DNA of 59,007 nt from an uncultured Rhodospirillales bacterium (GTDB lineage: Bacteria > Pseudomonadota > Alphaproteobacteria > CAAGCB01 > CAG-977). This document shows positions 1-59,007 of the stretch, piece by piece. The stretch lies in NCBI GenBank assembly GCA_902777205.1, contig CACYSU010000013.1:31952-90958 (forward strand), in the 5' to 3' direction. Under the pieces are notes generated by a model. The model ran no database searches. It was not told the origin of the DNA and saw only the letters and a list, made by a program, of their open reading frames with translations. Both the position numbers and the translations under genes were made by a program. The stretch's first letter is position 1. Each line of letters begins with the position of its first letter.

Positions 1-159
1 GGTGAAAAGGCCGCCGAAATTTCCGGCGAAGACAGGATCAAGGCGGAAATCGCGCGGTTGATGGCCGTTCCCGCCTATATGCAGGCCGCCCACCCCGAAC
101 ATGAATCCGTCGTGCGGCAGGTGTACGGTTTGCGCAAGCGTCTGTTCGGCGAGGAATAG
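1..159 (+). CDS. Phage scaffold/capsid-assembly protein, C-terminal fragment
   Basis: The frame is open from the first base of the window and stops with TAG at 157-159, so only the last 52 residues are present. The visible part is charged and helical (GEKAAEISGEDRIKAEIARL at its start) and ends RKRLFGEE. It lies directly upstream of the major capsid gene. In T7-like phages and their relatives this place is taken by the scaffolding or capsid-assembly protein, so I infer that role. The fragment has no diagnostic motif of its own. Another short head protein is possible. The call rests mostly on gene order. Confidence 0.5.
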   Translation, partial: GEKAAEISGEDRIKAEIARLMAVPAYMQAAHPEHESVVRQVYGLRKRLFGEE

Positions 160-182
160 GCCGCGTTTCAACCGCGGTGTCG

Positions 183-214
183 GCTCCGTTTTCTTTGGAA
201 ACGGGGCTTTTTTT
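183..214 (+). terminator. Hairpin plus T-run between scaffold and capsid genes
   Basis: A 9-bp stem (GCTCCGTTT with GAAACGGGGC, one G-U pair) is followed by seven T residues. It sits between the scaffold-like gene and the capsid gene. Some read-through or a separate capsid promoter would be needed for capsid expression. Confidence 0.6.
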
Positions 215-239
215 ATATCCAGAGTGAAAAGGAGAAAAC

Positions 240-1148
240 ATGAGCACTCAAATCACAACGTCTTTTGTCAGCCAGTACAGTTCCAACATTCAGGCTTTGG
301 TGCAGCAGAAAGGGTCGAAGCTGCGCGATTTGGTCGGATACGAAAGTGTGCGCGGCAAAAATATGTTCATCGACCAGATCGGTCAGGTCGCTGCCGTCAA
401 AAAAACGACGCGCCACGCCGACACGCCGCAGTCCGACACGCCCCACAAACGCCGCCAGCTGTCGCTGGAAACATACCATTGGGCGGATCTGATCGACAAT
501 GACGACAAGGTCAGAATGTTGATCGACCCGACCAGCGATTACGCCAACGCGGCCGCTTGGGCGATGGGGCGCGCGATCGACGAGGCGATCGTCACCGCCG
601 CGCTGGGAACGGCGCACACTGGTGAAACCGGCGCGACGGAGGTCGCTTTGCCGGCGACGCAGGTCGTTGACGCGAACTGCGCGTCGAAATTTACTTTCGA
701 CAAGCTGCGCGAAGTCAAAAGAATGTTCGACAAATGCGACGCTCCCAGCGAAGGCCGCTATATCGTCCTGTCCGCCCAGCAGCTGGACGATTTGCTGAGC
801 GAAACAAAAGTCACGTCCGCCGATTACGCGTCCGCCAAAGCTTTGGTGCGCGGCGAACTGGACACGTTCATGGGATTCCGGTTCGTTCAGCTGAACGCCA
901 AAAACAGTGCCGGAAAGCTGATTTTGCCGGATGTCGTTTCCGGTTCGGGCGAATCCGCGTCCGTCGTCGGCCGTTCGTGTCTGGCTTTTCAGTCCGGCGG
1001 CATCAAGCTGGGCATCGGGCAGGACATTGTCGGAAAAATCACGGAACGCGACGACAAATGTTTCGCGACGCAGGTTTATTACGAAATGTCGATCGGCGCG
1101 GTGCGTATGCAGGAAGAGCTGGTCGTCAAGATCAACTGCAAGGAATGA
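240..1148 (+). CDS. Phage major capsid protein (podovirus type)
   Basis: 302 residues. The protein forms the icosahedral head. It begins MSTQITTSFVSQYSSNIQAL, continues with a stretch on the pattern 'LxQQKGSxLR', and has DTPHKRRQLSLETYHWADLI and 'DKVRMLIDPTS.YA.AAAWAMGRA', all familiar from capsid proteins of T7-like and related prophages. Length and gene order (scaffold, capsid, tail tubular A, tail tubular B) fit. The start has a good Shine-Dalgarno sequence (AAAAGGAGAAAAC). Terminator-like hairpins lie on both sides, as expected for a strongly and separately expressed structural gene. No frame damage is seen. Identification as capsid is firm; the exact phage genus is unknown. Confidence 0.9.
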   Translation: MSTQITTSFVSQYSSNIQALVQQKGSKLRDLVGYESVRGKNMFIDQIGQVAAVKKTTRHADTPQSDTPHKRRQLSLETYHWADLIDNDDKVRMLIDPTSDYANAAAWAMGRAIDEAIVTAALGTAHTGETGATEVALPATQVVDANCASKFTFDKLREVKRMFDKCDAPSEGRYIVLSAQQLDDLLSETKVTSADYASAKALVRGELDTFMGFRFVQLNAKNSAGKLILPDVVSGSGESASVVGRSCLAFQSGGIKLGIGQDIVGKITERDDKCFATQVYYEMSIGAVRMQEELVVKINCKE

Positions 1149-1152
1149 TGAA

Positions 1153-1188
1153 ACGGCGGCGGGGACGCGTGTTCCCGCCGTCTTTGAT
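1153..1188 (+). terminator. Terminator-like hairpin after the capsid gene
   Basis: A GC-rich imperfect stem (CGGCGG... with ...CCCGCCG) is followed by TCTTTGATTTTGATTT. Its place just after the capsid gene matches the T-phi terminator of T7, which follows gene 10. Confidence 0.5.
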
Positions 1189-1210
1189 TTTGATTTGAAA
1201 GGAGGAAAAA

Positions 1211-1768
1211 ATGACTTCCGTTGCCGCCGTGTGCAACCGCGCGCTGTCCAAAATCGGGGACGAGGCCGTTGTTTTGTCGCTGGACGATGAAACGAAGGCC
1301 GCCCGTTACTGCAAAGCTTTGTACGCCGACACGCGCGATTTCGTGCTGCGATCCTATCCGTGGCGTTTCGCGTTGAAACGCTATGTTCTGGCGCCGTTGA
1401 AAGACAGGCCGCCGTTTGGTTACAGCCGCCAATTCGCTTTGCCGTCCGATTGTTTGCGCGTGTGGAAAGTCGCCGGATGCGACCGTTATCAGGTCGAGGG
1501 GCGCCGCGTTTTGGCCGACGGCGACGTGTTCAGCTTTACCGGCATTTCCAGAATCGAGGACGCGACGCAGTTCGATCCGATGTTCGTCGAGGCGCTGGCG
1601 CTGCGTTTGGCGGCGGAATTGGCGGTGCCTTTGGCCGCGTCGGTCGCGTTGAAAGAAAATCTGGTCAAAGAGTACCAGCAGTTCGTTCAGCAGGCGAAAA
1701 CCGCGTCCGCCATGGAGGGCGCGCAGGACGTTTGTTCGCCGCTGGGGTGGTTGGAGGCCAGAAACTGA
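1211..1768 (+). CDS. Tail tubular protein A-like (T7 gp11 adaptor)
   Basis: 185 residues. In T7-like phages this protein forms the ring joining the portal to the tail nozzle. The sequence is typical: an N-terminal 'VCNRALSKIGDE' helix, then 'DTRDFVLRSYPWRFALKRY', then the central 'PSDCLRVWKV' segment and a C-terminal helical part ending GWLEARN. Length fits the family. The Shine-Dalgarno AAAGGAGG is 5 nt from the ATG. The stop overlaps the ATG of the next gene by one base (TGATG), so translation of the two is probably coupled. It lies in the expected order between the capsid gene and the tail nozzle gene. Confidence 0.85.
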   Translation: MTSVAAVCNRALSKIGDEAVVLSLDDETKAARYCKALYADTRDFVLRSYPWRFALKRYVLAPLKDRPPFGYSRQFALPSDCLRVWKVAGCDRYQVEGRRVLADGDVFSFTGISRIEDATQFDPMFVEALALRLAAELAVPLAASVALKENLVKEYQQFVQQAKTASAMEGAQDVCSPLGWLEARN

Positions 1769-3771
1769 TGTCATACACTACTGCTTTGGTTAGGTTTAAT
1801 TCCGGCGAAATATCCGGATTGATGGGCGGCCGCATCGACACCGAGGAATACAAGGCCGCCTGCAGCGTTTTGAAAAACTTCATTCCGTCCGTTCAGGGCC
1901 CCGTGTCCCGCCGCGGCGGCACGCGTTTTGTGGCGGCGGTCAAGCATTGCGACAAAAAAACGCGCCTGTTCGCTTTTCAATTTTCGGCGACCCAATCCTA
2001 TCTGCTGGAATTCGGGGACAAGTACGTCCGCGTTTTTCATCACCGTCAGCCGGTCGTTGACGCCGACGGGAATCCGGTCGAAATTCAGGTTCCCTATGCC
2101 GCCGAAGATTTGGACGATCTGTATTTTTCGCAATCCGGCGATGTCGTTTACATCGCGCATCCGTCTTTTCCGCTGCGGACGTTGACGCGTTTGTCGCAAA
2201 CGGATTGGGTGTCGGCGGAAGTCGCGCTGACCGACGGGCCGTATCTGCCCGTGCACACGGGGGATGTGACGCTGCAGCCGTCGGGGACGACGGGGAACGT
2301 GACGATATCGGCGTCCGCGGACGTTTTCGCGGCGACGGACGTGGGGCGTCATGTGCGCATCATGCATCCGAACAATCCGAACGTGCAGTGGGGCGCGGCC
2401 GAAATTACGGCGTTTTCAAGCGCGCGCAAGGTTTCCGCGAAAGTGTTCGCCGACTTGCCGTTTTTAAACACGGCGGCGTCGAAATCGTGGCGGCTGGGCG
2501 TGTTCGGCGGCGCGGTCGGCTATCCGTCCGTCGTAACGTTTTTTGAACAGCGGCTGGTTTTGGGCAAGGGCAACGGCATTTACGGGTCGAAAACGGGACA
2601 GTACGACCAGTTTTCGCCGACCGCGCCGGACGGATCGGTCACGGCGCAATACGGATACGGTTACGAACTGTCGTCGGATCAGATCAACGACGTGTGCTGG
2701 CTGTCGTCCGGCCGCGTGCTGGGCGTCGGGACTTTGGGCGCGGATTTCACGTTGGAAACGACGGGCGGCGAAGGGACGATTCCGATGACCGTCAAGGCGC
2801 AGCGTCATTCGACGTACGGCAGCGAACGCGTCGCGCCGGTCAAAGCGGGCGGAACGACCCTGTTCGTCCAGCGGTACGGGCGAAAGCTGCGCGCCTTTAT
2901 TTACGACAGCGCGACGGACGGGTACGTCGCCCGCGACCTGACGACTTTGGCGCCGCACATGACGTTCGGCGGCATCAAGGAAATGGCGCTGCAGCAGGAA
3001 CCCGTCCCCGTCGTTTGGTGCGTTTTGAAAAACGGTTCGCTGGCGGGATTGACCTATGAAGCCGCCGAATCCGTCAAAGCGTGGCATTCCCACGATCTGG
3101 CGGGCGGATCTGTCGAAAGCGCGGCGACTTTGCCCGCGCAAAACGGCGGATATGACGAGCTGTACCTGTTGGTGCGCCGCGAAATCAACGGGGAGACAAA
3201 GCGTTACATCGAGGTTATGGAAAGCGGCATTGACGAGGACGCCGCCGATACGACGGAATGTTTTTACGTCGATTGCGGGTTGTCCTATCACGGTGAAAAG
3301 GTCGCGCAGGTCGGCGGGCTGGATCATTTGGAGGGGCAAACCGTCGCCGTTTTGGCCGACGGCGCGGTGCAAACGGAAAAAGTGGTCGAAAACGGCAAAA
3401 TATCGCTGGACGCGCCGGCTTCGGTCGTTCACGCGGGGTTGCCGTTCACGTCCGTTTTGCAAACGATGCCTTTGGCCGGCGTCGGCGGCGGCGACATTTC
3501 CGAAGGGGCGACGAAACGCGTTTCGGGCGTGCTGCTGCGGCTGTACAAAACGCTGGGATTTTCGATCGGAACGGCGGACGGCGTCGAACGGCAGGGATTC
3601 CGCCGGCTGAACACGCCGACGGATGTGCCGCCGGCTTTGTTTTCGGGCGACCGGAAAGTGTTGTTCAGCGCGAGCTGGGGGCGGTCGTCGTCGGTGCGCA
3701 TCGAACAGGATCAGCCTTTGCCGCTGACCGTGTCGGGGATTTTCCCCGTCGTTTCCACAAACAGAATTTAA
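1768..3771 (+). CDS. Tail tubular protein B-like (T7 gp12 nozzle)
   Basis: 667 residues. Predicted to form the tail nozzle of a short-tailed phage. I place the start at the ATG overlapping the previous stop, giving MSYTTALVRFNSGEISGLMG. The opening 'FNSGEISGLMGGRID', 'YKAACSVLKNFIPSVQGPVS' and 'RRGGTRF' is the hallmark of tail tubular B proteins (F..GE.S..l..R.D...Y..g...l.N......G....R.GT.f). The rest is beta-rich, as expected for a propeller-like nozzle protein. The frame stays open further upstream, but that part overlaps the tail tubular A gene in another frame and is not coding. Confidence 0.85.
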   Translation: MSYTTALVRFNSGEISGLMGGRIDTEEYKAACSVLKNFIPSVQGPVSRRGGTRFVAAVKHCDKKTRLFAFQFSATQSYLLEFGDKYVRVFHHRQPVVDADGNPVEIQVPYAAEDLDDLYFSQSGDVVYIAHPSFPLRTLTRLSQTDWVSAEVALTDGPYLPVHTGDVTLQPSGTTGNVTISASADVFAATDVGRHVRIMHPNNPNVQWGAAEITAFSSARKVSAKVFADLPFLNTAASKSWRLGVFGGAVGYPSVVTFFEQRLVLGKGNGIYGSKTGQYDQFSPTAPDGSVTAQYGYGYELSSDQINDVCWLSSGRVLGVGTLGADFTLETTGGEGTIPMTVKAQRHSTYGSERVAPVKAGGTTLFVQRYGRKLRAFIYDSATDGYVARDLTTLAPHMTFGGIKEMALQQEPVPVVWCVLKNGSLAGLTYEAAESVKAWHSHDLAGGSVESAATLPAQNGGYDELYLLVRREINGETKRYIEVMESGIDEDAADTTECFYVDCGLSYHGEKVAQVGGLDHLEGQTVAVLADGAVQTEKVVENGKISLDAPASVVHAGLPFTSVLQTMPLAGVGGGDISEGATKRVSGVLLRLYKTLGFSIGTADGVERQGFRRLNTPTDVPPALFSGDRKVLFSASWGRSSSVRIEQDQPLPLTVSGIFPVVSTNRI

Positions 3772-3783
3772 GGAGGGATTACC

Positions 3784-4182
3784 ATGACGACAAAAACGGT
3801 TTTGGCCGACAGTGCCAAAAACACATTCAACTTATTGAAAGAATGGCGGAATTCAAAATCGGACGAGGATGAATACCGCCGCCAGGCCAAAGAGGTTTTG
3901 CGCCAAACGGCGGACGAAACCCGCCGGATGCGAAACGAAAAATCGGCGGAGATCGGCAAGGCCGTCGCCAAAGCGGGCGCGTCGGGCGTCAGGGTTTCAT
4001 CGTTTGACGACGCTTTTCTGTCCGCCGATTTGGAAACGGCGAAAAAAGCCTATGACAAAGAGGACGAGGCGCGTTCCGAGGCCTACGAGCTGCGGCGCAA
4101 GGCGGAAAAGGAACGGCGGGGCAGGCGGGACAAGGCTTTTTCCTATTCCGTCGGTCTGATCACAAATTTGGGAGGGTTCTGA
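3784..4182 (+). CDS. Small phage virion protein, helical, possibly internal/core
   Basis: 132 residues and almost entirely alpha-helical, with many Lys, Glu, Arg and Ala. A pattern of alternating charges (residues 20-60) is followed by 'KAGASGVRVSSFDDAFLSAD', then another charged coiled-coil-like stretch. A central 'A.GASGV..SSFDD.L' motif flanked by coiled coils is seen in small proteins that follow the nozzle gene in podovirus prophages and are often annotated as internal virion or gp14-like proteins. No enzyme motif is present. It is much smaller than T7 gp15 or gp16, and no homologue of those large ejection proteins follows. Confidence 0.55.
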   Translation: MTTKTVLADSAKNTFNLLKEWRNSKSDEDEYRRQAKEVLRQTADETRRMRNEKSAEIGKAVAKAGASGVRVSSFDDAFLSADLETAKKAYDKEDEARSEAYELRRKAEKERRGRRDKAFSYSVGLITNLGGF

Positions 4183-4193
4183 AGGGGGATAAA

Positions 4194-4358
4194 ATGGATA
4201 ACGTCAAAGAGGGCGTCGTCCTGTCGGCCGGATTGACCGCGCCGGCGTGGATGCCGATTTTAAACGAATGGGTCGGGTGTCTGGTCGGCATCGCGACCCT
4301 TTTGTATATCTGCGCGAAAATATATGTGCTGCTGTGCCGGTCGGGGGAAGTTGAATGA
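4194..4358 (+). CDS. Small holin-like membrane protein
   Basis: 54 residues, too short for routine gene calling. The ATG follows GAAGGGGGATAAA. The protein has a polar N-terminus (MDNVKEGVVLSAGL), one transmembrane helix around residues 27-48 (WVGCLVGIATLLYICAKIYV) and a short charged tail. Its stop codon overlaps the start of the endolysin gene in the sequence ATGA. Phage holins are commonly placed just ahead of the endolysin and make the inner-membrane lesion that releases it. One predicted helix and the position support a small class II or III-like holin; pore-forming activity is inferred. Confidence 0.6.
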   Translation: MDNVKEGVVLSAGLTAPAWMPILNEWVGCLVGIATLLYICAKIYVLLCRSGEVE

Positions 4359-4840
4359 TTTCAAAAAACGGAATCGAGATGGTCAAAAGGCTGGAAGGCT
4401 TTTCCCCGCTGGAATACACGTGCGTCGCGGGATGCCGGACGATCGGGTACGGCCATGTTTTAAAACCCGACGAGGAATACGTCGGCGGCGTCGGTGAAAA
4501 CGAGGCGGAAAAAATGCTTCTGCGCGATTTGCAGACGGCGGAAAACGCCGTTGACGCGCTGGTCGCCGTGCCGCTGACGCCCTGTCAGAAAGACGCTCTG
4601 GTCAGTTTCGTTTTCAACATCGGGGTCAGGGCTTTTTCAAAATCGACATTGCTGCGGCTGCTGAACGAAGGCGAATACGCGCGCGTGCCGGAACAGATGA
4701 ACCGTTGGGTGTTCGTCAACGGCCGGCCGTGTTTCGGTTTGGCGCGCCGCAGAAAAACAGAGGCGGCCATGTTCGTCAAACGTAAAAACGGGCGGGCGGC
4801 CGGTTCATCAGGAAAGGAGAAAACACATGAACAGTATTGA
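4355..4840 (+). CDS. Phage endolysin, GH24 lysozyme (muramidase)
   Basis: 161 residues. Cleaves the MurNAc-GlcNAc bond of peptidoglycan at the end of infection. The GH24 catalytic signature E-x8-(D/C)-x5-T is present as E14, C23 and T29 within 'RLEGF...CRTIGYGH'. Later, 'LTPCQKDALVSFVFNIGVRA' and 'FGLARRRKTEAAMF' match the C-terminal lobe. Cys in the second catalytic position is a known variant of the family. No signal peptide or signal-anchor is visible, so export must depend on a holin, and a candidate overlaps its start. The last 20 residues are basic and overlap the next gene. Confidence 0.9.
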   Translation: MISKNGIEMVKRLEGFSPLEYTCVAGCRTIGYGHVLKPDEEYVGGVGENEAEKMLLRDLQTAENAVDALVAVPLTPCQKDALVSFVFNIGVRAFSKSTLLRLLNEGEYARVPEQMNRWVFVNGRPCFGLARRRKTEAAMFVKRKNGRAAGSSGKEKTHEQY

Positions 4841-5021
4841 TTTCGCGGCTTTGCTGGAGCAGGCCGTTTTTTGGTTCGGAACGGTTGTCGCGGCCGCTTC
4901 GGTCATTGTCAAGGCGACGCCGACGCAGCGCGACGACGCCGTGCTGGCCAAAGTCGTCAAGGTTTTGGATCTGGTGTCCATTGTGAACGCCAATATTCGC
5001 AAAAGCGGCGATGAGTCTTGA
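4827..5021 (+). CDS. Small phage membrane protein in lysis cassette
   Basis: 64 residues. A good Shine-Dalgarno (AAAGGAG, 7 nt from ATG) lies inside the endolysin gene. The protein has a short N-terminal helix with hydrophobic residues 10-29 (LEQAVFWFGTVVAAASVIVK) and then an amphipathic helix (residues 39-58). It could be a second holin, an antiholin or a pinholin-like protein; position between endolysin and spanin-like genes supports a lysis role, but no family is recognised. Its last codons overlap the next start by 11 nt. Confidence 0.5.
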   Translation: MNSIDFAALLEQAVFWFGTVVAAASVIVKATPTQRDDAVLAKVVKVLDLVSIVNANIRKSGDES

Positions 5022-5214
5022 AAAAGCAATCGCCGTCGTCGCGGCCGCGGTTGTCGGCGTTCTGGTCGCTCTGGCCGTTGCGTTGGGGCGCGCGAACGAA
5101 AAAAACGCACGCGGTCGGGAACGGGAAAAGGCCGCCGCGTATGTGCGCAAAGTGCGCCGTTCTTTGCGCGACGGTTCTGTCGTCCGGCGGCTGCACGACG
5201 CGTTTAAGCGGTGA
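5011..5214 (+). CDS. Inner-membrane spanin-like protein (Rz-like)
   Basis: 67 residues: one N-terminal transmembrane helix (residues 5-26, 'AIAVVAAAVVGVLVALAVAL') followed by a strongly charged segment rich in Arg, Lys and Glu. That is the i-spanin layout, though shorter than a lambda Rz (about 150 residues). A second reading frame begins inside it and encodes an o-spanin-like product, which is the characteristic nested Rz/Rz1 arrangement. Spanins fuse inner and outer membranes in the last step of lysis of Gram-negative hosts. The assignment depends on this pairing and on the lysis cassette. Confidence 0.5.
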   Translation: MSLEKAIAVVAAAVVGVLVALAVALGRANEKNARGREREKAAAYVRKVRRSLRDGSVVRRLHDAFKR

Positions 5215-5320
5215 TTTCTGCGACGTTTATCTGCCCGTGCGCCTTGATTACGAACGCGACACGCCGGAAACGGTCAGGCAGGTCGATTTGAACAACGTCG
5301 TTTATCTGAAATGCTTGTAA
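5141..5320 (+). CDS. Outer-membrane spanin-like lipoprotein (Rz1-like), nested in +1 frame
   Basis: 59 residues, starting at the ATG at 5141 inside the Rz-like gene, in the +1 frame, and ending 106 nt beyond it. The N-terminus is a short hydrophobic signal, 'CAVLCATVLSSGGC', with a possible lipidation Cys at residue 18. The lipobox is weak because a small residue replaces Leu at -3. The C-terminal part, 'FCDVYLPVRLDYERDTPETV' then '...NNVVYLKCL', follows a pattern seen in Rz1-like and uncharacterised lysis proteins of alphaproteobacterial phages ('C...P...D..T..T...I..N......C'). A terminator follows at once. Confidence 0.5.
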   Translation: MCAKCAVLCATVLSSGGCTTRLSGDFCDVYLPVRLDYERDTPETVRQVDLNNVVYLKCL

Positions 5321-5322
5321 GG

Positions 5323-5353
5323 AAACAGCCCGCTTAAAAAAGCGGGCTGTTTT
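5323..5353 (+). terminator. Terminator closing the prophage lysis cassette
   Basis: A perfect 12-bp stem (AACAGCCCGCTT / AAGCGGGCTGTT) with a short A-rich loop is followed by TTTCG. It separates the phage genes from the convergent host gene and may serve both strands, since the A-rich 5' side gives T residues on the minus strand. Confidence 0.75.
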
Positions 5354-5372
5354 CGCGTTTTACATTTTTCTT

Positions 5373-6197
5373 TTACATTCCCTCGGCCATTTTCCGGTTC
5401 AATTCCTGAAACATCGCTTCGGGCGGGGGCGGTTCTTCGGGTTCCGGATTGTCGCGGGGTTCGCGGCGGCGGCCGTCGTTTTGATCGCCGTTGTCATCCT
5501 GATTTTTACGGCGTCTTCTGCGGCGTCCGCCCTGTTCGTCCTCTTTGTTTTTCATTTCCTTTTTCTGCTGGTCGCGGATCAGCGCTTCGATCAAAGGATT
5601 GTCGTAAACGGTTTTGGTTTCGCCCTTTTCTTCGTACTGTGTGATATCGACGCCGAAATCCTTGTATTGCTGGTTGATTTTCTTTTCCAGCTCGTCCAAT
5701 TCGGCCTCTTGGCGTTTGTTGAACAGTTCGATCAGGTTCAGCGTGCTTTGAATCATCGGGTTAGCCAAGGAGATTTCATCCAAAGTCATACGGGATTCCA
5801 GTTTGTTGCGAAACGGAATCGCGTCCTGATTCCCCAGCAAAACGGCGGTTTGATACCATTTATAGGCGAAAATGCGGCTTTGGCTGACGCCGTTGCCGGC
5901 TTCGTACAGCTTGCCCAGTTCCAGCTGCGACGGGGTGTGGTTGCGCATCGCCGCGGAGGTGAAGCAGTCGGCCGCCGCCATGTACGCGTCGGCGTTCGCG
6001 TCGCTGATCAGCAGCATTCCGCGTTCGTACAAAGCCGACGGATCCGTCATTTTCGCGCACACGGCGCTGGCGTTGATGTATTTGGACAACGCGTTTTCCT
6101 GTTCGCCCTCGGATTCTTTGAAGGCTGTCTGCGATTGCGCGACGGCGTTTCCGGCGCAGGCAAAAAAGATCAAAAATGTCAGAAAGACCTTGAACAC
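5373..6197 (-). CDS. Exported Sel1-repeat protein with basic C-terminal tail
   Basis: 274 residues, GTG start with AAGGA upstream. A Sec signal peptide is clear (residues 1-20, ending NAVAQ). Residues about 50-130 hold Sel1/TPR-like repeats ('ALYERGMLLISD', 'ADCFTSAAMRNHTPSQLELG', 'KLYEAGNGVSQ'). A charged helical segment follows. The tail is unusual, with a run of basic residues (GGRRRRRRKNQ), then acidic and proline-rich stretches. Sel1 repeats form superhelical protein-binding surfaces; in the periplasm they are often adaptors for envelope machinery. The ligand is unknown. Three more Sel1 proteins are encoded in this window. Confidence 0.7.
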   Translation of the reverse strand: MFKVFLTFLIFFACAGNAVAQSQTAFKESEGEQENALSKYINASAVCAKMTDPSALYERGMLLISDANADAYMAAADCFTSAAMRNHTPSQLELGKLYEAGNGVSQSRIFAYKWYQTAVLLGNQDAIPFRNKLESRMTLDEISLANPMIQSTLNLIELFNKRQEAELDELEKKINQQYKDFGVDITQYEEKGETKTVYDNPLIEALIRDQQKKEMKNKEDEQGGRRRRRRKNQDDNGDQNDGRRREPRDNPEPEEPPPPEAMFQELNRKMAEGM

Positions 6198-6270
6198 GGG
6201 AGCATATCCTTAAATAATAAGTTTCATCCGAAATGTCATTTTATTCGATTTTAAGCTAAACAGGCGAAAA

Positions 6271-8304
6271 ATGAAACGGCTTTTATATATTTTTTCCTTT
6301 TTCCTTTTTTCCGTCGCGGCGCGGGCGCAAAACGAACCGGCCGTTCGCGCCGAATTGCTGGCCGGCGGCGAAACGGTCGAATCGGGCGGCGAATTCTGGT
6401 TGGCGCTGAAGCTTGATTTGGCGCGCGGCGGGCACGTTTATTGGAAAAACGCGGGCGACGCGGGCGAACCCGTCGAATTGCGGCTGGAGCTGCCGGACGG
6501 TTTTTCGGAAACGGGGCGTTATTGGCCGGCACCGGAAAAATTTTCCACGGGGCCGTTCACCGAATACGGGTACGGCGGCCGCGCGTTCGTGCTGGTAAAG
6601 GTCAAAGCGCCCGAAAACCTGACGGCGGGCGAAGTATATGGCATTTCGGCCAAAGCGTCGTGGCTGGCCTGTTTCGGCGAATGCATCCCCATGGCGCGCG
6701 ATTTGGACACTTTGGTGGTCGCGGGGACGGGCGGCGCGCCAAACGAAGAGGTCGCGCGCATGGCGGCGCGGCTGCCGGAAACGGGGCGGAGCGCGGCGTT
6801 TTTTGAAACGCCGGACACGCTGATTTTGGAAACGGACGACGATAAAAACGCGGCGTCGGCCTATTTCTTTCCCGCCGCGGCGAAAGTGCTGACCCATTCC
6901 GCGCCCCAGACGGTGAAAAAGGCGGACGGCAAGCTGTACCTGTTTATGAAAAAAGCGCCGGCGGAGGAATACGTCGGGGCGGACGCGATCGACGGCACGC
7001 TGGTTTTTTACAATGTTCAGGGCGAACGCGTCCGGTCGTTCGACATTGTCGCGCAAAAAACGCACAGCGATCCGCCCGTGTTCGCCGAACCGGTCGTTTG
7101 GGGCGATTTTCTGGCGGCGCTGGCTTTGGCGTTCGCGGGCGGGCTGCTGTTGAACCTGATGCCGTGCGTGTTTCCCGTTTTGTCGCTGAAAGCGTTCCGT
7201 TTGCTGAAATCGAACGACGCCGTTGACGCGGCCGTCCGCCGGCGCGGCGGGATGTTTTACACGGCGGGCGTGATCGGGTCGTTTCTGGTCGTCGGCGCGC
7301 TGCTGGTTTGTTTGCGCGACGCCGGATCGCAAATGGGCTGGGGGTTCCAGCTGCAGTATCCGCCGTTTGTTTTGGGGTTGTGCCTGTTCCTGTTCTTTTT
7401 GGGGCTGGTGTTTTCCGATGTCGTTTGCGTCGGGGAGCGGTTGTCGGCGTTCAGCATGAACATCGGCCGGAACTTGGGGGATTTCGGGACGGGCGTTTTG
7501 GCCGTTTTGGCGGCGACCCCCTGCGCCGCGCCGTTTATGGGAACGGCGCTGGGGTACGGGCTGATGAACCCCGCGCCGGTGACGTTCGGCGTTTTCACCG
7601 CGATGGGGGCGGGGATGGCTCTGCCGTTTTTGATGCTGGATCTGCATCCCGCGCTTGGGCATTTTATGCCCAAGGCGGGGGCGTGGACGATGCTGTTGAA
7701 ACGGATTCTGGCCTTTCCGCTGTACGCCGCGGCCGCGTGGCTGCTGTGGGTGCTGAGCGCGCAGGGCGGGGCGTTCGCGTTGGGCGTCGGGCTGTCCTGC
7801 GTCGTGCTGGTCGCTTTCGCGGCGTGGCTGGCCGGAAATGCGGCGCGGACGGGGGCGTTGAAACGGACGGCGGCAGTCATGGCCGTCATCGCGCTGTTTT
7901 TGTCCGTCGCGGGGATGCTGGCTTTGTCGCCCGCGCGAATGCGGGAAAAGCAAGACGCGCAAATCGAATGGCGGCCGTATGACACGGACGAGATTCGGGA
8001 ATACCGCAAAATCGGCGCGCCCGTGTTCATCAAGTTTTCGGCGAAATGGTGTCTGACGTGTCTGGTCAACGAACGCGCGGCCTTTTCCTCCGGCGCATTG
8101 AAAGAAGTGTTCCGCGCCAAGGGCGTCGCCGCGTTCGCCGCCGATTGGACGGAACGCGGGGACGATATCACGGCGGCGCTGGAAAGTTTCGGGCGCGGCG
8201 GGATACCGCTGTACGTTTACTACGCCCCGCACGCGGCGCGTCCGCAAATTCTGCCGCAGCTGATCACGGAAAAAACGGTTTTGCGGGCAATCGGCGATCT
8301 GTAG
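6271..8304 (+). CDS. DsbD/ScsB-type transmembrane thiol:disulfide reductase
   Basis: 677 residues. Passes electrons from cytoplasmic thioredoxin across the inner membrane to periplasmic partners. Signal peptide 1-19. The periplasmic N-terminal domain (about 20-265) contains a C-x3-C pair in 'WLACFGECIP', as in ScsB-like proteins rather than classical DsbD. The CcdA/DsbD membrane domain (about 275-560) has the conserved Cys pair C299 ('NLMPCVFPVLSLK') and C418 ('ATPCAAPFMG'). The C-terminal thioredoxin domain has C594-L-T-C597 ('KWCLTC'). All three redox centres are intact. It converges with the next gene with no spacer. Calling it dsbD or scsB would need phylogeny. Confidence 0.88.
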   Translation: MKRLLYIFSFFLFSVAARAQNEPAVRAELLAGGETVESGGEFWLALKLDLARGGHVYWKNAGDAGEPVELRLELPDGFSETGRYWPAPEKFSTGPFTEYGYGGRAFVLVKVKAPENLTAGEVYGISAKASWLACFGECIPMARDLDTLVVAGTGGAPNEEVARMAARLPETGRSAAFFETPDTLILETDDDKNAASAYFFPAAAKVLTHSAPQTVKKADGKLYLFMKKAPAEEYVGADAIDGTLVFYNVQGERVRSFDIVAQKTHSDPPVFAEPVVWGDFLAALALAFAGGLLLNLMPCVFPVLSLKAFRLLKSNDAVDAAVRRRGGMFYTAGVIGSFLVVGALLVCLRDAGSQMGWGFQLQYPPFVLGLCLFLFFLGLVFSDVVCVGERLSAFSMNIGRNLGDFGTGVLAVLAATPCAAPFMGTALGYGLMNPAPVTFGVFTAMGAGMALPFLMLDLHPALGHFMPKAGAWTMLLKRILAFPLYAAAAWLLWVLSAQGGAFALGVGLSCVVLVAFAAWLAGNAARTGALKRTAAVMAVIALFLSVAGMLALSPARMREKQDAQIEWRPYDTDEIREYRKIGAPVFIKFSAKWCLTCLVNERAAFSSGALKEVFRAKGVAAFAADWTERGDDITAALESFGRGGIPLYVYYAPHAARPQILPQLITEKTVLRAIGDL

Positions 8305-9747
8305 CTATTTCGGCGGTTTGCCTTTGACCGCGACGATTTTGACGGTGTAGGGGAAAACGTTTTCGCCGGCGTCCTTGCGCGCGGAAAAACGGACGGTGGC
8401 GACGCCTTCTTTCACAATGGAAAAACGGCGGCTCAGCCAGCTTTCCGTCCGTCCGGTTTCGGGGGAAAGCGGGGTCAGGACGTAATCGCCGCTCGCGCTT
8501 AAAATCCCCGAAGGATCGACAAACGTCAGCGTGTAATCCGTGTTTTTGACGTACATATGTCCGCCTTTGCGCGTGGACGCCGTTTCGTGCAGCGGCGTAT
8601 GAACCGTCAGCGTCAGCGTGTCGCCGACCATGACGGGAACGGCGCTGTTTTCCCTGCGCAGCGTCAGGCTGATATGGCGCGGGTCGGCCGGCCGGAAATA
8701 CAGGGCGGACAGGGCGTCCGGATCCTGCGGCGCGGGGGACGGCGTTTTTTTGCCGGTTAAAACGGGATTGTCGCGCCCGCCGCCGACGCCCGCCCAATCC
8801 GGCATCAGCGGAAAGAAAACCTTGTACCGGTTGTCAAAGGCGTCCTTGCGGATGAATTTCATAAAGGGCGTTTCCTCGATCATCTTTTCGGGCGGGAAAG
8901 GCAGCTCCGCGGGCGCCGTGACGCCATTGCCCCCGTCCGACAGGGAACGCATGGCGTATGGTCGGTATTTTTCCAGATAGGCGCGCAAAAACGGCGTCTG
9001 CATCCGTTTCGCCTGCGCGGCCAGCGCGTTCATGCGCGCGTGTCTTTTCCTGTCGGACGTTTTGGGAAAACGTTTCAATCCGGCCTCTGTCACGATCGCG
9101 GCGCGCAAGGGTTCTTTGGCGTCGATGTACAGCCGCCCCGCGTTGTAAAGGGCGAACGCGTTGTTTTTCAAAACGGCGTTTTCCAACAGCTCGCGCGCCT
9201 GTTTTTCATCCTTGCCGCCGCCGATTCCGAACCGCCTGTAAACCCCCAGCGCGTTCATCGCCGCCGCGTTGCCGCCGTTCACCGCCGTTTGAAAATATTT
9301 CGCGGCCGCCGGAAAGCTTTGCGGGACGCCGCGTCCCTCCTGATACAGCAGAGCCAGCTGAAACGCCGCCGCCGGATCGCCGCCGTCCGCCCGCGATTTC
9401 AGGGCGCTGACGCGCATCGCGCCGGACAGGCCGCCGATTTCGCCGCTGAAACGGTCGATCATGGCGATTTTATCCAGCTGCGACAGGTCGCCTTTGGCCA
9501 GTTCGTTCAAATTTTTTTCGTAAGAGGATCCCTTTTCCGTTTCCAACGCCGTTGTCAAGGTGCAGACGCGGACGACGTAGGCGGCGGACGGCTGCGTTTT
9601 TTCGTACTTTTTCATAATGCGCAGGGCTTCGCGGCAGTTGCCCGCGTTGTACGCCGCCACCCCGACCTCGAACGAATCGCGGTCAACGGTCTGCGCGGCG
9701 GCCGGCGAAAGCGACAGCAGGGACAGGAAAAACGCCAGCCGTTTCAT
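8305..9747 (-). CDS. Exported Sel1-repeat protein with C-terminal beta domain
   Basis: 480 residues. Signal peptide 1-18 (ends SPAAAQ). Residues about 25-230 are TPR/Sel1 units ('AYNAGNCREALRIMKKY', 'AAAFQLALLYQEGRGVPQSF', 'AAMNALGVYRRFGIGG'). Residues about 350-480 look like one or two beta-sandwich domains ('VMVGDTLTLTVHTPL', 'YTLTFVDPSGILSASGDYVL') of immunoglobulin or protease-inhibitor type. The start codon overlaps the stop of the upstream Sel1 gene (ATGA), so the two form an operon. The 3' end abuts the DsbD gene tail to tail. Function unknown; a periplasmic scaffold is likely. Confidence 0.7.
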   Translation of the reverse strand: MKRLAFFLSLLSLSPAAAQTVDRDSFEVGVAAYNAGNCREALRIMKKYEKTQPSAAYVVRVCTLTTALETEKGSSYEKNLNELAKGDLSQLDKIAMIDRFSGEIGGLSGAMRVSALKSRADGGDPAAAFQLALLYQEGRGVPQSFPAAAKYFQTAVNGGNAAAMNALGVYRRFGIGGGKDEKQARELLENAVLKNNAFALYNAGRLYIDAKEPLRAAIVTEAGLKRFPKTSDRKRHARMNALAAQAKRMQTPFLRAYLEKYRPYAMRSLSDGGNGVTAPAELPFPPEKMIEETPFMKFIRKDAFDNRYKVFFPLMPDWAGVGGGRDNPVLTGKKTPSPAPQDPDALSALYFRPADPRHISLTLRRENSAVPVMVGDTLTLTVHTPLHETASTRKGGHMYVKNTDYTLTFVDPSGILSASGDYVLTPLSPETGRTESWLSRRFSIVKEGVATVRFSARKDAGENVFPYTVKIVAVKGKPPK

Positions 9748-10436
9748 GGCTGTATTTTTTCGATATGGTCGGGCGGCAGGTTTTGAAAGATGTTTTCAAA
9801 CCGCTTTTGCCGCATGATCTTGTTTTGCCAGCGGCGCATGGAAAATTCGTTCGCGGACACGTTTCCCGCGCCGTTTTTATAGATAAGGGTCAGGGCCGTT
9901 TTCGCGTCGATGCTGCCCGCTTCGGCCGCCATTTTGTAATATTTGACGGCCTCTTCCACGTCCTGATCGACGTTTTCGCCGGTTTCAAACCACCGCGCCA
10001 GCATCATTTGCGCCTCGACATCGCCGTTTCCGGCGGCCTGTTTCGCGTAATCCAGCCCCTTTTCCAAATCCTGCGCGACGTTCTGGCCGTGAATGTAAAT
10101 CAGCGCCAGCGTCGTTTGCGCGGGGGTGTAGCCGGATCGCGCCGCCTTTTCATAATACAGCAGGGCTTCGGGAATGTTGACGGCCGTTCCCTTGCCGGCG
10201 AAGCTCATCGCGCCCAACGCGAACGCGGCGTCGGCGGAACCCATGGAATCGGCCTGCCGGAAATATGTCGCGGCCTGTTTGTAATCGCCCTTTTGATACA
10301 GGGACAGCGCGCGTTCCAACGGATCGGCGTAATGACGCGCGGGGTGCGCGAGGAAAAACGGGATCAAAACCGCCGCCAGCAAAACGCCGACGACGCCCAA
10401 AGCTTTGTAAAGTGAAGAGTGTTCCTGTTTTTTCAT
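9744..10436 (-). CDS. Membrane-anchored Sel1-repeat protein
   Basis: 230 residues from the ATG at 10436 (MKKQEHSSLYKALG). The frame is open 51 nt further upstream, but without a good ribosome site. One transmembrane anchor lies near residues 12-32 (GVVGVLLAAVLIPFFLAHPA), then four to five Sel1 repeats, for example 'GSADAAFALGAMSFAGKG' and 'GYTPAQTTLALIYIHGQNV'. The anchor has no signal-peptidase site, so the repeats should face the periplasm while tethered. It is followed, with a 4-nt overlap, by another Sel1 protein, and the two may act together. Confidence 0.75.
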   Translation of the reverse strand: MKKQEHSSLYKALGVVGVLLAAVLIPFFLAHPARHYADPLERALSLYQKGDYKQAATYFRQADSMGSADAAFALGAMSFAGKGTAVNIPEALLYYEKAARSGYTPAQTTLALIYIHGQNVAQDLEKGLDYAKQAAGNGDVEAQMMLARWFETGENVDQDVEEAVKYYKMAAEAGSIDAKTALTLIYKNGAGNVSANEFSMRRWQNKIMRQKRFENIFQNLPPDHIEKIQP

Positions 10437-10572
10437 AATGACCGTTTCCGTTCGCGCAATGTGATCCGCAACGGAAAGTATAGGCAAACGGACGCTTTTA
10501 ATAAAGTAAAAAGATTGAAAGAAACGGCAAACCCTGCTAATTTCGACACGACTTTTTCAGGAGAAAACGCCC

Positions 10573-11964
10573 ATGCCTTTTTTGCCCCGCGATCGGGTCG
10601 CGTCGTTTCATTTCACCCGCTGTTTTTACGATCGGGAAACCAAAACGGCGCATTTGTGCTACGCGTTCAACGGCGGCGCGATGACGTTCGAGGAAACGAT
10701 CGTTTTCAACAACGCGCCGGACATTGACGACCCCGAACGGCGCCAAGCGTTGGATGCGTGTCTGCGTCTGCTGCATCTGGCGGCGGGGGTCAGCTATTAC
10801 AAAGCGTACATTCCCGACAAAATCAAAACGGACTGTACCGTTTTGACAAAGGCGGAGGCCGAGTTTTTCAATCTGTTTTACACCGCGGGACTGGGCGAGT
10901 TTTCGTGCCGCAATCGGGTTGAGCCGCGCATTTCTTTTCCGTATTCGGAAACGGCGGAAACGCGCCCGTCGCCGTTGAAATTGCAAAATCGCGCGGCCGT
11001 TCCCGTCGGCGGCGGCAAGGATTCGATCGTGTCGATCGAAACGCTGAAAAGCGCGGGATTCTCCCCCGTCCTGTTTTCGGTCGGCCTGCCGCGCCCGATC
11101 AGGGAAACGATCGAACTCGCCGGACTGCCGTCAATTCTGGTGACGCGCCGCATTTCGCCCGATTTGATCGCGCTGAACGAAAACGCCGCGCAATACGGCG
11201 CGCTGAACGGGCACGTCCCCGTGACGGGCGTCATCGCGTTCATTTTGATGACGGCGGCCGTGCTTTACGATTTTTCGGACGCCGTTTTATCAAACGAACG
11301 TTCGGCCAACGTCGGCAACACCGAATACGACGGCCGCGTCGTCAACCACCAGTGGAGCAAATCGCTGGAATTTGAAAGGGCTTTCCGCTCTTTGACGCAG
11401 GCCGTCCTGCCGTCTTTCCGTTATTTTTCGCTGCTGCGGCCGCTGTCGGAACTGGCGATCGCGTCGCTGTTTTCGCAAACGCGCAAATACGACGCCGTGT
11501 TCACCAGCTGCAACAAGGCGTTCAAGCTGGACGAGCGCAAACGGTTGGATCGCTGGTGCGCGGATTGCGACAAATGCCGGTTCGTGTTTCTGGCCTTGGC
11601 GCCGTTTATGGAAAAGGACCGGCTGGTGCGCGTTTTCGGCGTGAATATGCTGGATGATCCCGCGCAAACCGCCGGATACGAACAGCTGACGGGGCTGAGC
11701 GCGTTCAAACCGTTCGAGTGCGTCGGCGAAATCGAGGAATCCGCGCTGGCGTTCCTGATGCTGGCGGACAAACCCGAATGGAAAAACGACGCCGTCGTGC
11801 GCGCCGTGTCGGACAGGGTGCGGCGGCGTTACGGCGAACGGCGGGAAATTTTGTTTGAGAAAATATTTTCTTTGTCGGATAATCACCTGATACCGGAGGA
11901 ATACGCCAATGTTATTGGAAAGTTTGAAAAACAGACCCGTCACGGTCTGGGGGAACGGAACTGA
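10573..11964 (+). CDS. murL: UDP-MurNAc-L-Ala-L-Glu epimerase MurL
   Basis: 463 residues. In the MurD2/MurL pathway (known from Xanthomonas) MurL uses ATP and magnesium to epimerise the terminal L-Glu of UDP-MurNAc-L-Ala-L-Glu to D-Glu, bypassing glutamate racemase. The sequence shows an ATP-binding PP-loop-like motif 'VPVGGGKDSIVSIETLK' near residue 150, 'SNERSANVGNTEYDGRVVNH', and a Cys cluster 'RWCADCDKCRFVFLAL' near residue 335, all features I associate with this family. The gene runs 56 nt into the start of murD2 in another frame. That tight pairing is the strongest support for the call. Confidence 0.82.
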   Translation: MPFLPRDRVASFHFTRCFYDRETKTAHLCYAFNGGAMTFEETIVFNNAPDIDDPERRQALDACLRLLHLAAGVSYYKAYIPDKIKTDCTVLTKAEAEFFNLFYTAGLGEFSCRNRVEPRISFPYSETAETRPSPLKLQNRAAVPVGGGKDSIVSIETLKSAGFSPVLFSVGLPRPIRETIELAGLPSILVTRRISPDLIALNENAAQYGALNGHVPVTGVIAFILMTAAVLYDFSDAVLSNERSANVGNTEYDGRVVNHQWSKSLEFERAFRSLTQAVLPSFRYFSLLRPLSELAIASLFSQTRKYDAVFTSCNKAFKLDERKRLDRWCADCDKCRFVFLALAPFMEKDRLVRVFGVNMLDDPAQTAGYEQLTGLSAFKPFECVGEIEESALAFLMLADKPEWKNDAVVRAVSDRVRRRYGERREILFEKIFSLSDNHLIPEEYANVIGKFEKQTRHGLGERN

Positions 11965-13186
11965 CGGCCGCGCGACGACCGCTTTTCTGGAAAAACGCAA
12001 CTGCACCGTCAACGTGGTCGAAGACCCCGTGACCATTCCGTTTTCCGGCGTCATCGTCAAATCGCCGGGGATCAGCCTGTACCGTCACGAAATCAGGATG
12101 GCGCGGCAATACGGCGCCGTTTTCACGTCCAGCACGAATTTGTTTATGGAATCCGCCCTGCTGCAGCCCGAATCCCGCCCGTTGCTGATCGGGGTGACGG
12201 GGACGAAAGGAAAATCGACCACGTCGTCGCTGATCGCGCATTTGCTGCGCGCGCAGGGCAACCGCGTCGCGCTGTGCGGCAACATCGGCGTTCCCGCGAT
12301 AACTTACGCGGACGATCTGGCGAATTACGAAGTCGTCGTCGTCGAAATGTCCAGCTATATGTGCGCGGATCTGCAATACGGTTTCGACATCACCGTTTTG
12401 CTGAACCTGTATCCGGAACACATCGACTGGCACAAAACGCACGAACAGTATTATCACGACAAACTGAACATTCTGGCGCAGCGCAATCCCGAACAGGTCG
12501 CCGTTTTGAACGAACAGGATCCGCTGACGGCGCTGTATGTCAAAAATCCGGAAAACGCCGTTTATTTCGACGCGCTGAACACGATTCACGTCATGGGCGA
12601 TTATTTTTACAAAGGCGGGCAAAAGCTGTTTGAAACGTCCGTCGTGCCTTTGCGCGGCGAACACAACCTGAAAAACGTCTGCGCGGCTTTGACGGTCGTC
12701 GAACAGGCCGGCGGCGATCCGGCCGCCTGCGCCGACGCGCTGAAAACGTTTCAGCCGCTGCCCCACCGGCTGCAGACGGTCGCGATCAAAAACGGCGTGA
12801 CGTATGTGGACGACAGCATTTCGACAACGCCGGAAACGGCGATCGCCGCGCTGAAATCGTTCGGGTATTCCTCGATCATTTTGATCGCCGGCGGGTTCGA
12901 CCGCGAACAGGACTATACCGAACTGGCCAAATTCGCGGCCAAGGGCGCGGCCAAAGCCGTCGTCACCCTGCCGCAGACGGGGGAAAGGCTGGCGGACGCG
13001 GTGGAAATCGCGGGCGGCGAGGCGATTCGCGCGAACAATATGCGCGACGCCGTGCAAAAAGCGGCCGCGCGCGCGACGTTCGGGGACATTGTTTTGCTGT
13101 CCCCCGCTTCGCCCAGCTACGGCATTTACAAAAATTTTGAAGAACGCGGCGACCTGTTCGCCCAATTCGTCAACGCGCTGGAATGA
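11909..13186 (+). CDS. murD2: UDP-MurNAc-L-Ala--L-glutamate ligase MurD2
   Basis: 425 residues. A Mur ligase that adds L-Glu (rather than D-Glu) to UDP-MurNAc-L-Ala, the step before MurL. The P-loop is 'GVTGTKGKSTTSSLIAHLL' (about residues 94-112), followed by 'VVEMSSYM', 'NLYPEHIDWH' (ligand region; MurD family) and 'GEHNLKNVCAA'. The C-terminal domain has 'YVDDSISTTPETAIAALKSF' and 'ILIAGGFDR'. The N-terminal domain is short. Specificity for L-Glu is inferred from the overlapping murL. By length and motifs it could otherwise pass as an ordinary MurD. It ends directly against recR on the other strand. Confidence 0.82.
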   Translation: MLLESLKNRPVTVWGNGTDGRATTAFLEKRNCTVNVVEDPVTIPFSGVIVKSPGISLYRHEIRMARQYGAVFTSSTNLFMESALLQPESRPLLIGVTGTKGKSTTSSLIAHLLRAQGNRVALCGNIGVPAITYADDLANYEVVVVEMSSYMCADLQYGFDITVLLNLYPEHIDWHKTHEQYYHDKLNILAQRNPEQVAVLNEQDPLTALYVKNPENAVYFDALNTIHVMGDYFYKGGQKLFETSVVPLRGEHNLKNVCAALTVVEQAGGDPAACADALKTFQPLPHRLQTVAIKNGVTYVDDSISTTPETAIAALKSFGYSSIILIAGGFDREQDYTELAKFAAKGAAKAVVTLPQTGERLADAVEIAGGEAIRANNMRDAVQKAAARATFGDIVLLSPASPSYGIYKNFEERGDLFAQFVNALE

Positions 13187-13774
13187 TCACCGTCTGGAAC
13201 GCAGCGCGGTTTGAATCGTGCCGTCGTCCAGATAATCCAGCTCGCCGCCGACGGGGATGCCCTGCGCCAGCGAAGAGATTTTCAGGTTCATGTCCCTGAA
13301 CCGTTCGGCGATGTAATGCCCCGTCGTTTGCCCGTCAACGGTGGCGGGCAAAGCCAGAATCAGTTCGGAAACGCCCGTTTCGCGGATTCGCTTTTCCAAA
13401 GCGGGCAGCCGCAGTTCGTCGGGCCCCGTCCCTTCGATCGCGGACAGCAATCCGCCCAGAACGTGATAGCGGCCGCGGAACGCGCCGCTGCGTTCGATCG
13501 CCCATAAATCCGCCACGTCCTGAACGACGCAGATCACGCCCGCGTCGCGTTTTTCGTCGCGGCAGATCGCGCACGGCGTCTGCGTGTCCGGATTGCCGCA
13601 AACGGGGCAGGTTTGCACATGGTCGATCACGTCCTGCATTGCGGCGGCCAAGGGAATCATTTGCGATTCCTTTTTTTTGATCAGGTAAAGGACGACGCGC
13701 CGCGCCGACCGCCGCCCGAATCCGGGCAGACGCGAAAACAACCGGATCAGAATTTCGATTTCCGTTTCCCGCAC
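13187..13774 (-). CDS. recR: Recombination mediator RecR
   Basis: 195 residues, GTG start. Works with RecF/RecO to load RecA at single-strand gaps. It has an N-terminal helix-hairpin-helix ('LIRLFSRLPGFGRRSARRV'), a four-Cys zinc finger 'CPVCGNPDTQTPCAIC' and a Toprim domain ('VICVVQDVADLWAIERSGAF'). The 'GLLSAIEGTGPDEL' and 'PVGGELDYLDDGTI' motifs are diagnostic. It is third in the conserved dnaX-ybaB-recR order. Length is normal for the family. Confidence 0.97.
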   Translation of the reverse strand: MRETEIEILIRLFSRLPGFGRRSARRVVLYLIKKKESQMIPLAAAMQDVIDHVQTCPVCGNPDTQTPCAICRDEKRDAGVICVVQDVADLWAIERSGAFRGRYHVLGGLLSAIEGTGPDELRLPALEKRIRETGVSELILALPATVDGQTTGHYIAERFRDMNLKISSLAQGIPVGGELDYLDDGTIQTALRSRR

Positions 13775-13786
13775 GGCCGGTTCCGT

Positions 13787-14095
13787 TTAAAAGGGCAGCT
13801 TCATGCCGGGGGGCAGGATGCCGCTCAGCCCGCTGCTCATTTCCGATTCGACTTTGCGCAGGGCGTCGTTCGTCGCGGCGACCAGCAGATCCTCCAGCAC
13901 GGTGACATCGGCCGGATCGACCAAAGACGGGTCGATCGTGACGCGTTTGACTTCGTTTTTGCCGCTGACGACGACGGACACCATGCCGCCGCCCGCCGTT
14001 CCGGTGATTTCCTTTTGCGCCATTTTTTCCTGCTCGGCCATCAATTTGGCCTGCATTTCCTGCGCTTTTTTCATAATCATGTTGAAATCGGTCAT
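13787..14095 (-). CDS. ybaB: YbaB/EbfC nucleoid-associated protein
   Basis: 102 residues. Small dimeric DNA-binding protein encoded between dnaX and recR in most bacteria. The helical N-terminus 'MIMKKAQEMQAKLMAEQEKM' is followed by the core 'GTAGGGMVSVVVSGKNEVKR' and 'DPSLVDPADVTVLEDLLVAA', then the C-terminal helix. Its ATG overlaps the dnaX stop by 4 nt, giving translational coupling. No irregularity is seen. Confidence 0.95.
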   Translation of the reverse strand: MTDFNMIMKKAQEMQAKLMAEQEKMAQKEITGTAGGGMVSVVVSGKNEVKRVTIDPSLVDPADVTVLEDLLVAATNDALRKVESEMSSGLSGILPPGMKLPF

Positions 14096-15825
14096 TCGTC
14101 GTCCCCTTCGCCGGCCGGCGCGGCGGCAAAGCCGTCGAAACCGTACCCGTAATCGTCATCGTCGCCCTGCTCGTCCTTTTTCAGGCGGATCGTGTCGATC
14201 TTCGCCCCCGGAAAAGCCTTTAACACGGCCGTCACCAGCGGATGCTGCGACATGGTTTTCTTTAAATTTTCGGAATTGGCGCGCGCCTGTTGGATCAGCG
14301 TCTGTCCGCCCTGATGCCCGACAACGGAAACAATCCATTGCCTTCCCGTCCACAGACGCAGTTTTTCGACCATTTCGCCGGCCAGATTGTGCGGCGCGCG
14401 TTCCATGGGGAAAAATTCGATCTTGCCCTGCTCGAAAGACACCAGACTGACGAAGTTTTCCACGTTATAGGCGAACATCATCTCGTTTTGTTTATAGGCA
14501 TAGGCGGCGATGTCGGCCAGTGAATTGAACATGACCGTTTCCTGCGGCTGCGCCGACGGCTGCAGGACGGGCGCCGTGTTGCCCGAAACGCGGACGCCGC
14601 TCCACCCGCTTTGGGCGGAGGGGGCGGAAACGGGCGCGGACGGCGCGGGAATCGACGGCGCGGCGTGTCCCGACCGGATGTCCTTGATCAAATCGGCGGG
14701 CGCGGGCATATCCGCCGCGTAGGCCAGACGGATCAGAACCATTTCCGCGGCCTGCTTTTCCGACGGGGCTTTCAGCGTTTCGTCAACGCCTTTCAACAGC
14801 ATCTGCCACGTGCGGGTCAAAACGGACATCGGCAGCTTTTCCGCCATGGCGGCGCACCGTTCCCGTTCGGCCGCGGCCATGGTGCCGTCGTCGGCCAGCT
14901 CCGGCGCGATTTTGACGCGCGTCAGCCAATGCGTCAGTTCCAGCATATCCTGCAAAACGATGACGGGGTCGGCGCCCGACGCGTACTGGCGTTCAAATGA
15001 ATCCAGCGCGTCCCTGATTTCGCCCTTCATCACCTGTTCGTACAAATCGACGACGGCGGCGCGGTCGGCCAGCCCGATCATCGCCCTGACGAATTCGGCG
15101 GTGACGTTTCCGCCGCCGTGGGCGATCGCCTGATCCAACAGGGAAAGCCCGTCGCGCACGGAACCGTCGGCGGCGCGGGCGATCAGCTTCAGCGCCTCGT
15201 CCTCGGCGGTGACGTTTTCCTTGGCGACGATGTTTTTGAAATGCGCGGTCAGCACGTCGGGTTCGACGCGGCGCAGGTCGAACCGCTGGCACCGCGACAA
15301 AACGGTCGTCGGCACTTTGCGGATCTCGGTCGTGGCAAAGATGAACTTGACGCGTTCGGGCGGTTCCTCCAGCGTTTTCAGCAAAGCGTTGAACGCCGCG
15401 GTGGACAGCATATGGACTTCGTCGATGATATAGATTTTGAACCGCGCGGATGTCGGGTTGTACCGCGTCGTTTCGATGATTTCGCGCACGTTCGCGACGC
15501 CGGTGTTGCTGGCCGCGTCGATTTCGACCACGTCAACGTGGCGGTCTTCGGCGATGGCGCGGCAATGTTCGCACACGCCGCACGGTTCGGCGGTCATGCC
15601 GCCTTTGCCGTCGGGGCCGACGCAGTTCAGGGCGCGGGCGATGATGCGCGCGGATGTCGTTTTGCCCACGCCGCGGATGCCCGTCAGGATGTACGCCTGC
15701 GCCACGCGGTTGGTTTCGATGGCGTTTTTCAGGGTTCTGACCAACGCTTCCTGACCGACCAGATCTGCAAAAGTCGTCGGGCGGTATTTGCGGGCAAGGA
15801 CGCGGTATTCTGTGTTGTCAGTCAT
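14092..15825 (-). CDS. dnaX: DNA polymerase III subunit gamma/tau
   Basis: 577 residues. ATPase of the replication clamp loader and, through its C-terminal part, organiser of the polymerase. 'YRPTTFADLVGQE' opens the AAA+ domain; the Walker A is 'GIRGVGKTTSARIIARAL', the zinc-binding Cys cluster includes 'CGVCEHCRA', and 'IIDEVHMLS' (Walker B) and 'LSRCQRFDLRR' (sensor/SRC) follow. The C-terminal third has a Pro/Ser/Ala linker and a tau-like domain, so full-length tau is encoded. I did not find evidence for or against programmed frameshifting to gamma. The SRP RNA lies just upstream on the same strand. Confidence 0.97.
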   Translation of the reverse strand: MTDNTEYRVLARKYRPTTFADLVGQEALVRTLKNAIETNRVAQAYILTGIRGVGKTTSARIIARALNCVGPDGKGGMTAEPCGVCEHCRAIAEDRHVDVVEIDAASNTGVANVREIIETTRYNPTSARFKIYIIDEVHMLSTAAFNALLKTLEEPPERVKFIFATTEIRKVPTTVLSRCQRFDLRRVEPDVLTAHFKNIVAKENVTAEDEALKLIARAADGSVRDGLSLLDQAIAHGGGNVTAEFVRAMIGLADRAAVVDLYEQVMKGEIRDALDSFERQYASGADPVIVLQDMLELTHWLTRVKIAPELADDGTMAAAERERCAAMAEKLPMSVLTRTWQMLLKGVDETLKAPSEKQAAEMVLIRLAYAADMPAPADLIKDIRSGHAAPSIPAPSAPVSAPSAQSGWSGVRVSGNTAPVLQPSAQPQETVMFNSLADIAAYAYKQNEMMFAYNVENFVSLVSFEQGKIEFFPMERAPHNLAGEMVEKLRLWTGRQWIVSVVGHQGGQTLIQQARANSENLKKTMSQHPLVTAVLKAFPGAKIDTIRLKKDEQGDDDDYGYGFDGFAAAPAGEGDDE

Positions 15826-15867
15826 GATTTCCGGCGGCGTTGAAAGGGGGAATGGCTTTAATTTAAA

Positions 15868-15960
15868 GGAAACCGGACGGCGACCCGCCTTAAAACCGTT
15901 GCGGCTGCTTTCTTCCGAACCTGACCGGATTGGCGGCCAAAACGTCCGCCGCCGGTTTCC
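15868..15960 (-). ncRNA. ffs: Signal recognition particle RNA (4.5S type)
   Basis: On the minus strand, the conserved SRP domain IV motif is present at 15903-15926 (GGTCAGGTTCGGAAGAAAGC then AGCC), with the GGAA tetraloop region and the internal loop. The ends pair: GGAAACCGG at the 5' end is exactly complementary to CCGGTTTCC at the 3' end, with further pairing (CGGCG/CGCCG) inside. This gives a hairpin of about 93 nt, the short bacterial form. The RNA scaffolds Ffh for co-translational membrane targeting. A position directly upstream of dnaX on the same strand is common in alphaproteobacteria. Ends are judged from pairing and could be off by a few nt. Confidence 0.93.
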
Positions 15961-16064
15961 GTCCTCTATTTATGGGCATTTTCGCCCCAAGTGCAAGCAT
16001 AACTTTTCCCTTTTTGAAAATATGATCGCGAATCGGCCGTTTTCCGCCGTTTTTTCAACAACGC

Positions 16065-16095
16065 TTGACAAAGGGGCTTTTTACGTTTTTATGTA
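16065..16095 (+). promoter_or_regulatory. Probable promoter of fabD
   Basis: A perfect -35 box TTGACA (16065-16070) is followed after 18 nt by TTATGT (16089-16094) or, one base further, TATGTA. It lies about 45 nt before the fabD ATG. The rest of the 311-nt gap between dnaX and fabD holds the SRP RNA and otherwise nothing I recognise. Confidence 0.5.
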
Positions 16096-16136
16096 TCGGT
16101 CGATTGATTTTATTTTCCGCAAAGGAGTTAAGCTTT

Positions 16137-17078
16137 ATGGTTCAGGCTATCGTTTTTCCGGGGCAGGGGTCGCAGGCCGTCGGCATGGGAAAGGATTTGG
16201 CGGACGCGTTCACCGTCGCCAAAGAGGTTTTTTTGGAAGTTGACGACGCTTTGAATGAAAACCTCAGCAAAAAAATGTTTGAAGGGCCGGCCGACGATTT
16301 GCTGCTGACCGAAAACGCCCAGCCCGCGCTGATGGCGGTCAGCATGGCCGTCGTGCGCATTTTGCAGCAGGAAGGCAAGATTTCGCTGGCGGAAACGTTC
16401 AAATACGCGGCGGGACATTCGCTGGGCGAATATTCCGCGTTGTGCGCGGCGGGGGCTTTCGACATCACGACGGCGGCGCGTTTGTTGCGCACCCGCGGCC
16501 GCGCCATGCAGCAGGCCGTTCCGGTCGGACAGGGCGGCATGGCCGCTTTGATCGGCGTGACCGTCGAACAGGCCAAGGAGATCGCGGCCGAAGCGGCGCA
16601 GGGCGACGTTTGCGTCGCGGCGAACGACAACGCCCCCGGACAGGTCGTCATCAGCGGCACGACGGCGGCGATCGACCGCGCCGTCAAAATCGCGGCGGAC
16701 AAAGGCGTCAAACGCGCCGTCAAACTGGCCGTCAGCGCACCGTTTCACAGCCCGATGATGCAGCCCGCCGCCGACGTGATGGCGCAGGCTTTGGCGGACG
16801 CGGAAATCAAGGCGCCGCGCTTTCCCGTCATCGCGAACGTGATCGCTCGTCCCGTGACCGATCCGGCGGAGATTCGCAAGCTGCTGGTCGAACAGGTGAC
16901 GGGTTCCGTGCGTTGGCGCGAAAGTATGCTGTTCGCGGTTGAAAACGGCGTTGACACGATCGTCGAAGCCGGTTCGGGCAAGGTTCTGACGGGCATGGCG
17001 AAACGCATTTCCCCCGATCTGAAGGGAATCGCGCTGAACACGCCGCAGGATATTGAAGATTTTTTGAAAACGCTTTAA
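16137..17078 (+). CDS. fabD: Malonyl-CoA:ACP transacylase
   Basis: 313 residues from the ATG at 16137, which has AAAGGAG 8 nt upstream. The frame is open to a TTG at 16065, but that codon is part of the promoter. Transfers malonyl from CoA to ACP to supply fatty acid elongation. The nucleophile Ser95 lies in 'GHSLGEYSAL', and the catalytic His204 in 'SAPFHSPMM'. The N-terminal 'FPGQGSQAVGMG' is typical. First gene of a fabD-fabG-acpP-fabF run; fabH and plsX are not in this window. Confidence 0.97.
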   Translation: MVQAIVFPGQGSQAVGMGKDLADAFTVAKEVFLEVDDALNENLSKKMFEGPADDLLLTENAQPALMAVSMAVVRILQQEGKISLAETFKYAAGHSLGEYSALCAAGAFDITTAARLLRTRGRAMQQAVPVGQGGMAALIGVTVEQAKEIAAEAAQGDVCVAANDNAPGQVVISGTTAAIDRAVKIAADKGVKRAVKLAVSAPFHSPMMQPAADVMAQALADAEIKAPRFPVIANVIARPVTDPAEIRKLLVEQVTGSVRWRESMLFAVENGVDTIVEAGSGKVLTGMAKRISPDLKGIALNTPQDIEDFLKTL

Positions 17079-17114
17079 TGTGATCCACATCCAACATTTG
17101 AAAAGGGAAAAGAA

Positions 17115-17849
17115 ATGGACTTTACGGGAAAATGCGCTCTGATCACGGGCGCCACGGGCGGCATCGGCCGCGTCATCACGAAAAAACTGCATGACGCGGG
17201 CGCGACCGTCATCATTACGGATATGCGGCAGGAAGCTTTGGACGCTTTCGCAGCCGAATTGAAAGAAAGGGTTTTCGCTTTCGCCTGCAATCTGGGCGAT
17301 CCCGCCGACATCGAATCGCTGGTGTCCAAGGCAGAAAAAGCGGCCGGCGCCATCGACATTCTGGTCAATAACGCCGGATTGACCAAAGACGGTCTGTTCC
17401 TGCGTATGAAGGACGAGGACTGGAATTTGGTTTTGAACGTAAACCTGACCGCCGGATTCCGTCTGGCGCGCGCCGCGATCCGCGGCATGATGAAACGCCG
17501 TTACGGGCGCATCGTTTCGATGGCTTCGGTCGTCGGCGTGACGGGCAACCCCGGACAGGCGAATTATTCCGCGTCCAAGGCCGGATTGATCGGTATGACG
17601 AAATGTCTGGCGGCGGAAGTGGCCTCCCGCGGGATTACGGCGAACTGTGTCGCCCCCGGTTTTATCAAAACCGCGATGACCGACGTTCTGCCCGAAGAGG
17701 AAAAGGAAAAACTGGCGCGCCGCATCCCGATGGGACGTTTGGGATTGCCCGACGACGTGGCGAACGCCGTTGTTTTTCTGGCCAGCGACGAAGCGTCGTA
17801 CATCACCGGACAGACGATTCACGTCAACGGCGGAATGGCGATGATTTAA
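17115..17849 (+). CDS. fabG: 3-oxoacyl-ACP reductase
   Basis: 244 residues. NADPH-dependent reduction of 3-ketoacyl-ACP. A Rossmann fold with 'LITGATGGIGRVI' near the N-terminus, 'NNAGLTKDGLFLRM', and the catalytic Ser138, Tyr151 and Lys155 ('SMASVVG', 'ANYSASKAG'). The C-terminal 'IPMGRLGLPDDVANAVVFLA' and 'ITGQTIHVNGGMAMI' are typical of FabG. A Shine-Dalgarno (AAAGGGAAAAG) precedes the ATG. Operon with fabD; a palindromic hairpin follows. Confidence 0.96.
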   Translation: MDFTGKCALITGATGGIGRVITKKLHDAGATVIITDMRQEALDAFAAELKERVFAFACNLGDPADIESLVSKAEKAAGAIDILVNNAGLTKDGLFLRMKDEDWNLVLNVNLTAGFRLARAAIRGMMKRRYGRIVSMASVVGVTGNPGQANYSASKAGLIGMTKCLAAEVASRGITANCVAPGFIKTAMTDVLPEEEKEKLARRIPMGRLGLPDDVANAVVFLASDEASYITGQTIHVNGGMAMI

Positions 17850-17850
17850 T

Positions 17851-17886
17851 CCTTTTTTCCGCGCCGCGGAAAGGGATGTTTTGATC
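17851..17886 (+). terminator. Palindromic hairpin after fabG
   Basis: CCTTTTTTCCGCG / CGCGGAAAGGG forms a long stem followed by ATGTTTTG. It could end fabD-fabG transcripts, leaving acpP under its own promoter, but the T-run is weak. Confidence 0.4.
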
Positions 17887-18000
17887 TTGGCCGCATTTTT
17901 TGGCTGGTAAAGGCGAAAAAAGTGTGCTAAAGAATGTTGCTTTCGTAAGTGTTCTTGCCTTTTGGACAGGGACACCGTGTCTAAACAAGAGGAATGTAAA

Positions 18001-18237
18001 ATGAGTGATATTGCCGAACGCGTAAAGAAAATTGTCGTTGAACATCTGGGCGTCGATCCTGCCAAAGTGACCGATTCTTCCAGCTTCATTGACGACTTGA
18101 ACGCAGACAGCTTGGATACCGTCGAATTGGTCATGGCGTTTGAAGAAGAATTTTCCGTGGAAATTCCCGACGACGCCGCTGAAAAAATCCTGACCGTTCA
18201 GGACGCTATCGACTACATCAGCAAGAACGCCGCTTAA
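18001..18237 (+). CDS. acpP: Acyl carrier protein
   Basis: 78 residues from the ATG at 18001 with an AGAGGAATGTAAA leader; the frame is open a little upstream but ACP starts here ([19 protein letters not shown]). Carries the growing acyl chain on phosphopantetheine attached to Ser37 in '[12 protein letters not shown]'. Acidic throughout, as the family requires. It lies between fabG and fabF in the usual order, with about 150 nt of upstream sequence and a downstream hairpin, consistent with separate high-level expression. Confidence 0.98.
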
Positions 18238-18253
18238 CAAGCCCGAATACGCG

Positions 18254-18298
18254 TGCCGATTTCTTTCCGATTGATTCGGGGAATCGGCACGTCTTGCT
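18254..18298 (+). terminator. Hairpin after acpP
   Basis: A 10-bp stem CGTGCCGATT / AATCGGCACG with a 17-nt internal part that itself can pair (CCGA/TCGG) is followed by TCTTGCTTT. A terminator or attenuator between acpP and fabF. Confidence 0.5.
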
Positions 18299-18341
18299 TT
18301 AAATACAAGTTTTTTTACCACCAATCTTTCAGGGGATGTAC

Positions 18342-19601
18342 ATGAGAAGAGTCGTTGTTACGGGAATGGGAATGCTGTCGCCTATGGGGCGCGGCGTGGA
18401 TACGAACTGGCAAGGGTTGATTCACGGGAAATCAGCAATCACGGCCGTGACAAAGTACGACGTTTCCGAATCCCCCGCCAAGATCGCGGGACAGGTTCCG
18501 TTCGGCAAGGAAGAGGGACAGTTTGATCCCGACACCGTTATGGCGCCGAAGGATCAGCGCCGCGTCGATCCGTTCATTCTGTACGGCGTTTGCGCCGGAA
18601 CGGACGCGATGGAGGATTCCGGATGGAAACCCGAAACGGACGAAGACCGTTTCCGCACGGGTGTTATGATCGGCGCCGGCATCGGCGGTTTGAGCGCGAT
18701 TTCCGACAGTGCCGTGACGTTGAAAGAACACGGCCCCCGCCGCATCAGCCCGTTCTTCATCCCCTCCTGCCTGATCAACCTGATTTCCGGACAGCTGTCC
18801 ATCAAATACGGCCTGTACGGGCCCAACCATTCCTGCGTGACGGCTTGCGCCACGGGGACGCACGCGATCGGCGACGCCGCCCGTTTGATCATGTGGGGCG
18901 ACGCCGATGTCATGCTGGCCGGCGGCGCGGAAGCGGCGGTTCATCCGCTGGCGATGGCCGGATTCGCGCAGGCAAAGGCACTGTCCACGCATTACAACGA
19001 CACGCCCGAAAAGGCTTCCCGTCCTTGGGACAAGGGACATGACGGCTTTGTCATGGGCGAAGGCGCCGGCGTCGTCGTTCTGGAAGAATACGAACACGCC
19101 AAAAAGCGCGGCGCGAAAATTTACGGCGAAGTCGCGGGCTACGGCCTGTCGGGCGACGGCTATCACGTCACCGCGCCGGCCACGGACAGCCGCGGATCGA
19201 AACACGCGATGCGCATGGCGTTGAAAAACGGCGGCATGACGCCGGAAGACATCGGCTACATCAACGCGCACGGAACGTCCACCCCCGCGGGCGACATTCT
19301 GGAAGTCAACGCGGTCAAGGCCATTTTCGGCGATTACGCGACAAAGGTCGCCATGTCGTCCACGAAATCCAGCATCGGCCACCTGTTGGGCGCGGCCGGC
19401 GCGGTCGAAGCGATTTTCTGCCTGAAAGCGCTGCAGGACGGCATCATGCCCCCGACCCTGAATCTGGAAGACCCGATCGAAGGCGCGGAAGACATGAATC
19501 TGGTCGCTTTGAAAGCGCAGGAACGCAAGCTGAAAGCCGTGATGTCCAACTCGTTCGGTTTCGGCGGAACGAACGCTTCCGTTATTTTCAAAGCGGTTTA
19601 G
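18342..19601 (+). CDS. fabF: 3-oxoacyl-ACP synthase II
   Basis: 419 residues from the ATG at 18342 (MRRVVVTGMGMLSPMGRG) with AGGGGATGTAC upstream. Condensing enzyme of fatty acid elongation. Catalytic Cys169 is in 'VTACATGTHAIGDA', and the two His residues in 'INAHGTSTPAGD' and 'KSSIGHLLGAAGA'. 'NSFGFGGTNASVIFK' closes the thiolase fold. It is 8 nt upstream of mltG, so the two are probably co-transcribed, an association common in proteobacteria. Confidence 0.97.
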   Translation: MRRVVVTGMGMLSPMGRGVDTNWQGLIHGKSAITAVTKYDVSESPAKIAGQVPFGKEEGQFDPDTVMAPKDQRRVDPFILYGVCAGTDAMEDSGWKPETDEDRFRTGVMIGAGIGGLSAISDSAVTLKEHGPRRISPFFIPSCLINLISGQLSIKYGLYGPNHSCVTACATGTHAIGDAARLIMWGDADVMLAGGAEAAVHPLAMAGFAQAKALSTHYNDTPEKASRPWDKGHDGFVMGEGAGVVVLEEYEHAKKRGAKIYGEVAGYGLSGDGYHVTAPATDSRGSKHAMRMALKNGGMTPEDIGYINAHGTSTPAGDILEVNAVKAIFGDYATKVAMSSTKSSIGHLLGAAGAVEAIFCLKALQDGIMPPTLNLEDPIEGAEDMNLVALKAQERKLKAVMSNSFGFGGTNASVIFKAV

Positions 19602-19609
19602 GATATTGA

Positions 19610-20860
19610 ATGGCTGCCGGCGGACGGTTGTTTCTGCGGTTGTTCGTGCTGATCGCCCTGTGTTTGTGCGGCGGCAGCGTGTTCAGCTTTTATTCGCTGC
19701 TGTACGAACAAAACAATGTTGCCGAATCGACGGTTGTTCTGGTTGAAAAGGGCGAACCCCTGAACAAGGTGGCCTTGCGTTTGAAAAAGGACGGCCTGCT
19801 AAACAGCGTCGCCGTTTTCAAGGTCGCCGCCCGCCTGTCGGGCAAGGCCACGCAGGTGAAAGCGGGGGAATACCGCATTCCCGCCCGCGCCAGCGCCAAG
19901 GAAATTCTGGACATTTTGGTGTCCGGCCAGACGGTCGTCCGCCGCGTCACCGTGCCGGAAGGCAAAACCAGCCGGCAGATTTTCGACATTTTGATGCAAA
20001 CGGCGGGATTGGCCGGCGAATTGCCGCCGCCGCCTCCGAACGGTTATCTGCTGCCGGAAACGTATGTGTTCAGCTACGGTTCGCCGCGCAGGGTCATCCT
20101 TGACCGCATGACATCGGGGATGCGCCGGACGATCGACGAACTGTGGCCGTCCCGTCATCCCGACCTGCCCTACACGACGAAAGAGGAGGCACTGGTTCTG
20201 GCGTCCATCGTCGAAAAGGAAACGGCTCTGCCCGCCGAACGGCCGCGCATCGCCGGCGTGTTCGTCAACCGTCTGCGCAAAGGGATGCGCCTGCAAACCG
20301 ACCCGACCGTGATCTACGCGGTGACGGACGGCACGATGGAACTGCACCGCCGCCTGACGCACAAGGATTTGCGCACGCCGCATCCGTTCAACACCTATAT
20401 GAACAAAGGCCTGCCCCCCGCGCCGATCTGCAACCCCGGCCGCGATTCGATCCAAGCCGTCCTGCGGCCGCAAAAAACGAACGAAATCTACTTTGTCGCC
20501 GACGGAACGGGCGGCCACGTCTTTTCCAAAACGTTTGACGAACATAAACGCAACATCGCCAACTGGAAACGCGCGCGCCGCAAAAAACGCGCCGTTCCGG
20601 CTAAAAAGAAAACGGTTCAGGTGAAGCCGAAACAAACACCGAAAAAGGCCGCCGCTTCATCGGCCGTTGCGCCCGTTCCCGCACCGACGCCCGATCTTTC
20701 GGACGTGCAGATCATTGACGAACCGGCTTTGGAACACGAGGAAATTCTGGATCAACAGGATCTGTCTTTGGATATCATCGACGATGTTTTGATTGAACAG
20801 GCGTCGGAAAAGCCCGCTTTGCCGCCGGCTGAAAAATCCGCGCCCGCCAAGGGGAAATAA
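19610..20860 (+). CDS. mltG: Endolytic murein transglycosylase MltG, with long basic C-tail
   Basis: 416 residues. Inner-membrane lytic transglycosylase that cuts nascent glycan strands. One transmembrane helix (about residues 8-30), a LysM-like segment, then the YceG domain with 'LASIVEKETAL' (catalytic Glu in this motif, about E202), 'RIAGVFVNRLRKGMRLQTDP' and 'HPFNTYMNKGLPPAPICNPG'. After residue about 320 comes an extra 95-residue tail of Lys/Ala/Pro followed by an acidic stretch, longer than in E. coli MltG. It would follow the catalytic domain on the periplasmic side. The tail may recruit partners. Confidence 0.93.
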   Translation: MAAGGRLFLRLFVLIALCLCGGSVFSFYSLLYEQNNVAESTVVLVEKGEPLNKVALRLKKDGLLNSVAVFKVAARLSGKATQVKAGEYRIPARASAKEILDILVSGQTVVRRVTVPEGKTSRQIFDILMQTAGLAGELPPPPPNGYLLPETYVFSYGSPRRVILDRMTSGMRRTIDELWPSRHPDLPYTTKEEALVLASIVEKETALPAERPRIAGVFVNRLRKGMRLQTDPTVIYAVTDGTMELHRRLTHKDLRTPHPFNTYMNKGLPPAPICNPGRDSIQAVLRPQKTNEIYFVADGTGGHVFSKTFDEHKRNIANWKRARRKKRAVPAKKKTVQVKPKQTPKKAAASSAVAPVPAPTPDLSDVQIIDEPALEHEEILDQQDLSLDIIDDVLIEQASEKPALPPAEKSAPAKGK

Positions 20861-20862
20861 GA

Positions 20863-21600
20863 ATGAAATTCGCTTTTTTGTTTGCGCTGATGTTTTGCAC
20901 ACCGGCTTTCGCGTCGTTTGAAGACGGCCGCAAAGCGTTCGTTCAGGGGGATTACGGCGCCGCTTTTGATCAATGGCGTCAATCGGCCGAGGACGGCGAT
21001 CTGTCCGCGCAACGCAACATCGCCCATATGTACCGTTGGGGCAAAGGCGTGCCGCAGGATCTGACGCAGGCCGCTTTCTGGTATTATTCGGCGGCGAAGG
21101 GCGGGTTGGACACGGCGCAATACAATCTGGGCGTCATGTACCTGCGCGGCGAAGGCGTCCCCCGCAACGAAGAAGAGGGCGTCATCTGGTTGGAACGCGC
21201 GGCGGAACAGGGCAACAAACAGGCGGCCGACAGGCTGGCGCATTTAAAGGTGGAAACCGAACACGAACCGCCGACGGACGACGATCTGCTGGCGCCGGCC
21301 GTTTCCAAAAAAGCCGCCGCCGCCCAGCCGGTCAAAATGGTGACGAACGTGAAAAAGGAACCGCCGCTGTACGCGCATCTGGCGTCCTATTACACGCAGG
21401 AAACGCTGGAAAAGGGGTGGCGCGAATTGAAACGGACATATCCCGAACTGGCGCGGTTCAAAACGCTTGAAACACAGGTGACCCTGCCCGAAAAGGGAAA
21501 GTACATCCGCTTGTACATCAAAGGAAAGGCCGCCGATGTGCGTGACACCTGCGGCCGTTTGAACGCGAAAAAACAATATTGCCTGATCAGCTATCCGTAG
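20863..21600 (+). CDS. Periplasmic Sel1-repeat protein with SPOR-like domain
   Basis: 245 residues. Signal peptide 1-17 (ends PAFAS). Sel1 repeats at about 25-130 ('GDLSAQRNIAHMYRWGKGVP', 'GLDTAQYNLGVMYLRGEGVP'). The last 75 residues ('YAHLASYYTQETLEKGWREL' to 'CGRLNAKKQYCLISYP') look like a SPOR domain, which binds glycan strands lacking stem peptides at the septum. It starts 2 nt after mltG. A lytic transglycosylase and a denuded-glycan binder in one operon make functional sense. Its last 14 nt overlap the convergent gene. Confidence 0.78.
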   Translation: MKFAFLFALMFCTPAFASFEDGRKAFVQGDYGAAFDQWRQSAEDGDLSAQRNIAHMYRWGKGVPQDLTQAAFWYYSAAKGGLDTAQYNLGVMYLRGEGVPRNEEEGVIWLERAAEQGNKQAADRLAHLKVETEHEPPTDDDLLAPAVSKKAAAAQPVKMVTNVKKEPPLYAHLASYYTQETLEKGWRELKRTYPELARFKTLETQVTLPEKGKYIRLYIKGKAADVRDTCGRLNAKKQYCLISYP

Positions 21601-22657
21601 GCTGCTGCGGCGCGGTCTGGTTGATTTTATAGGGCTTTTTTTCCGCCTTTTTATTCGACCAGATCAATTTGGCATAGGTACGCATATCAATCACCTTGTC
21701 CGTTTCGTCCAGAATTTCCTGACCCAAAATGGTTTCCAGCACGTCTTCCATCGTGACGATGCCCAGCCACGTTCCCAGTTCGTCATACACGACGCCGATA
21801 TGGTTGTGGGTGCGCAGCATTTCCGTGAAAACGTAATCAACGCTGGACGACGACGCGATTTCCAAAATCGGGCGGATGCAGTTGTTGATCGGCAAAGTGG
21901 GGTCTTTGCCCAGCATATCCGATTTGTGCACATAGCCGACAAAGATTTCCTCGTCTTCGTTTTTCATGACGGGATAGCGCGAAAACGAATGTTGCGTCGC
22001 GGTCGTGATGAATTCCTGCACGCTGATGCCCGACAGGACGGTGACGCACACGTTGCGGGGGGTCAGCAGGTCTTTGACCTTGATATCCTCCAGATTCAGC
22101 GTGTTGCAAATCATGTTGTATTCGTCGTCGTCAAGGAAATTTTCCGTGCGCCCCATTTTCGTCAAGGCCTTGATTTCCTCGCGGATATCGGTCTTGACGC
22201 CGTTTTTCGGGGTGATCAAAGCCGTCAGCAGTTCAAAGAATTTCAGGAAAGGTTTCAGCACGAACAGCAGGATATTCAGCATGAAACACAAAAATCCGAT
22301 CAGTTTGTTCCAATAGGTCGCGCCGATGGTCTTGGGGATGATTTCGCTGCACGTCAAAATCAGTACGGTCATAATCGCGGACGCCAACCCGACGTATTGC
22401 TGGCCGAACACGGCGGCCACCTGCGCGCCGATACATGCGGCGCCGGCGGTGTTGGCGATAGTGTTCAACATCAAAATCGCCGCCAGAGGGCGGTCAACGT
22501 GAGCTTTCAAATAGGAAATCTTTTTATAAAGCGTCGGCTTGCTTTCCTCCAGTCGGGCGATATAGCTGGGGGTGATGGACAGCAGGGACGCTTCCAGCAT
22601 GGAACATAAAAACGACAATCCGACCGTTAAGACGACCAGAATAACAAGCAGAGTCAT
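21587..22657 (-). CDS. CNNM/CorC-family membrane protein (DUF21 plus CBS pair)
   Basis: 356 residues. An N-terminal DUF21/CNNM domain with about four membrane helices (residues 1-150; 'CSEIIPKTIGATYWNKLIGF'), a linker 'ITPKNGVKTDIREEIKALTK', then two CBS domains (about 195-330; 'LTPRNVCVTVLSGIS', 'GWLGIV'-like 'GTWLGIVTMEDVLETILGQE'). The CorC_HlyC C-terminal domain seems absent. Members transport or sense magnesium or other cations, with CBS domains binding adenine nucleotides. The older name 'hemolysin' is misleading. Overlaps the SPOR gene tail to tail. Confidence 0.88.
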   Translation of the reverse strand: MTLLVILVVLTVGLSFLCSMLEASLLSITPSYIARLEESKPTLYKKISYLKAHVDRPLAAILMLNTIANTAGAACIGAQVAAVFGQQYVGLASAIMTVLILTCSEIIPKTIGATYWNKLIGFLCFMLNILLFVLKPFLKFFELLTALITPKNGVKTDIREEIKALTKMGRTENFLDDDEYNMICNTLNLEDIKVKDLLTPRNVCVTVLSGISVQEFITTATQHSFSRYPVMKNEDEEIFVGYVHKSDMLGKDPTLPINNCIRPILEIASSSSVDYVFTEMLRTHNHIGVVYDELGTWLGIVTMEDVLETILGQEILDETDKVIDMRTYAKLIWSNKKAEKKPYKINQTAPQQPTDS

Positions 22658-22739
22658 AAAAACCTCAAAGGAACAGACAACCGATTAAGAAATAACACTT
22701 ATTTTTAACGCGGTCAAAGGGAAAACAAAGGATTTTCAA

Positions 22740-23288
22740 TCATGCGGCGTCGCTTTGCGCGGGGGACGCGGCGGCATCGTCCGCTTTCGCTTTTTCCCGT
22801 GCGTCCAGAATCATCCGGCGCATGACGAAGGAATAGATGGTCAGGGTGGTAACGTCTTCAATGCATCCGCCGACGGAACGGCCGGCGATGTCGTGCACCA
22901 ACCACAGCGAACAGCAGCAGATGAAACACGCGCGCAGCTTCACGCCGCCGGAATACGCCGAAACGAACGTGGCCAGCAGCACCGCCGCGACGGGCAGCAG
23001 GCTGTAAAAGTTTTTATATCCGCAATAACCGGAAACGATCGCGAACGCCGCGAACGGGAAAGCGACCATCGCGCCTTTGAAATAAATGTTGACGTACATA
23101 CGCGTGCCGACGACGATTTTGGACAGCGCCGCGCTGATGTTTCCCAACATGAAATGGTGGACGCTGAACAGCAGGCTCGACACGGCGAACAGCAGAAACA
23201 GCCGTTTGTCGTTTTTCTGCATGGCGGCCGTCATGGAAACCGTGTAGGCGACGTATCCCAATATTTGCGGCAGGGAAAAAAAGTCCAC
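22740..23288 (-). CDS. YgjV-like inner-membrane protein
   Basis: 182 residues from the GTG at 23288, one base past the hisF stop. A TTG at 23309 inside hisF is an alternative. Six hydrophobic segments. The N-terminus 'FFSLPQILGYVAYTVSMTA' and 'LLFSVHHFMLGNISAAL', plus 'KNFYSLLPVAAVLLATF', fit the YgjV family of inner-membrane proteins, whose function is unknown. The C-terminus is a charged and Ala-rich cytoplasmic tail. Directly downstream of hisF on the same strand, so probably in the same transcript by position alone. Confidence 0.65.
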   Translation of the reverse strand: MDFFSLPQILGYVAYTVSMTAAMQKNDKRLFLLFAVSSLLFSVHHFMLGNISAALSKIVVGTRMYVNIYFKGAMVAFPFAAFAIVSGYCGYKNFYSLLPVAAVLLATFVSAYSGGVKLRACFICCCSLWLVHDIAGRSVGGCIEDVTTLTIYSFVMRRMILDAREKAKADDAAASPAQSDAA

Positions 23289-23289
23289 T

Positions 23290-24051
23290 TCACACCGACC
23301 TGATATCAACGCCTTTGCGGATCAACGCCCGTTTCAATTCGGGAACGGGCAGAGTGCCGAAATGAAAAATCGACGCCGCCAACGCCGCGTCCGCCGCGCC
23401 TGTTGTGAAAACGTCGGCGAAATGATCCGGATCAGGGCCCGCGCCGCCCGACGCGATGACGGGCAGGTTCGTGTTTTTCGACACCAGCGCGGTCAATTCC
23501 AGATCGAACCCCTTTTGCGTGCCGTCGGCGTCCATGGATGTCAGCAAAATCTCGCCCGCGCCCAGCGATTCGACCTCTTCGACCCAGTCGAGGACTTTCT
23601 TTTCCGTCTTTTTCCGCCCCGCGTTGACGACGACGTAAAACTCGCCGTCGAAACGTTTGGCGTCAACGGCGACGACAACGCACTGCGACCCGAATTTTCC
23701 GGCCGCTTCGGCGACCAGATCGGGATTCGCCACCGCCGCCGTGTTCAGCGACACCTTGTCCGCCCCCGCCAGCAGCAGCGCGCGGATGTCGTCGATGGAA
23801 CGGATGCCGCCGCCGACCGTGAACGGGATGAACACTTGGCGCGCGACGCGTTCCACCATGTCCAGCGTCGTTTTCCGGCCGTCGTTCGTCGCGGTGATGT
23901 CCAGAAAAACCAGTTCGTCCGCCCCCTCTTGCGAATATTTACGCGCCAGTTCGACGGGATCGCCCGCGTATTTCAGGTTTTCAAAGTTGACGCCCTTGAC
24001 GGTTTGTCCGTCCTTGACATCCAAACAGGGAATGATGCGTTTCGTCAGCAT
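23290..24051 (-). CDS. hisF: Imidazole glycerol phosphate synthase, cyclase subunit
   Basis: 253 residues. Converts PRFAR and ammonia from HisH into imidazole glycerol phosphate and AICAR. TIM-barrel with the catalytic Asp11 ('IPCLDVKDG') and Asp130 ('VVAVDAKR'), phosphate-binding 'TVGGGIRS', '[12 protein letters not shown]' and 'ASGGAG', and '[12 protein letters not shown]'. All are intact. hisH lies 6 nt upstream, the other histidine genes are not nearby, and the neighbours concern membranes and lipids, so a role outside histidine synthesis cannot be excluded. Confidence 0.95.
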
Positions 24052-24057
24052 GGAAAA

Positions 24058-24642
24058 CTATCCTTTGATCCATCGTTGAATGGTGTCGTAACCGGTCTGC
24101 CCGCTTTTTTCGGGGTGGAACTGCGTCGCCGTGATGTTGCCGGTCTGCACGGCCGCGGTGAACGGAACGTGATAGTCCGCCGTCGCGGAAACGACGGACG
24201 GGTCGTCGCAAACGGCGTGATAGGAATTGACGAAATAATAAAAATCGTCGCGCAGGAAAGAATTGGCGGCGGTCGTTTTGATCCTGTTCCACCCGATTTG
24301 CGGCACTTTTCCTTGCGTGAAGCGGACGTTTTTGCCTTTCAGCAGCCCCAACCCCTTGACGCCGGGGGCTTCCTCGGACGAATCGAACAGCACCTGCAGC
24401 CCGACGCAAATCCCCAAAAACGGGACGCCCTTGCGGATGACGGCGCGCAAAGGTTCGGCCAACCCCTTGGCGGTCAACGCCTGCATGACCTGCCCGAAAT
24501 GGCCTTGCCCCGGAAAGATCAGCCGTCCGGCGTTTTCAACGTCGCGCGCGCGATCCGTCAGCTTGTAGGGGACGGCGAAAGAATCCAACATATTGACGAC
24601 GCTTTTCAAATTGCCGCCGCCGTAGTCCAGAACCACCAGCAT
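24058..24642 (-). CDS. hisH: Imidazole glycerol phosphate synthase, glutaminase subunit
   Basis: 194 residues. Class I glutamine amidotransferase giving ammonia to HisF. The catalytic triad is Cys79 ('[10 protein letters not shown]'), His176 and Glu178 ('TQFHPEKSG'). '[11 protein letters not shown]' at the N-terminus and 'PQIGWNRI' are family hallmarks. Located just upstream of hisF with 6 nt between. The UbiA-like gene lies 6 nt upstream of hisH, and the three genes plus the YgjV-like gene look like one transcription unit. Confidence 0.95.
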
Positions 24643-24648
24643 TTTTTT

Positions 24649-25533
24649 TCATCCGTACATAATCAACAACATAAACAAACCGTAAAAGGCGACCAATCCC
24701 TGCAGCGCGCGGTCGGAAAACAGAACATCCACAGGGTCGGCGTAGCTTTCGCGTTCGATCAGCAGGCTGTAGCGCATACAGATCAGCAGTACCGCGGGGA
24801 CGCTCCAAACGCGGGCGTTCGCGGGGTCGGGCATGGCCGGAATCGGCGCGATCGTCCATAACGCGTAAAACGCGATCGCCAGCGTCAGGCACATATACAT
24901 ATTCTTGTCCAGAAACGCGGGCGTGTAGAATTTCAAAACGCCGTCGATTTCATCGCCGCTTTTGATCCGCTTCAGCAATTCGTTGCGCCGCTTTCCCAGC
25001 CCCAGACAGGCCGCCATGGCCGTCACGGTCAGATACAGCCAGACGGAAACCGCGGCGTGAACCAGAAAACCGCCGTAAAACACGCGGATCAGAAAACCGG
25101 AAACCAGAACGGCCACATCCGCCAGCGGCACTTTTTTAACGCCGGCGGAATAAAGGATGTTCAGCAAAACGTACAGAACCGGCAAAGCCGCCGCGGTTTT
25201 GTCCGGCGCGACGCAAAGGTTGACGGCCGTTCCCGCGCCAAACAGCAAAACGGCCAGAACGCGCGCCGACACAACGGAAACCGCTCCGCTGGCCAAGGGG
25301 CGGCTTTTCTTGATTTCGTGCCGGCGGTCGCTTTCGACATCGCGCAGGTCGTTAAAGACATAGACGGCGGACGCGCACAATCCGAACGCCAGCCACCCGT
25401 AAAAAGCCGCCATAAAACCGGCCGCGTCCGACAACCGCCCGCTGAACACCAGCGGCGCGAAAATCAGCGCGTTTTTGATCCAATGGCGCGGACGGCACAA
25501 ACGGATCAAAGCGGACAGGCGGGAAAACGTCAT
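24649..25533 (-). CDS. UbiA-family prenyltransferase, decaprenyl-P phosphoribosyltransferase-like
   Basis: 294 residues from the ATG at 25533; the frame is open for 43 more codons with no reason to use them. Eight to nine membrane helices. The first UbiA aspartate motif is 'NDLRDVESDRRHEIKKSRPL', preceded by 'RPRHWIKNALIFAPLVFSG'. The 'RPRxWxKN' and 'NDxxDxExDrxHpxKxxRPxA' pattern resembles decaprenyl-phosphate phosphoribosyltransferases (Rv3806c type) more than UbiA or CyoE. 'LGLGKRRNELLKRIKSGDE' follows in the second motif region. The prenyl phosphate acceptor and the ribosyl donor are inferred from the subfamily resemblance only. Confidence 0.75.
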   Translation of the reverse strand: MTFSRLSALIRLCRPRHWIKNALIFAPLVFSGRLSDAAGFMAAFYGWLAFGLCASAVYVFNDLRDVESDRRHEIKKSRPLASGAVSVVSARVLAVLLFGAGTAVNLCVAPDKTAAALPVLYVLLNILYSAGVKKVPLADVAVLVSGFLIRVFYGGFLVHAAVSVWLYLTVTAMAACLGLGKRRNELLKRIKSGDEIDGVLKFYTPAFLDKNMYMCLTLAIAFYALWTIAPIPAMPDPANARVWSVPAVLLICMRYSLLIERESYADPVDVLFSDRALQGLVAFYGLFMLLIMYG

Positions 25534-25670
25534 GACAATCTCCGAATTTTTTGTGAAGATAGCATTGTTTGTTTGAAAAGGAAAGGGCGGACGCGCCGAA
25601 AAAAGTTCGCCCGCGATCAAAATTTTATTGCAAAGCCGTTTCAAAGGGGCTATAAACGTCATTGCTCTGC

Positions 25671-25746
<76 letters not shown>

Positions 25747-25749
25747 TTA

Positions 25750-25780
25750 AAAAAACCGTCCGACAAGGGCGGTTTTTTTA
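25750..25780 (+). terminator. Terminator of tRNA-Lys
   Basis: AAAAAACCGTCCGACAAGGGCGGTTTTTTT: a 9-bp or longer stem (AAAAACCG / CGGTTTTT with CC/GG) and a T-run. It is the first of two near-copies (see the repeat at 25756-25792). Confidence 0.75.
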
Positions 25781-25792
25781 ATGGTATGTATG
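25756..25792 (+). repeat. 37-nt direct repeat, copy 1
   Basis: Begins CCGTCCGACAAGGGCGG, continues with a T-run and ends AATGGTATGTATG. Copy 2 is at 25939-25975, 183 nt away, nearly identical (one A-to-T-run shift). Confidence 0.85.
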
Positions 25793-25938
25793 GGCGCGGG
25801 AGAGAACCCGCGGGCGGGTTCGGTCGCCGCAGGCGACGACGCGCAGGCGCACCGGCGCCGAGCGGCCGGCTTGACCGGTGAGCGCAGCGAACAACCCCTC
25901 ATCACCTTCGATGCGCAAAACCGGCAGAGTTTTGCATT
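25793..25938. repeat. Hairpin-rich GC block with degenerate tRNA 3' end
   Basis: No gene is apparent. Successive perfect inverted repeats are present: GAACCCGC-GG-GCGGGTTC, GTCGCC-GCA-GGCGAC, GGCGC-ACC-GGCGCC-like, and CCGG-CTTGA-CCGG. Near the end, 'AACCCCTCATCACC' resembles the 3' part of the tRNA ('AATCCCTCATCACCC'). The structure looks like a palindromic repetitive element inserted in a duplication of the tRNA 3' end and terminator. Confidence 0.55.
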
Positions 25939-25975
25939 CCGTCCGACAGGGCGGTTTTTTTTAATGGTATGTATG
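25939..25975 (+). repeat. 37-nt direct repeat, copy 2 (terminator-like)
   Basis: CCGTCCGACAGGGCGG, T-run, AATGGTATGTATG. It keeps the ability to form the terminator hairpin of copy 1. Confidence 0.85.
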
Positions 25976-26000
25976 CGGCGGAATGTTGATGACTCGACGC

Positions 26001-26030
26001 TTGAATTTTTCCGTAAGGTGTGCTTATAAT
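26001..26030 (+). promoter_or_regulatory. Strong promoter of candidate antitoxin small RNA
   Basis: -35 TTGAAT at 26001-26006 and a perfect -10 TATAAT at 26025-26030, 18 nt apart. Transcription should begin near 26037 and read right. No reading frame with a ribosome site follows on this strand, but a structured RNA and a terminator hairpin do. Confidence 0.7.
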
Positions 26031-26036
26031 CGTGTA

Positions 26037-26112
26037 TCGGAAGTTTGGTGCATTTAACCGATTTTCAAAGAATACCCCCGCAGAGTGGCAGCTCTTGCGG
26101 GGGTAAGTTTTA
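26037..26112 (+). ncRNA. Candidate antitoxin RNA of a par/Fst-like type I module
   Basis: Predicted RNA of about 75 nt. Its 5' part can fold ATCGG (26036-26040) with CCGAT (26058-26062), exposing a 17-nt loop. The loop and its 3' edge hold TGGTGCATTTAACC (26046-26059). The same 14 nt, with one change, occur at 26184-26197, where they are the antisense of the Shine-Dalgarno and start codon of the 25-residue peptide gene. The RNA should therefore pair with the peptide mRNA at its translation start. It ends in the hairpin that also ends the peptide mRNA from the other side. Existence of the RNA is inferred; the promoter, repeat and hairpin are seen. Confidence 0.6.
26073..26112. terminator. Shared bidirectional terminator between small RNA and peptide mRNA
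   Basis: Stem TACCCCCGCA / TTGCGGGGGTA with an inner GAG/CTC stem (26073-26105), a 6-nt loop and T-rich flanks in both directions (AAGTTTTATTT on plus, TTCTTTGAAAAT on minus). It lies 9 nt past the stop codon of the minus-strand peptide gene. Confidence 0.65.
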
Positions 26113-26113
26113 T

Positions 26114-26191
26114 TTACTTGCCGTGGGCTTTTAATAAAACTGCGATCGCCAGCAAAATGTAAGCAATCGCTTCTATGAAAGAATGGTGCAT
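26114..26191 (-). CDS. 25-residue hydrophobic peptide, candidate type I toxin
   Basis: MHHSFIEAIAYILLAIAVLL then KAHGK. Residues 5-20 form one membrane helix, and the end is basic. The Shine-Dalgarno is near-perfect (GAAAGGAGG, 4-5 nt from ATG). A promoter on the minus strand (26230-26258) would give a 5' leader of about 32 nt with a small hairpin, and a terminator follows. A small RNA from the opposite side carries a sequence complementary to this ribosome site. Layout and peptide type match Fst/par-like type I toxins, which depolarise or damage the membrane. There is no sequence identity to Fst that I can claim, and toxicity is inferred. Confidence 0.65.
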   Translation of the reverse strand: MHHSFIEAIAYILLAIAVLLKAHGK

Positions 26192-26197
26192 TTTACC
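26184..26197. repeat. 14-nt direct repeat overlapping peptide start and RBS
   Basis: TGGTGCATTTTACC, 13 of 14 identical to TGGTGCATTTAACC at 26046-26059. Because the two transcripts run in opposite directions, a direct repeat in DNA gives complementarity in RNA, as with DRa/DRb of plasmid pAD1 par. Confidence 0.85.
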
Positions 26198-26229
26198 TCC
26201 TTTCAATCCGCTGTAAGGCGGACGGGCGC

Positions 26230-26258
26230 ATATTACCGACATATCCGTTGTTTTACAA
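26230..26258 (-). promoter_or_regulatory. Promoter of the 25-residue peptide gene
   Basis: Read on the minus strand: TTGTAA (-35), 17 nt, TAATAT (-10). Start expected near 26223. The leader then folds TCCGC-CTTACA-GCGGA at its 5' end just before the Shine-Dalgarno. Confidence 0.65.
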
Positions 26259-26298
26259 CTTCAAAGGAAGAAGAGGCTTTCTTAACAATCTCGGTGAA

Positions 26299-26328
26299 AA
26301 AGAGGGCGCCGCGAACGACGCCCCCGAA
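26299..26328 (-). terminator. Terminator after the 20-residue peptide gene
   Basis: On the minus strand GGGCGTCG-TTCG-CGGCGCCC (one or two imperfect pairs) followed by TCTTTTTC. It starts right after the stop codon of the small peptide gene. Confidence 0.6.
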
Positions 26329-26331
26329 AAA

Positions 26332-26394
26332 TCAACTGTAAAACAGCGTGATTATTTCAATTAAAATTTTCAGCAACGCTAAAAATTTCAACAT
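26332..26394 (-). CDS. 20-residue hydrophobic peptide (Ibs-like size and composition)
   Basis: MLKFLALLKILIEIITLFYS, TGA stop. A strong Shine-Dalgarno GGAGGGG lies 5 nt before the ATG and can be held in the loop of a small hairpin (GCAC-GGAGGG-GTGC), which could restrain translation. A terminator follows the stop. Composition and length recall Ibs toxins (18-19 residues), but it may equally be a free-standing small membrane protein. I found no antisense RNA promoter facing it comparable to that of the neighbouring 25-residue peptide. Confidence 0.5.
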   Translation of the reverse strand: MLKFLALLKILIEIITLFYS

Positions 26395-26450
26395 GGCACC
26401 CCTCCGTGCGGAAACATGACCGCGTTGAGAAAAGAGCCGCCGGAAACCCA

Positions 26451-26479
26451 TTGACAAACGTCCGCGGATTTCCTATCCT
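26451..26479 (+). promoter_or_regulatory. Strong promoter of small RNA or deaminase leader
   Basis: Perfect -35 TTGACA (26451-26456), 17-nt spacer, -10 TATCCT (26474-26479). Start expected near 26486. Confidence 0.7.
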
Positions 26480-26485
26480 ATAGCC

Positions 26486-26562
26486 ATGAGATGGAGTTAT
26501 AGCGCAACTCCTTTCCATGTTAAGGAAAATGTCCGGTGCTGCAAACGCCGGACTTTTCTTTT
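26486..26562 (+). ncRNA. Candidate structured small RNA or leader with three hairpins
   Basis: After the strong promoter come three hairpins in a row: GGAGTT-ATAGCGC-AACTCC, TTTCC-ATGTTAA-GGAAA, and a terminator-like GTCCGG-TGCTGCAAACG-CCGGAC followed by TTTTCTTTT. Between the first two, CTCCTTTCC is complementary to a strong Shine-Dalgarno (GGAAAGGAG) and shares 8 nt of complementarity with the RBS of the 25-residue peptide mRNA. It could be a free small RNA of about 75 nt or the attenuating leader of the deaminase gene 140 nt downstream. Not one of the riboswitch classes I know. Confidence 0.55.
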
Positions 26563-26701
26563 ATATGTGCTTTCGCGCGGGCGGACAAGGAATAAAAAGA
26601 GGGCGCAGCTGATCGGGGGTGTCCGTTTCCACGCCCTTTGCTTCAAATCATTTGTCGCCGCGCGAAAAGGCTGGTATGATGCCGGAAAAAGGAGGTTTCG
26701 C

Positions 26702-27139
26702 ATGGATAAATGGCAGAAAAGATTTTTTGATCTGGCGCGTTTGGTCGCCACATGGTCGAAAGACCCGTCTTCGCAGGTCGGCGCGGTGATTGTCGATGAT
26801 AAAAAACGCATTGTTTCCGTCGGGTTCAACGGGCTGCCGATCGGGGTGGAGGACACAAAGGAACGATTGGAAAACCGCGAAATCAAATACGAACTGATCG
26901 TCCATGCCGAAGCCAACGCCATCCTGACCGCGCCGAAATCGGTCGCCGGATGCACGATTTACGTTTACCCGTATCTGCCGTGTTCCCGATGCGCTGGCGC
27001 GATCATCCAATCGGGCATCAAACGCGTGATTGTCGAAGACCGTCCCATTCCGGAACGCTGGCAGGCGAATTTCGATCTGGCGAAAAAGATTTTGACCGAA
27101 GCGGGCGTCGAAGTAGATATCGTCCCCCTTGATGAATAA
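26702..27139 (+). CDS. Cytidine/deoxycytidylate deaminase family protein
   Basis: 145 residues from the ATG at 26702, which has AAAAAGGAGG 6 nt upstream; the longer open frame upstream runs through the small-RNA promoter region and is rejected. Zinc ligands and catalytic Glu are present as H68-A-E70 ('IVHAEANAI') and C94-x2-C97 ('LPCSRCAGAI'), the dCMP deaminase pattern. 'KDPSSQVGAVIVDDKKRIVS' and 'GFNGLPIGVED' are typical of ComEB/dCMP deaminases. Likely converts dCMP to dUMP for dTMP synthesis. Specificity is by family resemblance. Confidence 0.88.
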   Translation: MDKWQKRFFDLARLVATWSKDPSSQVGAVIVDDKKRIVSVGFNGLPIGVEDTKERLENREIKYELIVHAEANAILTAPKSVAGCTIYVYPYLPCSRCAGAIIQSGIKRVIVEDRPIPERWQANFDLAKKILTEAGVEVDIVPLDE

Positions 27140-27176
27140 AAAAAAGGCTTTGCCGTTTGGCAAAGCCTTTTTTTTT
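27138..27176. terminator. Bidirectional terminator between deaminase and beta-barrel genes
   Basis: AAAGGCTTTGCC-GTTT-GGCAAAGCCTTT with A-run before and T-run after; a 12-bp perfect stem. Confidence 0.9.
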
Positions 27177-27187
27177 GTCCGGAAAAA

Positions 27188-27769
27188 TCAGAACGCGAAA
27201 CGAACGCCGACCATGGCTTCGTTGGACGCCGCTTTGTTTTTCCAAGAATCGCCGTCCGCTTCTTTCCATTTGGAAATGGACGGTTTCAGATAGCGGTAAC
27301 CGATGTCAACGGCGACGTTTTTGGAAACTTCGATACCGACGCCCGCCTGCAATCCGTAAGCGAACACTCTTTTGGATTTGGAATACAGTCCCTCCTCGTC
27401 ATCGCTGTATTTCATCTTCAAATCGGTAAAGCCGACGCCCGCGCCGACATACGGCGTCAGGATCGAGCTGTTTTCAAAATCGTAGTAGCCGTTCAGCATG
27501 AACGCCTGTCTGCCGAATTTCCCGTCGTCTTTTTTGCCCATTTTGGTGATGCCGTATTCCAATTCCGCGCGGGCGGCGCCGATTTTCGCGCCGACGGCCA
27601 GATTGGTTCCGACGTGTTTGAAAGAGTTGGAATGATCTTCTTCTTTATCTTTCAGTTTGTCCCAGCTCTGTCCGACTTTGACAGACGCATAAGGAACAAC
27701 GTCAGCGGCCTGAGCGGCGGAGGCGAACAAACCGATTACGGCGACAGCCGCCATCAATGTCTTTTTCAT
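27188..27769 (-). CDS. Outer-membrane beta-barrel protein (OmpA/Omp25-like barrel)
   Basis: 193 residues. Signal peptide 1-21 (ends AAQAAD). The mature protein alternates polar and hydrophobic residues as expected for eight strands ('VPYASVKVGQSWDKL', 'ARAELEYGITKMG', 'LTPYVGAGVGFTDLKMKY', 'VAVDIGYRYLKPSISKW') and ends in Phe, the usual C-terminal signal for BAM insertion. It matches the small opacity-type barrel family. No peptidoglycan-binding domain is attached. Upstream lie two copies of an AT-rich motif also present before the autotransporter gene. Confidence 0.85.
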   Translation of the reverse strand: MKKTLMAAVAVIGLFASAAQAADVVPYASVKVGQSWDKLKDKEEDHSNSFKHVGTNLAVGAKIGAARAELEYGITKMGKKDDGKFGRQAFMLNGYYDFENSSILTPYVGAGVGFTDLKMKYSDDEEGLYSKSKRVFAYGLQAGVGIEVSKNVAVDIGYRYLKPSISKWKEADGDSWKNKAASNEAMVGVRFAF

Positions 27770-27848
27770 GATGTGATATCTCCTAACAGTTTTGCATAAA
27801 GACAGTCAAAAGGTTACACACTTGATTGTCGTTTGGCAAGGCAAAATT

Positions 27849-27906
27849 AACATTAAAATGTGTTATTTCTTATAACTATTAAAACAGATTTGTATTTTAA
27901 TGTGTG
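27849..27906. promoter_or_regulatory. Two AACATTAAAATGTGTT-like operator motifs before the barrel gene
   Basis: AACATTAAAATGTGTT at 27849-27864 (arms ACATT/AATGT) and ATTTTAATGTGTG at 27894-27906 within the barrel gene's upstream region. Similar sites occur at 32316-32393 before the autotransporter and XRE genes. Confidence 0.5.
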
Positions 27907-27930
27907 TTTTGAACGGGATAAGGATATGCG

Positions 27931-27965
27931 AAAGGGGCGGAATTTTTTTTCCGCCCCTTTTTTTT
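27931..27965. terminator. Terminator of the autotransporter gene
   Basis: AAAGGGGCGG-AATTTTTTTT-CCGCCCCTTT followed by a T-run on plus; on the minus strand it follows the autotransporter stop by 15 nt. Confidence 0.85.
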
Positions 27966-27980
27966 CAAACCGGAAAACGG

Positions 27981-30900
27981 TCAGAAATTGACTTTCAGGT
28001 TGATCATGCCGGTATGATCTTTGTAATGATCCTTGAACTTGCCTTCGTAGCTGACGGAAAGTTCGGACGTGTTGCCAAACGCGACGGTCAGCCCCGCGCC
28101 TGTTTCGACGCCGAACCGTTTCATCGGGTCGCCCGACGCGACATAGCTGGAATGATCGGGCAGGACGACCGTGCGGTTTTCGTCGTCGCGGGCGAAATCG
28201 TACGTCGCCGCCACCTTTAATTCGGGCGTGAAGTTGATTTTCGGATTCGCGGTCAAGTGATATCCTTTCGCCGCTTTGATGCCGGCGACGCCCGTCCACG
28301 TGTTTTGCGTTTTGTCGCGCAATGTCGCGCCCGCCGCGTCGGTGTATTCTTTCAACCGGACGTTGGTGAAGCGGACGGCGGCTTCGGGGGTCAGCAATCC
28401 GAAATCGTATCCGGCGGCGATTTGCGCGGCGATCGTGTCGGCGTCATAGTCGCTGGCCAGCCCGACCGTGCGCGTTTTTTCGTCGTATTTGGAACGGCCG
28501 TAACTGACGACGCCGTTGACATAGGCTTGGTGCGGCTTGTATTCGCCGTACACGAACCCCGTGTGCGTATCGACATCGGTTTGCGCGCGATCCGTCGAAA
28601 TATCGCCGGAGGTGTAGGCGTAACCGATACCGGCTTTGAAGCTGTCGGTGAAGTTGACTTCGGCGCCGGCCGCGAACCCGTTTGAATGGGCGTTGAATCC
28701 GTCCTCTTTGTCCAGTTTGGCGTAGTTCATCATGCCCTGCGCCCAAACGGACGACCTGCCGGCGGCGTAATCGCCGCCCGAACGGCCGCGCCCTCTGAAC
28801 GATCCGCCCGATTTCACGCCGCCGCCGAAACGCGATCCGACGACGTTGATGACGGATTTCGCCGTGCTTGTCGCCGTTTTCGCGCCGGATTGGGCGGCGT
28901 CGGGGGCGACTTCTTTCAGGATTTGGCGTACTTCGGCGGTTTTGCCCGCGGCCGCGTCCAACATATCGTTGACTTTTTCAATGATCTTTTGCGTATGTTC
29001 GGGCAGCTTGTTCAGCACTTCGTTCGCCAGATCCAGAATTTTCGACGCCTGCTTTTCGCTTTCGGGCAATGCGACGCCGGATTTTTCCAAATCTTCAATC
29101 GCGGCTTCGGAAGCGGTCGCCAGACGCAGGATGTACAAATTCCCGCCGTTCCAGTTTTCCAGCGCGCCGATCGTTTTGGCGTCGGCGATGTCGAAGTTGG
29201 AAGACGACACGGCAAAACGGTTGGTCGCGTATTCGCCGAACGTAAAGCCCGATCCGTTCGTGATTTTGTATTCCGTCACCGCGTCGCGCGAAGCGTTGCT
29301 CATGTCCAGTTTCAGCGTCACTTTGTCCGCCGCCGCCGTGATGATCGCGGACGTTTGCGCCGCGTCGGTCAGAATCGCCGAAATCGTCCCGCCGGAAATC
29401 AGGTCGGCCGTCAGCGTACCCGTTCCGATGTCCAGCGTTTTACCGTCGGCGATGTTCAAGGTCGTCAATCCCGTCGGCAAAGCGGACAAAGCCAGATTCG
29501 TGTTGACATTGATCGTCGTTCCGGAAATCGTTCCGTTCAAACGGGCGGCGGCGGAATTGAACGCGATCGTTCCGCCTTTGACGTTCGCGTTTAAAGCGCC
29601 GGACAGGTCGATCGTGCTGTTCGTCAGGTTCAACGTGTCGCCGTCCGACGTGAAAACGTCCAGCGTCGCGCCGTCGGAAACGATCAGATCGGACGTGTCC
29701 AGCGACACTTTGCCGCTTTTCGCCGTGATGTCGTTCCGGCCGTTCGCCGTGATCGTCGAACCGGAAACCGTGATGTTCCCGTCCTTGGCCGATCCGTTCA
29801 CCAAACCGGACGCGCCGTTCATCGTGATTGCCGAATTTACAACCTTGACTTGGGCGGAAAATTCGGAAACTTTGCCGTTATACGCCGCATAGGCGTCGCG
29901 CAAGGTTTTTTCGACCAGATCGTAATCCAGATCCTTGTTTTGTTCCCACTGTTCCTGAATATAGCTTTGCAGTTCCGGTTCCTGATAGTATTCCAACGTG
30001 CCGGAATAGGGAACTTCGATCGCGTCGTTGGCAAACATGGTCAAATCGTCAAGGTCTTTTGTTTTCGCTTCGACGCGTTTCAAATCGGCCAGAATTTCAT
30101 TGACGGCAATATTGATTTCGGCTTCGGTCAGCTGTTTTTGATTGTTCAGCCGCAGCGTCACGTTCGCGTTGGGATCGACGTTTCCCCACATGGAATTGAT
30201 GCCCCAGATGACATCACCCGTTCCGGCTTTGGCGTCCGCGTTCAGCGTGATGTCCGCGTTGTTCAATTTCGTGTCGATGCCGAAAGCGTCGTCCACTACG
30301 CGGTAGTTGCCTTTCCAGTTGTCCAAACTGCCGCCGAACCCGCCGATGAAAGCACTGCCGTTCGCGATGATCTTGCCGGAAATTTCCGGCGCGGAAACGA
30401 TCGTTTTTGCGACGGAAACGCCTTTTTCACCCGTCACGGTCAATTTTTCGCTGGCTTCGATTTCATTGGACATTTTGTTCGCGGACAGGGCGAAATTCGC
30501 TTTGTCGGAATCAACGGCGATGTTTTTGCCGTACATTTCAAGGAAAGTAAGCTTTGAAAAATCGCCGCCCGTGATGTTCAACTTTCCGCTTTCCGCGTAT
30601 TCCTTGGAAGCGTCTATATTCATCCAATTGTTGAATGTTCCGCCGGAAATGTTGACATCTTTGCCTTCCAAATCATTATCTTTGAACGAACCGCCCGTAA
30701 TGTTCAAATCGCCGTTATTGGCCGCAATGGAACTGTCACTGAACGTTCCGTTTGAAATCGAAATGCCGTCCAAACTGTCGGAGTTCAGTTCCGCATTGTT
30801 GAAAACACCGCCCGAAATTTCGATTTTTCCCTTAGGAACGATGTTTCCGCCAAAACCATAAACACTGTTCTCGTTATGCCTCGGTTTGATAAAGGCTACG

Positions 30901-32288
30901 GAATTGAATGTGCCGCCGGAAATTTTAACATTGCCGTTCCCGATGTGAACGAACTCGTTATCATTGTGACCGTTGAAAATTCCGCCGGAAATGTCAATGT
31001 TTCCCGCACCTGTATGGCGGATGTGATCCGTTCCGCCGTCAATGCGTTTGGTGAAATCAACAGTTCCACCTTTAAACGTCATATCGTTATCCGTAGAACT
31101 CCACAAACTGCCGTCTTCGCTATGGTCGTTATTCGTTCCGCGAATGGTCAAATGACCGTTCGTCATTATAAAGGAAGCAGTTTGAACGGGGGCTTTGACT
31201 GACAATTCCCCGCCGGCAATCGTCAAATCATTTAGTGTCCCCGACAGATTCCCGTTCAAATTTCCGTTTTTGTTGACTGTCAAGCTGCCGCCCGTCGCGT
31301 TGATGTCTGCCGTCAGCGTGCCGTTCAAGTTGATTGTTCCCCCCGTAAAGTCTGCCGTTGCAATGCCTTTGGCGTTTTCAAATCTGTTGTTTCCATTGAC
31401 ATTGATAACGGCCGTGTCGGAAATGCGAATTGTGCCGTCGGACGAATGATTGACAATCGCCGCCGTGTTGTTGAGAGTGACCGTTCCGCCGGAGATGTCG
31501 ATTTCGCCCGTTGTTTTGAACAATTCATTCGGACGGGAATCTTTCAAATAGTTGTCATTGTCGTTGTCTGTTCTGATGATTTGAGCGTTTTGGTTCAGCG
31601 TGATATTTCCACCGCTGATTTTAATATCTCCGCGATAGGAAGCGGGAAGATTTTCCGTGTCATCATCACCCCATTCTCTCAACAACACAATGTAACGGTT
31701 TTTTCCCAAAGTGATGTCGCCGCCGGAAATCGACAAAGTTCCGGATGTTTGTTCATCCGCCGCATCAATGCCCAATCCTTTGCCGAAATACAGTTCTTTG
31801 TTGGCGTCGTTCGTATCGGCGAGTGTGATTTTTCCTCCGGAAATTGTCACTCCGGTATCGGACATCATTGCCGTGTTGATAACGGCGTTTCCCGAAATTG
31901 ACAGTGCGCCGCGGTAAGTACTCAAAGTTTCTTCATTCCTTGCGGAAACTGTTCCGCCGGAGATGTCAATTCCGCCTGTTCCTTGCCAATCCAACCAATC
32001 GCCGACTTTGGATTCAACAATCAAATTCCCGCCCGTCATTTTCAAAGCAGCGGGAGAAAAGTTGAAAAATTCTTCGGCGTTATTATTGACTTTAATCGTA
32101 TAACGATTGTTTTGCCCTTCTTTTGCTACCCGCGTATAAGTCGCCGTATCTCCGTCACCGATGACGACATCCTCCGCTTTCGCAGGCAGAGCGACGGCGA
32201 ACGCCGCCAGATTCAGCAAAGCGCATTTGATCAGCACCGCGCGATAGCGGCGCGTCAATTCTTTCATCGTTGTTTTTGATTGTTTCAT
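27981..32288 (-). CDS. Autotransporter adhesin-like protein (type Va secretion)
   Basis: 1435 residues from the ATG at 32288, where AGGAGG lies 7 nt upstream; the frame is open 11 codons further. A long signal peptide with an extended charged N-region (residues 1-38, ending LPAKAED). The passenger (about 40-1100) is a beta-helix of many short 'ISGGTFN..' and 'GNINISGG' repeats rich in Gly, Asn, Ser and Thr. Then a helical linker (about 1000-1150) and a C-terminal barrel of about 270 residues ('SSVWAQGMMNYAKLDKEDGF' onwards) ending NLKVNF. No protease or lipase motif seen. Likely a surface adhesin. Probably AT-content-shifted near its 5' end compared with neighbours. Confidence 0.9.
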   Translation of the reverse strand: MKQSKTTMKELTRRYRAVLIKCALLNLAAFAVALPAKAEDVVIGDGDTATYTRVAKEGQNNRYTIKVNNNAEEFFNFSPAALKMTGGNLIVESKVGDWLDWQGTGGIDISGGTVSARNEETLSTYRGALSISGNAVINTAMMSDTGVTISGGKITLADTNDANKELYFGKGLGIDAADEQTSGTLSISGGDITLGKNRYIVLLREWGDDDTENLPASYRGDIKISGGNITLNQNAQIIRTDNDNDNYLKDSRPNELFKTTGEIDISGGTVTLNNTAAIVNHSSDGTIRISDTAVINVNGNNRFENAKGIATADFTGGTINLNGTLTADINATGGSLTVNKNGNLNGNLSGTLNDLTIAGGELSVKAPVQTASFIMTNGHLTIRGTNNDHSEDGSLWSSTDNDMTFKGGTVDFTKRIDGGTDHIRHTGAGNIDISGGIFNGHNDNEFVHIGNGNVKISGGTFNSVAFIKPRHNENSVYGFGGNIVPKGKIEISGGVFNNAELNSDSLDGISISNGTFSDSSIAANNGDLNITGGSFKDNDLEGKDVNISGGTFNNWMNIDASKEYAESGKLNITGGDFSKLTFLEMYGKNIAVDSDKANFALSANKMSNEIEASEKLTVTGEKGVSVAKTIVSAPEISGKIIANGSAFIGGFGGSLDNWKGNYRVVDDAFGIDTKLNNADITLNADAKAGTGDVIWGINSMWGNVDPNANVTLRLNNQKQLTEAEINIAVNEILADLKRVEAKTKDLDDLTMFANDAIEVPYSGTLEYYQEPELQSYIQEQWEQNKDLDYDLVEKTLRDAYAAYNGKVSEFSAQVKVVNSAITMNGASGLVNGSAKDGNITVSGSTITANGRNDITAKSGKVSLDTSDLIVSDGATLDVFTSDGDTLNLTNSTIDLSGALNANVKGGTIAFNSAAARLNGTISGTTINVNTNLALSALPTGLTTLNIADGKTLDIGTGTLTADLISGGTISAILTDAAQTSAIITAAADKVTLKLDMSNASRDAVTEYKITNGSGFTFGEYATNRFAVSSSNFDIADAKTIGALENWNGGNLYILRLATASEAAIEDLEKSGVALPESEKQASKILDLANEVLNKLPEHTQKIIEKVNDMLDAAAGKTAEVRQILKEVAPDAAQSGAKTATSTAKSVINVVGSRFGGGVKSGGSFRGRGRSGGDYAAGRSSVWAQGMMNYAKLDKEDGFNAHSNGFAAGAEVNFTDSFKAGIGYAYTSGDISTDRAQTDVDTHTGFVYGEYKPHQAYVNGVVSYGRSKYDEKTRTVGLASDYDADTIAAQIAAGYDFGLLTPEAAVRFTNVRLKEYTDAAGATLRDKTQNTWTGVAGIKAAKGYHLTANPKINFTPELKVAATYDFARDDENRTVVLPDHSSYVASGDPMKRFGVETGAGLTVAFGNTSELSVSYEGKFKDHYKDHTGMINLKVNF

Positions 32289-32315
32289 ACCCATTCCTCC
32301 TGAAACCAAAGATTT

Positions 32316-32394
32316 ACACATTATAATATGTATTTTACATTAGTAAAGTATGAAAAACACATTTTAACAGGGTGTCGGTATCCACATTAAAATA
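32316..32394. promoter_or_regulatory. Divergent promoter region with three palindromic operator-like sites
   Basis: Between the autotransporter and XRE genes. Sites: ACACATTATAATATGT at 32316-32331 (16-nt palindrome with one mismatch), ACACATTTTAAC at 32357-32368, and CACATTAAAATA at 32383-32394. The XRE protein is the obvious candidate to bind them. Confidence 0.55.
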
Positions 32395-32407
32395 GGAAAC
32401 TGACCCT

Positions 32408-32749
32408 ATGAACACAGAAAACAATTTGAAATCCATCGGTCGGAAAATCGCCCTGTTCAGAAAACTGAAAGGGTTAAACCAGTTTGATCTGGCGTCCGAA
32501 TCGGGCAAGATGATCAACACGATTTCAAACATTGAACGCGGTATCGCCGATCCGCGGCTGTCAACGCTGTTGGCCATTATGGACGTGCTGGGGATATCGT
32601 TCGCGGATCTGACGGCGGATCGCGAATACGACAAGGCGCTGAACCTGCCGCTGATCCATATCATCGACCGGCTGCAGGATTGTGACGAACGGACGCTGAC
32701 GCTGATCGCGAAACAGATCGACATCGCGTTGGCGCTGCGTGAAAAGTAA
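32408..32749 (+). CDS. XRE-family transcriptional regulator
   Basis: 113 residues. Helix-turn-helix of the Cro/C1 type at residues about 10-65 ('IGRKIALFRKLKGLNQFDLA', 'SNIERGIADPRLSTLLAIMD'), then a short C-terminal helical part ('LIHIIDRLQDCDERTLTLIA') probably for dimerisation. Divergent from the autotransporter gene across 119 bp containing three related palindromes. It likely controls the autotransporter, itself and perhaps the beta-barrel gene. Start at ATG following ACTGACCCT; the ribosome site is weak (AGGAAACTG). Confidence 0.88.
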   Translation: MNTENNLKSIGRKIALFRKLKGLNQFDLASESGKMINTISNIERGIADPRLSTLLAIMDVLGISFADLTADREYDKALNLPLIHIIDRLQDCDERTLTLIAKQIDIALALREK

Positions 32750-32760
32750 GGGGCGGGCTT

Positions 32761-33447
32761 TTATTCTTCCGTCAATTCGGCCAGAAATTCGGCCAGATCG
32801 GGCGTTTCGTAATCGCAGAAGTTTTTGTCGTCAACGGAACAATATTGGTTGTTTTCGACGTTTGACGATATCCACACCGTTTTCATGCCGACCTTTTTCG
32901 CGGCCAGAATGTTGGCGGGACTGTCATCGAACATGACGCTTTCATTCGCCGCGATGCCGAACGTGTCCAGCATTTTCAGGTATGTCTTTTCCGCCGGTTT
33001 GGGGATGTATCCGGCTTCGCGGATCGAAAAGATGCCGGAAAAGCAATCCCGCAGATCCAACCGTTCCAACACGCGTTCGGCGTGGTGGTGCGCCCCGTTG
33101 GTGAACACGAATTTCTTTCCCGCCAACGCGCGCAGACGGGTTTTCAACACGGGATTCGGCCGGATGGACGACAGGTCGAGTTCGTGGACGTAATCAGTGA
33201 ATTCTTCGGGGGAGATATCGTGTTCCACCATCAAACCGCAAACCGTTGCGCCGTATTTTTTGTAATAATCCTTTTGAATGACGGAGGCGGTTTTTTCGTC
33301 AACGCCCAGCGCGCGCATGATGAACGTGCGGATTCTTTCGGCCATTTGGGCGTACAATTCCTTGGACGGGGGATAAAGCGTGTCGTCCAGATCGAAAACC
33401 CAGCTGCGGATGTTTTTAAAATCGTTGCGTAAAACCTGATTGTCCAT
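32761..33447 (-). CDS. HAD hydrolase, pyrimidine 5'-nucleotidase type
   Basis: 228 residues. HAD motif I is 'WVFDLDDTLYPPS' with Asp19 and Asp21; motif II 'FVFTNGAHHHAERVLERL'; motif III/IV 'PKPAEKTYL' and 'VMFDDSPANILAAKKVGMKT'. The 'DLDDTLYPPS' opening and 'TNGxxxHAxRVL' motif match the SDT1-like pyrimidine 5'-nucleotidase group common in alphaproteobacteria, which dephosphorylate UMP and CMP. Exact substrate unproven. Tail to tail with the XRE gene, 11 nt apart. Confidence 0.85.
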   Translation of the reverse strand: MDNQVLRNDFKNIRSWVFDLDDTLYPPSKELYAQMAERIRTFIMRALGVDEKTASVIQKDYYKKYGATVCGLMVEHDISPEEFTDYVHELDLSSIRPNPVLKTRLRALAGKKFVFTNGAHHHAERVLERLDLRDCFSGIFSIREAGYIPKPAEKTYLKMLDTFGIAANESVMFDDSPANILAAKKVGMKTVWISSNVENNQYCSVDDKNFCDYETPDLAEFLAELTEE

Positions 33448-33508
33448 ATGCGTGTCCTTTGTGACGGGGCACGCATTATAGGACGCATCACGTTAAAAAA
33501 TCGTTATT

Positions 33509-34711
33509 TTACGCGTTGTTGAACGTGTAAAACAAAGCTTTGACAAAATCGAAACCGCGGTTCATGGACGCCGTTTCGACATATTCGGCCGCCGAATGCA
33601 TATTGTAAATGTTCGCCGCGCCGACCAGATAGGGTTTGAACGTCACGCCCGCGCCATTTTTCCTTTGCGCGTACAGGTGCGTTTCCGCCCCCGCGTGGAA
33701 CGACGACACGTTCAAATCCATTCCGATTTTCGCCGCCGCCTTTTTCGCGGTTTCGATCATCGTTTCATCACTCGATTTTTCAAAGGGCGGGATGTGTTCT
33801 TCAAACTCTACCGTAAAGGTGGCCTTTTCGGCGTATTTGTCGTTGAACCGTTCGACGGCCTGTTCGATTTCGCGGATCAGAGCGGCTTCTTTCGCCTTGT
33901 CCGAACTGCGGATGGAATACAGCGCGAACGCGTCGGTGTTGATGATGTTCGACATCGCCGCGTCCGTCAGGTAAAACGCGAAATCAGCCCCTTGCTTGCC
34001 GGTCGGGATGTTTTTGACGCCCCCGCCGACGACCGCGCCCGCGTTGATCGACGTGACGACGCCCGTTTCATCGGCGTAATAGACGCCCTGCGGAATTTCG
34101 GCCATGATTTCGGCGATCGCTTTGACGGCGTTGACGCGGCGGGTGTCCGCGATGTCGATGCCGGAATGGCCGCCCTTTGTTTTCGTGACGGACAGGATCA
34201 TTTTCGTGTATCCCGCGCCGGCGATCTGGAAATCGCCCAGCCGGTCGCCGTCCAGCACCAGAACGTATTCCGATTTGAACGCCCCGAAATCCAAAGCGCG
34301 CGCGCCGCTCATATTCTGTTCCTCGTCGCGGGTGAAAACGATTTCCAATCCGCCGTGCTTCAGGCTTTTGTCCGCGGCGACGGTTTTTGCCAGCATCATG
34401 GCCGCCGCGACGCCGGCTTTGTCGTCGGCGCCCAAGGTGCGCGTGCCGTCCGTTTTCAAAACTTCGCCGTCGTCAACGATGTTGACGGGGGAAAAATCGC
34501 CGACGACATCCATGTGCGCGGACACGGCCAGCGGCTTTTTACTTTCGTCCGTCGCGGGGACGGCGGCGCGGACGTTGCCGAACGCGTCGCGGGCGGCGGC
34601 GACGCCGTATTCGTTGAACAGGGCGATGATTTTATCGGCCACGCCGTCTTCGTGCATCGAAGGGGACGGGATCGCGGCCATCGTTTTGAAAAGATCGGTC
34701 AGCTGAGTCAT
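33509..34711 (-). CDS. M20-family metallopeptidase, PepT-like
   Basis: 400 residues from the ATG at 34711 (MTQLTDLFKTMAAIPSPSMH); the frame is open 12 codons more. Zinc ligands and catalytic residues of the M20 family are present: H66 and D68 ('SAHMDVVGD'), D97 ('TLGADDKAGVAAAM'), E130/E131 ('FTRDEEQNMSGARAL') and a late His ('FHAGAETHLYAQR'). The pattern is close to tripeptide aminopeptidase PepT and its M42-like relatives. Probably cytoplasmic peptide turnover. Confidence 0.85.
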   Translation of the reverse strand: MTQLTDLFKTMAAIPSPSMHEDGVADKIIALFNEYGVAAARDAFGNVRAAVPATDESKKPLAVSAHMDVVGDFSPVNIVDDGEVLKTDGTRTLGADDKAGVAAAMMLAKTVAADKSLKHGGLEIVFTRDEEQNMSGARALDFGAFKSEYVLVLDGDRLGDFQIAGAGYTKMILSVTKTKGGHSGIDIADTRRVNAVKAIAEIMAEIPQGVYYADETGVVTSINAGAVVGGGVKNIPTGKQGADFAFYLTDAAMSNIINTDAFALYSIRSSDKAKEAALIREIEQAVERFNDKYAEKATFTVEFEEHIPPFEKSSDETMIETAKKAAAKIGMDLNVSSFHAGAETHLYAQRKNGAGVTFKPYLVGAANIYNMHSAAEYVETASMNRGFDFVKALFYTFNNA

Positions 34712-34844
34712 GAAAAAAATCCTTTGTTTGAATTTACCGTTTGACAAACAAGGTATTCCTTTTGCGTTCGTTTCTCAACAGACAAAACGGGGATGTTGCC
34801 CTTTCGCGTTTTTCGGCGTACAACAAAGCAAAAGGAGAAACGCC

Positions 34845-35057
34845 ATGGATGCCAATGAAATCGAGGAACGCTTTATCGCACTGGAAAGCCTGTCCGCCGA
34901 ATACGAACGCACGATCAAGGATTTGAACCAGATCGTCGCCGAACAGGCGATGAAAATCGACCGGATGCAGCGCGAGCTGTTCTTTTTGGTGCAAAATTTC
35001 GACACCAGCGGTCAGGTGCGCCCCCTGTCCGAAGAAGTCCCGCCGCCGCATTATTGA
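34845..35057 (+). CDS. slyX: SlyX-family protein
   Basis: 70 residues from the ATG at 34845, with AAAAGGAG upstream; the longer frame from 34710 has no support. Small coiled-coil: 'IEERFIALESLSAEYERTIK', 'DLNQIVAEQAMKIDRMQREL', then the C-terminal 'EEVPPPHY', the diagnostic end of SlyX ('PPHY'). Role unknown. Divergent from the M20 peptidase gene. Confidence 0.9.
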   Translation: MDANEIEERFIALESLSAEYERTIKDLNQIVAEQAMKIDRMQRELFFLVQNFDTSGQVRPLSEEVPPPHY

Positions 35058-35069
35058 TATTGACGCGGA

Positions 35070-36071
35070 TCAGCGAACGTTCCCCCGCCGCGTCCAAACG
35101 GCCGCGGGCGTTCGGGATTTGGCCGCGCGAATCTTGCGCGCCGCGCTTTCCTGACGGGCGGTGACGGCGCATTCTTTGGCGGCCGGACTGACGGCGCGCG
35201 CCGATTGCGCTTCCGGCCGCGGCCGCGGCTGCGTTTTGATGGCGGCCAGCGATTTGTCGGGCGTCCGGTCGGGCAGGGCGTCGCGTTTGGCCATATGCGC
35301 GGCGATGCGGTCTTTGACATCCGCGTACATGGTTGAAAACTTGCCCTTTTCCAATTCTTTCGGATCGGCGTTGAAATAGTTGTTTCCGTCGGGATCGCGG
35401 CACACGGCGTTGACGAATTTCGCGGCTGTCACGGATTTCAGCTTTTTGCGGAAAACGGACGGATTGGTCGTTTCAACGCACGACGCCATGGTCTGGTCGT
35501 AATAATCGCGCCTGTCCGCATTATCGTACCACCCTTTGAACGCGGCGGTGCGCGCCTGATTTACGTCGCCCGTTTCGTTCAAAGCCGTTTCAAACGGTGC
35601 GGCGATTTCCGGATATGACGCCGAAAAATCGTTCCAGCAGGCCTCCATTCCCTTTTGTTTCAATTCCCAAGCGACCAGACAGCCATAGCTTTCGGCGTCG
35701 GCTTCCATGACGCGGGAACGGTGCATCATTGTTTTCGTCGTGTATCCGGCATAGTCGGGTTCGTCCACTTCGTCCATCGTGTATTGATAGGCGTGGCGCA
35801 GTTCGTGCGCCAAAGTGACGATATTTTGCGCCATGGTCGCTTTCGGGTTTAAAACGCACACTTCTTCGCACGGGTCGGCGTATCCGAACAATCCTTCTTT
35901 AGCCGTTTTGCGGTCGAATTTCAGTTCGTAGCCGTAATCGGCGGCGAATTCCAAAATCGCGCGTCCCGCGTCGGATTTGCACATTTCGTTGACGATTCCG
36001 GCCATTTTCGCCTGCGCCGCCGCGCCGCCGCGGATCGGAATGTCAACAACGGGCAAAACGTTTTCAACCAT
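35070..36071 (-). CDS. Putative zinc metallopeptidase (HExxH)
   Basis: 333 residues from the ATG at 36071 (MVENVLPVVDIPIRGG), SD AAGG 8 nt away. A zinc-peptidase motif H89-E-L-R-H93 ('TLAHELRHAYQYT') and a downstream acidic helix 'VMEADAESYGCLVAW' (E123, D125, E127), about 30 residues on, fit a gluzincin-like site. This matches the DUF6782-type putative metallopeptidases as I recall them. The C-terminal 100 residues are basic, with Pro and Ala, and unlike the core. No signal peptide, so the protein would be cytoplasmic or secreted by an unusual route. 4 nt apart from the upstream unknown gene. Confidence 0.6.
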   Translation of the reverse strand: MVENVLPVVDIPIRGGAAAQAKMAGIVNEMCKSDAGRAILEFAADYGYELKFDRKTAKEGLFGYADPCEEVCVLNPKATMAQNIVTLAHELRHAYQYTMDEVDEPDYAGYTTKTMMHRSRVMEADAESYGCLVAWELKQKGMEACWNDFSASYPEIAAPFETALNETGDVNQARTAAFKGWYDNADRRDYYDQTMASCVETTNPSVFRKKLKSVTAAKFVNAVCRDPDGNNYFNADPKELEKGKFSTMYADVKDRIAAHMAKRDALPDRTPDKSLAAIKTQPRPRPEAQSARAVSPAAKECAVTARQESAARKIRAAKSRTPAAVWTRRGNVR

Positions 36072-36076
36072 GGCAA

Positions 36077-36670
36077 TCACCTTAACATAACGCGCCGGAT
36101 CGGCAGGGAATCGTAAGCGACGCTTTCGTTTTCAAGGCGCACTTCGCCGTTTCGCGCCACAAAAAGCGTGTCGTAAAACAGCACGTCGTCGCACAGCAGG
36201 AAAACCTTGGCCGTGTAACCGTCGTCCTGCTCGGCGATTTCCGGCGGCGCGACCAGCTTTTTCAAACTTTGCGCCAGCTCTGCGTCAAAAGAAGCGGTGA
36301 CGAAATCGTCCGCGCTTGAAACCAAACGCGCGAAATCGTCGTTGACGGCGGCGACGGCGTCGAAATAAAACGCCAGATAGGCCGCGATGTTGTCCACGCC
36401 CAGCGTCAGGGAAAACGCGTCGTTCATTTCCCGCAGCGTGTCCTCTTCCCCGTCGATTTCAAACACGGTTTCGCCGTCGCAGACGTATTCCTTTGTGATG
36501 ATCGGGCGCGTCGTAAAGCATTTGACATCCACTTTGCGCGCGTTTTTGTAAAACGGCAGGGGCGCGGCCTTGACGCCGGCCATTCCCGTTTTGAACGGAA
36601 CGCGTCCCGTTTTCGCGGCGATCAGGTCGGCCAGTTTTTTCTTTTCTGTGTCGGTCAGTTTGTCCGTCAT
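36077..36670 (-). CDS. Protein of unknown function
   Basis: 197 residues from the ATG at 36670 (MTDKLTDTEKKKLADLIAAK). I do not recognise it. No signal peptide or membrane segments. The sequence is mixed alpha/beta, with 'TTRPIITKEYVCDGETVFEI' and 'EVRLENESVAYDSLPIRRVM' as beta-rich parts and a helical middle. It overlaps nothing and is followed 5 nt later by the putative metallopeptidase, so they probably form an operon. A terminator separates it from infA. Confidence 0.6.
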   Translation of the reverse strand: MTDKLTDTEKKKLADLIAAKTGRVPFKTGMAGVKAAPLPFYKNARKVDVKCFTTRPIITKEYVCDGETVFEIDGEEDTLREMNDAFSLTLGVDNIAAYLAFYFDAVAAVNDDFARLVSSADDFVTASFDAELAQSLKKLVAPPEIAEQDDGYTAKVFLLCDDVLFYDTLFVARNGEVRLENESVAYDSLPIRRVMLR

Positions 36671-36695
36671 TGTCTTTCCGCCTGAAATTACGGAT

Positions 36696-36732
36696 AAAAA
36701 ATCCCTCCGTTTTCGCAAAGGAGGGAGTTTTA
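36696..36732. terminator. Terminator after infA (minus strand)
   Basis: TCCCTCC ... GGAGGGA stem (36702-36708 / 36720-36726) with T-runs on both sides; on the minus strand it follows the infA stop. Confidence 0.8.
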
Positions 36733-36975
36733 TTACGCGGGCGTGTTTCCCGCCGGCGTTTTGTGCCGGAACGTGATGCGTCCCTTGGTCAAATCATAGG
36801 GCGTCATTTCGATGTCAACCTTGTCCCCGACCATGACGCGGATGCGGAATTTGCGCATTTTTCCGGCGGTGTGCGCCAGAATTTCGTGGTCGTTTTCCAG
36901 TTTCACGCGAAACATGGCGTTGGGCAGTTTTTCAACGACGGTGCCGCTGAATTCCAACAATTCTTCTTTAGCCAT
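36733..36975 (-). CDS. infA: Translation initiation factor IF-1
   Basis: 80 residues. Binds the A site of the 30S subunit and helps IF-2 and IF-3 during initiation. OB fold with '[20 protein letters not shown]', '[20 protein letters not shown]' and '[20 protein letters not shown]', then '[12 protein letters not shown]', all canonical. The C-terminal extension (TPAGNTPA) is slightly longer than in E. coli. Followed by a terminator. Confidence 0.97.
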
Positions 36976-37037
36976 AAAGGACTCCTTAAAATAAAGACAG
37001 GACGCTTATACGCTTTTTCGGGATGAAACACAAGCCG

Positions 37038-37505
37038 TTAAAAATCGTAAGAATCCAGTTCGTCTTCGCTCATATCGGCGGGTTGGTAATCGGAAAAGAT
37101 CTGCGCGCCCTCTTCCTCCCATTCGATGCCGCGAATGACCCAGTTGCTGATTTGCTCCATTTTTTCCAAGGGGATGTTCAACGCCATGCCGACCTTTGAA
37201 ATGAACAGGATTTCGGAATCGGACAGATCGCCGTCCTCGTACCCCAGATAGAACATTTCGCGGATCAACACCAGCGCGAACCCTTTGTCCGTGATCGTTT
37301 TGACCAGATCCAGCGCCTCTTCCTCGGTTCTGGGGCGGATGGCCTCTTTGGCCTGTTCCTTGTTCAGGTTGTACAGCTTGGCCAAATCGACGAAGAATTG
37401 TTTTTCGTTGCCGTCGAATTCGCCGTCCACGCGCGCCAAATGGGCGATCGCGCTTAAAAAGGCGATGCGCTGGGGCAGATCGACGTTTTCAAAAAATTCC
37501 ATCAT
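37038..37505 (-). CDS. TerB/DjlA-like domain protein
   Basis: 155 residues. Helical TerB-like domain: 'QRIAFLSAIAHLARVDGEFD' (acidic D-x-D turn), 'EKQFFVDLAKLYNLNKEQAK', 'ALVLIREMFYLGYEDGDLSD' and 'LFISKVGMALNIP', the paired acidic metal-binding-like turns typical of TerB family proteins. No signal peptide. C-terminal 25 residues are acidic. Function likely in stress or metal response, unproven. Located 62 nt upstream of infA. Confidence 0.7.
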   Translation of the reverse strand: MMEFFENVDLPQRIAFLSAIAHLARVDGEFDGNEKQFFVDLAKLYNLNKEQAKEAIRPRTEEEALDLVKTITDKGFALVLIREMFYLGYEDGDLSDSEILFISKVGMALNIPLEKMEQISNWVIRGIEWEEEGAQIFSDYQPADMSEDELDSYDF

Positions 37506-37766
37506 GGTTGTTTTTCCCTTCGGATCAAACGTGATTGAAAAAAAAGCTCTTTTGTCTATTTATACCTGTTTTGACGGAATTTGAAAGAAAAAAAGTGTCC
37601 GGCGCGGCAAATGTCAGCGTTTTGTCACACAAAAACACGACCAAGGGCTATGGTGACGCGGTTCGCCGTCCGTGATAGCCTGTGACGGTGGGGATCGAAA
37701 ACACGTGTTTGAAATCAACGTTTTTTTCGCATATAATATCGTCCGGTTTTGTTAAAGGAGAAAAGA

Positions 37767-38252
37767 ATGCCTTCTTTCGATATAGTGTCCAAAACGGACA
37801 TGACGGAAATCGCGAACGCCGTCGCCGGCGTGACGCGCGAAATTTCGACGCGTTTCGATTTCAAGGGGTCGAAAAGCACTGTCGAACTGAACGACAAGGA
37901 AATCGTTTTGCTGGCGGACGACGCGTTGAAATTGAAACAAGTGCATGAACTGGTGCTGACCTATGTCACGCGGCGCAAACTGGATACTTCGTGCCTTGAT
38001 TTCGGCAAAGAGGAAAAGGCCGCCGGCGCGATGATCCGGCAGACCGTCCGCGTCAAACAGGGGATCGATCAGGAAACGGCGAAAAAGATATCCAAGGCCG
38101 TCAAGGATTCCAAAATGAAAGTGCAGGTTTCCATTCAGGGCGACGAATTGCGCGTGTCGGGAAAGAAACGCGACGATTTGCAGGATGTGATCGCTTTTGT
38201 CAAAACGTTGGGAATTGACCAGCCTTTGCAGTTTGTCAATTTCAGGGATTAA
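37767..38252 (+). CDS. yajQ: YajQ-family nucleotide-binding protein
   Basis: 161 residues from the ATG at 37767 with AAAGGAG 8 nt upstream. Two ferredoxin-like folds. 'MPSFDIVSKTDMTEIANAVA', 'ISTRFDFKGSKSTVELNDKE', 'IRQTVRVKQGIDQETAKKIS' and 'GDELRVSGKKRDDLQDVI' are diagnostic. Members bind nucleic acids or cyclic di-GMP and affect virulence in Xanthomonas. Followed 21 nt later by a membrane protein gene on the same strand. Confidence 0.95.
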   Translation: MPSFDIVSKTDMTEIANAVAGVTREISTRFDFKGSKSTVELNDKEIVLLADDALKLKQVHELVLTYVTRRKLDTSCLDFGKEEKAAGAMIRQTVRVKQGIDQETAKKISKAVKDSKMKVQVSIQGDELRVSGKKRDDLQDVIAFVKTLGIDQPLQFVNFRD

Positions 38253-38273
38253 ACAGATAAAGGAGTCGTTTAA

Positions 38274-39110
38274 ATGAAAAAATTTCTTTTGCCCGATCTG
38301 TCGGGTTGTCTGGATCGCTTTTTGGATTACATCAACCTCAAAGCAGGTGAAAAGGTGATGAAAGCGTGCGGCGCTTTCGGCAAAATCGGTTTGGCAAGCC
38401 TCAGCATTCTGGCCGTTTTAAGCATCGTGCTGGCCGTCGTGTTGGCCGTCCGGTTTGAAGCGGGCGTCGGCGCCGCCGTCATTTTCGCCGTCACGGGCGT
38501 CGCCGGATGCGCGTTTTTGCATTACGCCGGCGCCAAAATGTTGCCGACGATGAACACACTGATCAAAAACGCGCCGACCAAGATGTCGTCGGCCGTTGTG
38601 TTGAAAGTCCTCGCCTTGTTCGTCGGTGTTTCCGGCGTTTTGGCGTTGTTGAGCGGCATTTTTTACAAATCGACGTTTTTGGCCGAACAACCGGATTCGC
38701 CGGACGCCGTTGTCGTGTTTTTGAGTTGTCTGGCCGCGTTCGTCGCGTGCGAGGTCTGGAGCTTTCTGTTGCTGCGCCCCGCGGATTTGAACGTTGAAAT
38801 CGTCGAAAAAACGACGGTCGGCGAAGAATTCATCGGCCTGACCTCCTATTTCGCCAAAGGCTGCCTGAAACTGACGCCGGTCGTTTTCGGTCTGGCCGCG
38901 GTTTTCGCCGTTTTGGCGGCCGTCGCGATGATCTTCACCGCCGATTTCGGATTGGTGTTCGCGCAGATGATCGTTCTGGCCTATATGGCGTTCATGACGC
39001 TGGCGCCGTTTGTCATGTACGTCGCGTTTTTGTCGTACTACCTGACGCTGGACATTTTGACGGCGGTTCTGAAACTGCCCGAAAAACTGGACAAGATCGC
39101 CGAAAAGTGA
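38274..39110 (+). CDS. Multi-pass membrane protein of unknown function
   Basis: 278 residues with about six hydrophobic helices, in pairs: 36-60, 62-83, 108-128, 143-163, 198-218 and 232-260. The N-terminus 'KKFLLPDLSGCLDRFLDYIN' is amphipathic. No known motif recognised. It follows yajQ with a good ribosome site (AAGGAG), so it may be co-transcribed. A bidirectional terminator shared with the pil-like operon ends it. The end of the protein ('LPEKLDKIAEK') is charged and cytoplasmic by the positive-inside rule. Confidence 0.65.
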   Translation: MKKFLLPDLSGCLDRFLDYINLKAGEKVMKACGAFGKIGLASLSILAVLSIVLAVVLAVRFEAGVGAAVIFAVTGVAGCAFLHYAGAKMLPTMNTLIKNAPTKMSSAVVLKVLALFVGVSGVLALLSGIFYKSTFLAEQPDSPDAVVVFLSCLAAFVACEVWSFLLLRPADLNVEIVEKTTVGEEFIGLTSYFAKGCLKLTPVVFGLAAVFAVLAAVAMIFTADFGLVFAQMIVLAYMAFMTLAPFVMYVAFLSYYLTLDILTAVLKLPEKLDKIAEK

Positions 39111-39122
39111 TTGAACCGCAAC

Positions 39123-39155
39123 AAAAAAAGCCTCCGTTCGCGCGGAGGCTTTTTC
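39123..39155. terminator. Bidirectional terminator between membrane protein and pil-like operon
   Basis: AAAAAAAGCCTCCG-TTCGCG-CGGAGGCTTTTT: perfect stem with A- and T-runs. It ends the pil-like operon on the minus strand. Confidence 0.9.
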
Positions 39156-39168
39156 GTTTGCGCGGGGA

Positions 39169-40257
39169 TCAGCCCATCGCTTTGGTGATCTGGTCCTGCA
39201 TGGCGAACGTGCCCATGACCGCCCACGCGATCGCGCCGGAAACGAACAGGGTCGCGACCATGTTCAACACCGCCGCTTTTTGCGAAATGCCGGTCACGCT
39301 GTCTTCCAGCCATTCGTTGGCCATTTGGTCAAGCGCGCCCTGGAAGTTGTCCATTTCGGAATAAATGCGCAAGTCGCCGATGATTTCCTTGTCCGGAAAG
39401 CCCAGCCCCGTTTTGTTCAACGCTTCGCCCAAGTTGTCGCCGTTGTTGATATATACCAGCGCGCTGTCGATGCGGTACAGCAGGTACGGGCTGGCGTCGT
39501 GGCGCAGGGAACGCAGGGCTTGGGACACGGGCGTGCCCGCGCGCACCAGCGCCGCCATGGCCAACATCCACGTCACGCCGACGAAAACGCGGTACAGCGA
39601 CCACGGCGGGACGTTTTCAAACCACGCGCGGGACTTTCCGCTCCATCGCGGCAGGGTCAGGTAGATCAGAAAGAACAATATGGGCAGGAACGAAAACGCC
39701 AGCGCCCAGTTTTTGCCGATCCATTCCGACAGGTTCACCAGATCGCGCGCCGATCCCGTCCAACGCGTGTTGGGGGCGGCGCTGATCATCGGCGGCACCA
39801 TGTAAACGCCGATCGCGTAAATGATCAAAACGGTCATCATCGACAAAAACATCGGGTAGCTGACCGCGCTGACCAGCGGTTCTTTCATTTTTTTCGTGCC
39901 TTCGCTGACCTTGATCAGGTTTTCCAGCGCGCTTTCAAGGTTGGAAACGTCGCCGACCGACAGCATCAAACGTTCGCTGGCCGGCGCCCATCCTTCCAGC
40001 GCGACGGAAAACGGATGACCGTTTTGCAGCGAACGCGACCAGTACAAGATCGCCAGCGCCATCGGTTCGTCGGGGTTTTTCCCGTCGTTGGTGATAATGC
40101 CGCGCACGCGATCCAGCGCGTCCATCAACGAAAAACGGTTGTGTAACAGGGAAATCAGCTTCCGGTAGATTTTCAGCCGCGTCCCGTCGCTCATGCGGCA
40201 GATGATCATCGCGTAATAACGGTTGAGATCCGCCAAACTGAAGTTGCTTTTAGCCAT
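39169..40257 (-). CDS. PilR/GspF-like inner-membrane protein of type IVb pilus machinery
   Basis: 362 residues from the ATG at 40257, GAGG 5 nt upstream; a GTG two codons earlier is possible. GspF/PilC-type platform protein that couples the assembly ATPase to the pilus or secretion complex. Two GspF domains with three membrane helices ('MFLSMMTVLIIYAIGVYMVP', 'WALAFSFLPILFFLIYLTLP', 'VATLFVSGAIAWAVMGTFAM'). Features such as 'SAVSYPMFLSM' and 'ALRSLRHDASPYLLYRI' are as in R64 PilR and related proteins. Last gene of the operon before the terminator; no prepilin gene follows. Confidence 0.82.
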   Translation of the reverse strand: MAKSNFSLADLNRYYAMIICRMSDGTRLKIYRKLISLLHNRFSLMDALDRVRGIITNDGKNPDEPMALAILYWSRSLQNGHPFSVALEGWAPASERLMLSVGDVSNLESALENLIKVSEGTKKMKEPLVSAVSYPMFLSMMTVLIIYAIGVYMVPPMISAAPNTRWTGSARDLVNLSEWIGKNWALAFSFLPILFFLIYLTLPRWSGKSRAWFENVPPWSLYRVFVGVTWMLAMAALVRAGTPVSQALRSLRHDASPYLLYRIDSALVYINNGDNLGEALNKTGLGFPDKEIIGDLRIYSEMDNFQGALDQMANEWLEDSVTGISQKAAVLNMVATLFVSGAIAWAVMGTFAMQDQITKAMG

Positions 40258-40281
40258 TCGCACCTCTTTTGCAAAACATTG

Positions 40282-41964
40282 TCAGTAGATGGGTCTTTCG
40301 TCCAGCAGACCGCACCAGCGTTCGACTTCTTCGGCGTCGATCATGCCGTTCAGCATACGTTCGATCGCGCAGTCCTTCATCGTCCGGCCGCCCAGATCGC
40401 CCGTCCAATAGTCAATGGCCTTTTTGGTTTCGCCGTTGACCAGCAAATTCAAAAACGTCGCGTCCGGCAGCAGGATCTCGCCGACGACGCAGCGGCCTTT
40501 ACATCCGTTGCCGTTGCATTGCGGGCATCCTTGGCCGCGCAGAAAAGCCTGTTCCATGCCGAAATCGCCGTACGCTTTGCGCAAACGCTGAACGGTCGGG
40601 TGGTCGGGACGCTGGGACACCGGAATACGGCAATACGGACAGACGCGGCGGAACAAACGCTGCGAAACCATGCCTTTCATGATTTCGGGGTCGATCAGTT
40701 TGAACGTTTCAACGCCCATGTCGCGGAAACGCATAATGACCGCGGGGGACGAGTTCGCGTGCAATGTTGACCACACGCCGTGGCCGGACAGCGCGCCTTT
40801 GAACGCCAGCTGCGCCGACGACAGCGTGCGGATTTCGCCGATCATCAGCATATCGGGGTCGGATCGCAGGGACGCGGCCAACGCTTTGGTGAATTCCTGT
40901 TCTTTCAACGCTTCGGTGTTCGCGTTGGTCACGGGCATCTGGCGCGCGCCGGGGATGGGGTATTCGGGCGGGTCTTCCACGGTGATCAGGTTCAGTTCGT
41001 AATTGCGTTCCTGCAGCAGGGAGATCATGTTGCGCTGCAGCGTCGTCGATTTCCCCGACCCCGTCGGCCCCGCCACGATAATGATGCCGATGGGGACGGC
41101 GCGCAGACGGTAGAACATATCGGCTTCGCGCTGCGTGTAGCCCAACGCCATCAAATCGCCCGCGTTGTCGGGGTCTTCGTCGGCGTACAGCAAACGCATG
41201 ACCAGATAGCGCGTGCCGAACGCGATCGGGTTGAATTGCAGACGGACGCCCAGCACCAGCTTGGGCAATCTCAGCTTGCCGTTGGAACCGCGCAGCGGGG
41301 CATCGCCGATTTTTTGCGCCGCCTGATATTCGTTTTGGGCGTAGTTCGCGTCCGAAATGTCCGAAGACGCGAACGCCGCGCGCACGAACGCTTCGCCCCA
41401 TTCCTTGGTGTTTTCCATGACGACCTGCATCATGCCGTTTTGGCGGAAAAAGATTTCCGTTTTATGGGAACCGACAACGACGTGAACGTCCGAAACCTTG
41501 ACCGCCGCCGCCTTTGTCAAAACGGCGACATAGTCTTTCTGCATCTGCAGCTGTTCCAGATCGGCCGCGCTGCCGGTTTCCTCCTCGTCGATTTCCGGCG
41601 CGTCCTTTTCGGCGCGTTCGTAAATGGCTTTGATCAGGTTGTTCGGGACGTATTCGGCTTTGTTGACCTGCAGCTTCTTTTTGCGCGCCAAAACTTCAAA
41701 GCTTAAAACGCGGCCGTCGAATTTGTGTTCCGAACTGACCAGAAAACGGCCGTTGTCGAACAAAGCCAGCAGGTTGCGCGAGTCTTCCTTGACGGGAAAC
41801 GAACCGGTCGGCGCCGTGATGCACTTGCCGCCGGAAAAAAGTTCGTTTAATACTTCCGAACTTTTTTTCGGCGCGGGTTTCACGGCCTCAGGCGCGGCGG
41901 AACCGCCTGCGGGGGCGGTTCCTGTTCCGGCTGTTTTCGGCTTTGTCGTTGTCGGTGCGGGCAT
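40282..41964 (-). CDS. PilQ/GspE-type assembly ATPase
   Basis: 560 residues from the ATG at 41964; a TTG three codons upstream is an alternative. Secretion NTPase of the PilB/GspE superfamily. Walker A 'IVAGPTGSGKSTTLQRNM' (about residue 296), Asp box 'LITVEDPPEYPIPGARQMPV', Walker B 'SDPDMLMIGEIRTLSSAQLA', His box 'SGHGVWSTLHANSSPAVIMR', and a C-terminal zinc-binding Cys set 'CPYCRIPVSQRP' with 'CPQCNGNGCKGRC'. The N-terminal 60 residues are Ala/Pro-rich. By neighbours it corresponds to R64 PilQ. All ATPase motifs are intact. Confidence 0.88.
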   Translation of the reverse strand: MPAPTTTKPKTAGTGTAPAGGSAAPEAVKPAPKKSSEVLNELFSGGKCITAPTGSFPVKEDSRNLLALFDNGRFLVSSEHKFDGRVLSFEVLARKKKLQVNKAEYVPNNLIKAIYERAEKDAPEIDEEETGSAADLEQLQMQKDYVAVLTKAAAVKVSDVHVVVGSHKTEIFFRQNGMMQVVMENTKEWGEAFVRAAFASSDISDANYAQNEYQAAQKIGDAPLRGSNGKLRLPKLVLGVRLQFNPIAFGTRYLVMRLLYADEDPDNAGDLMALGYTQREADMFYRLRAVPIGIIIVAGPTGSGKSTTLQRNMISLLQERNYELNLITVEDPPEYPIPGARQMPVTNANTEALKEQEFTKALAASLRSDPDMLMIGEIRTLSSAQLAFKGALSGHGVWSTLHANSSPAVIMRFRDMGVETFKLIDPEIMKGMVSQRLFRRVCPYCRIPVSQRPDHPTVQRLRKAYGDFGMEQAFLRGQGCPQCNGNGCKGRCVVGEILLPDATFLNLLVNGETKKAIDYWTGDLGGRTMKDCAIERMLNGMIDAEEVERWCGLLDERPIY

Positions 41965-42042
41965 TTCGTTCAACCTCTTTTAACGGCGTGACGCTTTAAA
42001 AGGCGCCGGCAGGGAAGACGACTTCCCCGCCGGAACGGTTAA

Positions 42043-43485
42043 TTATCTGGCCAGACTGGCGCCCGAAAAACTGGCGCGGACGCCTGCGCTGGCGGAAATC
42101 GGCGAAGATTTGCGCCGTTTCGGCCGCGGTTCGGGTTCGGGGGCGGCGTTTTCATCCTCTTCGGAACGGCTGCGCTCGGCGGCGGGCGCGCTGTTGTTGA
42201 CCGGCGCGTCGGACAGCAGACCCGCGGACGGGAACCCGATCATTTCCTTGTTGTTGCCGATTTGAACCAGAACGTAATCCTTGTCAATGTCAATGACGGT
42301 GTGACCGGTCGGCAGGATGGTCGTTTTTTTGGCGAAGAACGTCGTTTTGTCCTTTTTGGAAATCAGCTTGGCGATCAGCGATCCGGCCGTGCCGCGGATT
42401 TCAGAAACGGCATACAGCTTCGACGCGGATTCCTGCGGAACGCCGCCGGCCTCTTTGGCTTCGTCGGCGGAAACCGTCACGGTCAACGCTTCGCCCGCGC
42501 GCTTTTTCGTCAGCAAGTCTTCGCCCGTGCTGGTCAAAGCCTTGGGGATGCGGGACGTGGTCGAACGTTTGATTTTCGCGGGTTTCGTCGCCGCCATCAA
42601 AACGGGCTTCAGGCTGTTCAGACGAACCAGAGAAGCGGCGTCGTATTTCTTTTTCAATTCGGCGCGCTGTTTTTTCTGTTCCTCTTTTTCCTGCTTTTCC
42701 TTTTCGGCCTGCGCGGCTTCCTCTTCCTTCATTTTCTGGATGCGGCGGTCTTCTTCGCGTTTCAACGCGGCTTCGATCTGTTTCTGGCGGATTTCGGCGC
42801 GCTGTTTGCGTTCCAAAGCCTCCTGACGTTTCAGGTCCTGCGCCAATTCCCATTCCAGACGGGCTTGGGTCATTTTTTCACGGCGTTCGATTTCGTCGAA
42901 CAGCATCTGACGGTTGGACGTTTTCAGCGCGTCGATTTCGGAACGCAGCTGTTCGCGTTTCAACTGCAGCATCAGCGTGCTGTTTTCGCGTTCCATTTCG
43001 GCCATTTCGCGGAAAATGTCGCTGGACACCTTGCCCAAAATCTGTTCGCTGGGGGGCGTGGACAGGTTCATGCCGCCGCTCGGCGTGCTGAAATCCAATC
43101 CGGCCGGAGCGGGCACGCTGTCGGCGGGCGGCGGAGGGATCGCCGCATCCAGCGTCGGAGCGGGCGCGTCGGGCAAAGGCGCGTCCAAAGACAGCTGCGG
43201 TTCGGGCGCGGGCGTTTCAATCGCGGGCGCGTCAACGGCCGGAGCGGGCACATCCGCGGCGGGTTCGGCGGGGACGGGCGCGTCGGCGGGTGCGGGCGTT
43301 TCAATCGCGGGCGCTTCGGCGGCCGGCGCGGGCGCATCCGCCGCGGGGGCGGGCGCCGCCGCATCTACGGGTGCGGGCGTCGCGAAAAAGGAATCGTCAA
43401 ACAAATCATCTGCGTTCGCCGCCGGAACGGACATGGAAATAACCACGGCCGCCAGCCAAAAATGTTTTTTAAGGAGTAGGTTCAT
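42043..43485 (-). CDS. PilP-like periplasmic protein with Pro-rich repeats and coiled coil
   Basis: 480 residues from the ATG at 43485 (GAGGG upstream; ATG at 43500 possible). Signal peptide to about residue 25. Residues about 35-140 are Ala/Pro repeats ('PAIETPAPA...' at least twice). Residues about 145-290 form a long charged coiled coil ('EMERENSTLMLQLKREQLRS', then Glu/Lys/Gln runs). Residues about 365-430 ('YAVSEIRGTAGSLIAKLISK', 'LPTGHTVIDIDKDYVLVQIG') match the PilP beta-sandwich, which in type IVb pili links PilN and PilO. The last 40 residues are Glu/Pro then Lys/Arg-rich. Longer than R64 PilP (about 160 residues). Confidence 0.7.
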   Translation of the reverse strand: MNLLLKKHFWLAAVVISMSVPAANADDLFDDSFFATPAPVDAAAPAPAADAPAPAAEAPAIETPAPADAPVPAEPAADVPAPAVDAPAIETPAPEPQLSLDAPLPDAPAPTLDAAIPPPPADSVPAPAGLDFSTPSGGMNLSTPPSEQILGKVSSDIFREMAEMERENSTLMLQLKREQLRSEIDALKTSNRQMLFDEIERREKMTQARLEWELAQDLKRQEALERKQRAEIRQKQIEAALKREEDRRIQKMKEEEAAQAEKEKQEKEEQKKQRAELKKKYDAASLVRLNSLKPVLMAATKPAKIKRSTTSRIPKALTSTGEDLLTKKRAGEALTVTVSADEAKEAGGVPQESASKLYAVSEIRGTAGSLIAKLISKKDKTTFFAKKTTILPTGHTVIDIDKDYVLVQIGNNKEMIGFPSAGLLSDAPVNNSAPAAERSRSEEDENAAPEPEPRPKRRKSSPISASAGVRASFSGASLAR

Positions 43486-44872
43486 AGATGTGTCCCTCAT
43501 AAGTCCAGATGTTGTTTTCAGGAGTGTAGTTCAGCGTGTCGATTTCCAGCGACGGGAAACGTTTGAACATATCCAGCCATTCCTCCATCGGCAGGTCGGA
43601 CGAAAAGCTGAAATTCAAACGCGGATACGTCCGGTCGATCCAGACTTCCTGTCCGTTGATGATTTTCGGTTTCGACGGGCGGCGCGTTTCCGTCGCTTCG
43701 GCCAGCACGACCTGTTGTTTGATCGCCTGAAAGATGTCGTTCCATTCTTCGCGCAGTTCGTAAACCATCAGCTTGGGCGTTTCGGAATGAATGGCGACAT
43801 CGCCGATCGCCAGACTGACGATGGCCGTTTTGCCGTCGTTGTCCAGCAGATAGTCCAGCCCGCGGGTGTTGTATTCTTCAAACGCGCGTTTGACCCATCC
43901 CAAATGCCCCCATTCCATCGTCCACGACGTGGACAGGCCGGATTTTGAACACGAAACGGGACCCAGCTTCCATCCGGGGATCAGCATGGCCTTGACCTGC
44001 TGGGCGGCGGCCTGACAGCGGTTGAGCAAATCTTCCGCATCCACCAGCGTTTCCCACGGGTGGACGATGACCTCCGCCTCTTCCTGCGGCGCCTCGTCTT
44101 CGTACAAAGGTTTCATCGGCGCCAACGGGCGGATCATGGGTTTCTTTTCCGTGGCGAACAGGCCGGAAATCAGCTTGTATCCGATCAGCAAAACCAGAAC
44201 GCCCGCGCCGATCGCGGCCATTTTCATCTTTTGACGCTGGTTTTTGTTGATGTGCATCAACTTTGACGCGCCGGGGGATTTCAAAATGTCCCACAGATCG
44301 ACTTCTTCCGTCCCCTCGATATCCCAAGAGGCGGGCGCGATCTTCCGTCCCCAGTCCGGCACGGCCATCATCGCGTAAAACGCGCGTTTGGCGTCCTCTT
44401 CGTTCAGGTAGAGCATATCCTCTTCGGACAGGATCAGGTCGTTTCGGATGGCGATGAACCACCATCCTTCGTCAACCTCGAACACGGCGACCGACGACGG
44501 CTTGTCCTGAAACTTTTCGGCGATGGCCGCGGCGGCCGACGGCATACCGGCTTTGTGGCCTTCCGTGGAATTGCCGATGCCGTATTGCGGCGACGTTCCT
44601 TGGCGCAGACAGAACAGGTCCGCGCCTTCCATAAAGTTGTCAACCGTTTCCTGAACTTCGGGATAGGGGTCGTTGGTGTCCTGCAGCGGCTGCCAGAACA
44701 GGGTGACGGCGTACGTCGTGTCGTTGACGACGATCGTCGGCCCCCATGACGGTTCGGATTCCCCGTCCTGACCGTCGTCCGCGCCGGATTCGTCCGCGTC
44801 CGCCGTTTCGCCGGCGTCCGCGTCGTCTTCCAAATCGTCCAAAGTCAGTTCTTCATCATCATCTGCAGCCAT
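43469..44872 (-). CDS. PilO (PilO2)-like type IVb pilus protein
   Basis: 467 residues. N-terminal very acidic segment (1-40), a cytoplasmic domain with 'VFEVDEGWWFIAIRNDLILS' and 'EEDAKRAFYAMMAVPDWGRK', one transmembrane helix at about 220-240 ('MAAIGAGVLVLLIGYKLISG'), then a periplasmic domain. This layout and the 'WWFIAIRxDxIL' signature are those of PilO2/PilO of R64-type pili. It overlaps the PilP-like start by 17 nt and follows the secretin by 14 nt. Inner-membrane partner of the PilN-PilP complex. Confidence 0.78.
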   Translation of the reverse strand: MAADDDEELTLDDLEDDADAGETADADESGADDGQDGESEPSWGPTIVVNDTTYAVTLFWQPLQDTNDPYPEVQETVDNFMEGADLFCLRQGTSPQYGIGNSTEGHKAGMPSAAAAIAEKFQDKPSSVAVFEVDEGWWFIAIRNDLILSEEDMLYLNEEDAKRAFYAMMAVPDWGRKIAPASWDIEGTEEVDLWDILKSPGASKLMHINKNQRQKMKMAAIGAGVLVLLIGYKLISGLFATEKKPMIRPLAPMKPLYEDEAPQEEAEVIVHPWETLVDAEDLLNRCQAAAQQVKAMLIPGWKLGPVSCSKSGLSTSWTMEWGHLGWVKRAFEEYNTRGLDYLLDNDGKTAIVSLAIGDVAIHSETPKLMVYELREEWNDIFQAIKQQVVLAEATETRRPSKPKIINGQEVWIDRTYPRLNFSFSSDLPMEEWLDMFKRFPSLEIDTLNYTPENNIWTYEGHIYEPTP

Positions 44873-44886
44873 GATCGACCGTCCTG

Positions 44887-46458
44887 TTAGATGTTTTTCA
44901 TTCTGGTTTCAGGCAGCAGCGGCGAAACCAAAACCTCGGGCGTCAGCAAAATGACCATGACATTGCGGTTTTTGCTGGCCTGATTGTTGACGCCGAACAG
45001 TTCCTTGGTGTTGGTGGTCGAAGTTTTGACTTCTTCAAACCCTGTCAGCATCAGCGTGTAGCCGGACATCATGGCGACTTCCTGCACGAAACCGCGCGTT
45101 CTGATCTTGGGCAGCTGGACGGTGGTGCTTTCCGTCGTGACGCGGCCCATGTCCTCCAGCTCCGTCAGCGTCATCGTGAACATCATCAGCAGACGGCCGT
45201 GATCCAGAATGCGGGGCAGAACCTCCATCGTGAAACCGTAGTTGATTTTCGCCGGCGTGACGGACGTTGTCGTCGTGCCGTTGTCAACCGTCGTTTCGGT
45301 TTTTTCAACATAGGATTCGTTCGTCGTCACCTGAATCGGCGCGATGCGGTTGTTCATGGTCGTCACGGATGCGCTGGTCACCAGCGATGTCCTGCCCTGA
45401 TCGTTCAACGCCTGCGCGACAATCGAGATGTTGTCGATGTGGCGGTCGCCGGGGATCAGCGTCATGCCCAGATTGCTGGTGTTGTTTTTGATGGACGGCG
45501 TCGATGACTTGGCGGTCAGGTTCAGGTTTTTGTTCAGGAAGTTCATAACGGAATTGACGTTCAGCGTCATTTGCTGCGAATTGGACAGCGTGACGTTCAA
45601 CACTTTGATCGAAATGGAAACCTGACGACCCAGTTTTTCGTTCATGCTGTTCACGTATTGCGCGATGCGTTGCAACGTGAACGGAGGGGCGGTGACCGTC
45701 ATCGTGCCGTTCGACGGAATGATGTTCAGCGTCGCGCCTTCGGGCAACATGGCCGTGACGGCTTCCTCCAGCTGAGTCCAGAAATCCAGCTGGATGGTGG
45801 AATCCATGGACGCGGATGTCGAACCGCCGGAATCGCCCGAAGCCGTACCGGCGATGTTCGCGTTCAGGTTCGACGTGACGGGCAGGGCATATACGGTGAA
45901 AACGCGCGTTTCCATTTTATAGAACGTGATCACGCCGTTTTTATACCGCCACCACAAAGCGAAGCGGGAAACGATCTGATCCAGCAGGCCGCTCAGCTTG
46001 CCGGAATAGGCGGGCATGAACAAATCGGAATCGACGTTTTGGGAAACGCTGCCGGCGACGGCGTCTTTGGAATCGCCCTGTTTGGCGGATTTGACTTCGT
46101 TCAAAATCATATCGTCCACGCGCACGGTGATGCCCGTCAGCGACGTGATCTGTTCGGAAATCTGCAGCAGGGAAACCGGCGCGGTGCTGACCAGCGTGAT
46201 GCCGTCGTCCGTTTCAAAACGCGCGGGCAGGGGGTCGCCTTCGTTGACGCGGACGCTCTGGCTGCCCAGCCAGATGTCGTCTTTGACGGCGATCGTGTCC
46301 ATTTTATATTGGTCGGTCGGGGTGATCGGCTGGTCGAGCAGGTTTTGAATCTTGTCCAGCGAACGATCCGTTTCCTTGATGTTGGAACGGTACAGGCTGC
46401 ACGATGTCAGGCCGATCAGGCAGACGCCGAGAATAAGGGAAAGCTGTTTAGTCCGCAT
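44887..46458 (-). CDS. PilN-type secretin lipoprotein
   Basis: 523 residues. Outer-membrane channel of type IVb pilus systems. Lipoprotein signal with Cys20 in 'CLIGLTSCSLY'. The N-domain ('ISEQITSLTGITVRVDDMIL', 'FALWWRYKNGVITFYKMETR') is followed by the secretin core ('VSISIKVLNVTLSNSQQMTL', 'TSASVTTMNNRIAPIQVTTN', 'YVEKTETTVD', 'LQLPKIRTRGFVQEVAMMSG'-type end). The match is to the PilN/BfpB family rather than GspD. SD AGGAGG is 6 nt upstream. The start overlaps the TcpQ-like gene by 11 nt. Confidence 0.9.
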   Translation of the reverse strand: MRTKQLSLILGVCLIGLTSCSLYRSNIKETDRSLDKIQNLLDQPITPTDQYKMDTIAVKDDIWLGSQSVRVNEGDPLPARFETDDGITLVSTAPVSLLQISEQITSLTGITVRVDDMILNEVKSAKQGDSKDAVAGSVSQNVDSDLFMPAYSGKLSGLLDQIVSRFALWWRYKNGVITFYKMETRVFTVYALPVTSNLNANIAGTASGDSGGSTSASMDSTIQLDFWTQLEEAVTAMLPEGATLNIIPSNGTMTVTAPPFTLQRIAQYVNSMNEKLGRQVSISIKVLNVTLSNSQQMTLNVNSVMNFLNKNLNLTAKSSTPSIKNNTSNLGMTLIPGDRHIDNISIVAQALNDQGRTSLVTSASVTTMNNRIAPIQVTTNESYVEKTETTVDNGTTTTSVTPAKINYGFTMEVLPRILDHGRLLMMFTMTLTELEDMGRVTTESTTVQLPKIRTRGFVQEVAMMSGYTLMLTGFEEVKTSTTNTKELFGVNNQASKNRNVMVILLTPEVLVSPLLPETRMKNI

Positions 46459-47131
46459 TTTCGTCCTCCTGCGTGGTCACTAACAATACGCGGTTGCCTT
46501 TGTAAAACGTTCCCCACGGCGACGGTTGGGCGCGGGCGAACGAACGGATCAGGGCGGACGCGACATCCATGAACCGGCCGCGGAACATGGCGCCGGCCTC
46601 TAAAATGTATTCGCGGTCGGTGTTCCACACGACGCGCCATCCGGCTTTGTCGCCCCATTGGGTCAGCAGGGAACGCACGGACGATCCCTCCGTCGCCAGC
46701 CAGTCTTCGACCGGATCGGCGGGGTCGTAGTTTTCATCGCCCAAATCGGCGGCCGTCGTTCCGGTCGTCGAGGAATTGAAAGAAGCGTCGGAACCGTTTT
46801 GATTTTGAATGCCGTTCAGCGTGCCGCCGTTCAACGCCCCGTCCTTCGAGCTGTCATAGCTGTACAGCCCGTCCGCACCGACGGCGCCGGGGGCGGCCGC
46901 GGACAGGTCTTCGCCGCGGTAACCGTAAGTGTTCTGCATAACGTCGGGGGGCGTTCTTTGGCCGAATTGGCCGCCGCCGACGGGCGCCGTGAATTCGGGC
47001 GCTGCGGAAACCGTTCCGGCGGAAACGCCCGTCCAAGCCTGATCGTTTTCAACCAGCTGCGTGCATCCGTTCAGTAAAAAAGCCGCCGAAAGCAGGCCTG
47101 AAATGCTGATTGTCTTGTATGGATACGGCAT
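46448..47131 (-). CDS. Lipoprotein with TcpQ/PilL C-terminal domain
   Basis: 227 residues from the ATG at 47131 (GGAG 6 nt upstream). Lipobox at Cys23 ('AAFLLNGCTQ'). A low-complexity Gly/Ser/Asn linker (about 40-125) leads to a C-terminal domain 'WLATEGSSVRSLLTQWGDKA', 'GWRVVWNTDREYILEAGAMF', 'GNRVLLVTTQED', the pattern of TcpQ and R64 PilL ends, which assist secretin function. It is immediately upstream of the PilN secretin and overlaps it. Its role is probably secretin pilotin or gate partner. Confidence 0.75.
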   Translation of the reverse strand: MPYPYKTISISGLLSAAFLLNGCTQLVENDQAWTGVSAGTVSAAPEFTAPVGGGQFGQRTPPDVMQNTYGYRGEDLSAAAPGAVGADGLYSYDSSKDGALNGGTLNGIQNQNGSDASFNSSTTGTTAADLGDENYDPADPVEDWLATEGSSVRSLLTQWGDKAGWRVVWNTDREYILEAGAMFRGRFMDVASALIRSFARAQPSPWGTFYKGNRVLLVTTQEDENAD

Positions 47132-47302
47132 ATTAATCTCCAAAATGTGAAATCGAAACGCTTCTTTAGGGTTACAATTAAAGCATTAAATTATTTAAGA
47201 AATCCTTTATAAAAACGAAAACACCGCAAAGCGTCCGTTTTTTCGGGTTCCTTTGAAAAGCTATCAGATTTCGGCCGCGTTTTCAATCGCGGAAAAGGCG
47301 CG

Positions 47303-49543
47303 TCACCACTTTCTGTAATACAGGCGTTCCTTGATGCCGCCGTTGTCGGACGTGTATTCCGTGTACCCCTCTTCGGGCAGGACGATCATCCGCAAAACGA
47401 TGGTGTGCGGCGTGCGGTCGGTCATGACCGGCAGAATCTGGACATCCTCCATTCCCGCGCCGACCAGCGTGCTGCGGATCAGGGCGAAACGCTTTTCCTG
47501 CAGGGCGGGGTTGGTGTTGCTCATGCGGACTTCGACGGCGTTCTGAATGTCCTTTTTGGCGCGCAGGCCGAACGCTTTGACCCATTTGACGGATTGCGCG
47601 GACATTTCCGAACTGTCGGGGCGGAACGTCAGGCGCAGTTCGGTCGGGGCGATGTCCTGCGCCGGTTTCGCGGGTTCGGCGGCCGTTTCCTTTTTGCCGG
47701 CGGATTTCGCGGCCGGTTTCGGGGCGGGTGCGGCCTTTTCATCGTCTTTCGATACGCCGGCGGCCGCCATTTCGGCGGGCGCGCCCGTGCCGATTTCGGG
47801 AACGGCGGCGGCGGAATCCGGTTTGCCGAAGAACGAGAATATCTTGTTGACCAGCCCGTCGTCCCCTTTGTTTTCAGCGGCGGGGGCGGCCGTTTCCGGC
47901 GTCAGCGCTGCGGCCAGTCCGGCGGGGTTCACGTTTTGCGGAATGCCTGTCGGAATGACGGCCGGAGCGGCTTGCGTCCTGACTGCGGCGGCGGGGGCGG
48001 CCGCCGGCGCGCCCAGCGGCAGCAGCAGCGGATTCGTTTTCGCTTCCGGCTTTTGTTCTTCGCCGACAACGCGGACGGGCAGAGAGCTGACGACGTTGTC
48101 TTCAGGCTTTTCGTCCTTTTTATCGTCGTTCGCTGGGGCGGGCTGTTCGTCGGCCACGCGGAACGCTTTGGCGCGGTCGGGATCGGAAACCCCGTCTGCC
48201 GCCGCCGACCAGACGGACGGCGTGTCCGATTGCGACATACTCGTCCACACGGCGGCTTCCTGACGGTCAAGCCAGTTCAGCGACGTTTCCCGCGCTTTGT
48301 CCGGCGTGACATCCCGTCCGTTGCGGTAGATCACCGTTTTCTGTCCGGCGGTTTTCGGCGCGGCGGCCGGTTCGGAATCGGATTTTTGCGCGATTTTTAA
48401 TTTTTCGGGTTCTTTTTGGGCGGCTTTTTCCGGCGCGCCCACTCCTTTGGACGAACCGCGGACGCGCGCGATTTTCCACAAATCGGCCGAGTTTCCGGCG
48501 ATCGCCGCCGTGGTCGGCTTTTTCGCTTCGGCCGTCTGCGAAACATCGTTTTTCTCGGCCGTTCCGGCAAAGGGAACGTCTTGGACGACGGCGGTTTTGA
48601 CGGCTTTTTCCTCGGCTTTTTCCGTTTTCGCGGTTTCGGCCGCGGCCGGTTCGGGGGCGGCGACGGCGTCCGTCGCGGTTTGCGTGTTCAGCGCCGCCGT
48701 TTGCTTCGCGCCGTTCATGTTCAGCAAAGCTTCGTTTTTGCGTTCCGTTTCCGCTTTCCGCGTTTCGGCCGCGGCGTCCGTCAGACTGCGGCGCAGCTGG
48801 GCGATGTCCACCCAATGCGTTCCCGTCCGTTCCTTTTTCACGGCGGGCTTTTTCTTTTTCGCGGCCGGTTTCTTTTCAGCGGGCGCGGGCGTTGCGGGGA
48901 TTTCGGCGGCGGCAACGACAACGGGCGTTTCGGCCGCGGCGGGTTTCAGGGCGGCCGGTTCGGTTTGTTCCGGCTCCTCCTGCAAAATGGATTGCGACGC
49001 GATCAGCGTTTCGTCCGATTCGGTCAAAAGCGACAGGCCGGACGACATCAGGTTGTCCAAATCGGCGGCGGTTTCGGCCGCGGGCGTCGCGGCGGCAATG
49101 ACGACGGGCGCGGCGGGACGGATGACCGGCGGCCGCTTGGCCGTTTTGGCAATGGCGGGCAAGGCCGGTTTGACCGGTTTTTCCATTACGGGCGCGGGGA
49201 TTTCGGCGGCGGCGAAAACGGTCGGCGGATTATCGGTTTTGGCCTTTTCCGTTGTCCGGTCGAAAAACGGCGCGGGCGTCCGCTGTCCTTTTAATACAAT
49301 GTATGACGGCGATTCGGGGCGGGCGCCGGAATAAGGCTGGACATCCACATAGGTTTTGACCAGCGTGTCGCGGTCAACGGCGCTGCGGTGATTCTTTAAA
49401 ACATAAAAGGAGAATTTGCAAAACCCCAGTATCATCAAAAAATTGAACGCCAGAAACGCGGCCGTTCCGGCGGACAGACGGTATTTTTTCCGCGGCGTTC
49501 CGGTTGATGCGTAAATGTTTGAATCGTCTTTAAAATCTGTCAT
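47303..49543 (-). CDS. Large membrane-anchored protein with OmpA-like C-terminal domain
   Basis: 746 residues from the ATG at 49543; a TTG 11 codons upstream is an alternative. Cytoplasmic N-tail, one transmembrane helix at about 24-48 ('AGTAAFLAFNFLMILGFCKF'), then a very long Ala/Pro/Glu/Lys spacer (about 90-610). The last 115 residues ('LRLTFRPDSSEMSAQSVKWV', 'AVEVRMSNTNPALQEKRFAL', 'ILPVMTDRTPHTIVLRMIVL') resemble an OmpA/MotB peptidoglycan-binding fold. It is the first gene of the pil-like operon direction and may anchor the machine to the cell wall. Otherwise I do not recognise it. DotG/VirB10-like anchoring is another idea. Confidence 0.6.
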   Translation of the reverse strand: MTDFKDDSNIYASTGTPRKKYRLSAGTAAFLAFNFLMILGFCKFSFYVLKNHRSAVDRDTLVKTYVDVQPYSGARPESPSYIVLKGQRTPAPFFDRTTEKAKTDNPPTVFAAAEIPAPVMEKPVKPALPAIAKTAKRPPVIRPAAPVVIAAATPAAETAADLDNLMSSGLSLLTESDETLIASQSILQEEPEQTEPAALKPAAAETPVVVAAAEIPATPAPAEKKPAAKKKKPAVKKERTGTHWVDIAQLRRSLTDAAAETRKAETERKNEALLNMNGAKQTAALNTQTATDAVAAPEPAAAETAKTEKAEEKAVKTAVVQDVPFAGTAEKNDVSQTAEAKKPTTAAIAGNSADLWKIARVRGSSKGVGAPEKAAQKEPEKLKIAQKSDSEPAAAPKTAGQKTVIYRNGRDVTPDKARETSLNWLDRQEAAVWTSMSQSDTPSVWSAAADGVSDPDRAKAFRVADEQPAPANDDKKDEKPEDNVVSSLPVRVVGEEQKPEAKTNPLLLPLGAPAAAPAAAVRTQAAPAVIPTGIPQNVNPAGLAAALTPETAAPAAENKGDDGLVNKIFSFFGKPDSAAAVPEIGTGAPAEMAAAGVSKDDEKAAPAPKPAAKSAGKKETAAEPAKPAQDIAPTELRLTFRPDSSEMSAQSVKWVKAFGLRAKKDIQNAVEVRMSNTNPALQEKRFALIRSTLVGAGMEDVQILPVMTDRTPHTIVLRMIVLPEEGYTEYTSDNGGIKERLYYRKW

Positions 49544-49855
49544 TTTTTTAGCTTCTGCGCAGTACGGGGTATGCAAAGACCTTTTGTCGGATTGTAGTCT
49601 TAAAGGTGTTAACTATCGGTAAATTCCGCTTGGTTTTTCAGTATATTATGCGGCGGCGCGCCGTTTAAACGGTCGTTTGAAAATATTTCAAATTCGTGAC
49701 AATTTTTTGAATTGGGCGTCATTTTTCAAAAAAAACGAGTGAAATCAATATGTTATTTTGTTTTCGGCAGGCGGTTTTTTAATGTTGCTATTGATTGCCG
49801 TTTTTCATATTCTGAGGATATGAGGAACATTTAACCTTGAGCAAGGAGAACTGAA
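49541..49855. promoter_or_regulatory. Divergent promoter region between the two halves of the machine
   Basis: A 312-nt AT-rich gap without a gene. Toward virB2 there is a candidate TTGCTA (49785-49790), 17 nt, TATTCT (49808-49813). On the other strand promoters must drive the pil-like genes; I see AT-rich stretches at 49610-49700 but no sure box. Nothing else is recognisable. Confidence 0.4.
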
Positions 49856-50158
49856 ATGAAACTTTTATATTTGGCTTTGGCCCTGTTGTTCGCCACCTCC
49901 ACGGACGCCTCCGCTGACGCTTTCGGCGTCGTCACCACCAAAGGCAGAACGCTGTTCAACAACGTTAAAACGGTTGTTTTCGTTATGGGCGGTTTCGGTC
50001 TGGTCGGTTTGGCCGTCGGCGCGATCTTCGGCGCCGTTAAGTGGAAATGGTTCGCTTCCTTGGCGTTCGGTCTGTTGATTCTGGCTATTGCGGCTCAGAT
50101 CGTCAACTACTTCACCGAAGCTAAAGACGCCGGCTTTAACGATACCATTACGGGCTAA
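49856..50158 (+). CDS. VirB2/TrbC-like pilin subunit
   Basis: 100 residues. Signal peptide 1-20 (ends TDASADAF), then a polar stretch and two hydrophobic helices joined by 'AVKWKW' ('VVFVMGGFGLVGLAVGAIFG', 'FASLAFGLLILAIAAQIVNY'), ending 'FNDTITG'. Short size, leader and two helices define VirB2/TrbC pilins of type IV secretion systems. The ribosome site AAGGAG is good. A terminator follows, so this gene may be transcribed in excess over the next ones, as a pilin should be. Confidence 0.8.
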   Translation: MKLLYLALALLFATSTDASADAFGVVTTKGRTLFNNVKTVVFVMGGFGLVGLAVGAIFGAVKWKWFASLAFGLLILAIAAQIVNYFTEAKDAGFNDTITG

Positions 50159-50172
50159 TCGTTATAAAATGC

Positions 50173-50207
50173 AAAAGATTGCCGCGGTTCGCCGCGGCAA
50201 TTTTTTT
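50173..50207 (+). terminator. Terminator after the VirB2-like gene
   Basis: ATTGCCGCGG-TTCG-CCGCGGCAAT followed by seven T residues. Perfect 10-bp stem. Confidence 0.9.
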
Positions 50208-50299
50208 ATGTTTTTTCCGTTCCGGTGTCCCTATAATGAATCGGAAAGGATTTGTTTATTTTTTCGCGATAGGCTACAACAATAAAAAAGGGTGAATGA

Positions 50300-50590
50300 A
50301 TGCGGGAACCGATTTTGAAAGCGATAGCCATGCCTCCCAGAATTTTCTGGGCGCCGTTTTTGCCGGCGGTGATCAATTTGATGATTCAATTTCCGTTCAT
50401 GTTCATCGGCATGGGGATTTTTGAAATGAACCCGCTGGTGTTCGTGTTTCCGATCGTGTTCGCCCATGTGTTTTTAATCGTCTATGGCGCGCGCGAACCG
50501 CATTTGTCCGCCATGGTGCGGGCGTACGGCCCGATGGCGCGCGGTTCCAAAAACATATATAAGAGCAAAGGAACGAAACTTGCCCCCTGA
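50300..50590 (+). CDS. VirB3-like protein
   Basis: 96 residues. 'REPILKAIAMPPRIFWAPFL' then two membrane helices ('AVINLMIQFPFMFIGMGIFE', 'PLVFVFPIVFAHVFLIVYGA') and a basic C-terminus with 'REPHLSAMVR'. The R-P-x near the start and the two helices fit VirB3, the inner-membrane partner of VirB4. It lies between VirB2- and VirB4-like genes as in most type IV secretion operons. The VirB4-like start overlaps its last 11 nt. Confidence 0.75.
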   Translation: MREPILKAIAMPPRIFWAPFLPAVINLMIQFPFMFIGMGIFEMNPLVFVFPIVFAHVFLIVYGAREPHLSAMVRAYGPMARGSKNIYKSKGTKLAP

Positions 50591-53003
50591 AAGTATTTTT
50601 TCCATCTTTATTCAAAGTCTGGGAACCGGCGAAGTTCTGGTCAGCCTGATGGGCATTGTTTCCGCGGCCGCGTTCGCGGGGCTGCTGGCGACGAAACTGG
50701 GGGAACTGATCCTGCCCAAACCGCAGGAAACGCAGGTCAGCGACTTTTTGCCGTTTGAACGGCTGAAGGACGACGGCACAACGATCGAATGTCACGAAGG
50801 GTCGCTGGTGCGCGTGTTCGCGATCAAGGGGGCGGATGTCGCGATGATCCAGCCGGAATTGCGCATGAATATGCTGGACGCGCGCAAAAGCTTTATCGAC
50901 GCCATGGCGGATCTGAACGTCACGGTGCGCGTCATCACCATTCGCGAAATGATCCCGCTGGGCGAGGAAGTGCGCCACGAAAACCCGATTTTGCGGGCGA
51001 TCGCGGATCAATGGACGGAAAACCTCAGCCGCGTTTTCCGCAACAAGCATTATATCATTCTGTCGGTGAAGGAACATAAAAACCACGCTCGCGATCTGGC
51101 GCAGGCGGCGCAGGCTTTGACCGCGATTCTGGATATGTACGAACCGACCCAGCTGTTTGAAACAAAGGGCAGCGATCTGGATCTCAGCCCGTTTACGTTC
51201 TTTGCGCGCCTGTGCAGCCCGATCACCATGCCGCGTCCCCGAATCGGTTCGCTGGAGGGGGCGGAGCTGAAATCCATGCTGACGGCGGATTACATCCATT
51301 TCACGGGCGACGAGGGGCTGATCCGGTTTTTCAAGGGCGAAAACGAATTGTGGGGCATCGTCATGGGCATCCGCAGTCCGGGAGATTACATCGACGAACA
51401 GATGGTTTCCGATTTGCTGTCCATCAACGTCGAAGTCACCATGCTGCACACCGTGACGCCGATTCCCAAGCTGAAAGCTTTGGCGCTGCTGATGCAGCAG
51501 AAGCGTATGGCGCGCGTGACCAGCTTTTCGGGATCGACGCTCGACCAATACGACGAAGCGATCGAATTGATCGATTCGACGGACAGCGACACGCAGACGC
51601 TGTGCCATTATTCCATGACCCTGTTCGTTTTCGGCGTCACCAAAGAGGAAATCGAATTCGGCCAGATGGAAATCGAACGTTTGTGCCGTTTGTACGGCGT
51701 CACGCCCGTCCGCGAAGGATGGATCGCGCAGGCGTCGTTCTTCGCCCAATTCCCGACGTACGACATTTACCCCAGAACGTATTCGTACCTGTCGCGCGCG
51801 GTCGCGACGGCGATCAATCTTGAAAAGGCGCCGGAAGGCAACGCCAGCAGCGACTGGGGCCCCGGGCCGATCACGATTTTCCGCACGATCAGCGGAACGG
51901 CCTATCGTTGGCAGTTCCACGTCACCGCCGCCGCGAACGCCGTCGCCCACTGCATCCTGCTGGGTTCCACGGGTCAAGGTAAAACGACGCTGCTGGCGTT
52001 TTTGGCGGGACAGGCGATGCGCCACAGGGATTTGCGCGTTTACTTCTTCGACCGCCACAGGGGTGTCGAGGTTTTCTGCCGCGCCATTCAGGGGGCGTAC
52101 GTGAACTTTGACGGCGACAAGGATTCAACGTCCATGAATCCGTTTTCGTGCCGCGACACGCCGGAAAACCGCGCGTTTCTGCGCCGTTGGCTGAAAGCGA
52201 TCACCATGGTTGACGACGCCGTTTCCGAAAAGGAAATCGCCCGCGCCGTGACGACGGCTTTCGATTACCTGCGGCCGGAGGAACGGACGCTGAAAAACCT
52301 GCACAAAAGCTGTTTTTCGCCGACGGGGGCGATGCGCCGCGAACTGTTCCGCTGGGTCAACGACCAACAATACGGGCTGATTTTCAACTCGCCCAACGAC
52401 ACGCTGGACATGACGGCAAAATTCATCGCGTTCGACTTCACCCACATTTTTGAAGACGAAGTGCTGGCGCCCGCGGTCATCAGCTACATCATGCAGCGTA
52501 TTCACAGCGTTTCCGGCGACACGGGCGATCCCAGCCTGATCATGATCGACGAAACGGCGCCCATGCTGAAACACCCGATGTTCCGCGACCAGTTCGTCAT
52601 CGGCCTGCAGGAAGGGCGTAAAAAACGCCAAGCGTACCTTTGCGCGTTCCAACAGCCGAACATCGTCGATTCGCTGGGCATGGGCGAAGTCATCCGCGGT
52701 CAATGCCAGACGGTCATTTTCTTCCGCAACCCGCAGGGGATGGAGGAAGACTACGAAAACTGGCGTTTGACGCCGCACGAACGCGATTTCGTGTTCGGCC
52801 GCGCGTTCAAGGAATTGAAATACGCGATTTTGGTCGCCCGTCCGGCGGTCGGCGAATCCGTCATTCTGGACGTGAATTTAAGCGGGTTGGGGCCGTTTTT
52901 GAAACTGTACTCGTCCGGCCGCAAACACGTGTTGCTGGCCGAACAGCTGATGAAGGAATACGGCCCCGAAGGGTTCGTCGAAAAATATCTGGAGGTGGCG
53001 TGA
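50580..53003 (+). CDS. VirB4-like type IV secretion ATPase
   Basis: 807 residues. I place the start at TTG 50580, which has AAAGGA 7 nt upstream and overlaps virB3 in the normal way. CagE/TrbE/VirB4-type domain in the N-terminal half; Walker A 'LLGSTGQGKTTLLAFLAGQ' at about residues 460-478; Walker B 'SLIMIDETAPML' near 653; 'EGRKKRQAYLCAFQQPNIVD' (RAD-type arginine region) follows. Two hydrophobic segments at the N-terminus (about 8-45) suggest membrane association. Powers substrate or pilin transport in type IV secretion. All NTPase motifs intact. Confidence 0.87.
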   Translation: MPPESIFSIFIQSLGTGEVLVSLMGIVSAAAFAGLLATKLGELILPKPQETQVSDFLPFERLKDDGTTIECHEGSLVRVFAIKGADVAMIQPELRMNMLDARKSFIDAMADLNVTVRVITIREMIPLGEEVRHENPILRAIADQWTENLSRVFRNKHYIILSVKEHKNHARDLAQAAQALTAILDMYEPTQLFETKGSDLDLSPFTFFARLCSPITMPRPRIGSLEGAELKSMLTADYIHFTGDEGLIRFFKGENELWGIVMGIRSPGDYIDEQMVSDLLSINVEVTMLHTVTPIPKLKALALLMQQKRMARVTSFSGSTLDQYDEAIELIDSTDSDTQTLCHYSMTLFVFGVTKEEIEFGQMEIERLCRLYGVTPVREGWIAQASFFAQFPTYDIYPRTYSYLSRAVATAINLEKAPEGNASSDWGPGPITIFRTISGTAYRWQFHVTAAANAVAHCILLGSTGQGKTTLLAFLAGQAMRHRDLRVYFFDRHRGVEVFCRAIQGAYVNFDGDKDSTSMNPFSCRDTPENRAFLRRWLKAITMVDDAVSEKEIARAVTTAFDYLRPEERTLKNLHKSCFSPTGAMRRELFRWVNDQQYGLIFNSPNDTLDMTAKFIAFDFTHIFEDEVLAPAVISYIMQRIHSVSGDTGDPSLIMIDETAPMLKHPMFRDQFVIGLQEGRKKRQAYLCAFQQPNIVDSLGMGEVIRGQCQTVIFFRNPQGMEEDYENWRLTPHERDFVFGRAFKELKYAILVARPAVGESVILDVNLSGLGPFLKLYSSGRKHVLLAEQLMKEYGPEGFVEKYLEVA

Positions 53004-53006
53004 CGG

Positions 53007-53038
53007 ATCGGGCTTTTGCCCGATTTGTCTTTTTTTTG
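53007..53038 (+). terminator. Terminator after the VirB4-like gene
   Basis: ATCGGGC-TTTT-GCCCGAT followed by TTGTCTTTTTTTT. Seven-bp perfect stem. Confidence 0.85.
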
Positions 53039-53044
53039 TCACAA

Positions 53045-53100
53045 TTGCCATAATAAAAACCATTGTTTTGCCATAATTGTATGGTTAAACTGTATATAGT
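53045..53100 (+). promoter_or_regulatory. Promoter with doubled TTGCCATAAT motif
   Basis: TTGCCATAAT at 53045-53054 and again at 53068-53077 (23 nt apart, two helical turns). The second copy gives TTGCCA (-35), and 17 nt later TGTATA (53091-53096) the -10. One copy may be an activator or repressor site. It drives the exported-protein genes to 58579. Confidence 0.55.
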
Positions 53101-53139
53101 AGGTAAAGCGGGTACGCATAAAACATACAGGAGGCTTCC

Positions 53140-53817
53140 ATGACTAATTCAAAGAAAACGGCGCTTTTGGGCTTGATGGCTGTTTCTTTCTTTTTGCGCT
53201 GCGAAACGGCGCGCGCGATTCCCATTCCGACGATCGGCGCCGAATTGGGGAACATAGTTGACGAATTGAAAAACCATGTCGAGGAACTGAAAAAAACGGC
53301 CGACCAGATTAAAAACGGCATTGATCAGGCTAAAGCCATGGGCGACATGGCCAGTATGGACGGCCTGAAAAACTTTGCGAAGCAACAGGCGCAGGCGCTG
53401 GGCGACAGCATCAAAAGCGTCAAGGCGACGCCTGAAATGACCAAGGCCGGATTGGATGAAAAAACGATGGAAGATCCGTCGAAACTGTCGCAAAAGCTGG
53501 AAGATGTGGCGAAACTCGGTCAGGAAGACGGCAAAATCGACATGAGCAAACGCAGCATTTGCTGGAACGCCCGCGCCAGCATGGCCAAACAGGTGACGCT
53601 GAACGGCATGACGAATTCGTTTTCGCTGCAGCACAGCTTGGCCGCCGGCACGGATATGAAACGGGCGCAGGACGTGACCAGCGCGTCCGACGACCAGATG
53701 CAGCTGATGGGCGCGAACACGGCGACGCTGAAACTGATGTACCAGCAATCGGCCGCCGCCACGGCGTTGGAAGCCAACCGCCTGTCGTCCCTGACGATCC
53801 CGAATATGTGCAACTGA
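53140..53817 (+). CDS. Exported VirB5-like protein 1
   Basis: 225 residues. Signal peptide 1-26 (ends TARAIPIP). Mature protein helical: 'GNIVDELKNHVEELKKTADQ', then a Lys/Met/Gly segment, a Cys-containing middle ('RSICWNARASMAKQV') and a C-terminal part 'LMGANTATLKLMYQQSAAAT' followed by 'ANRLSSLTIPNMCN'. The overall plan (signal peptide, three long helices, 'GxNTxxLxLxxQ' near the end) resembles VirB5 minor pilins. Position right after VirB4 supports it. Two Cys residues could form a periplasmic disulfide. Confidence 0.5.
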   Translation: MTNSKKTALLGLMAVSFFLRCETARAIPIPTIGAELGNIVDELKNHVEELKKTADQIKNGIDQAKAMGDMASMDGLKNFAKQQAQALGDSIKSVKATPEMTKAGLDEKTMEDPSKLSQKLEDVAKLGQEDGKIDMSKRSICWNARASMAKQVTLNGMTNSFSLQHSLAAGTDMKRAQDVTSASDDQMQLMGANTATLKLMYQQSAAATALEANRLSSLTIPNMCN

Positions 53818-53851
53818 TCATAACCTTGAACCTTTAAGATGGAGAAAAAAA

Positions 53852-55135
53852 ATGTTACGAAAATGCGCTCTTGTTGCTTCCGTCTTAGCAGTGTTTGGGA
53901 CGCCCGCCAAAGCCCAGACGACAATGGACGTTTCCATGAAAATTCAAGCCGTCATGGATCAGTTGTCCGGTATCCGTTCCCAGCTGAAACAGGTTCAATC
54001 CGCGATCAATATTAAGGAAATGAAGCAGAACCTGCAGGGCAACGGCGATTGGAAAAGTATGTTGAAACAGGCCGGCGGCATTTTCGACCGCAACGCCGAA
54101 AAGGGCGGAACGAAGCAGTCTTTGCTGGTTTTGCCCGACGGTTTGGCCGACGCGATCAAAGATCCCGACGCCGCGAACAAATGGCTGCAGGAAAACCTGT
54201 TGAACCAGAAGAAAAACCCGACGCCCGCGGAAAAGGACGAGGAAACCAAAAAAATCTCCGAATTCAAATTCACGGCGCTCGCTTCCGCTTTCGGCAAGGC
54301 CGTGGCCACCCGTAAAAAACTGGACAAGGATTTGGCGACAATCGAAAAATTGCGTCAGGACGCCGAAGCCAAGGAATCCGAAACGGATTTGCAGAACGAA
54401 ATCAACAAACTGGCGTTGCTGAAAATGGAACAGGCGAACTACCGCCAGCTGTTGATGGCCAGCATGGTGCAGGTCGAAACGGCGGATTCGCTGGAAGCCG
54501 CGCAGTCCCAGAACAAAAAGCTGGAAAAGAACGAAGAAGAAAACAAGGAAGACGGGAACAAGGATAAAGAGGACGAGGAAAAAGCCGAAGACGGCGAAAA
54601 GAAAGAAGAGAAAGAAAAGAGCAAGCTTGAAAAACTGAAAGATCAGGCTGAAGAAAAGGCGAAGAAGGTCGAAAAGACCGTCAACGACGCGAAAGAAAAG
54701 GCCGAAAAAGCCGTCAATGACGCCAAGGAAAAGGCTGACAAGGCGATCAACGACGCCAAGGAAAAAGCCGAAAAGGCCGTCAACGACGCGAAAGAAAAGG
54801 CTGAAAAAGCCGTCAATGACGCCAGAGAAAAGACCGCCAAGGCGATCGCCGGCGCCGAAACCAAAGTCGAAGGCGCGGTCAAAGACGCCAAAGACAAGGT
54901 CGGAGGAGCCGTCAAGGATGCCACGGGCAAGGTCAGCGGCGCCGTCAATGACGCCAAGAGCAAAGCCGAAGGCGCGGTCAAAGACGCCAAAGACAAGGCC
55001 GAGGGCGCCGTCAACGGCGCGATCGACAAGGCTTCCGCCGCCGTGAATAAAAACGGCAAAGGCGGGACGGGAACCGGAACAACCGCCGGAACCGGCGCGG
55101 CCGCCGGAACGGGTGCTTCGGCTGACAAGAAATAA
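53852..55135 (+). CDS. Exported VirB5-like protein 2 with 11-residue repeats
   Basis: 427 residues. Signal peptide 1-21 (ends PAKAQ). Residues 25-210 are helical and VirB5-like ('VMDQLSGIRSQLKQVQSAIN', 'LALLKMEQANYRQLLMASMV'). A 70-residue Glu/Lys/Asp stretch follows. Residues 277-397 comprise 11 repeats of 11 residues on the pattern V-N-D-A-K-E-K-A-E-K-A. These form a long amphipathic helix like those of LEA or apolipoproteins. The end is Gly/Thr/Ala-rich. It could be a stalk, a lipid-binding surface, or a fibre component. Confidence 0.6.
   Translation: MLRKCALVASVLAVFGTPAKAQTTMDVSMKIQAVMDQLSGIRSQLKQVQSAINIKEMKQNLQGNGDWKSMLKQAGGIFDRNAEKGGTKQSLLVLPDGLADAIKDPDAANKWLQENLLNQKKNPTPAEKDEETKKISEFKFTALASAFGKAVATRKKLDKDLATIEKLRQDAEAKESETDLQNEINKLALLKMEQANYRQLLMASMVQVETADSLEAAQSQNKKLEKNEEENKEDGNKDKEDEEKAEDGEKKEEKEKSKLEKLKDQAEEKAKKVEKTVNDAKEKAEKAVNDAKEKADKAINDAKEKAEKAVNDAKEKAEKAVNDAREKTAKAIAGAETKVEGAVKDAKDKVGGAVKDATGKVSGAVNDAKSKAEGAVKDAKDKAEGAVNGAIDKASAAVNKNGKGGTGTGTTAGTGAAAGTGASADKK
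54680..55042 (+). repeat. Tandem 33-nt coding repeat, 11 copies, in exported protein 2
   Basis: Eleven units of 33 nt each coding V/I-x-D/G-A-x-x-K-x-x-x-A. The first five are nearly identical in protein (VNDAKEKAEKA); later units diverge (VKDAKDKVGGA and others). Confidence 0.9.
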
Positions 55136-55149
55136 GAAAGGAAGAGAAA

Positions 55150-55938
55150 ATGAAAAAGCAGGTATTATTGACAAGCGTGCTGTCGGTGTCTCTTCTGATG
55201 CCGTTGTCCCAAGCCAAAGCGCAGGGGTGGCCGACGTTCGACGTGGCGAAGCTGGCGGCGCTGGTGACCAATCTGGTCGGCCGCTACCAGCCGATCCCCG
55301 AAGTTCTGAACCGCGTCAATCAGGTTAAAACGATGCAGGGACAGATCGAGGCGGTCGGTCAGGCGGCTGCGGCGCGCGATTTGAAATCCATGGGTCAGGC
55401 GGCGTCCGAAGTCGCGAAATCCGACGCGTTCAAGGGATTGAAAAAGGAAAAAACGCCGATCGCGCAGGCGGCCGAAGGATCGAACGGGGCGGACGAAGCC
55501 AGCAAAAAGGTGAAATCCTCGCTGTTCGCGCTGAAAGATGTCAAGCTGACGGCCGAAGAAAGAAACGAGATCCGCGCGCTGCGCAAAGAATACCAGAAAG
55601 GCGTGAACGCCGAATTGCTGGCCAGATCCGTTTTCTTTGCCACCAATACCGCCAAACAATCGCAGGAGCGTTTGAACAAAGCGGACGCTGCCGCGAAAAA
55701 GGCGAACACGCTGCAGGACAACGTGAACGCCAACACGTTGATGCTGATGGCGGGCAATATGGAACGTTTGAACCAAATCGCGTTGAAACTGTCCACTTTG
55801 CAGCAAAAAAGCATTGAAACGCTGAACACCGTTCCCGTCGGCGGTTACCCCAAACCCGAACCCGTCAAGGATTTGCAGTTGGGGCAGGGAACCTACTCTG
55901 TGGAAGAAAAGGATGAAATCAATGTTAACTTTGAATAA
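55150..55938 (+). CDS. Exported VirB5-like protein 3
   Basis: 262 residues. Signal peptide 1-24 (ends AKAQGW). The mature start 'GWPTFDVAKLAALVTNLVGR' and the later 'ANTLQDNVNANTLMLMAGNM' and 'LKLSTLQQKSIETLN' fit VirB5/TrbJ-like proteins ('D...L......', 'N..NT..L.......R...L.......'). Helical, with a Pro-rich C-terminus 'GGYPKPEPVKDLQLGQGTYS'. It overlaps the following gene by 17-26 nt. The best VirB5 candidate of the three. Confidence 0.6.
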   Translation: MKKQVLLTSVLSVSLLMPLSQAKAQGWPTFDVAKLAALVTNLVGRYQPIPEVLNRVNQVKTMQGQIEAVGQAAAARDLKSMGQAASEVAKSDAFKGLKKEKTPIAQAAEGSNGADEASKKVKSSLFALKDVKLTAEERNEIRALRKEYQKGVNAELLARSVFFATNTAKQSQERLNKADAAAKKANTLQDNVNANTLMLMAGNMERLNQIALKLSTLQQKSIETLNTVPVGGYPKPEPVKDLQLGQGTYSVEEKDEINVNFE

Positions 55939-56698
55939 AATGAAACAAGCCTTTGCGGCTGCCGGTTTGGCGTTGGTTTTCTCTTGTTCCGCGGCGCACG
56001 CGTGTATGCCGGTCAACCCGATCTGCCTGTTCAAAATGGTTTTGAAGGCGACGCCGGGGATGCCCGTGTTCGACTTTGTGTCCGTGCCCGCGATCATTCC
56101 GCACGTTCCGGCCGCTTTGCTGAAAGAAGGCCAGTCGAAGATGAAGGAAATCGCCGACAAGGCGCTGGAGGACATCCGTTCGGGCAAAAAACCGTCGCTG
56201 TCCGGCATCAAATTGGATATGCCCAATTTTGAAGGCGCCGCGCCCGCGCCGAATTCCAGTCAGGATTACGCGTCGCTGGAAGCTTTCCCCATTTCCGATT
56301 CCGAAGACCCGCTGGAAGTGGCGAAGTCGATCGAAACGATCTTTCTGCGCCCCGGCTGGAAGGATGAAAAATCCGAAATGTCGCAGTACGACACGCTGTT
56401 GCTGAAGTATTATCAGGGACAGTTCAAAATGTCCAACGCGATCGAATTGACTGGTTTCACAGCCTATATGCAAAACCGTTTGGACGAATTGATGGTCGCG
56501 GCCGAAGAAATCCAGAAACAAATCGAAGAAGCCGACGATTTGAACAAGGCGCAGCGCGCGAACTACGCGGCGCACCTGATGGAATACCAGCTGGCGATCG
56601 TTTACAACCAGCTGCTGGCGGCGGAATTGCAGCTGGATGCGGCGATGAAACTGGGACAGGGGTTCGTTTTGGAAAAACCTGTTTTCGGTGAGATTTAA
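55922..56698 (+). CDS. Exported protein of unknown function, Cys-rich N-terminus
   Basis: 258 residues from the ATG at 55922; the ATG at 55913 is too close to the ribosome site, and 55940 is also possible. Signal peptide (about 1-27) ends 'SAAHACMPVNPICLF', so two Cys sit at the mature N-terminus. The middle has low-complexity Pro/Ala, the end is long helices ('VAAEEIQKQIEEADDLNKAQ', 'AYNQLLAAELQLDAAMKLGQ'-like). Not recognised. It overlaps exported protein 3 and sits in the same operon as the VirB5-like genes, so a surface or periplasmic part of the machine is likely. Confidence 0.55.
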   Translation: MLTLNKMKQAFAAAGLALVFSCSAAHACMPVNPICLFKMVLKATPGMPVFDFVSVPAIIPHVPAALLKEGQSKMKEIADKALEDIRSGKKPSLSGIKLDMPNFEGAAPAPNSSQDYASLEAFPISDSEDPLEVAKSIETIFLRPGWKDEKSEMSQYDTLLLKYYQGQFKMSNAIELTGFTAYMQNRLDELMVAAEEIQKQIEEADDLNKAQRANYAAHLMEYQLAIVYNQLLAAELQLDAAMKLGQGFVLEKPVFGEI

Positions 56699-56725
56699 CC
56701 GTCCGGAAAGAATAGGAGAAAAACC

Positions 56726-58579
56726 ATGAAATCTTCTTTGAAAAACACATTATTGGCCGTGACGATGCTGTCCACCGGATTTTTCGTTCTTTCCGCGGGA
56801 CAGGCGGACGCGGCGGGCTATAAAAAAGCCAAAGCCAAAGACGCGGTCGCGCAGGACACGTCGTTCCAGCAATACCCCAAACTGGGGCAGGTCAAGGACG
56901 ATGTCAACAGCGCGGTGAACCTGCACACGACGGCCGTTTCCCTGATTTCGGACAAACAGCAGCTGGAACAGTACAAGGACGCGGTCGAAAAATACAATGA
57001 AATCGAACGCCGTTTGGCGCAAAACGTCCAATGCAACATTTCCCAGCTGTCGGAAAATTTCACGGACGGCGCGAACGTGTGGAAAAAAGTGTCCGCATGG
57101 GCGGAGGACAGCGCGGAAACCCTGTTGGCCGAAGCGTCCGGTTCCCTGACCGATCCCGAACTGTCCAAACAGCTGGCGGCGGTCGAATCGGGCGACACGT
57201 CGTCGGTCAAATCGTCGGAATCCAAATATTCCGCGATCAACGCGGACACCAGCACCGAAGCCGCCATGGCAATGGTGAAATCGGACACGGCGTCCACCGA
57301 ATCGCAATCATCCGACATGAACATTGACGAAGCGGCCGCTTACGGCAAGGTGCGCTGGGATGTCGGCTACACGGTTTTGAAGAACGTTTACGGTTCGCCG
57401 TCCAAATGGGGAACGGTGAAAAAACAGTATCTGCCGTGGATCGACCAGAAACGTGTTTACGACGTTTATCTGAACAACTACTACGCCGAACTGGAAAGCC
57501 ACTATGTCGCCAACCCGCTGCGGCCGTTCCCGAAACGCCCGACGATGGCGGACGGCGCGTCCTATCTGCCGGCCGATTATTACAGCGGCACGCTGCCCGA
57601 ACCGCAGGTTTCGTCCAAAAAATACGACGAAAAGAAAGCCACGCTTGATGAAAAATGGTGCGGCGAAACGGACGGGATGCAGAACATCTGCCAGCGCGTG
57701 AACAAAGGCGGGCTGTACCGTTTGCACACGGATTATGTGGCGGCCTTGCAGCGTTACCCGCTGAAAAAAGGCGAACAGCAGCCGCAAATGCTGCCGCCCT
57801 ATCTGCCGCAGCGTCCGCTGCCGCCCTGGCGCGAATCCGCTTATATCATGAAGGTGGAAAAGAACATCGCCGACATCGCGTCGAACCTGCCCGATCCGTG
57901 GTACAAAGTGGTCGCGCAATCGGTTGACAACTTCGCGCCGAAAGGCGAGTTTTCCAATCTGGTCGAACGGAACGGAAAATCCGTCCGCTTCCGTCACAAG
58001 GATTACGACAGCACGACGCTGGAAGTTAAAACCAATTCCGACGGCACGCCGCGCCTGCCGGTTCCGCTGATGACGAACAGGGTCAGCGCGTATCTGGCAT
58101 TGACTTCGGCCAAGGCGGAACAGGAACCGGTCAAGGAACGCGCGCTCGCTTCGATCAAGGAATTGAGCGAAAACATCGTTTCGACGCTGGCGCAGGCGGG
58201 GTACGCGGTGCCGAATCCGGACACGTTCGATTTGTCGAAGGACGAGGATTACAAAGCCGCGATGAACAAGCTGGCGGAATTGCAAAACGCGAAAATTTCC
58301 GCCGCCAGATCGAAAATCCAGTCGCTGCAGGCGTCGTTCGGCGGGAAATTGCTGCCCTCGGTCGCCAAAATGGTTGAAGAGGAAAAGCGGACGATGGACG
58401 CTTTGCAAAAGGACAGCGAATTTCTGGTCAACGTGTCGCGCGACAACGCGCCGAACATCAATTCCCTGTTGCTGACGGCGGTCGCCGACGCGACGGCCAA
58501 CCAGACGTACAAGGAAAATCTGGCGGAAAAAACGCAGGATCTGGCGCCGGTTCCGCCGGTGGGATGTCCGGTTCTGTAA
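56726..58579 (+). CDS. Large exported protein of unknown function
   Basis: 617 residues. Signal peptide 1-30 (ends AGQADAAGY). N-terminal helical region (50-180), then 'AAAYGKVRWDVGYTVLKNVY', a Tyr/Pro-rich central part ('YPLKKGEQQPQMLPPYLPQR') and C-terminal long helices. Eight or so Cys, Trp and Tyr-rich spots ('CGETDGMQNICQRV') suggest a folded periplasmic or surface protein. I do not recognise it. Last gene of the exported set, followed by a terminator. It could be an adhesin tip, a pilotin or an effector. Confidence 0.6.
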   Translation: MKSSLKNTLLAVTMLSTGFFVLSAGQADAAGYKKAKAKDAVAQDTSFQQYPKLGQVKDDVNSAVNLHTTAVSLISDKQQLEQYKDAVEKYNEIERRLAQNVQCNISQLSENFTDGANVWKKVSAWAEDSAETLLAEASGSLTDPELSKQLAAVESGDTSSVKSSESKYSAINADTSTEAAMAMVKSDTASTESQSSDMNIDEAAAYGKVRWDVGYTVLKNVYGSPSKWGTVKKQYLPWIDQKRVYDVYLNNYYAELESHYVANPLRPFPKRPTMADGASYLPADYYSGTLPEPQVSSKKYDEKKATLDEKWCGETDGMQNICQRVNKGGLYRLHTDYVAALQRYPLKKGEQQPQMLPPYLPQRPLPPWRESAYIMKVEKNIADIASNLPDPWYKVVAQSVDNFAPKGEFSNLVERNGKSVRFRHKDYDSTTLEVKTNSDGTPRLPVPLMTNRVSAYLALTSAKAEQEPVKERALASIKELSENIVSTLAQAGYAVPNPDTFDLSKDEDYKAAMNKLAELQNAKISAARSKIQSLQASFGGKLLPSVAKMVEEEKRTMDALQKDSEFLVNVSRDNAPNINSLLLTAVADATANQTYKENLAEKTQDLAPVPPVGCPVL

Positions 58580-58605
58580 ACGGCCGTTCATCATTATAAA
58601 AATCA

Positions 58606-58633
58606 GGAAAAGCGGGGGTGATCCCCGCTTTTC
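58606..58633 (+). terminator. Terminator after the exported-protein operon
   Basis: GAAAAGCGGGG-GTG-ATCCCCGCTTTTC, a perfect 11-bp stem, ends the transcript. Confidence 0.8.
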
Positions 58634-58713
58634 GCGTATCCGGCCGGCGATTTCCCCTTTGCCGCGCCGGCATAATAAAATCGGCGCGGATCAACGCCGC
58701 CCTTGCGGATACA

Positions 58714-58758
58714 ATCAAAGTTTGATATGTTCATAAAAACGGGGGCGTTTTTATGAAC
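58714..58758. promoter_or_regulatory. Two palindromes before the glycosyltransferase gene
   Basis: ATCAAA-G-TTTGAT (58714-58726, perfect) and a 30-nt inverted repeat with 13-bp arms, GTTCATAAAAACG / CGTTTTTATGAAC (58729-58741 / 58746-58758), loop GGGG. Either could be an operator or an AT-rich terminator-like hairpin. Confidence 0.6.
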
Positions 58759-58809
58759 GTCCATGCCCCCGCGAATGACAGGCCGGAAAGACGGCAAAGG
58801 GGGAAATGT

Positions 58810-59007
58810 ATGCCGTTAATCTCAGTCTTGCTTCCGTTGTACAACACGCGCGAGGAGCATTTGCGCGCGTGTATGGACGGGATATTGGGGCAGACGTTTG
58901 ACGATTTCGAGGTTGTGATCGTGAACGACTGTTCGCCCGACCCGAACGTGGCGCGGGTGGTTCGGAGCTATTCCGACCCTCGGATCCGCTATTACGAGAA
59001 CGAGCGG
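58810..59007 (+). CDS. Family 2 glycosyltransferase, N-terminal fragment
   Basis: 66 residues visible; the frame runs off the window. 'PLISVLLPLYNTREEHLRAC' and 'FEVVIVNDCSPDPNVARVV' are the GT2 nucleotide-sugar fold start. SD AAAGGGGG lies 7 nt from the ATG at 58810; an in-frame ATG at 58753 falls inside a palindrome and is less likely. Probably acts in polysaccharide or glycan synthesis, possibly glycosylating surface structures. Confidence 0.88.
   Translation, partial: MPLISVLLPLYNTREEHLRACMDGILGQTFDDFEVVIVNDCSPDPNVARVVRSYSDPRIRYYENER

Follow-up and report, generated by a model that had tools for sequence, protein, structure and literature searches.

Does an alphaproteobacterium carry a type I toxin-antitoxin system built like the par locus of plasmid pAD1? 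This question is raised by a locus of about 260 bases, here called module A, in a 59,007-nucleotide stretch of DNA from an uncultured Rhodospirillales bacterium (the window). The par locus of pAD1 combines convergent promoters, a bidirectional hairpin, direct repeats at the toxin start, a 5' stem-loop in which the Shine-Dalgarno sequence is sequestered and a short membrane peptide; Fst-type par loci have been placed in the Firmicutes, and the Ldr branch, which is differently regulated, in enterobacteria (PMC7472228). We found no type I systems described in Alphaproteobacteria in the open-access literature. An initial sequence-only reading had proposed a par-like module at this position, with the following anatomy as we now describe it.

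26001-26030, plus strand: predicted promoter of the small antitoxin RNA, TTGAAT-18-TATAAT, by sequence match
26037-26115, plus strand: predicted small antitoxin RNA of about 75-80 nt, its ends inferred; fold z -5.0
26038-26069, plus strand: trans-pairing segment of the small RNA, containing the repeat copy TGGTGCATTTAACC at 26046-26059; duplex -32.0 kcal/mol
26074-26104, both strands: terminator-like hairpin common to both RNAs, a 9-bp GC stem plus GAG/CTC
26114-26191, minus strand: candidate toxin ORF MHHSFIEAIAYILLAIAVLLKAHGK, 25 aa, from ATG at 26191 to TAA at 26114
26177-26206, minus strand: toxin start region, the predicted target of the small RNA, containing the repeat copy TGGTGCATTTTACC at 26184-26197
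26200-26196, minus strand: toxin Shine-Dalgarno sequence AAAGGAGGT, 3-4 nt before the ATG
26176-26205 (borders approximate), minus strand: 5' stem-loop sequestering the Shine-Dalgarno sequence, with the start codon in the loop, from pairing probabilities
26206-26223, minus strand: leader hairpin of the toxin mRNA, with one compensatory pair change (C-G to U-A) in L040, L041 and L002
26230-26258, minus strand: predicted promoter of the toxin mRNA, TTGTAA-17-TAATAT

The two facing promoters lie exactly where they had been claimed, with 200 nt between their -10 boxes, and the ORF for a 25-residue hydrophobic peptide on the minus strand was confirmed together with its near-perfect Shine-Dalgarno sequence. 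The peptide has a maximum 15-residue hydropathy of 2.65, as expected of a small hydrophobic peptide, and a scan of the whole 59 kb for a Shine-Dalgarno sequence followed by an ATG and a hydrophobic ORF of 15-35 aa returned this ORF and a neighbour at 26394, and no others. Both RNAs had been proposed to end at one hairpin. This hairpin is strong and conserved, but its U tracts are imperfect on either strand, and for this reason the terminator scan did not list it.

The repeat had been described as a 14-nt match to the antisense of the ribosome-binding site and start codon of the peptide. Its two copies are indeed identical at 13 of the 14 positions, but the complementarity is longer than that: positions 26038-26069 of the small RNA form an imperfect duplex of about 30 nt with positions 26206-26177 of the toxin mRNA, spanning the Shine-Dalgarno sequence, the start codon and the first codons. 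Interaction prediction, which had been suggested as a check, gave -32.0 kcal/mol for this duplex, far beyond the values obtained for dinucleotide shuffles of the small RNA (-14.7, sd 3.0) or of the target (-14.9, sd 2.8), with 1 and 0 of 2000 shuffles, respectively, being equally good. When the small RNA's own antisense region is set aside, the toxin start is its best site among all 70-nt stretches on both strands of the window. Both RNAs are also predicted to be more stably folded than all of their 200 shuffles (the toxin mRNA with a z of -6.7). The Shine-Dalgarno sequence is paired with a probability of 0.98-1.0 in the window and 0.95-0.99 in the related phage contig L040, with the AUG placed in the loop of the stem-loop, and the predicted 5' hairpin loop of the small RNA, UGCAUUU, is complementary to the toxin start region. 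Given these two loops, pairing would naturally be expected to begin as a kissing contact.

Homologues of module A are present in G006, a sister species in the same genus as the window (82%), and in L040 and L041, two near-identical phage contigs from IMG/VR. The alignable block in the four sequences runs from the plus-strand promoter through the minus-strand promoter, and the flanks are unalignable. The promoter of the small RNA keeps its -10 box and position (TTGAAA-18-TATAAT in L040/L041, TTGAAT-18-TATAAT in L002), and the toxin promoter reads TTGTAA-17-TAATAT in L040/L041 and TTGTCA-17-TAATAT in L002. The ORF of the phage contigs, MHHSFIEATAYILLAIAVLLKAYGK, is intact and identical to the window peptide at 23 of 25 residues. 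Five of the seven nucleotide changes between the two ORFs are synonymous; so few residue changes have a P of about 0.06, which is a weak signal of peptide constraint, because the near-identity of L040 and L041 leaves just two independent intact sequences of module A. The phage contigs further retain the repeat pair, the Shine-Dalgarno stem, the leader hairpin with its compensatory pair and the stem of the shared hairpin, the loop of which has been replaced.

The copy in G006 has a different fate. A REP-like sequence, CCCCGCACGGGTAGTGCC, stands in place of the toxin start and Shine-Dalgarno sequence, and the small RNA, the hairpin and both promoters persist. Judged by its sequence, this copy is a toxin-dead relic that has lost the toxin and retained the antitoxin RNA, which is, in this one case, the order of decay predicted for toxin-antitoxin systems. 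Its small RNA pairs at -10.5 kcal/mol, compared with -13.8 for shuffles, and hence at shuffle level, and the loop no longer pairs; with the toxin start replaced, this indicates that the repeat decays after toxin loss. The persistence of the small RNA without a toxin start could also be taken to mean that the RNA itself is the functional product, acting as a regulator or as a terminator between endolysin and holin genes, and that the ORF is incidental. We consider this very improbable, since the ORF has a near-perfect Shine-Dalgarno sequence, hydrophobic ORFs with RNA-complementary start regions occur in three genera (see below), and it is precisely the copy without an ORF start that has lost the repeat.

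As a separate observation, the REP-like sequence CCCCGCACGGGTAGTGCC that in one copy displaces the toxin ORF start of G006 occurs elsewhere in these genomes, and REP-like sequences of the form CCCCGCACGGG(T/G)A(G/A)TGC(C) are dispersed (L037 at 6537; L103 at 1692, 2111 and 2439; L082 at 1352).

Module A itself has a narrow distribution in the collections searched. A covariance model of the small RNA (R1), run against 385 genomes of the class, gave strong matches in G000 and G006 only; a match at L071 was rejected as a chance terminator. When the peptide was searched against 12 genomes of the family, the window alone matched, and blastn and tblastn searches with module and peptide gave no match in the phage and plasmid collections. 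A toxin-start pattern hit 13 stretches of viral contigs, none of them real except L040/L041, and leader and hairpin patterns revealed no further copies of module A in these contigs. Four of five matches of a pattern search of genome contigs were due to chance and the fifth was the contig of G006; early weak DNA matches to the module were likewise discarded as shared ribosome sites or chance.

More divergent modules exist in two other genera of the family. When the 12 genomes of the order were searched permissively, a weak match (E 0.02) appeared in a genome of another genus, G007, which led to the first of the following loci.

G007:C15, L124 1510-1700: module with a 26-aa hydrophobic ORF, VILLKRSLQVLGLAFVFLLSFVSKAW, beginning GTGATCCTACTAAA
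G011:C45:24051-24131 plus flank (L161): module with a 24-aa peptide, VFITLLKVIIVIIEIIIIILEKSR, and a promoter TTGACA-17-TAAATT

The small RNA of L124 carries TTTAGTAGGATCA, and the loop of its GC-rich shared hairpin, AGAGTTGCCGCTC, is that of G006. Together with the ORF start, TTTAGTAGGATCA allows small RNA and toxin start to pair again, at -22.3 kcal/mol compared with -11.2 (sd 2.6) for shuffles; no good -35 box and no toxin promoter were recognised at this locus. A scan of about 500 kb for the layout alone returned the window module and L124 alone, and nothing in the reversed-sequence control. L161 came from a looser layout scan of 57 loci picked by a model that included L124. It has the linker CAAAGAA, a CCCCC..GGGGG hairpin and a repeat, TTAACAGTGTTATAAACAC / TTGACAGTGTTATTCACAA, across the toxin start, and its small RNA pairs with its own toxin start at -26.9 kcal/mol, compared with -14.4 (sd 3.0) for shuffles; its leader has a different predicted fold, and its contig is from a bin that has 4% contamination. 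Besides L161, the looser scan gave a 10-nt match at L201 that is likely due to chance and one match in the control, so that we accept L161 because of its complete anatomy, beyond its being a scan match. The model R3 gave many weak terminator-like matches in the class, of which the architecture scan kept only module A, L124 and L161, besides the L201 and control matches just named.

Thus, the three genera have three unrelated peptides and three unrelated repeats, and retain the layout and the complementarity at the start. Whether the repeat pair is conserved as the peptide diverges had been set beforehand as a refutation test, and L124 and L161 keep the start complementarity with both peptide and repeat changed. 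The suggested check for a conserved order of promoter, repeat, peptide and terminator gave the whole unit in L040/L041 and the layout in L124 and L161. Homology of module A with these two loci would be based on the layout and on short motifs (the CAAAGAA linker, the C-rich hairpin and, for L124, the loop AGAGTTGCCGCTC). The recurrence of the layout, with quite different sequences, in other genera and among phage lysis genes suggests a genuine system that evolves rapidly, as opposed to a coincidence. One might imagine that AT-rich promoter-like sequences and hairpins had come together beside a tRNA by chance, as promoter-like sites are common (1.1 expected per 1.2 kb of shuffled sequence). However, promoter-to-promoter conservation in other genomes, the duplex statistics and the absence of matches in the control of the strict scan make this extremely improbable, and the homologues already contradict it.

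What could such a module be for? In L040/L041 it lies between a GH24 endolysin gene and a holin-like gene; in L041, the lysozyme is assigned to GH24 by PF00959 (E 1e-31), and the other flank is a 107-aa holin-like ORF. In G006, the copy lies behind the 3' end of a lysozyme gene. The last genes of L041 resemble those of a prophage-like region of G001 (82% identity for an NrdD C-terminus-like protein, 71% for a spanin-like and 43% for a holin-like protein), and the phage therefore probably has its hosts in this bacterial group. At 984-4899, just before its lysis genes, L041 encodes a tail protein and then a reverse transcriptase, which we read as a diversity-generating retroelement arrangement.

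On the one hand, these positions could indicate a phage lysis-timing device instead of an addiction module, with a holin-like accessory peptide whose translation is held by the small RNA until late infection; for the prophage type I system hokW-sokW, a contribution to lysis and phage release has been reported (PMC8621323). On the other hand, the toxin gene is antisense to the late genes, so that late read-through would yield more antitoxin and not more toxin, and no lysis cassette is recognisable around the divergent copies L124 and L161. We regard a pure timing device as unlikely. Addiction fits this orientation better than help with lysis.

In the window, module A is flanked by tRNA-Lys (25671-25746) and a dCMP-deaminase-like gene and adjoins a second module described below, and phage genes are absent around it; this copy has probably outlived the loss of its prophage. 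An empty-site comparison at tRNA-Lys showed a common left flank and a different right flank. After the 3' end of the tRNA, CCCTCATCACC and the terminator CCGTCCGACA(A/G)GGCGG..AATGGTATGTATG recur about 190 bases on (25747-25790 and 25897-25975), which looks like an att-like sequence or a small duplication. Elsewhere in the window (2716-5211), the structural protein (33% identity), the lysozyme (43%) and the spanin-like gene (49%) of L041 have homologues; this lysis cassette is also present in relatives, and its lysozyme match (4352-4780) contains one in-frame TGA. In the lysozyme cassettes of relatives (L060-L068), the stretches read beyond the lysozyme showed holin- and spanin-like genes following it, and no module.

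Compared with known systems, module A resembles par of pAD1 (RNA I/Fst and RNA II) and its Firmicute homologues in layout, with predicted convergent promoters, a shared hairpin (its U tracts imperfect), repeats, a stem-loop and a short putative membrane peptide. Sequence match and conservation back the two facing promoters, one for the toxin mRNA and one for the antitoxin RNA, repeats complementary at the toxin ribosome site are found in the window, L040, L124 and L161, and the sequestering 5' stem-loop in the window and L040; a second long complementarity via the shared 3' hairpin region would also be common to both systems. Unlike par of pAD1, module A occurs in alphaproteobacterial hosts and phage, its peptides have 24-26 aa, it has no Rfam match, and repeat and peptide of the loci of this type change completely between genera. 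The Trp of the Fst/Ldr signature is missing from the peptide MHHSFIEAIAYILLAIAVLLKAHGK, whose tail is short and weakly charged, as it also is from the pAD1 prototype (PMC7472228). The P/D/S/T-XXX-G motif, present in the majority of Fst/Ldr members but not in all (PMC7472228), is absent from its helix, and neither a Pfam, an NCBIfam nor a significant PHROGs match was found for the peptide. Module A would be par-like in its working and, without Trp, PXXXG-type motif or family match, is by its sequence not a member of the Fst/Ldr family. Of the initial proposal of an Fst-like module with a new peptide family, the par layout is supported, no family in the databases searched matches the peptide, and the Fst/Ldr signature is missing. 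The hokW-sokW system of prophage Sp5 is likewise phage-borne, with a lysis-related role (PMC8621323), and differs in its peptide and in its hok/sok layout, in which the small RNA is antisense to a long leader.

The par-like reading is thus supported by the conservation in phage contigs, by the stem-loop in the window and L040, and by L124 and L161. With a probability of roughly 0.78, we take module A to be a type I toxin-antitoxin system of par type whose likely benefit, given its place among phage lysis genes, would be prophage addiction or an antisense-restrained aid to lysis. For its transcription, repression, toxicity and role we infer the following scheme. The minus-strand RNA would encode a single-pass membrane peptide of 25 aa, with the Shine-Dalgarno sequence locked in the 5' stem-loop and the start codon in the loop. 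The convergent plus-strand RNA of about 75 nt would stop at the same hairpin, making the two RNAs complementary along their 3' parts, and the loop of its 5' hairpin (UGCAUUU) would carry a further complementarity, to the toxin start region. Pairing would mask the ribosome site of the toxin and presumably feed RNase III. On loss of the module or of its transcription, the RNA antitoxin would decay first, the peptide would be made and the membrane would be damaged. The module would travel as mobile cargo, sited between endolysin and holin-like genes in related phages. A wider proposal remains tentative: that this is a par-architecture system, unrelated in sequence to Fst, of an alphaproteobacterial lineage and its phages, in which repeat pair and peptide are swapped or co-diverge within a fixed layout, and which serves the phage lysis programme as well as addiction.

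Immediately to the right of module A lies module B (26297-26588), a separate and independent candidate with the following features.

26297-26325, minus strand: terminator behind the peptide ORF
26332-26394, minus strand: peptide ORF MLKFLALLKILIEIITLFYS, 20 aa
26451-26479, plus strand: small-RNA promoter TTGACA-17-TATCCT, conserved in 10 aligned copies
26486-26564, plus strand: predicted small RNA, ending at GTCCGG(..)CCGGAC plus TTTTCTTTTAT
26560-26588, minus strand: peptide mRNA promoter TTGTCC-17-TATAAA, in that form at most other copies examined

The peptide promoter, of the general form TTGnnn-17-TATAAA, lies on the opposite strand just past the small-RNA terminator, so that the peptide mRNA would begin with a long leader to which the small RNA is antisense. 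At sequence level, this is the layout of hok/sok and ldr/rdl, in which the toxin leader is antisense to a divergently transcribed small RNA; module B shares with these systems the long structured leader, the opposite-strand small RNA within it and the occurrence in many copies or tandem arrays, and differs from them in its peptides of 20-21 aa, which form an unrelated family with no database match. RNAalifold predicts 28 pairs, 11 of them with changes on both sides. In the genome of the window, sampled as 20 stretches, there are at least five copies, a tandem array of three among them, with MIKILIYIIKFIIQVLITFIR and MMRVLIYIIKLIINVLMSVFR as other peptides and some copies without a recognisable peptide. 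Of 12 genomes of the order, 8 contain module B (one match being weak, E 0.003). On contig C16 of G000 the three tandem copies precede a gene resembling that of DNA polymerase I; in G001 module B lies in a region that looks like a lysis cassette, and a single copy with the same layout is present in another family of the class (G277, MRIKIILIIRKIRIFLSIKR). Its pattern gave no match in viral contigs. The loci with copies, besides the window, are L078, L099, L075, L082, L089, L015, L037, L110 and L122. Module B is a candidate multicopy type I module of the hok/sok or ldr/rdl kind and, if true, would be a second new family.

If our reading of module A is true, the occurrence of a par-type layout with unrelated peptides in Alphaproteobacteria would suggest that a regulatory design of this kind can emerge more than once or move without its toxin. 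Repeat pairs that diverge together would open to testing the old question of how paralogous antisense toxin-antitoxin pairs acquire their specificity, and a site among phage lysis genes offers a concrete hypothesis on what such modules may do.
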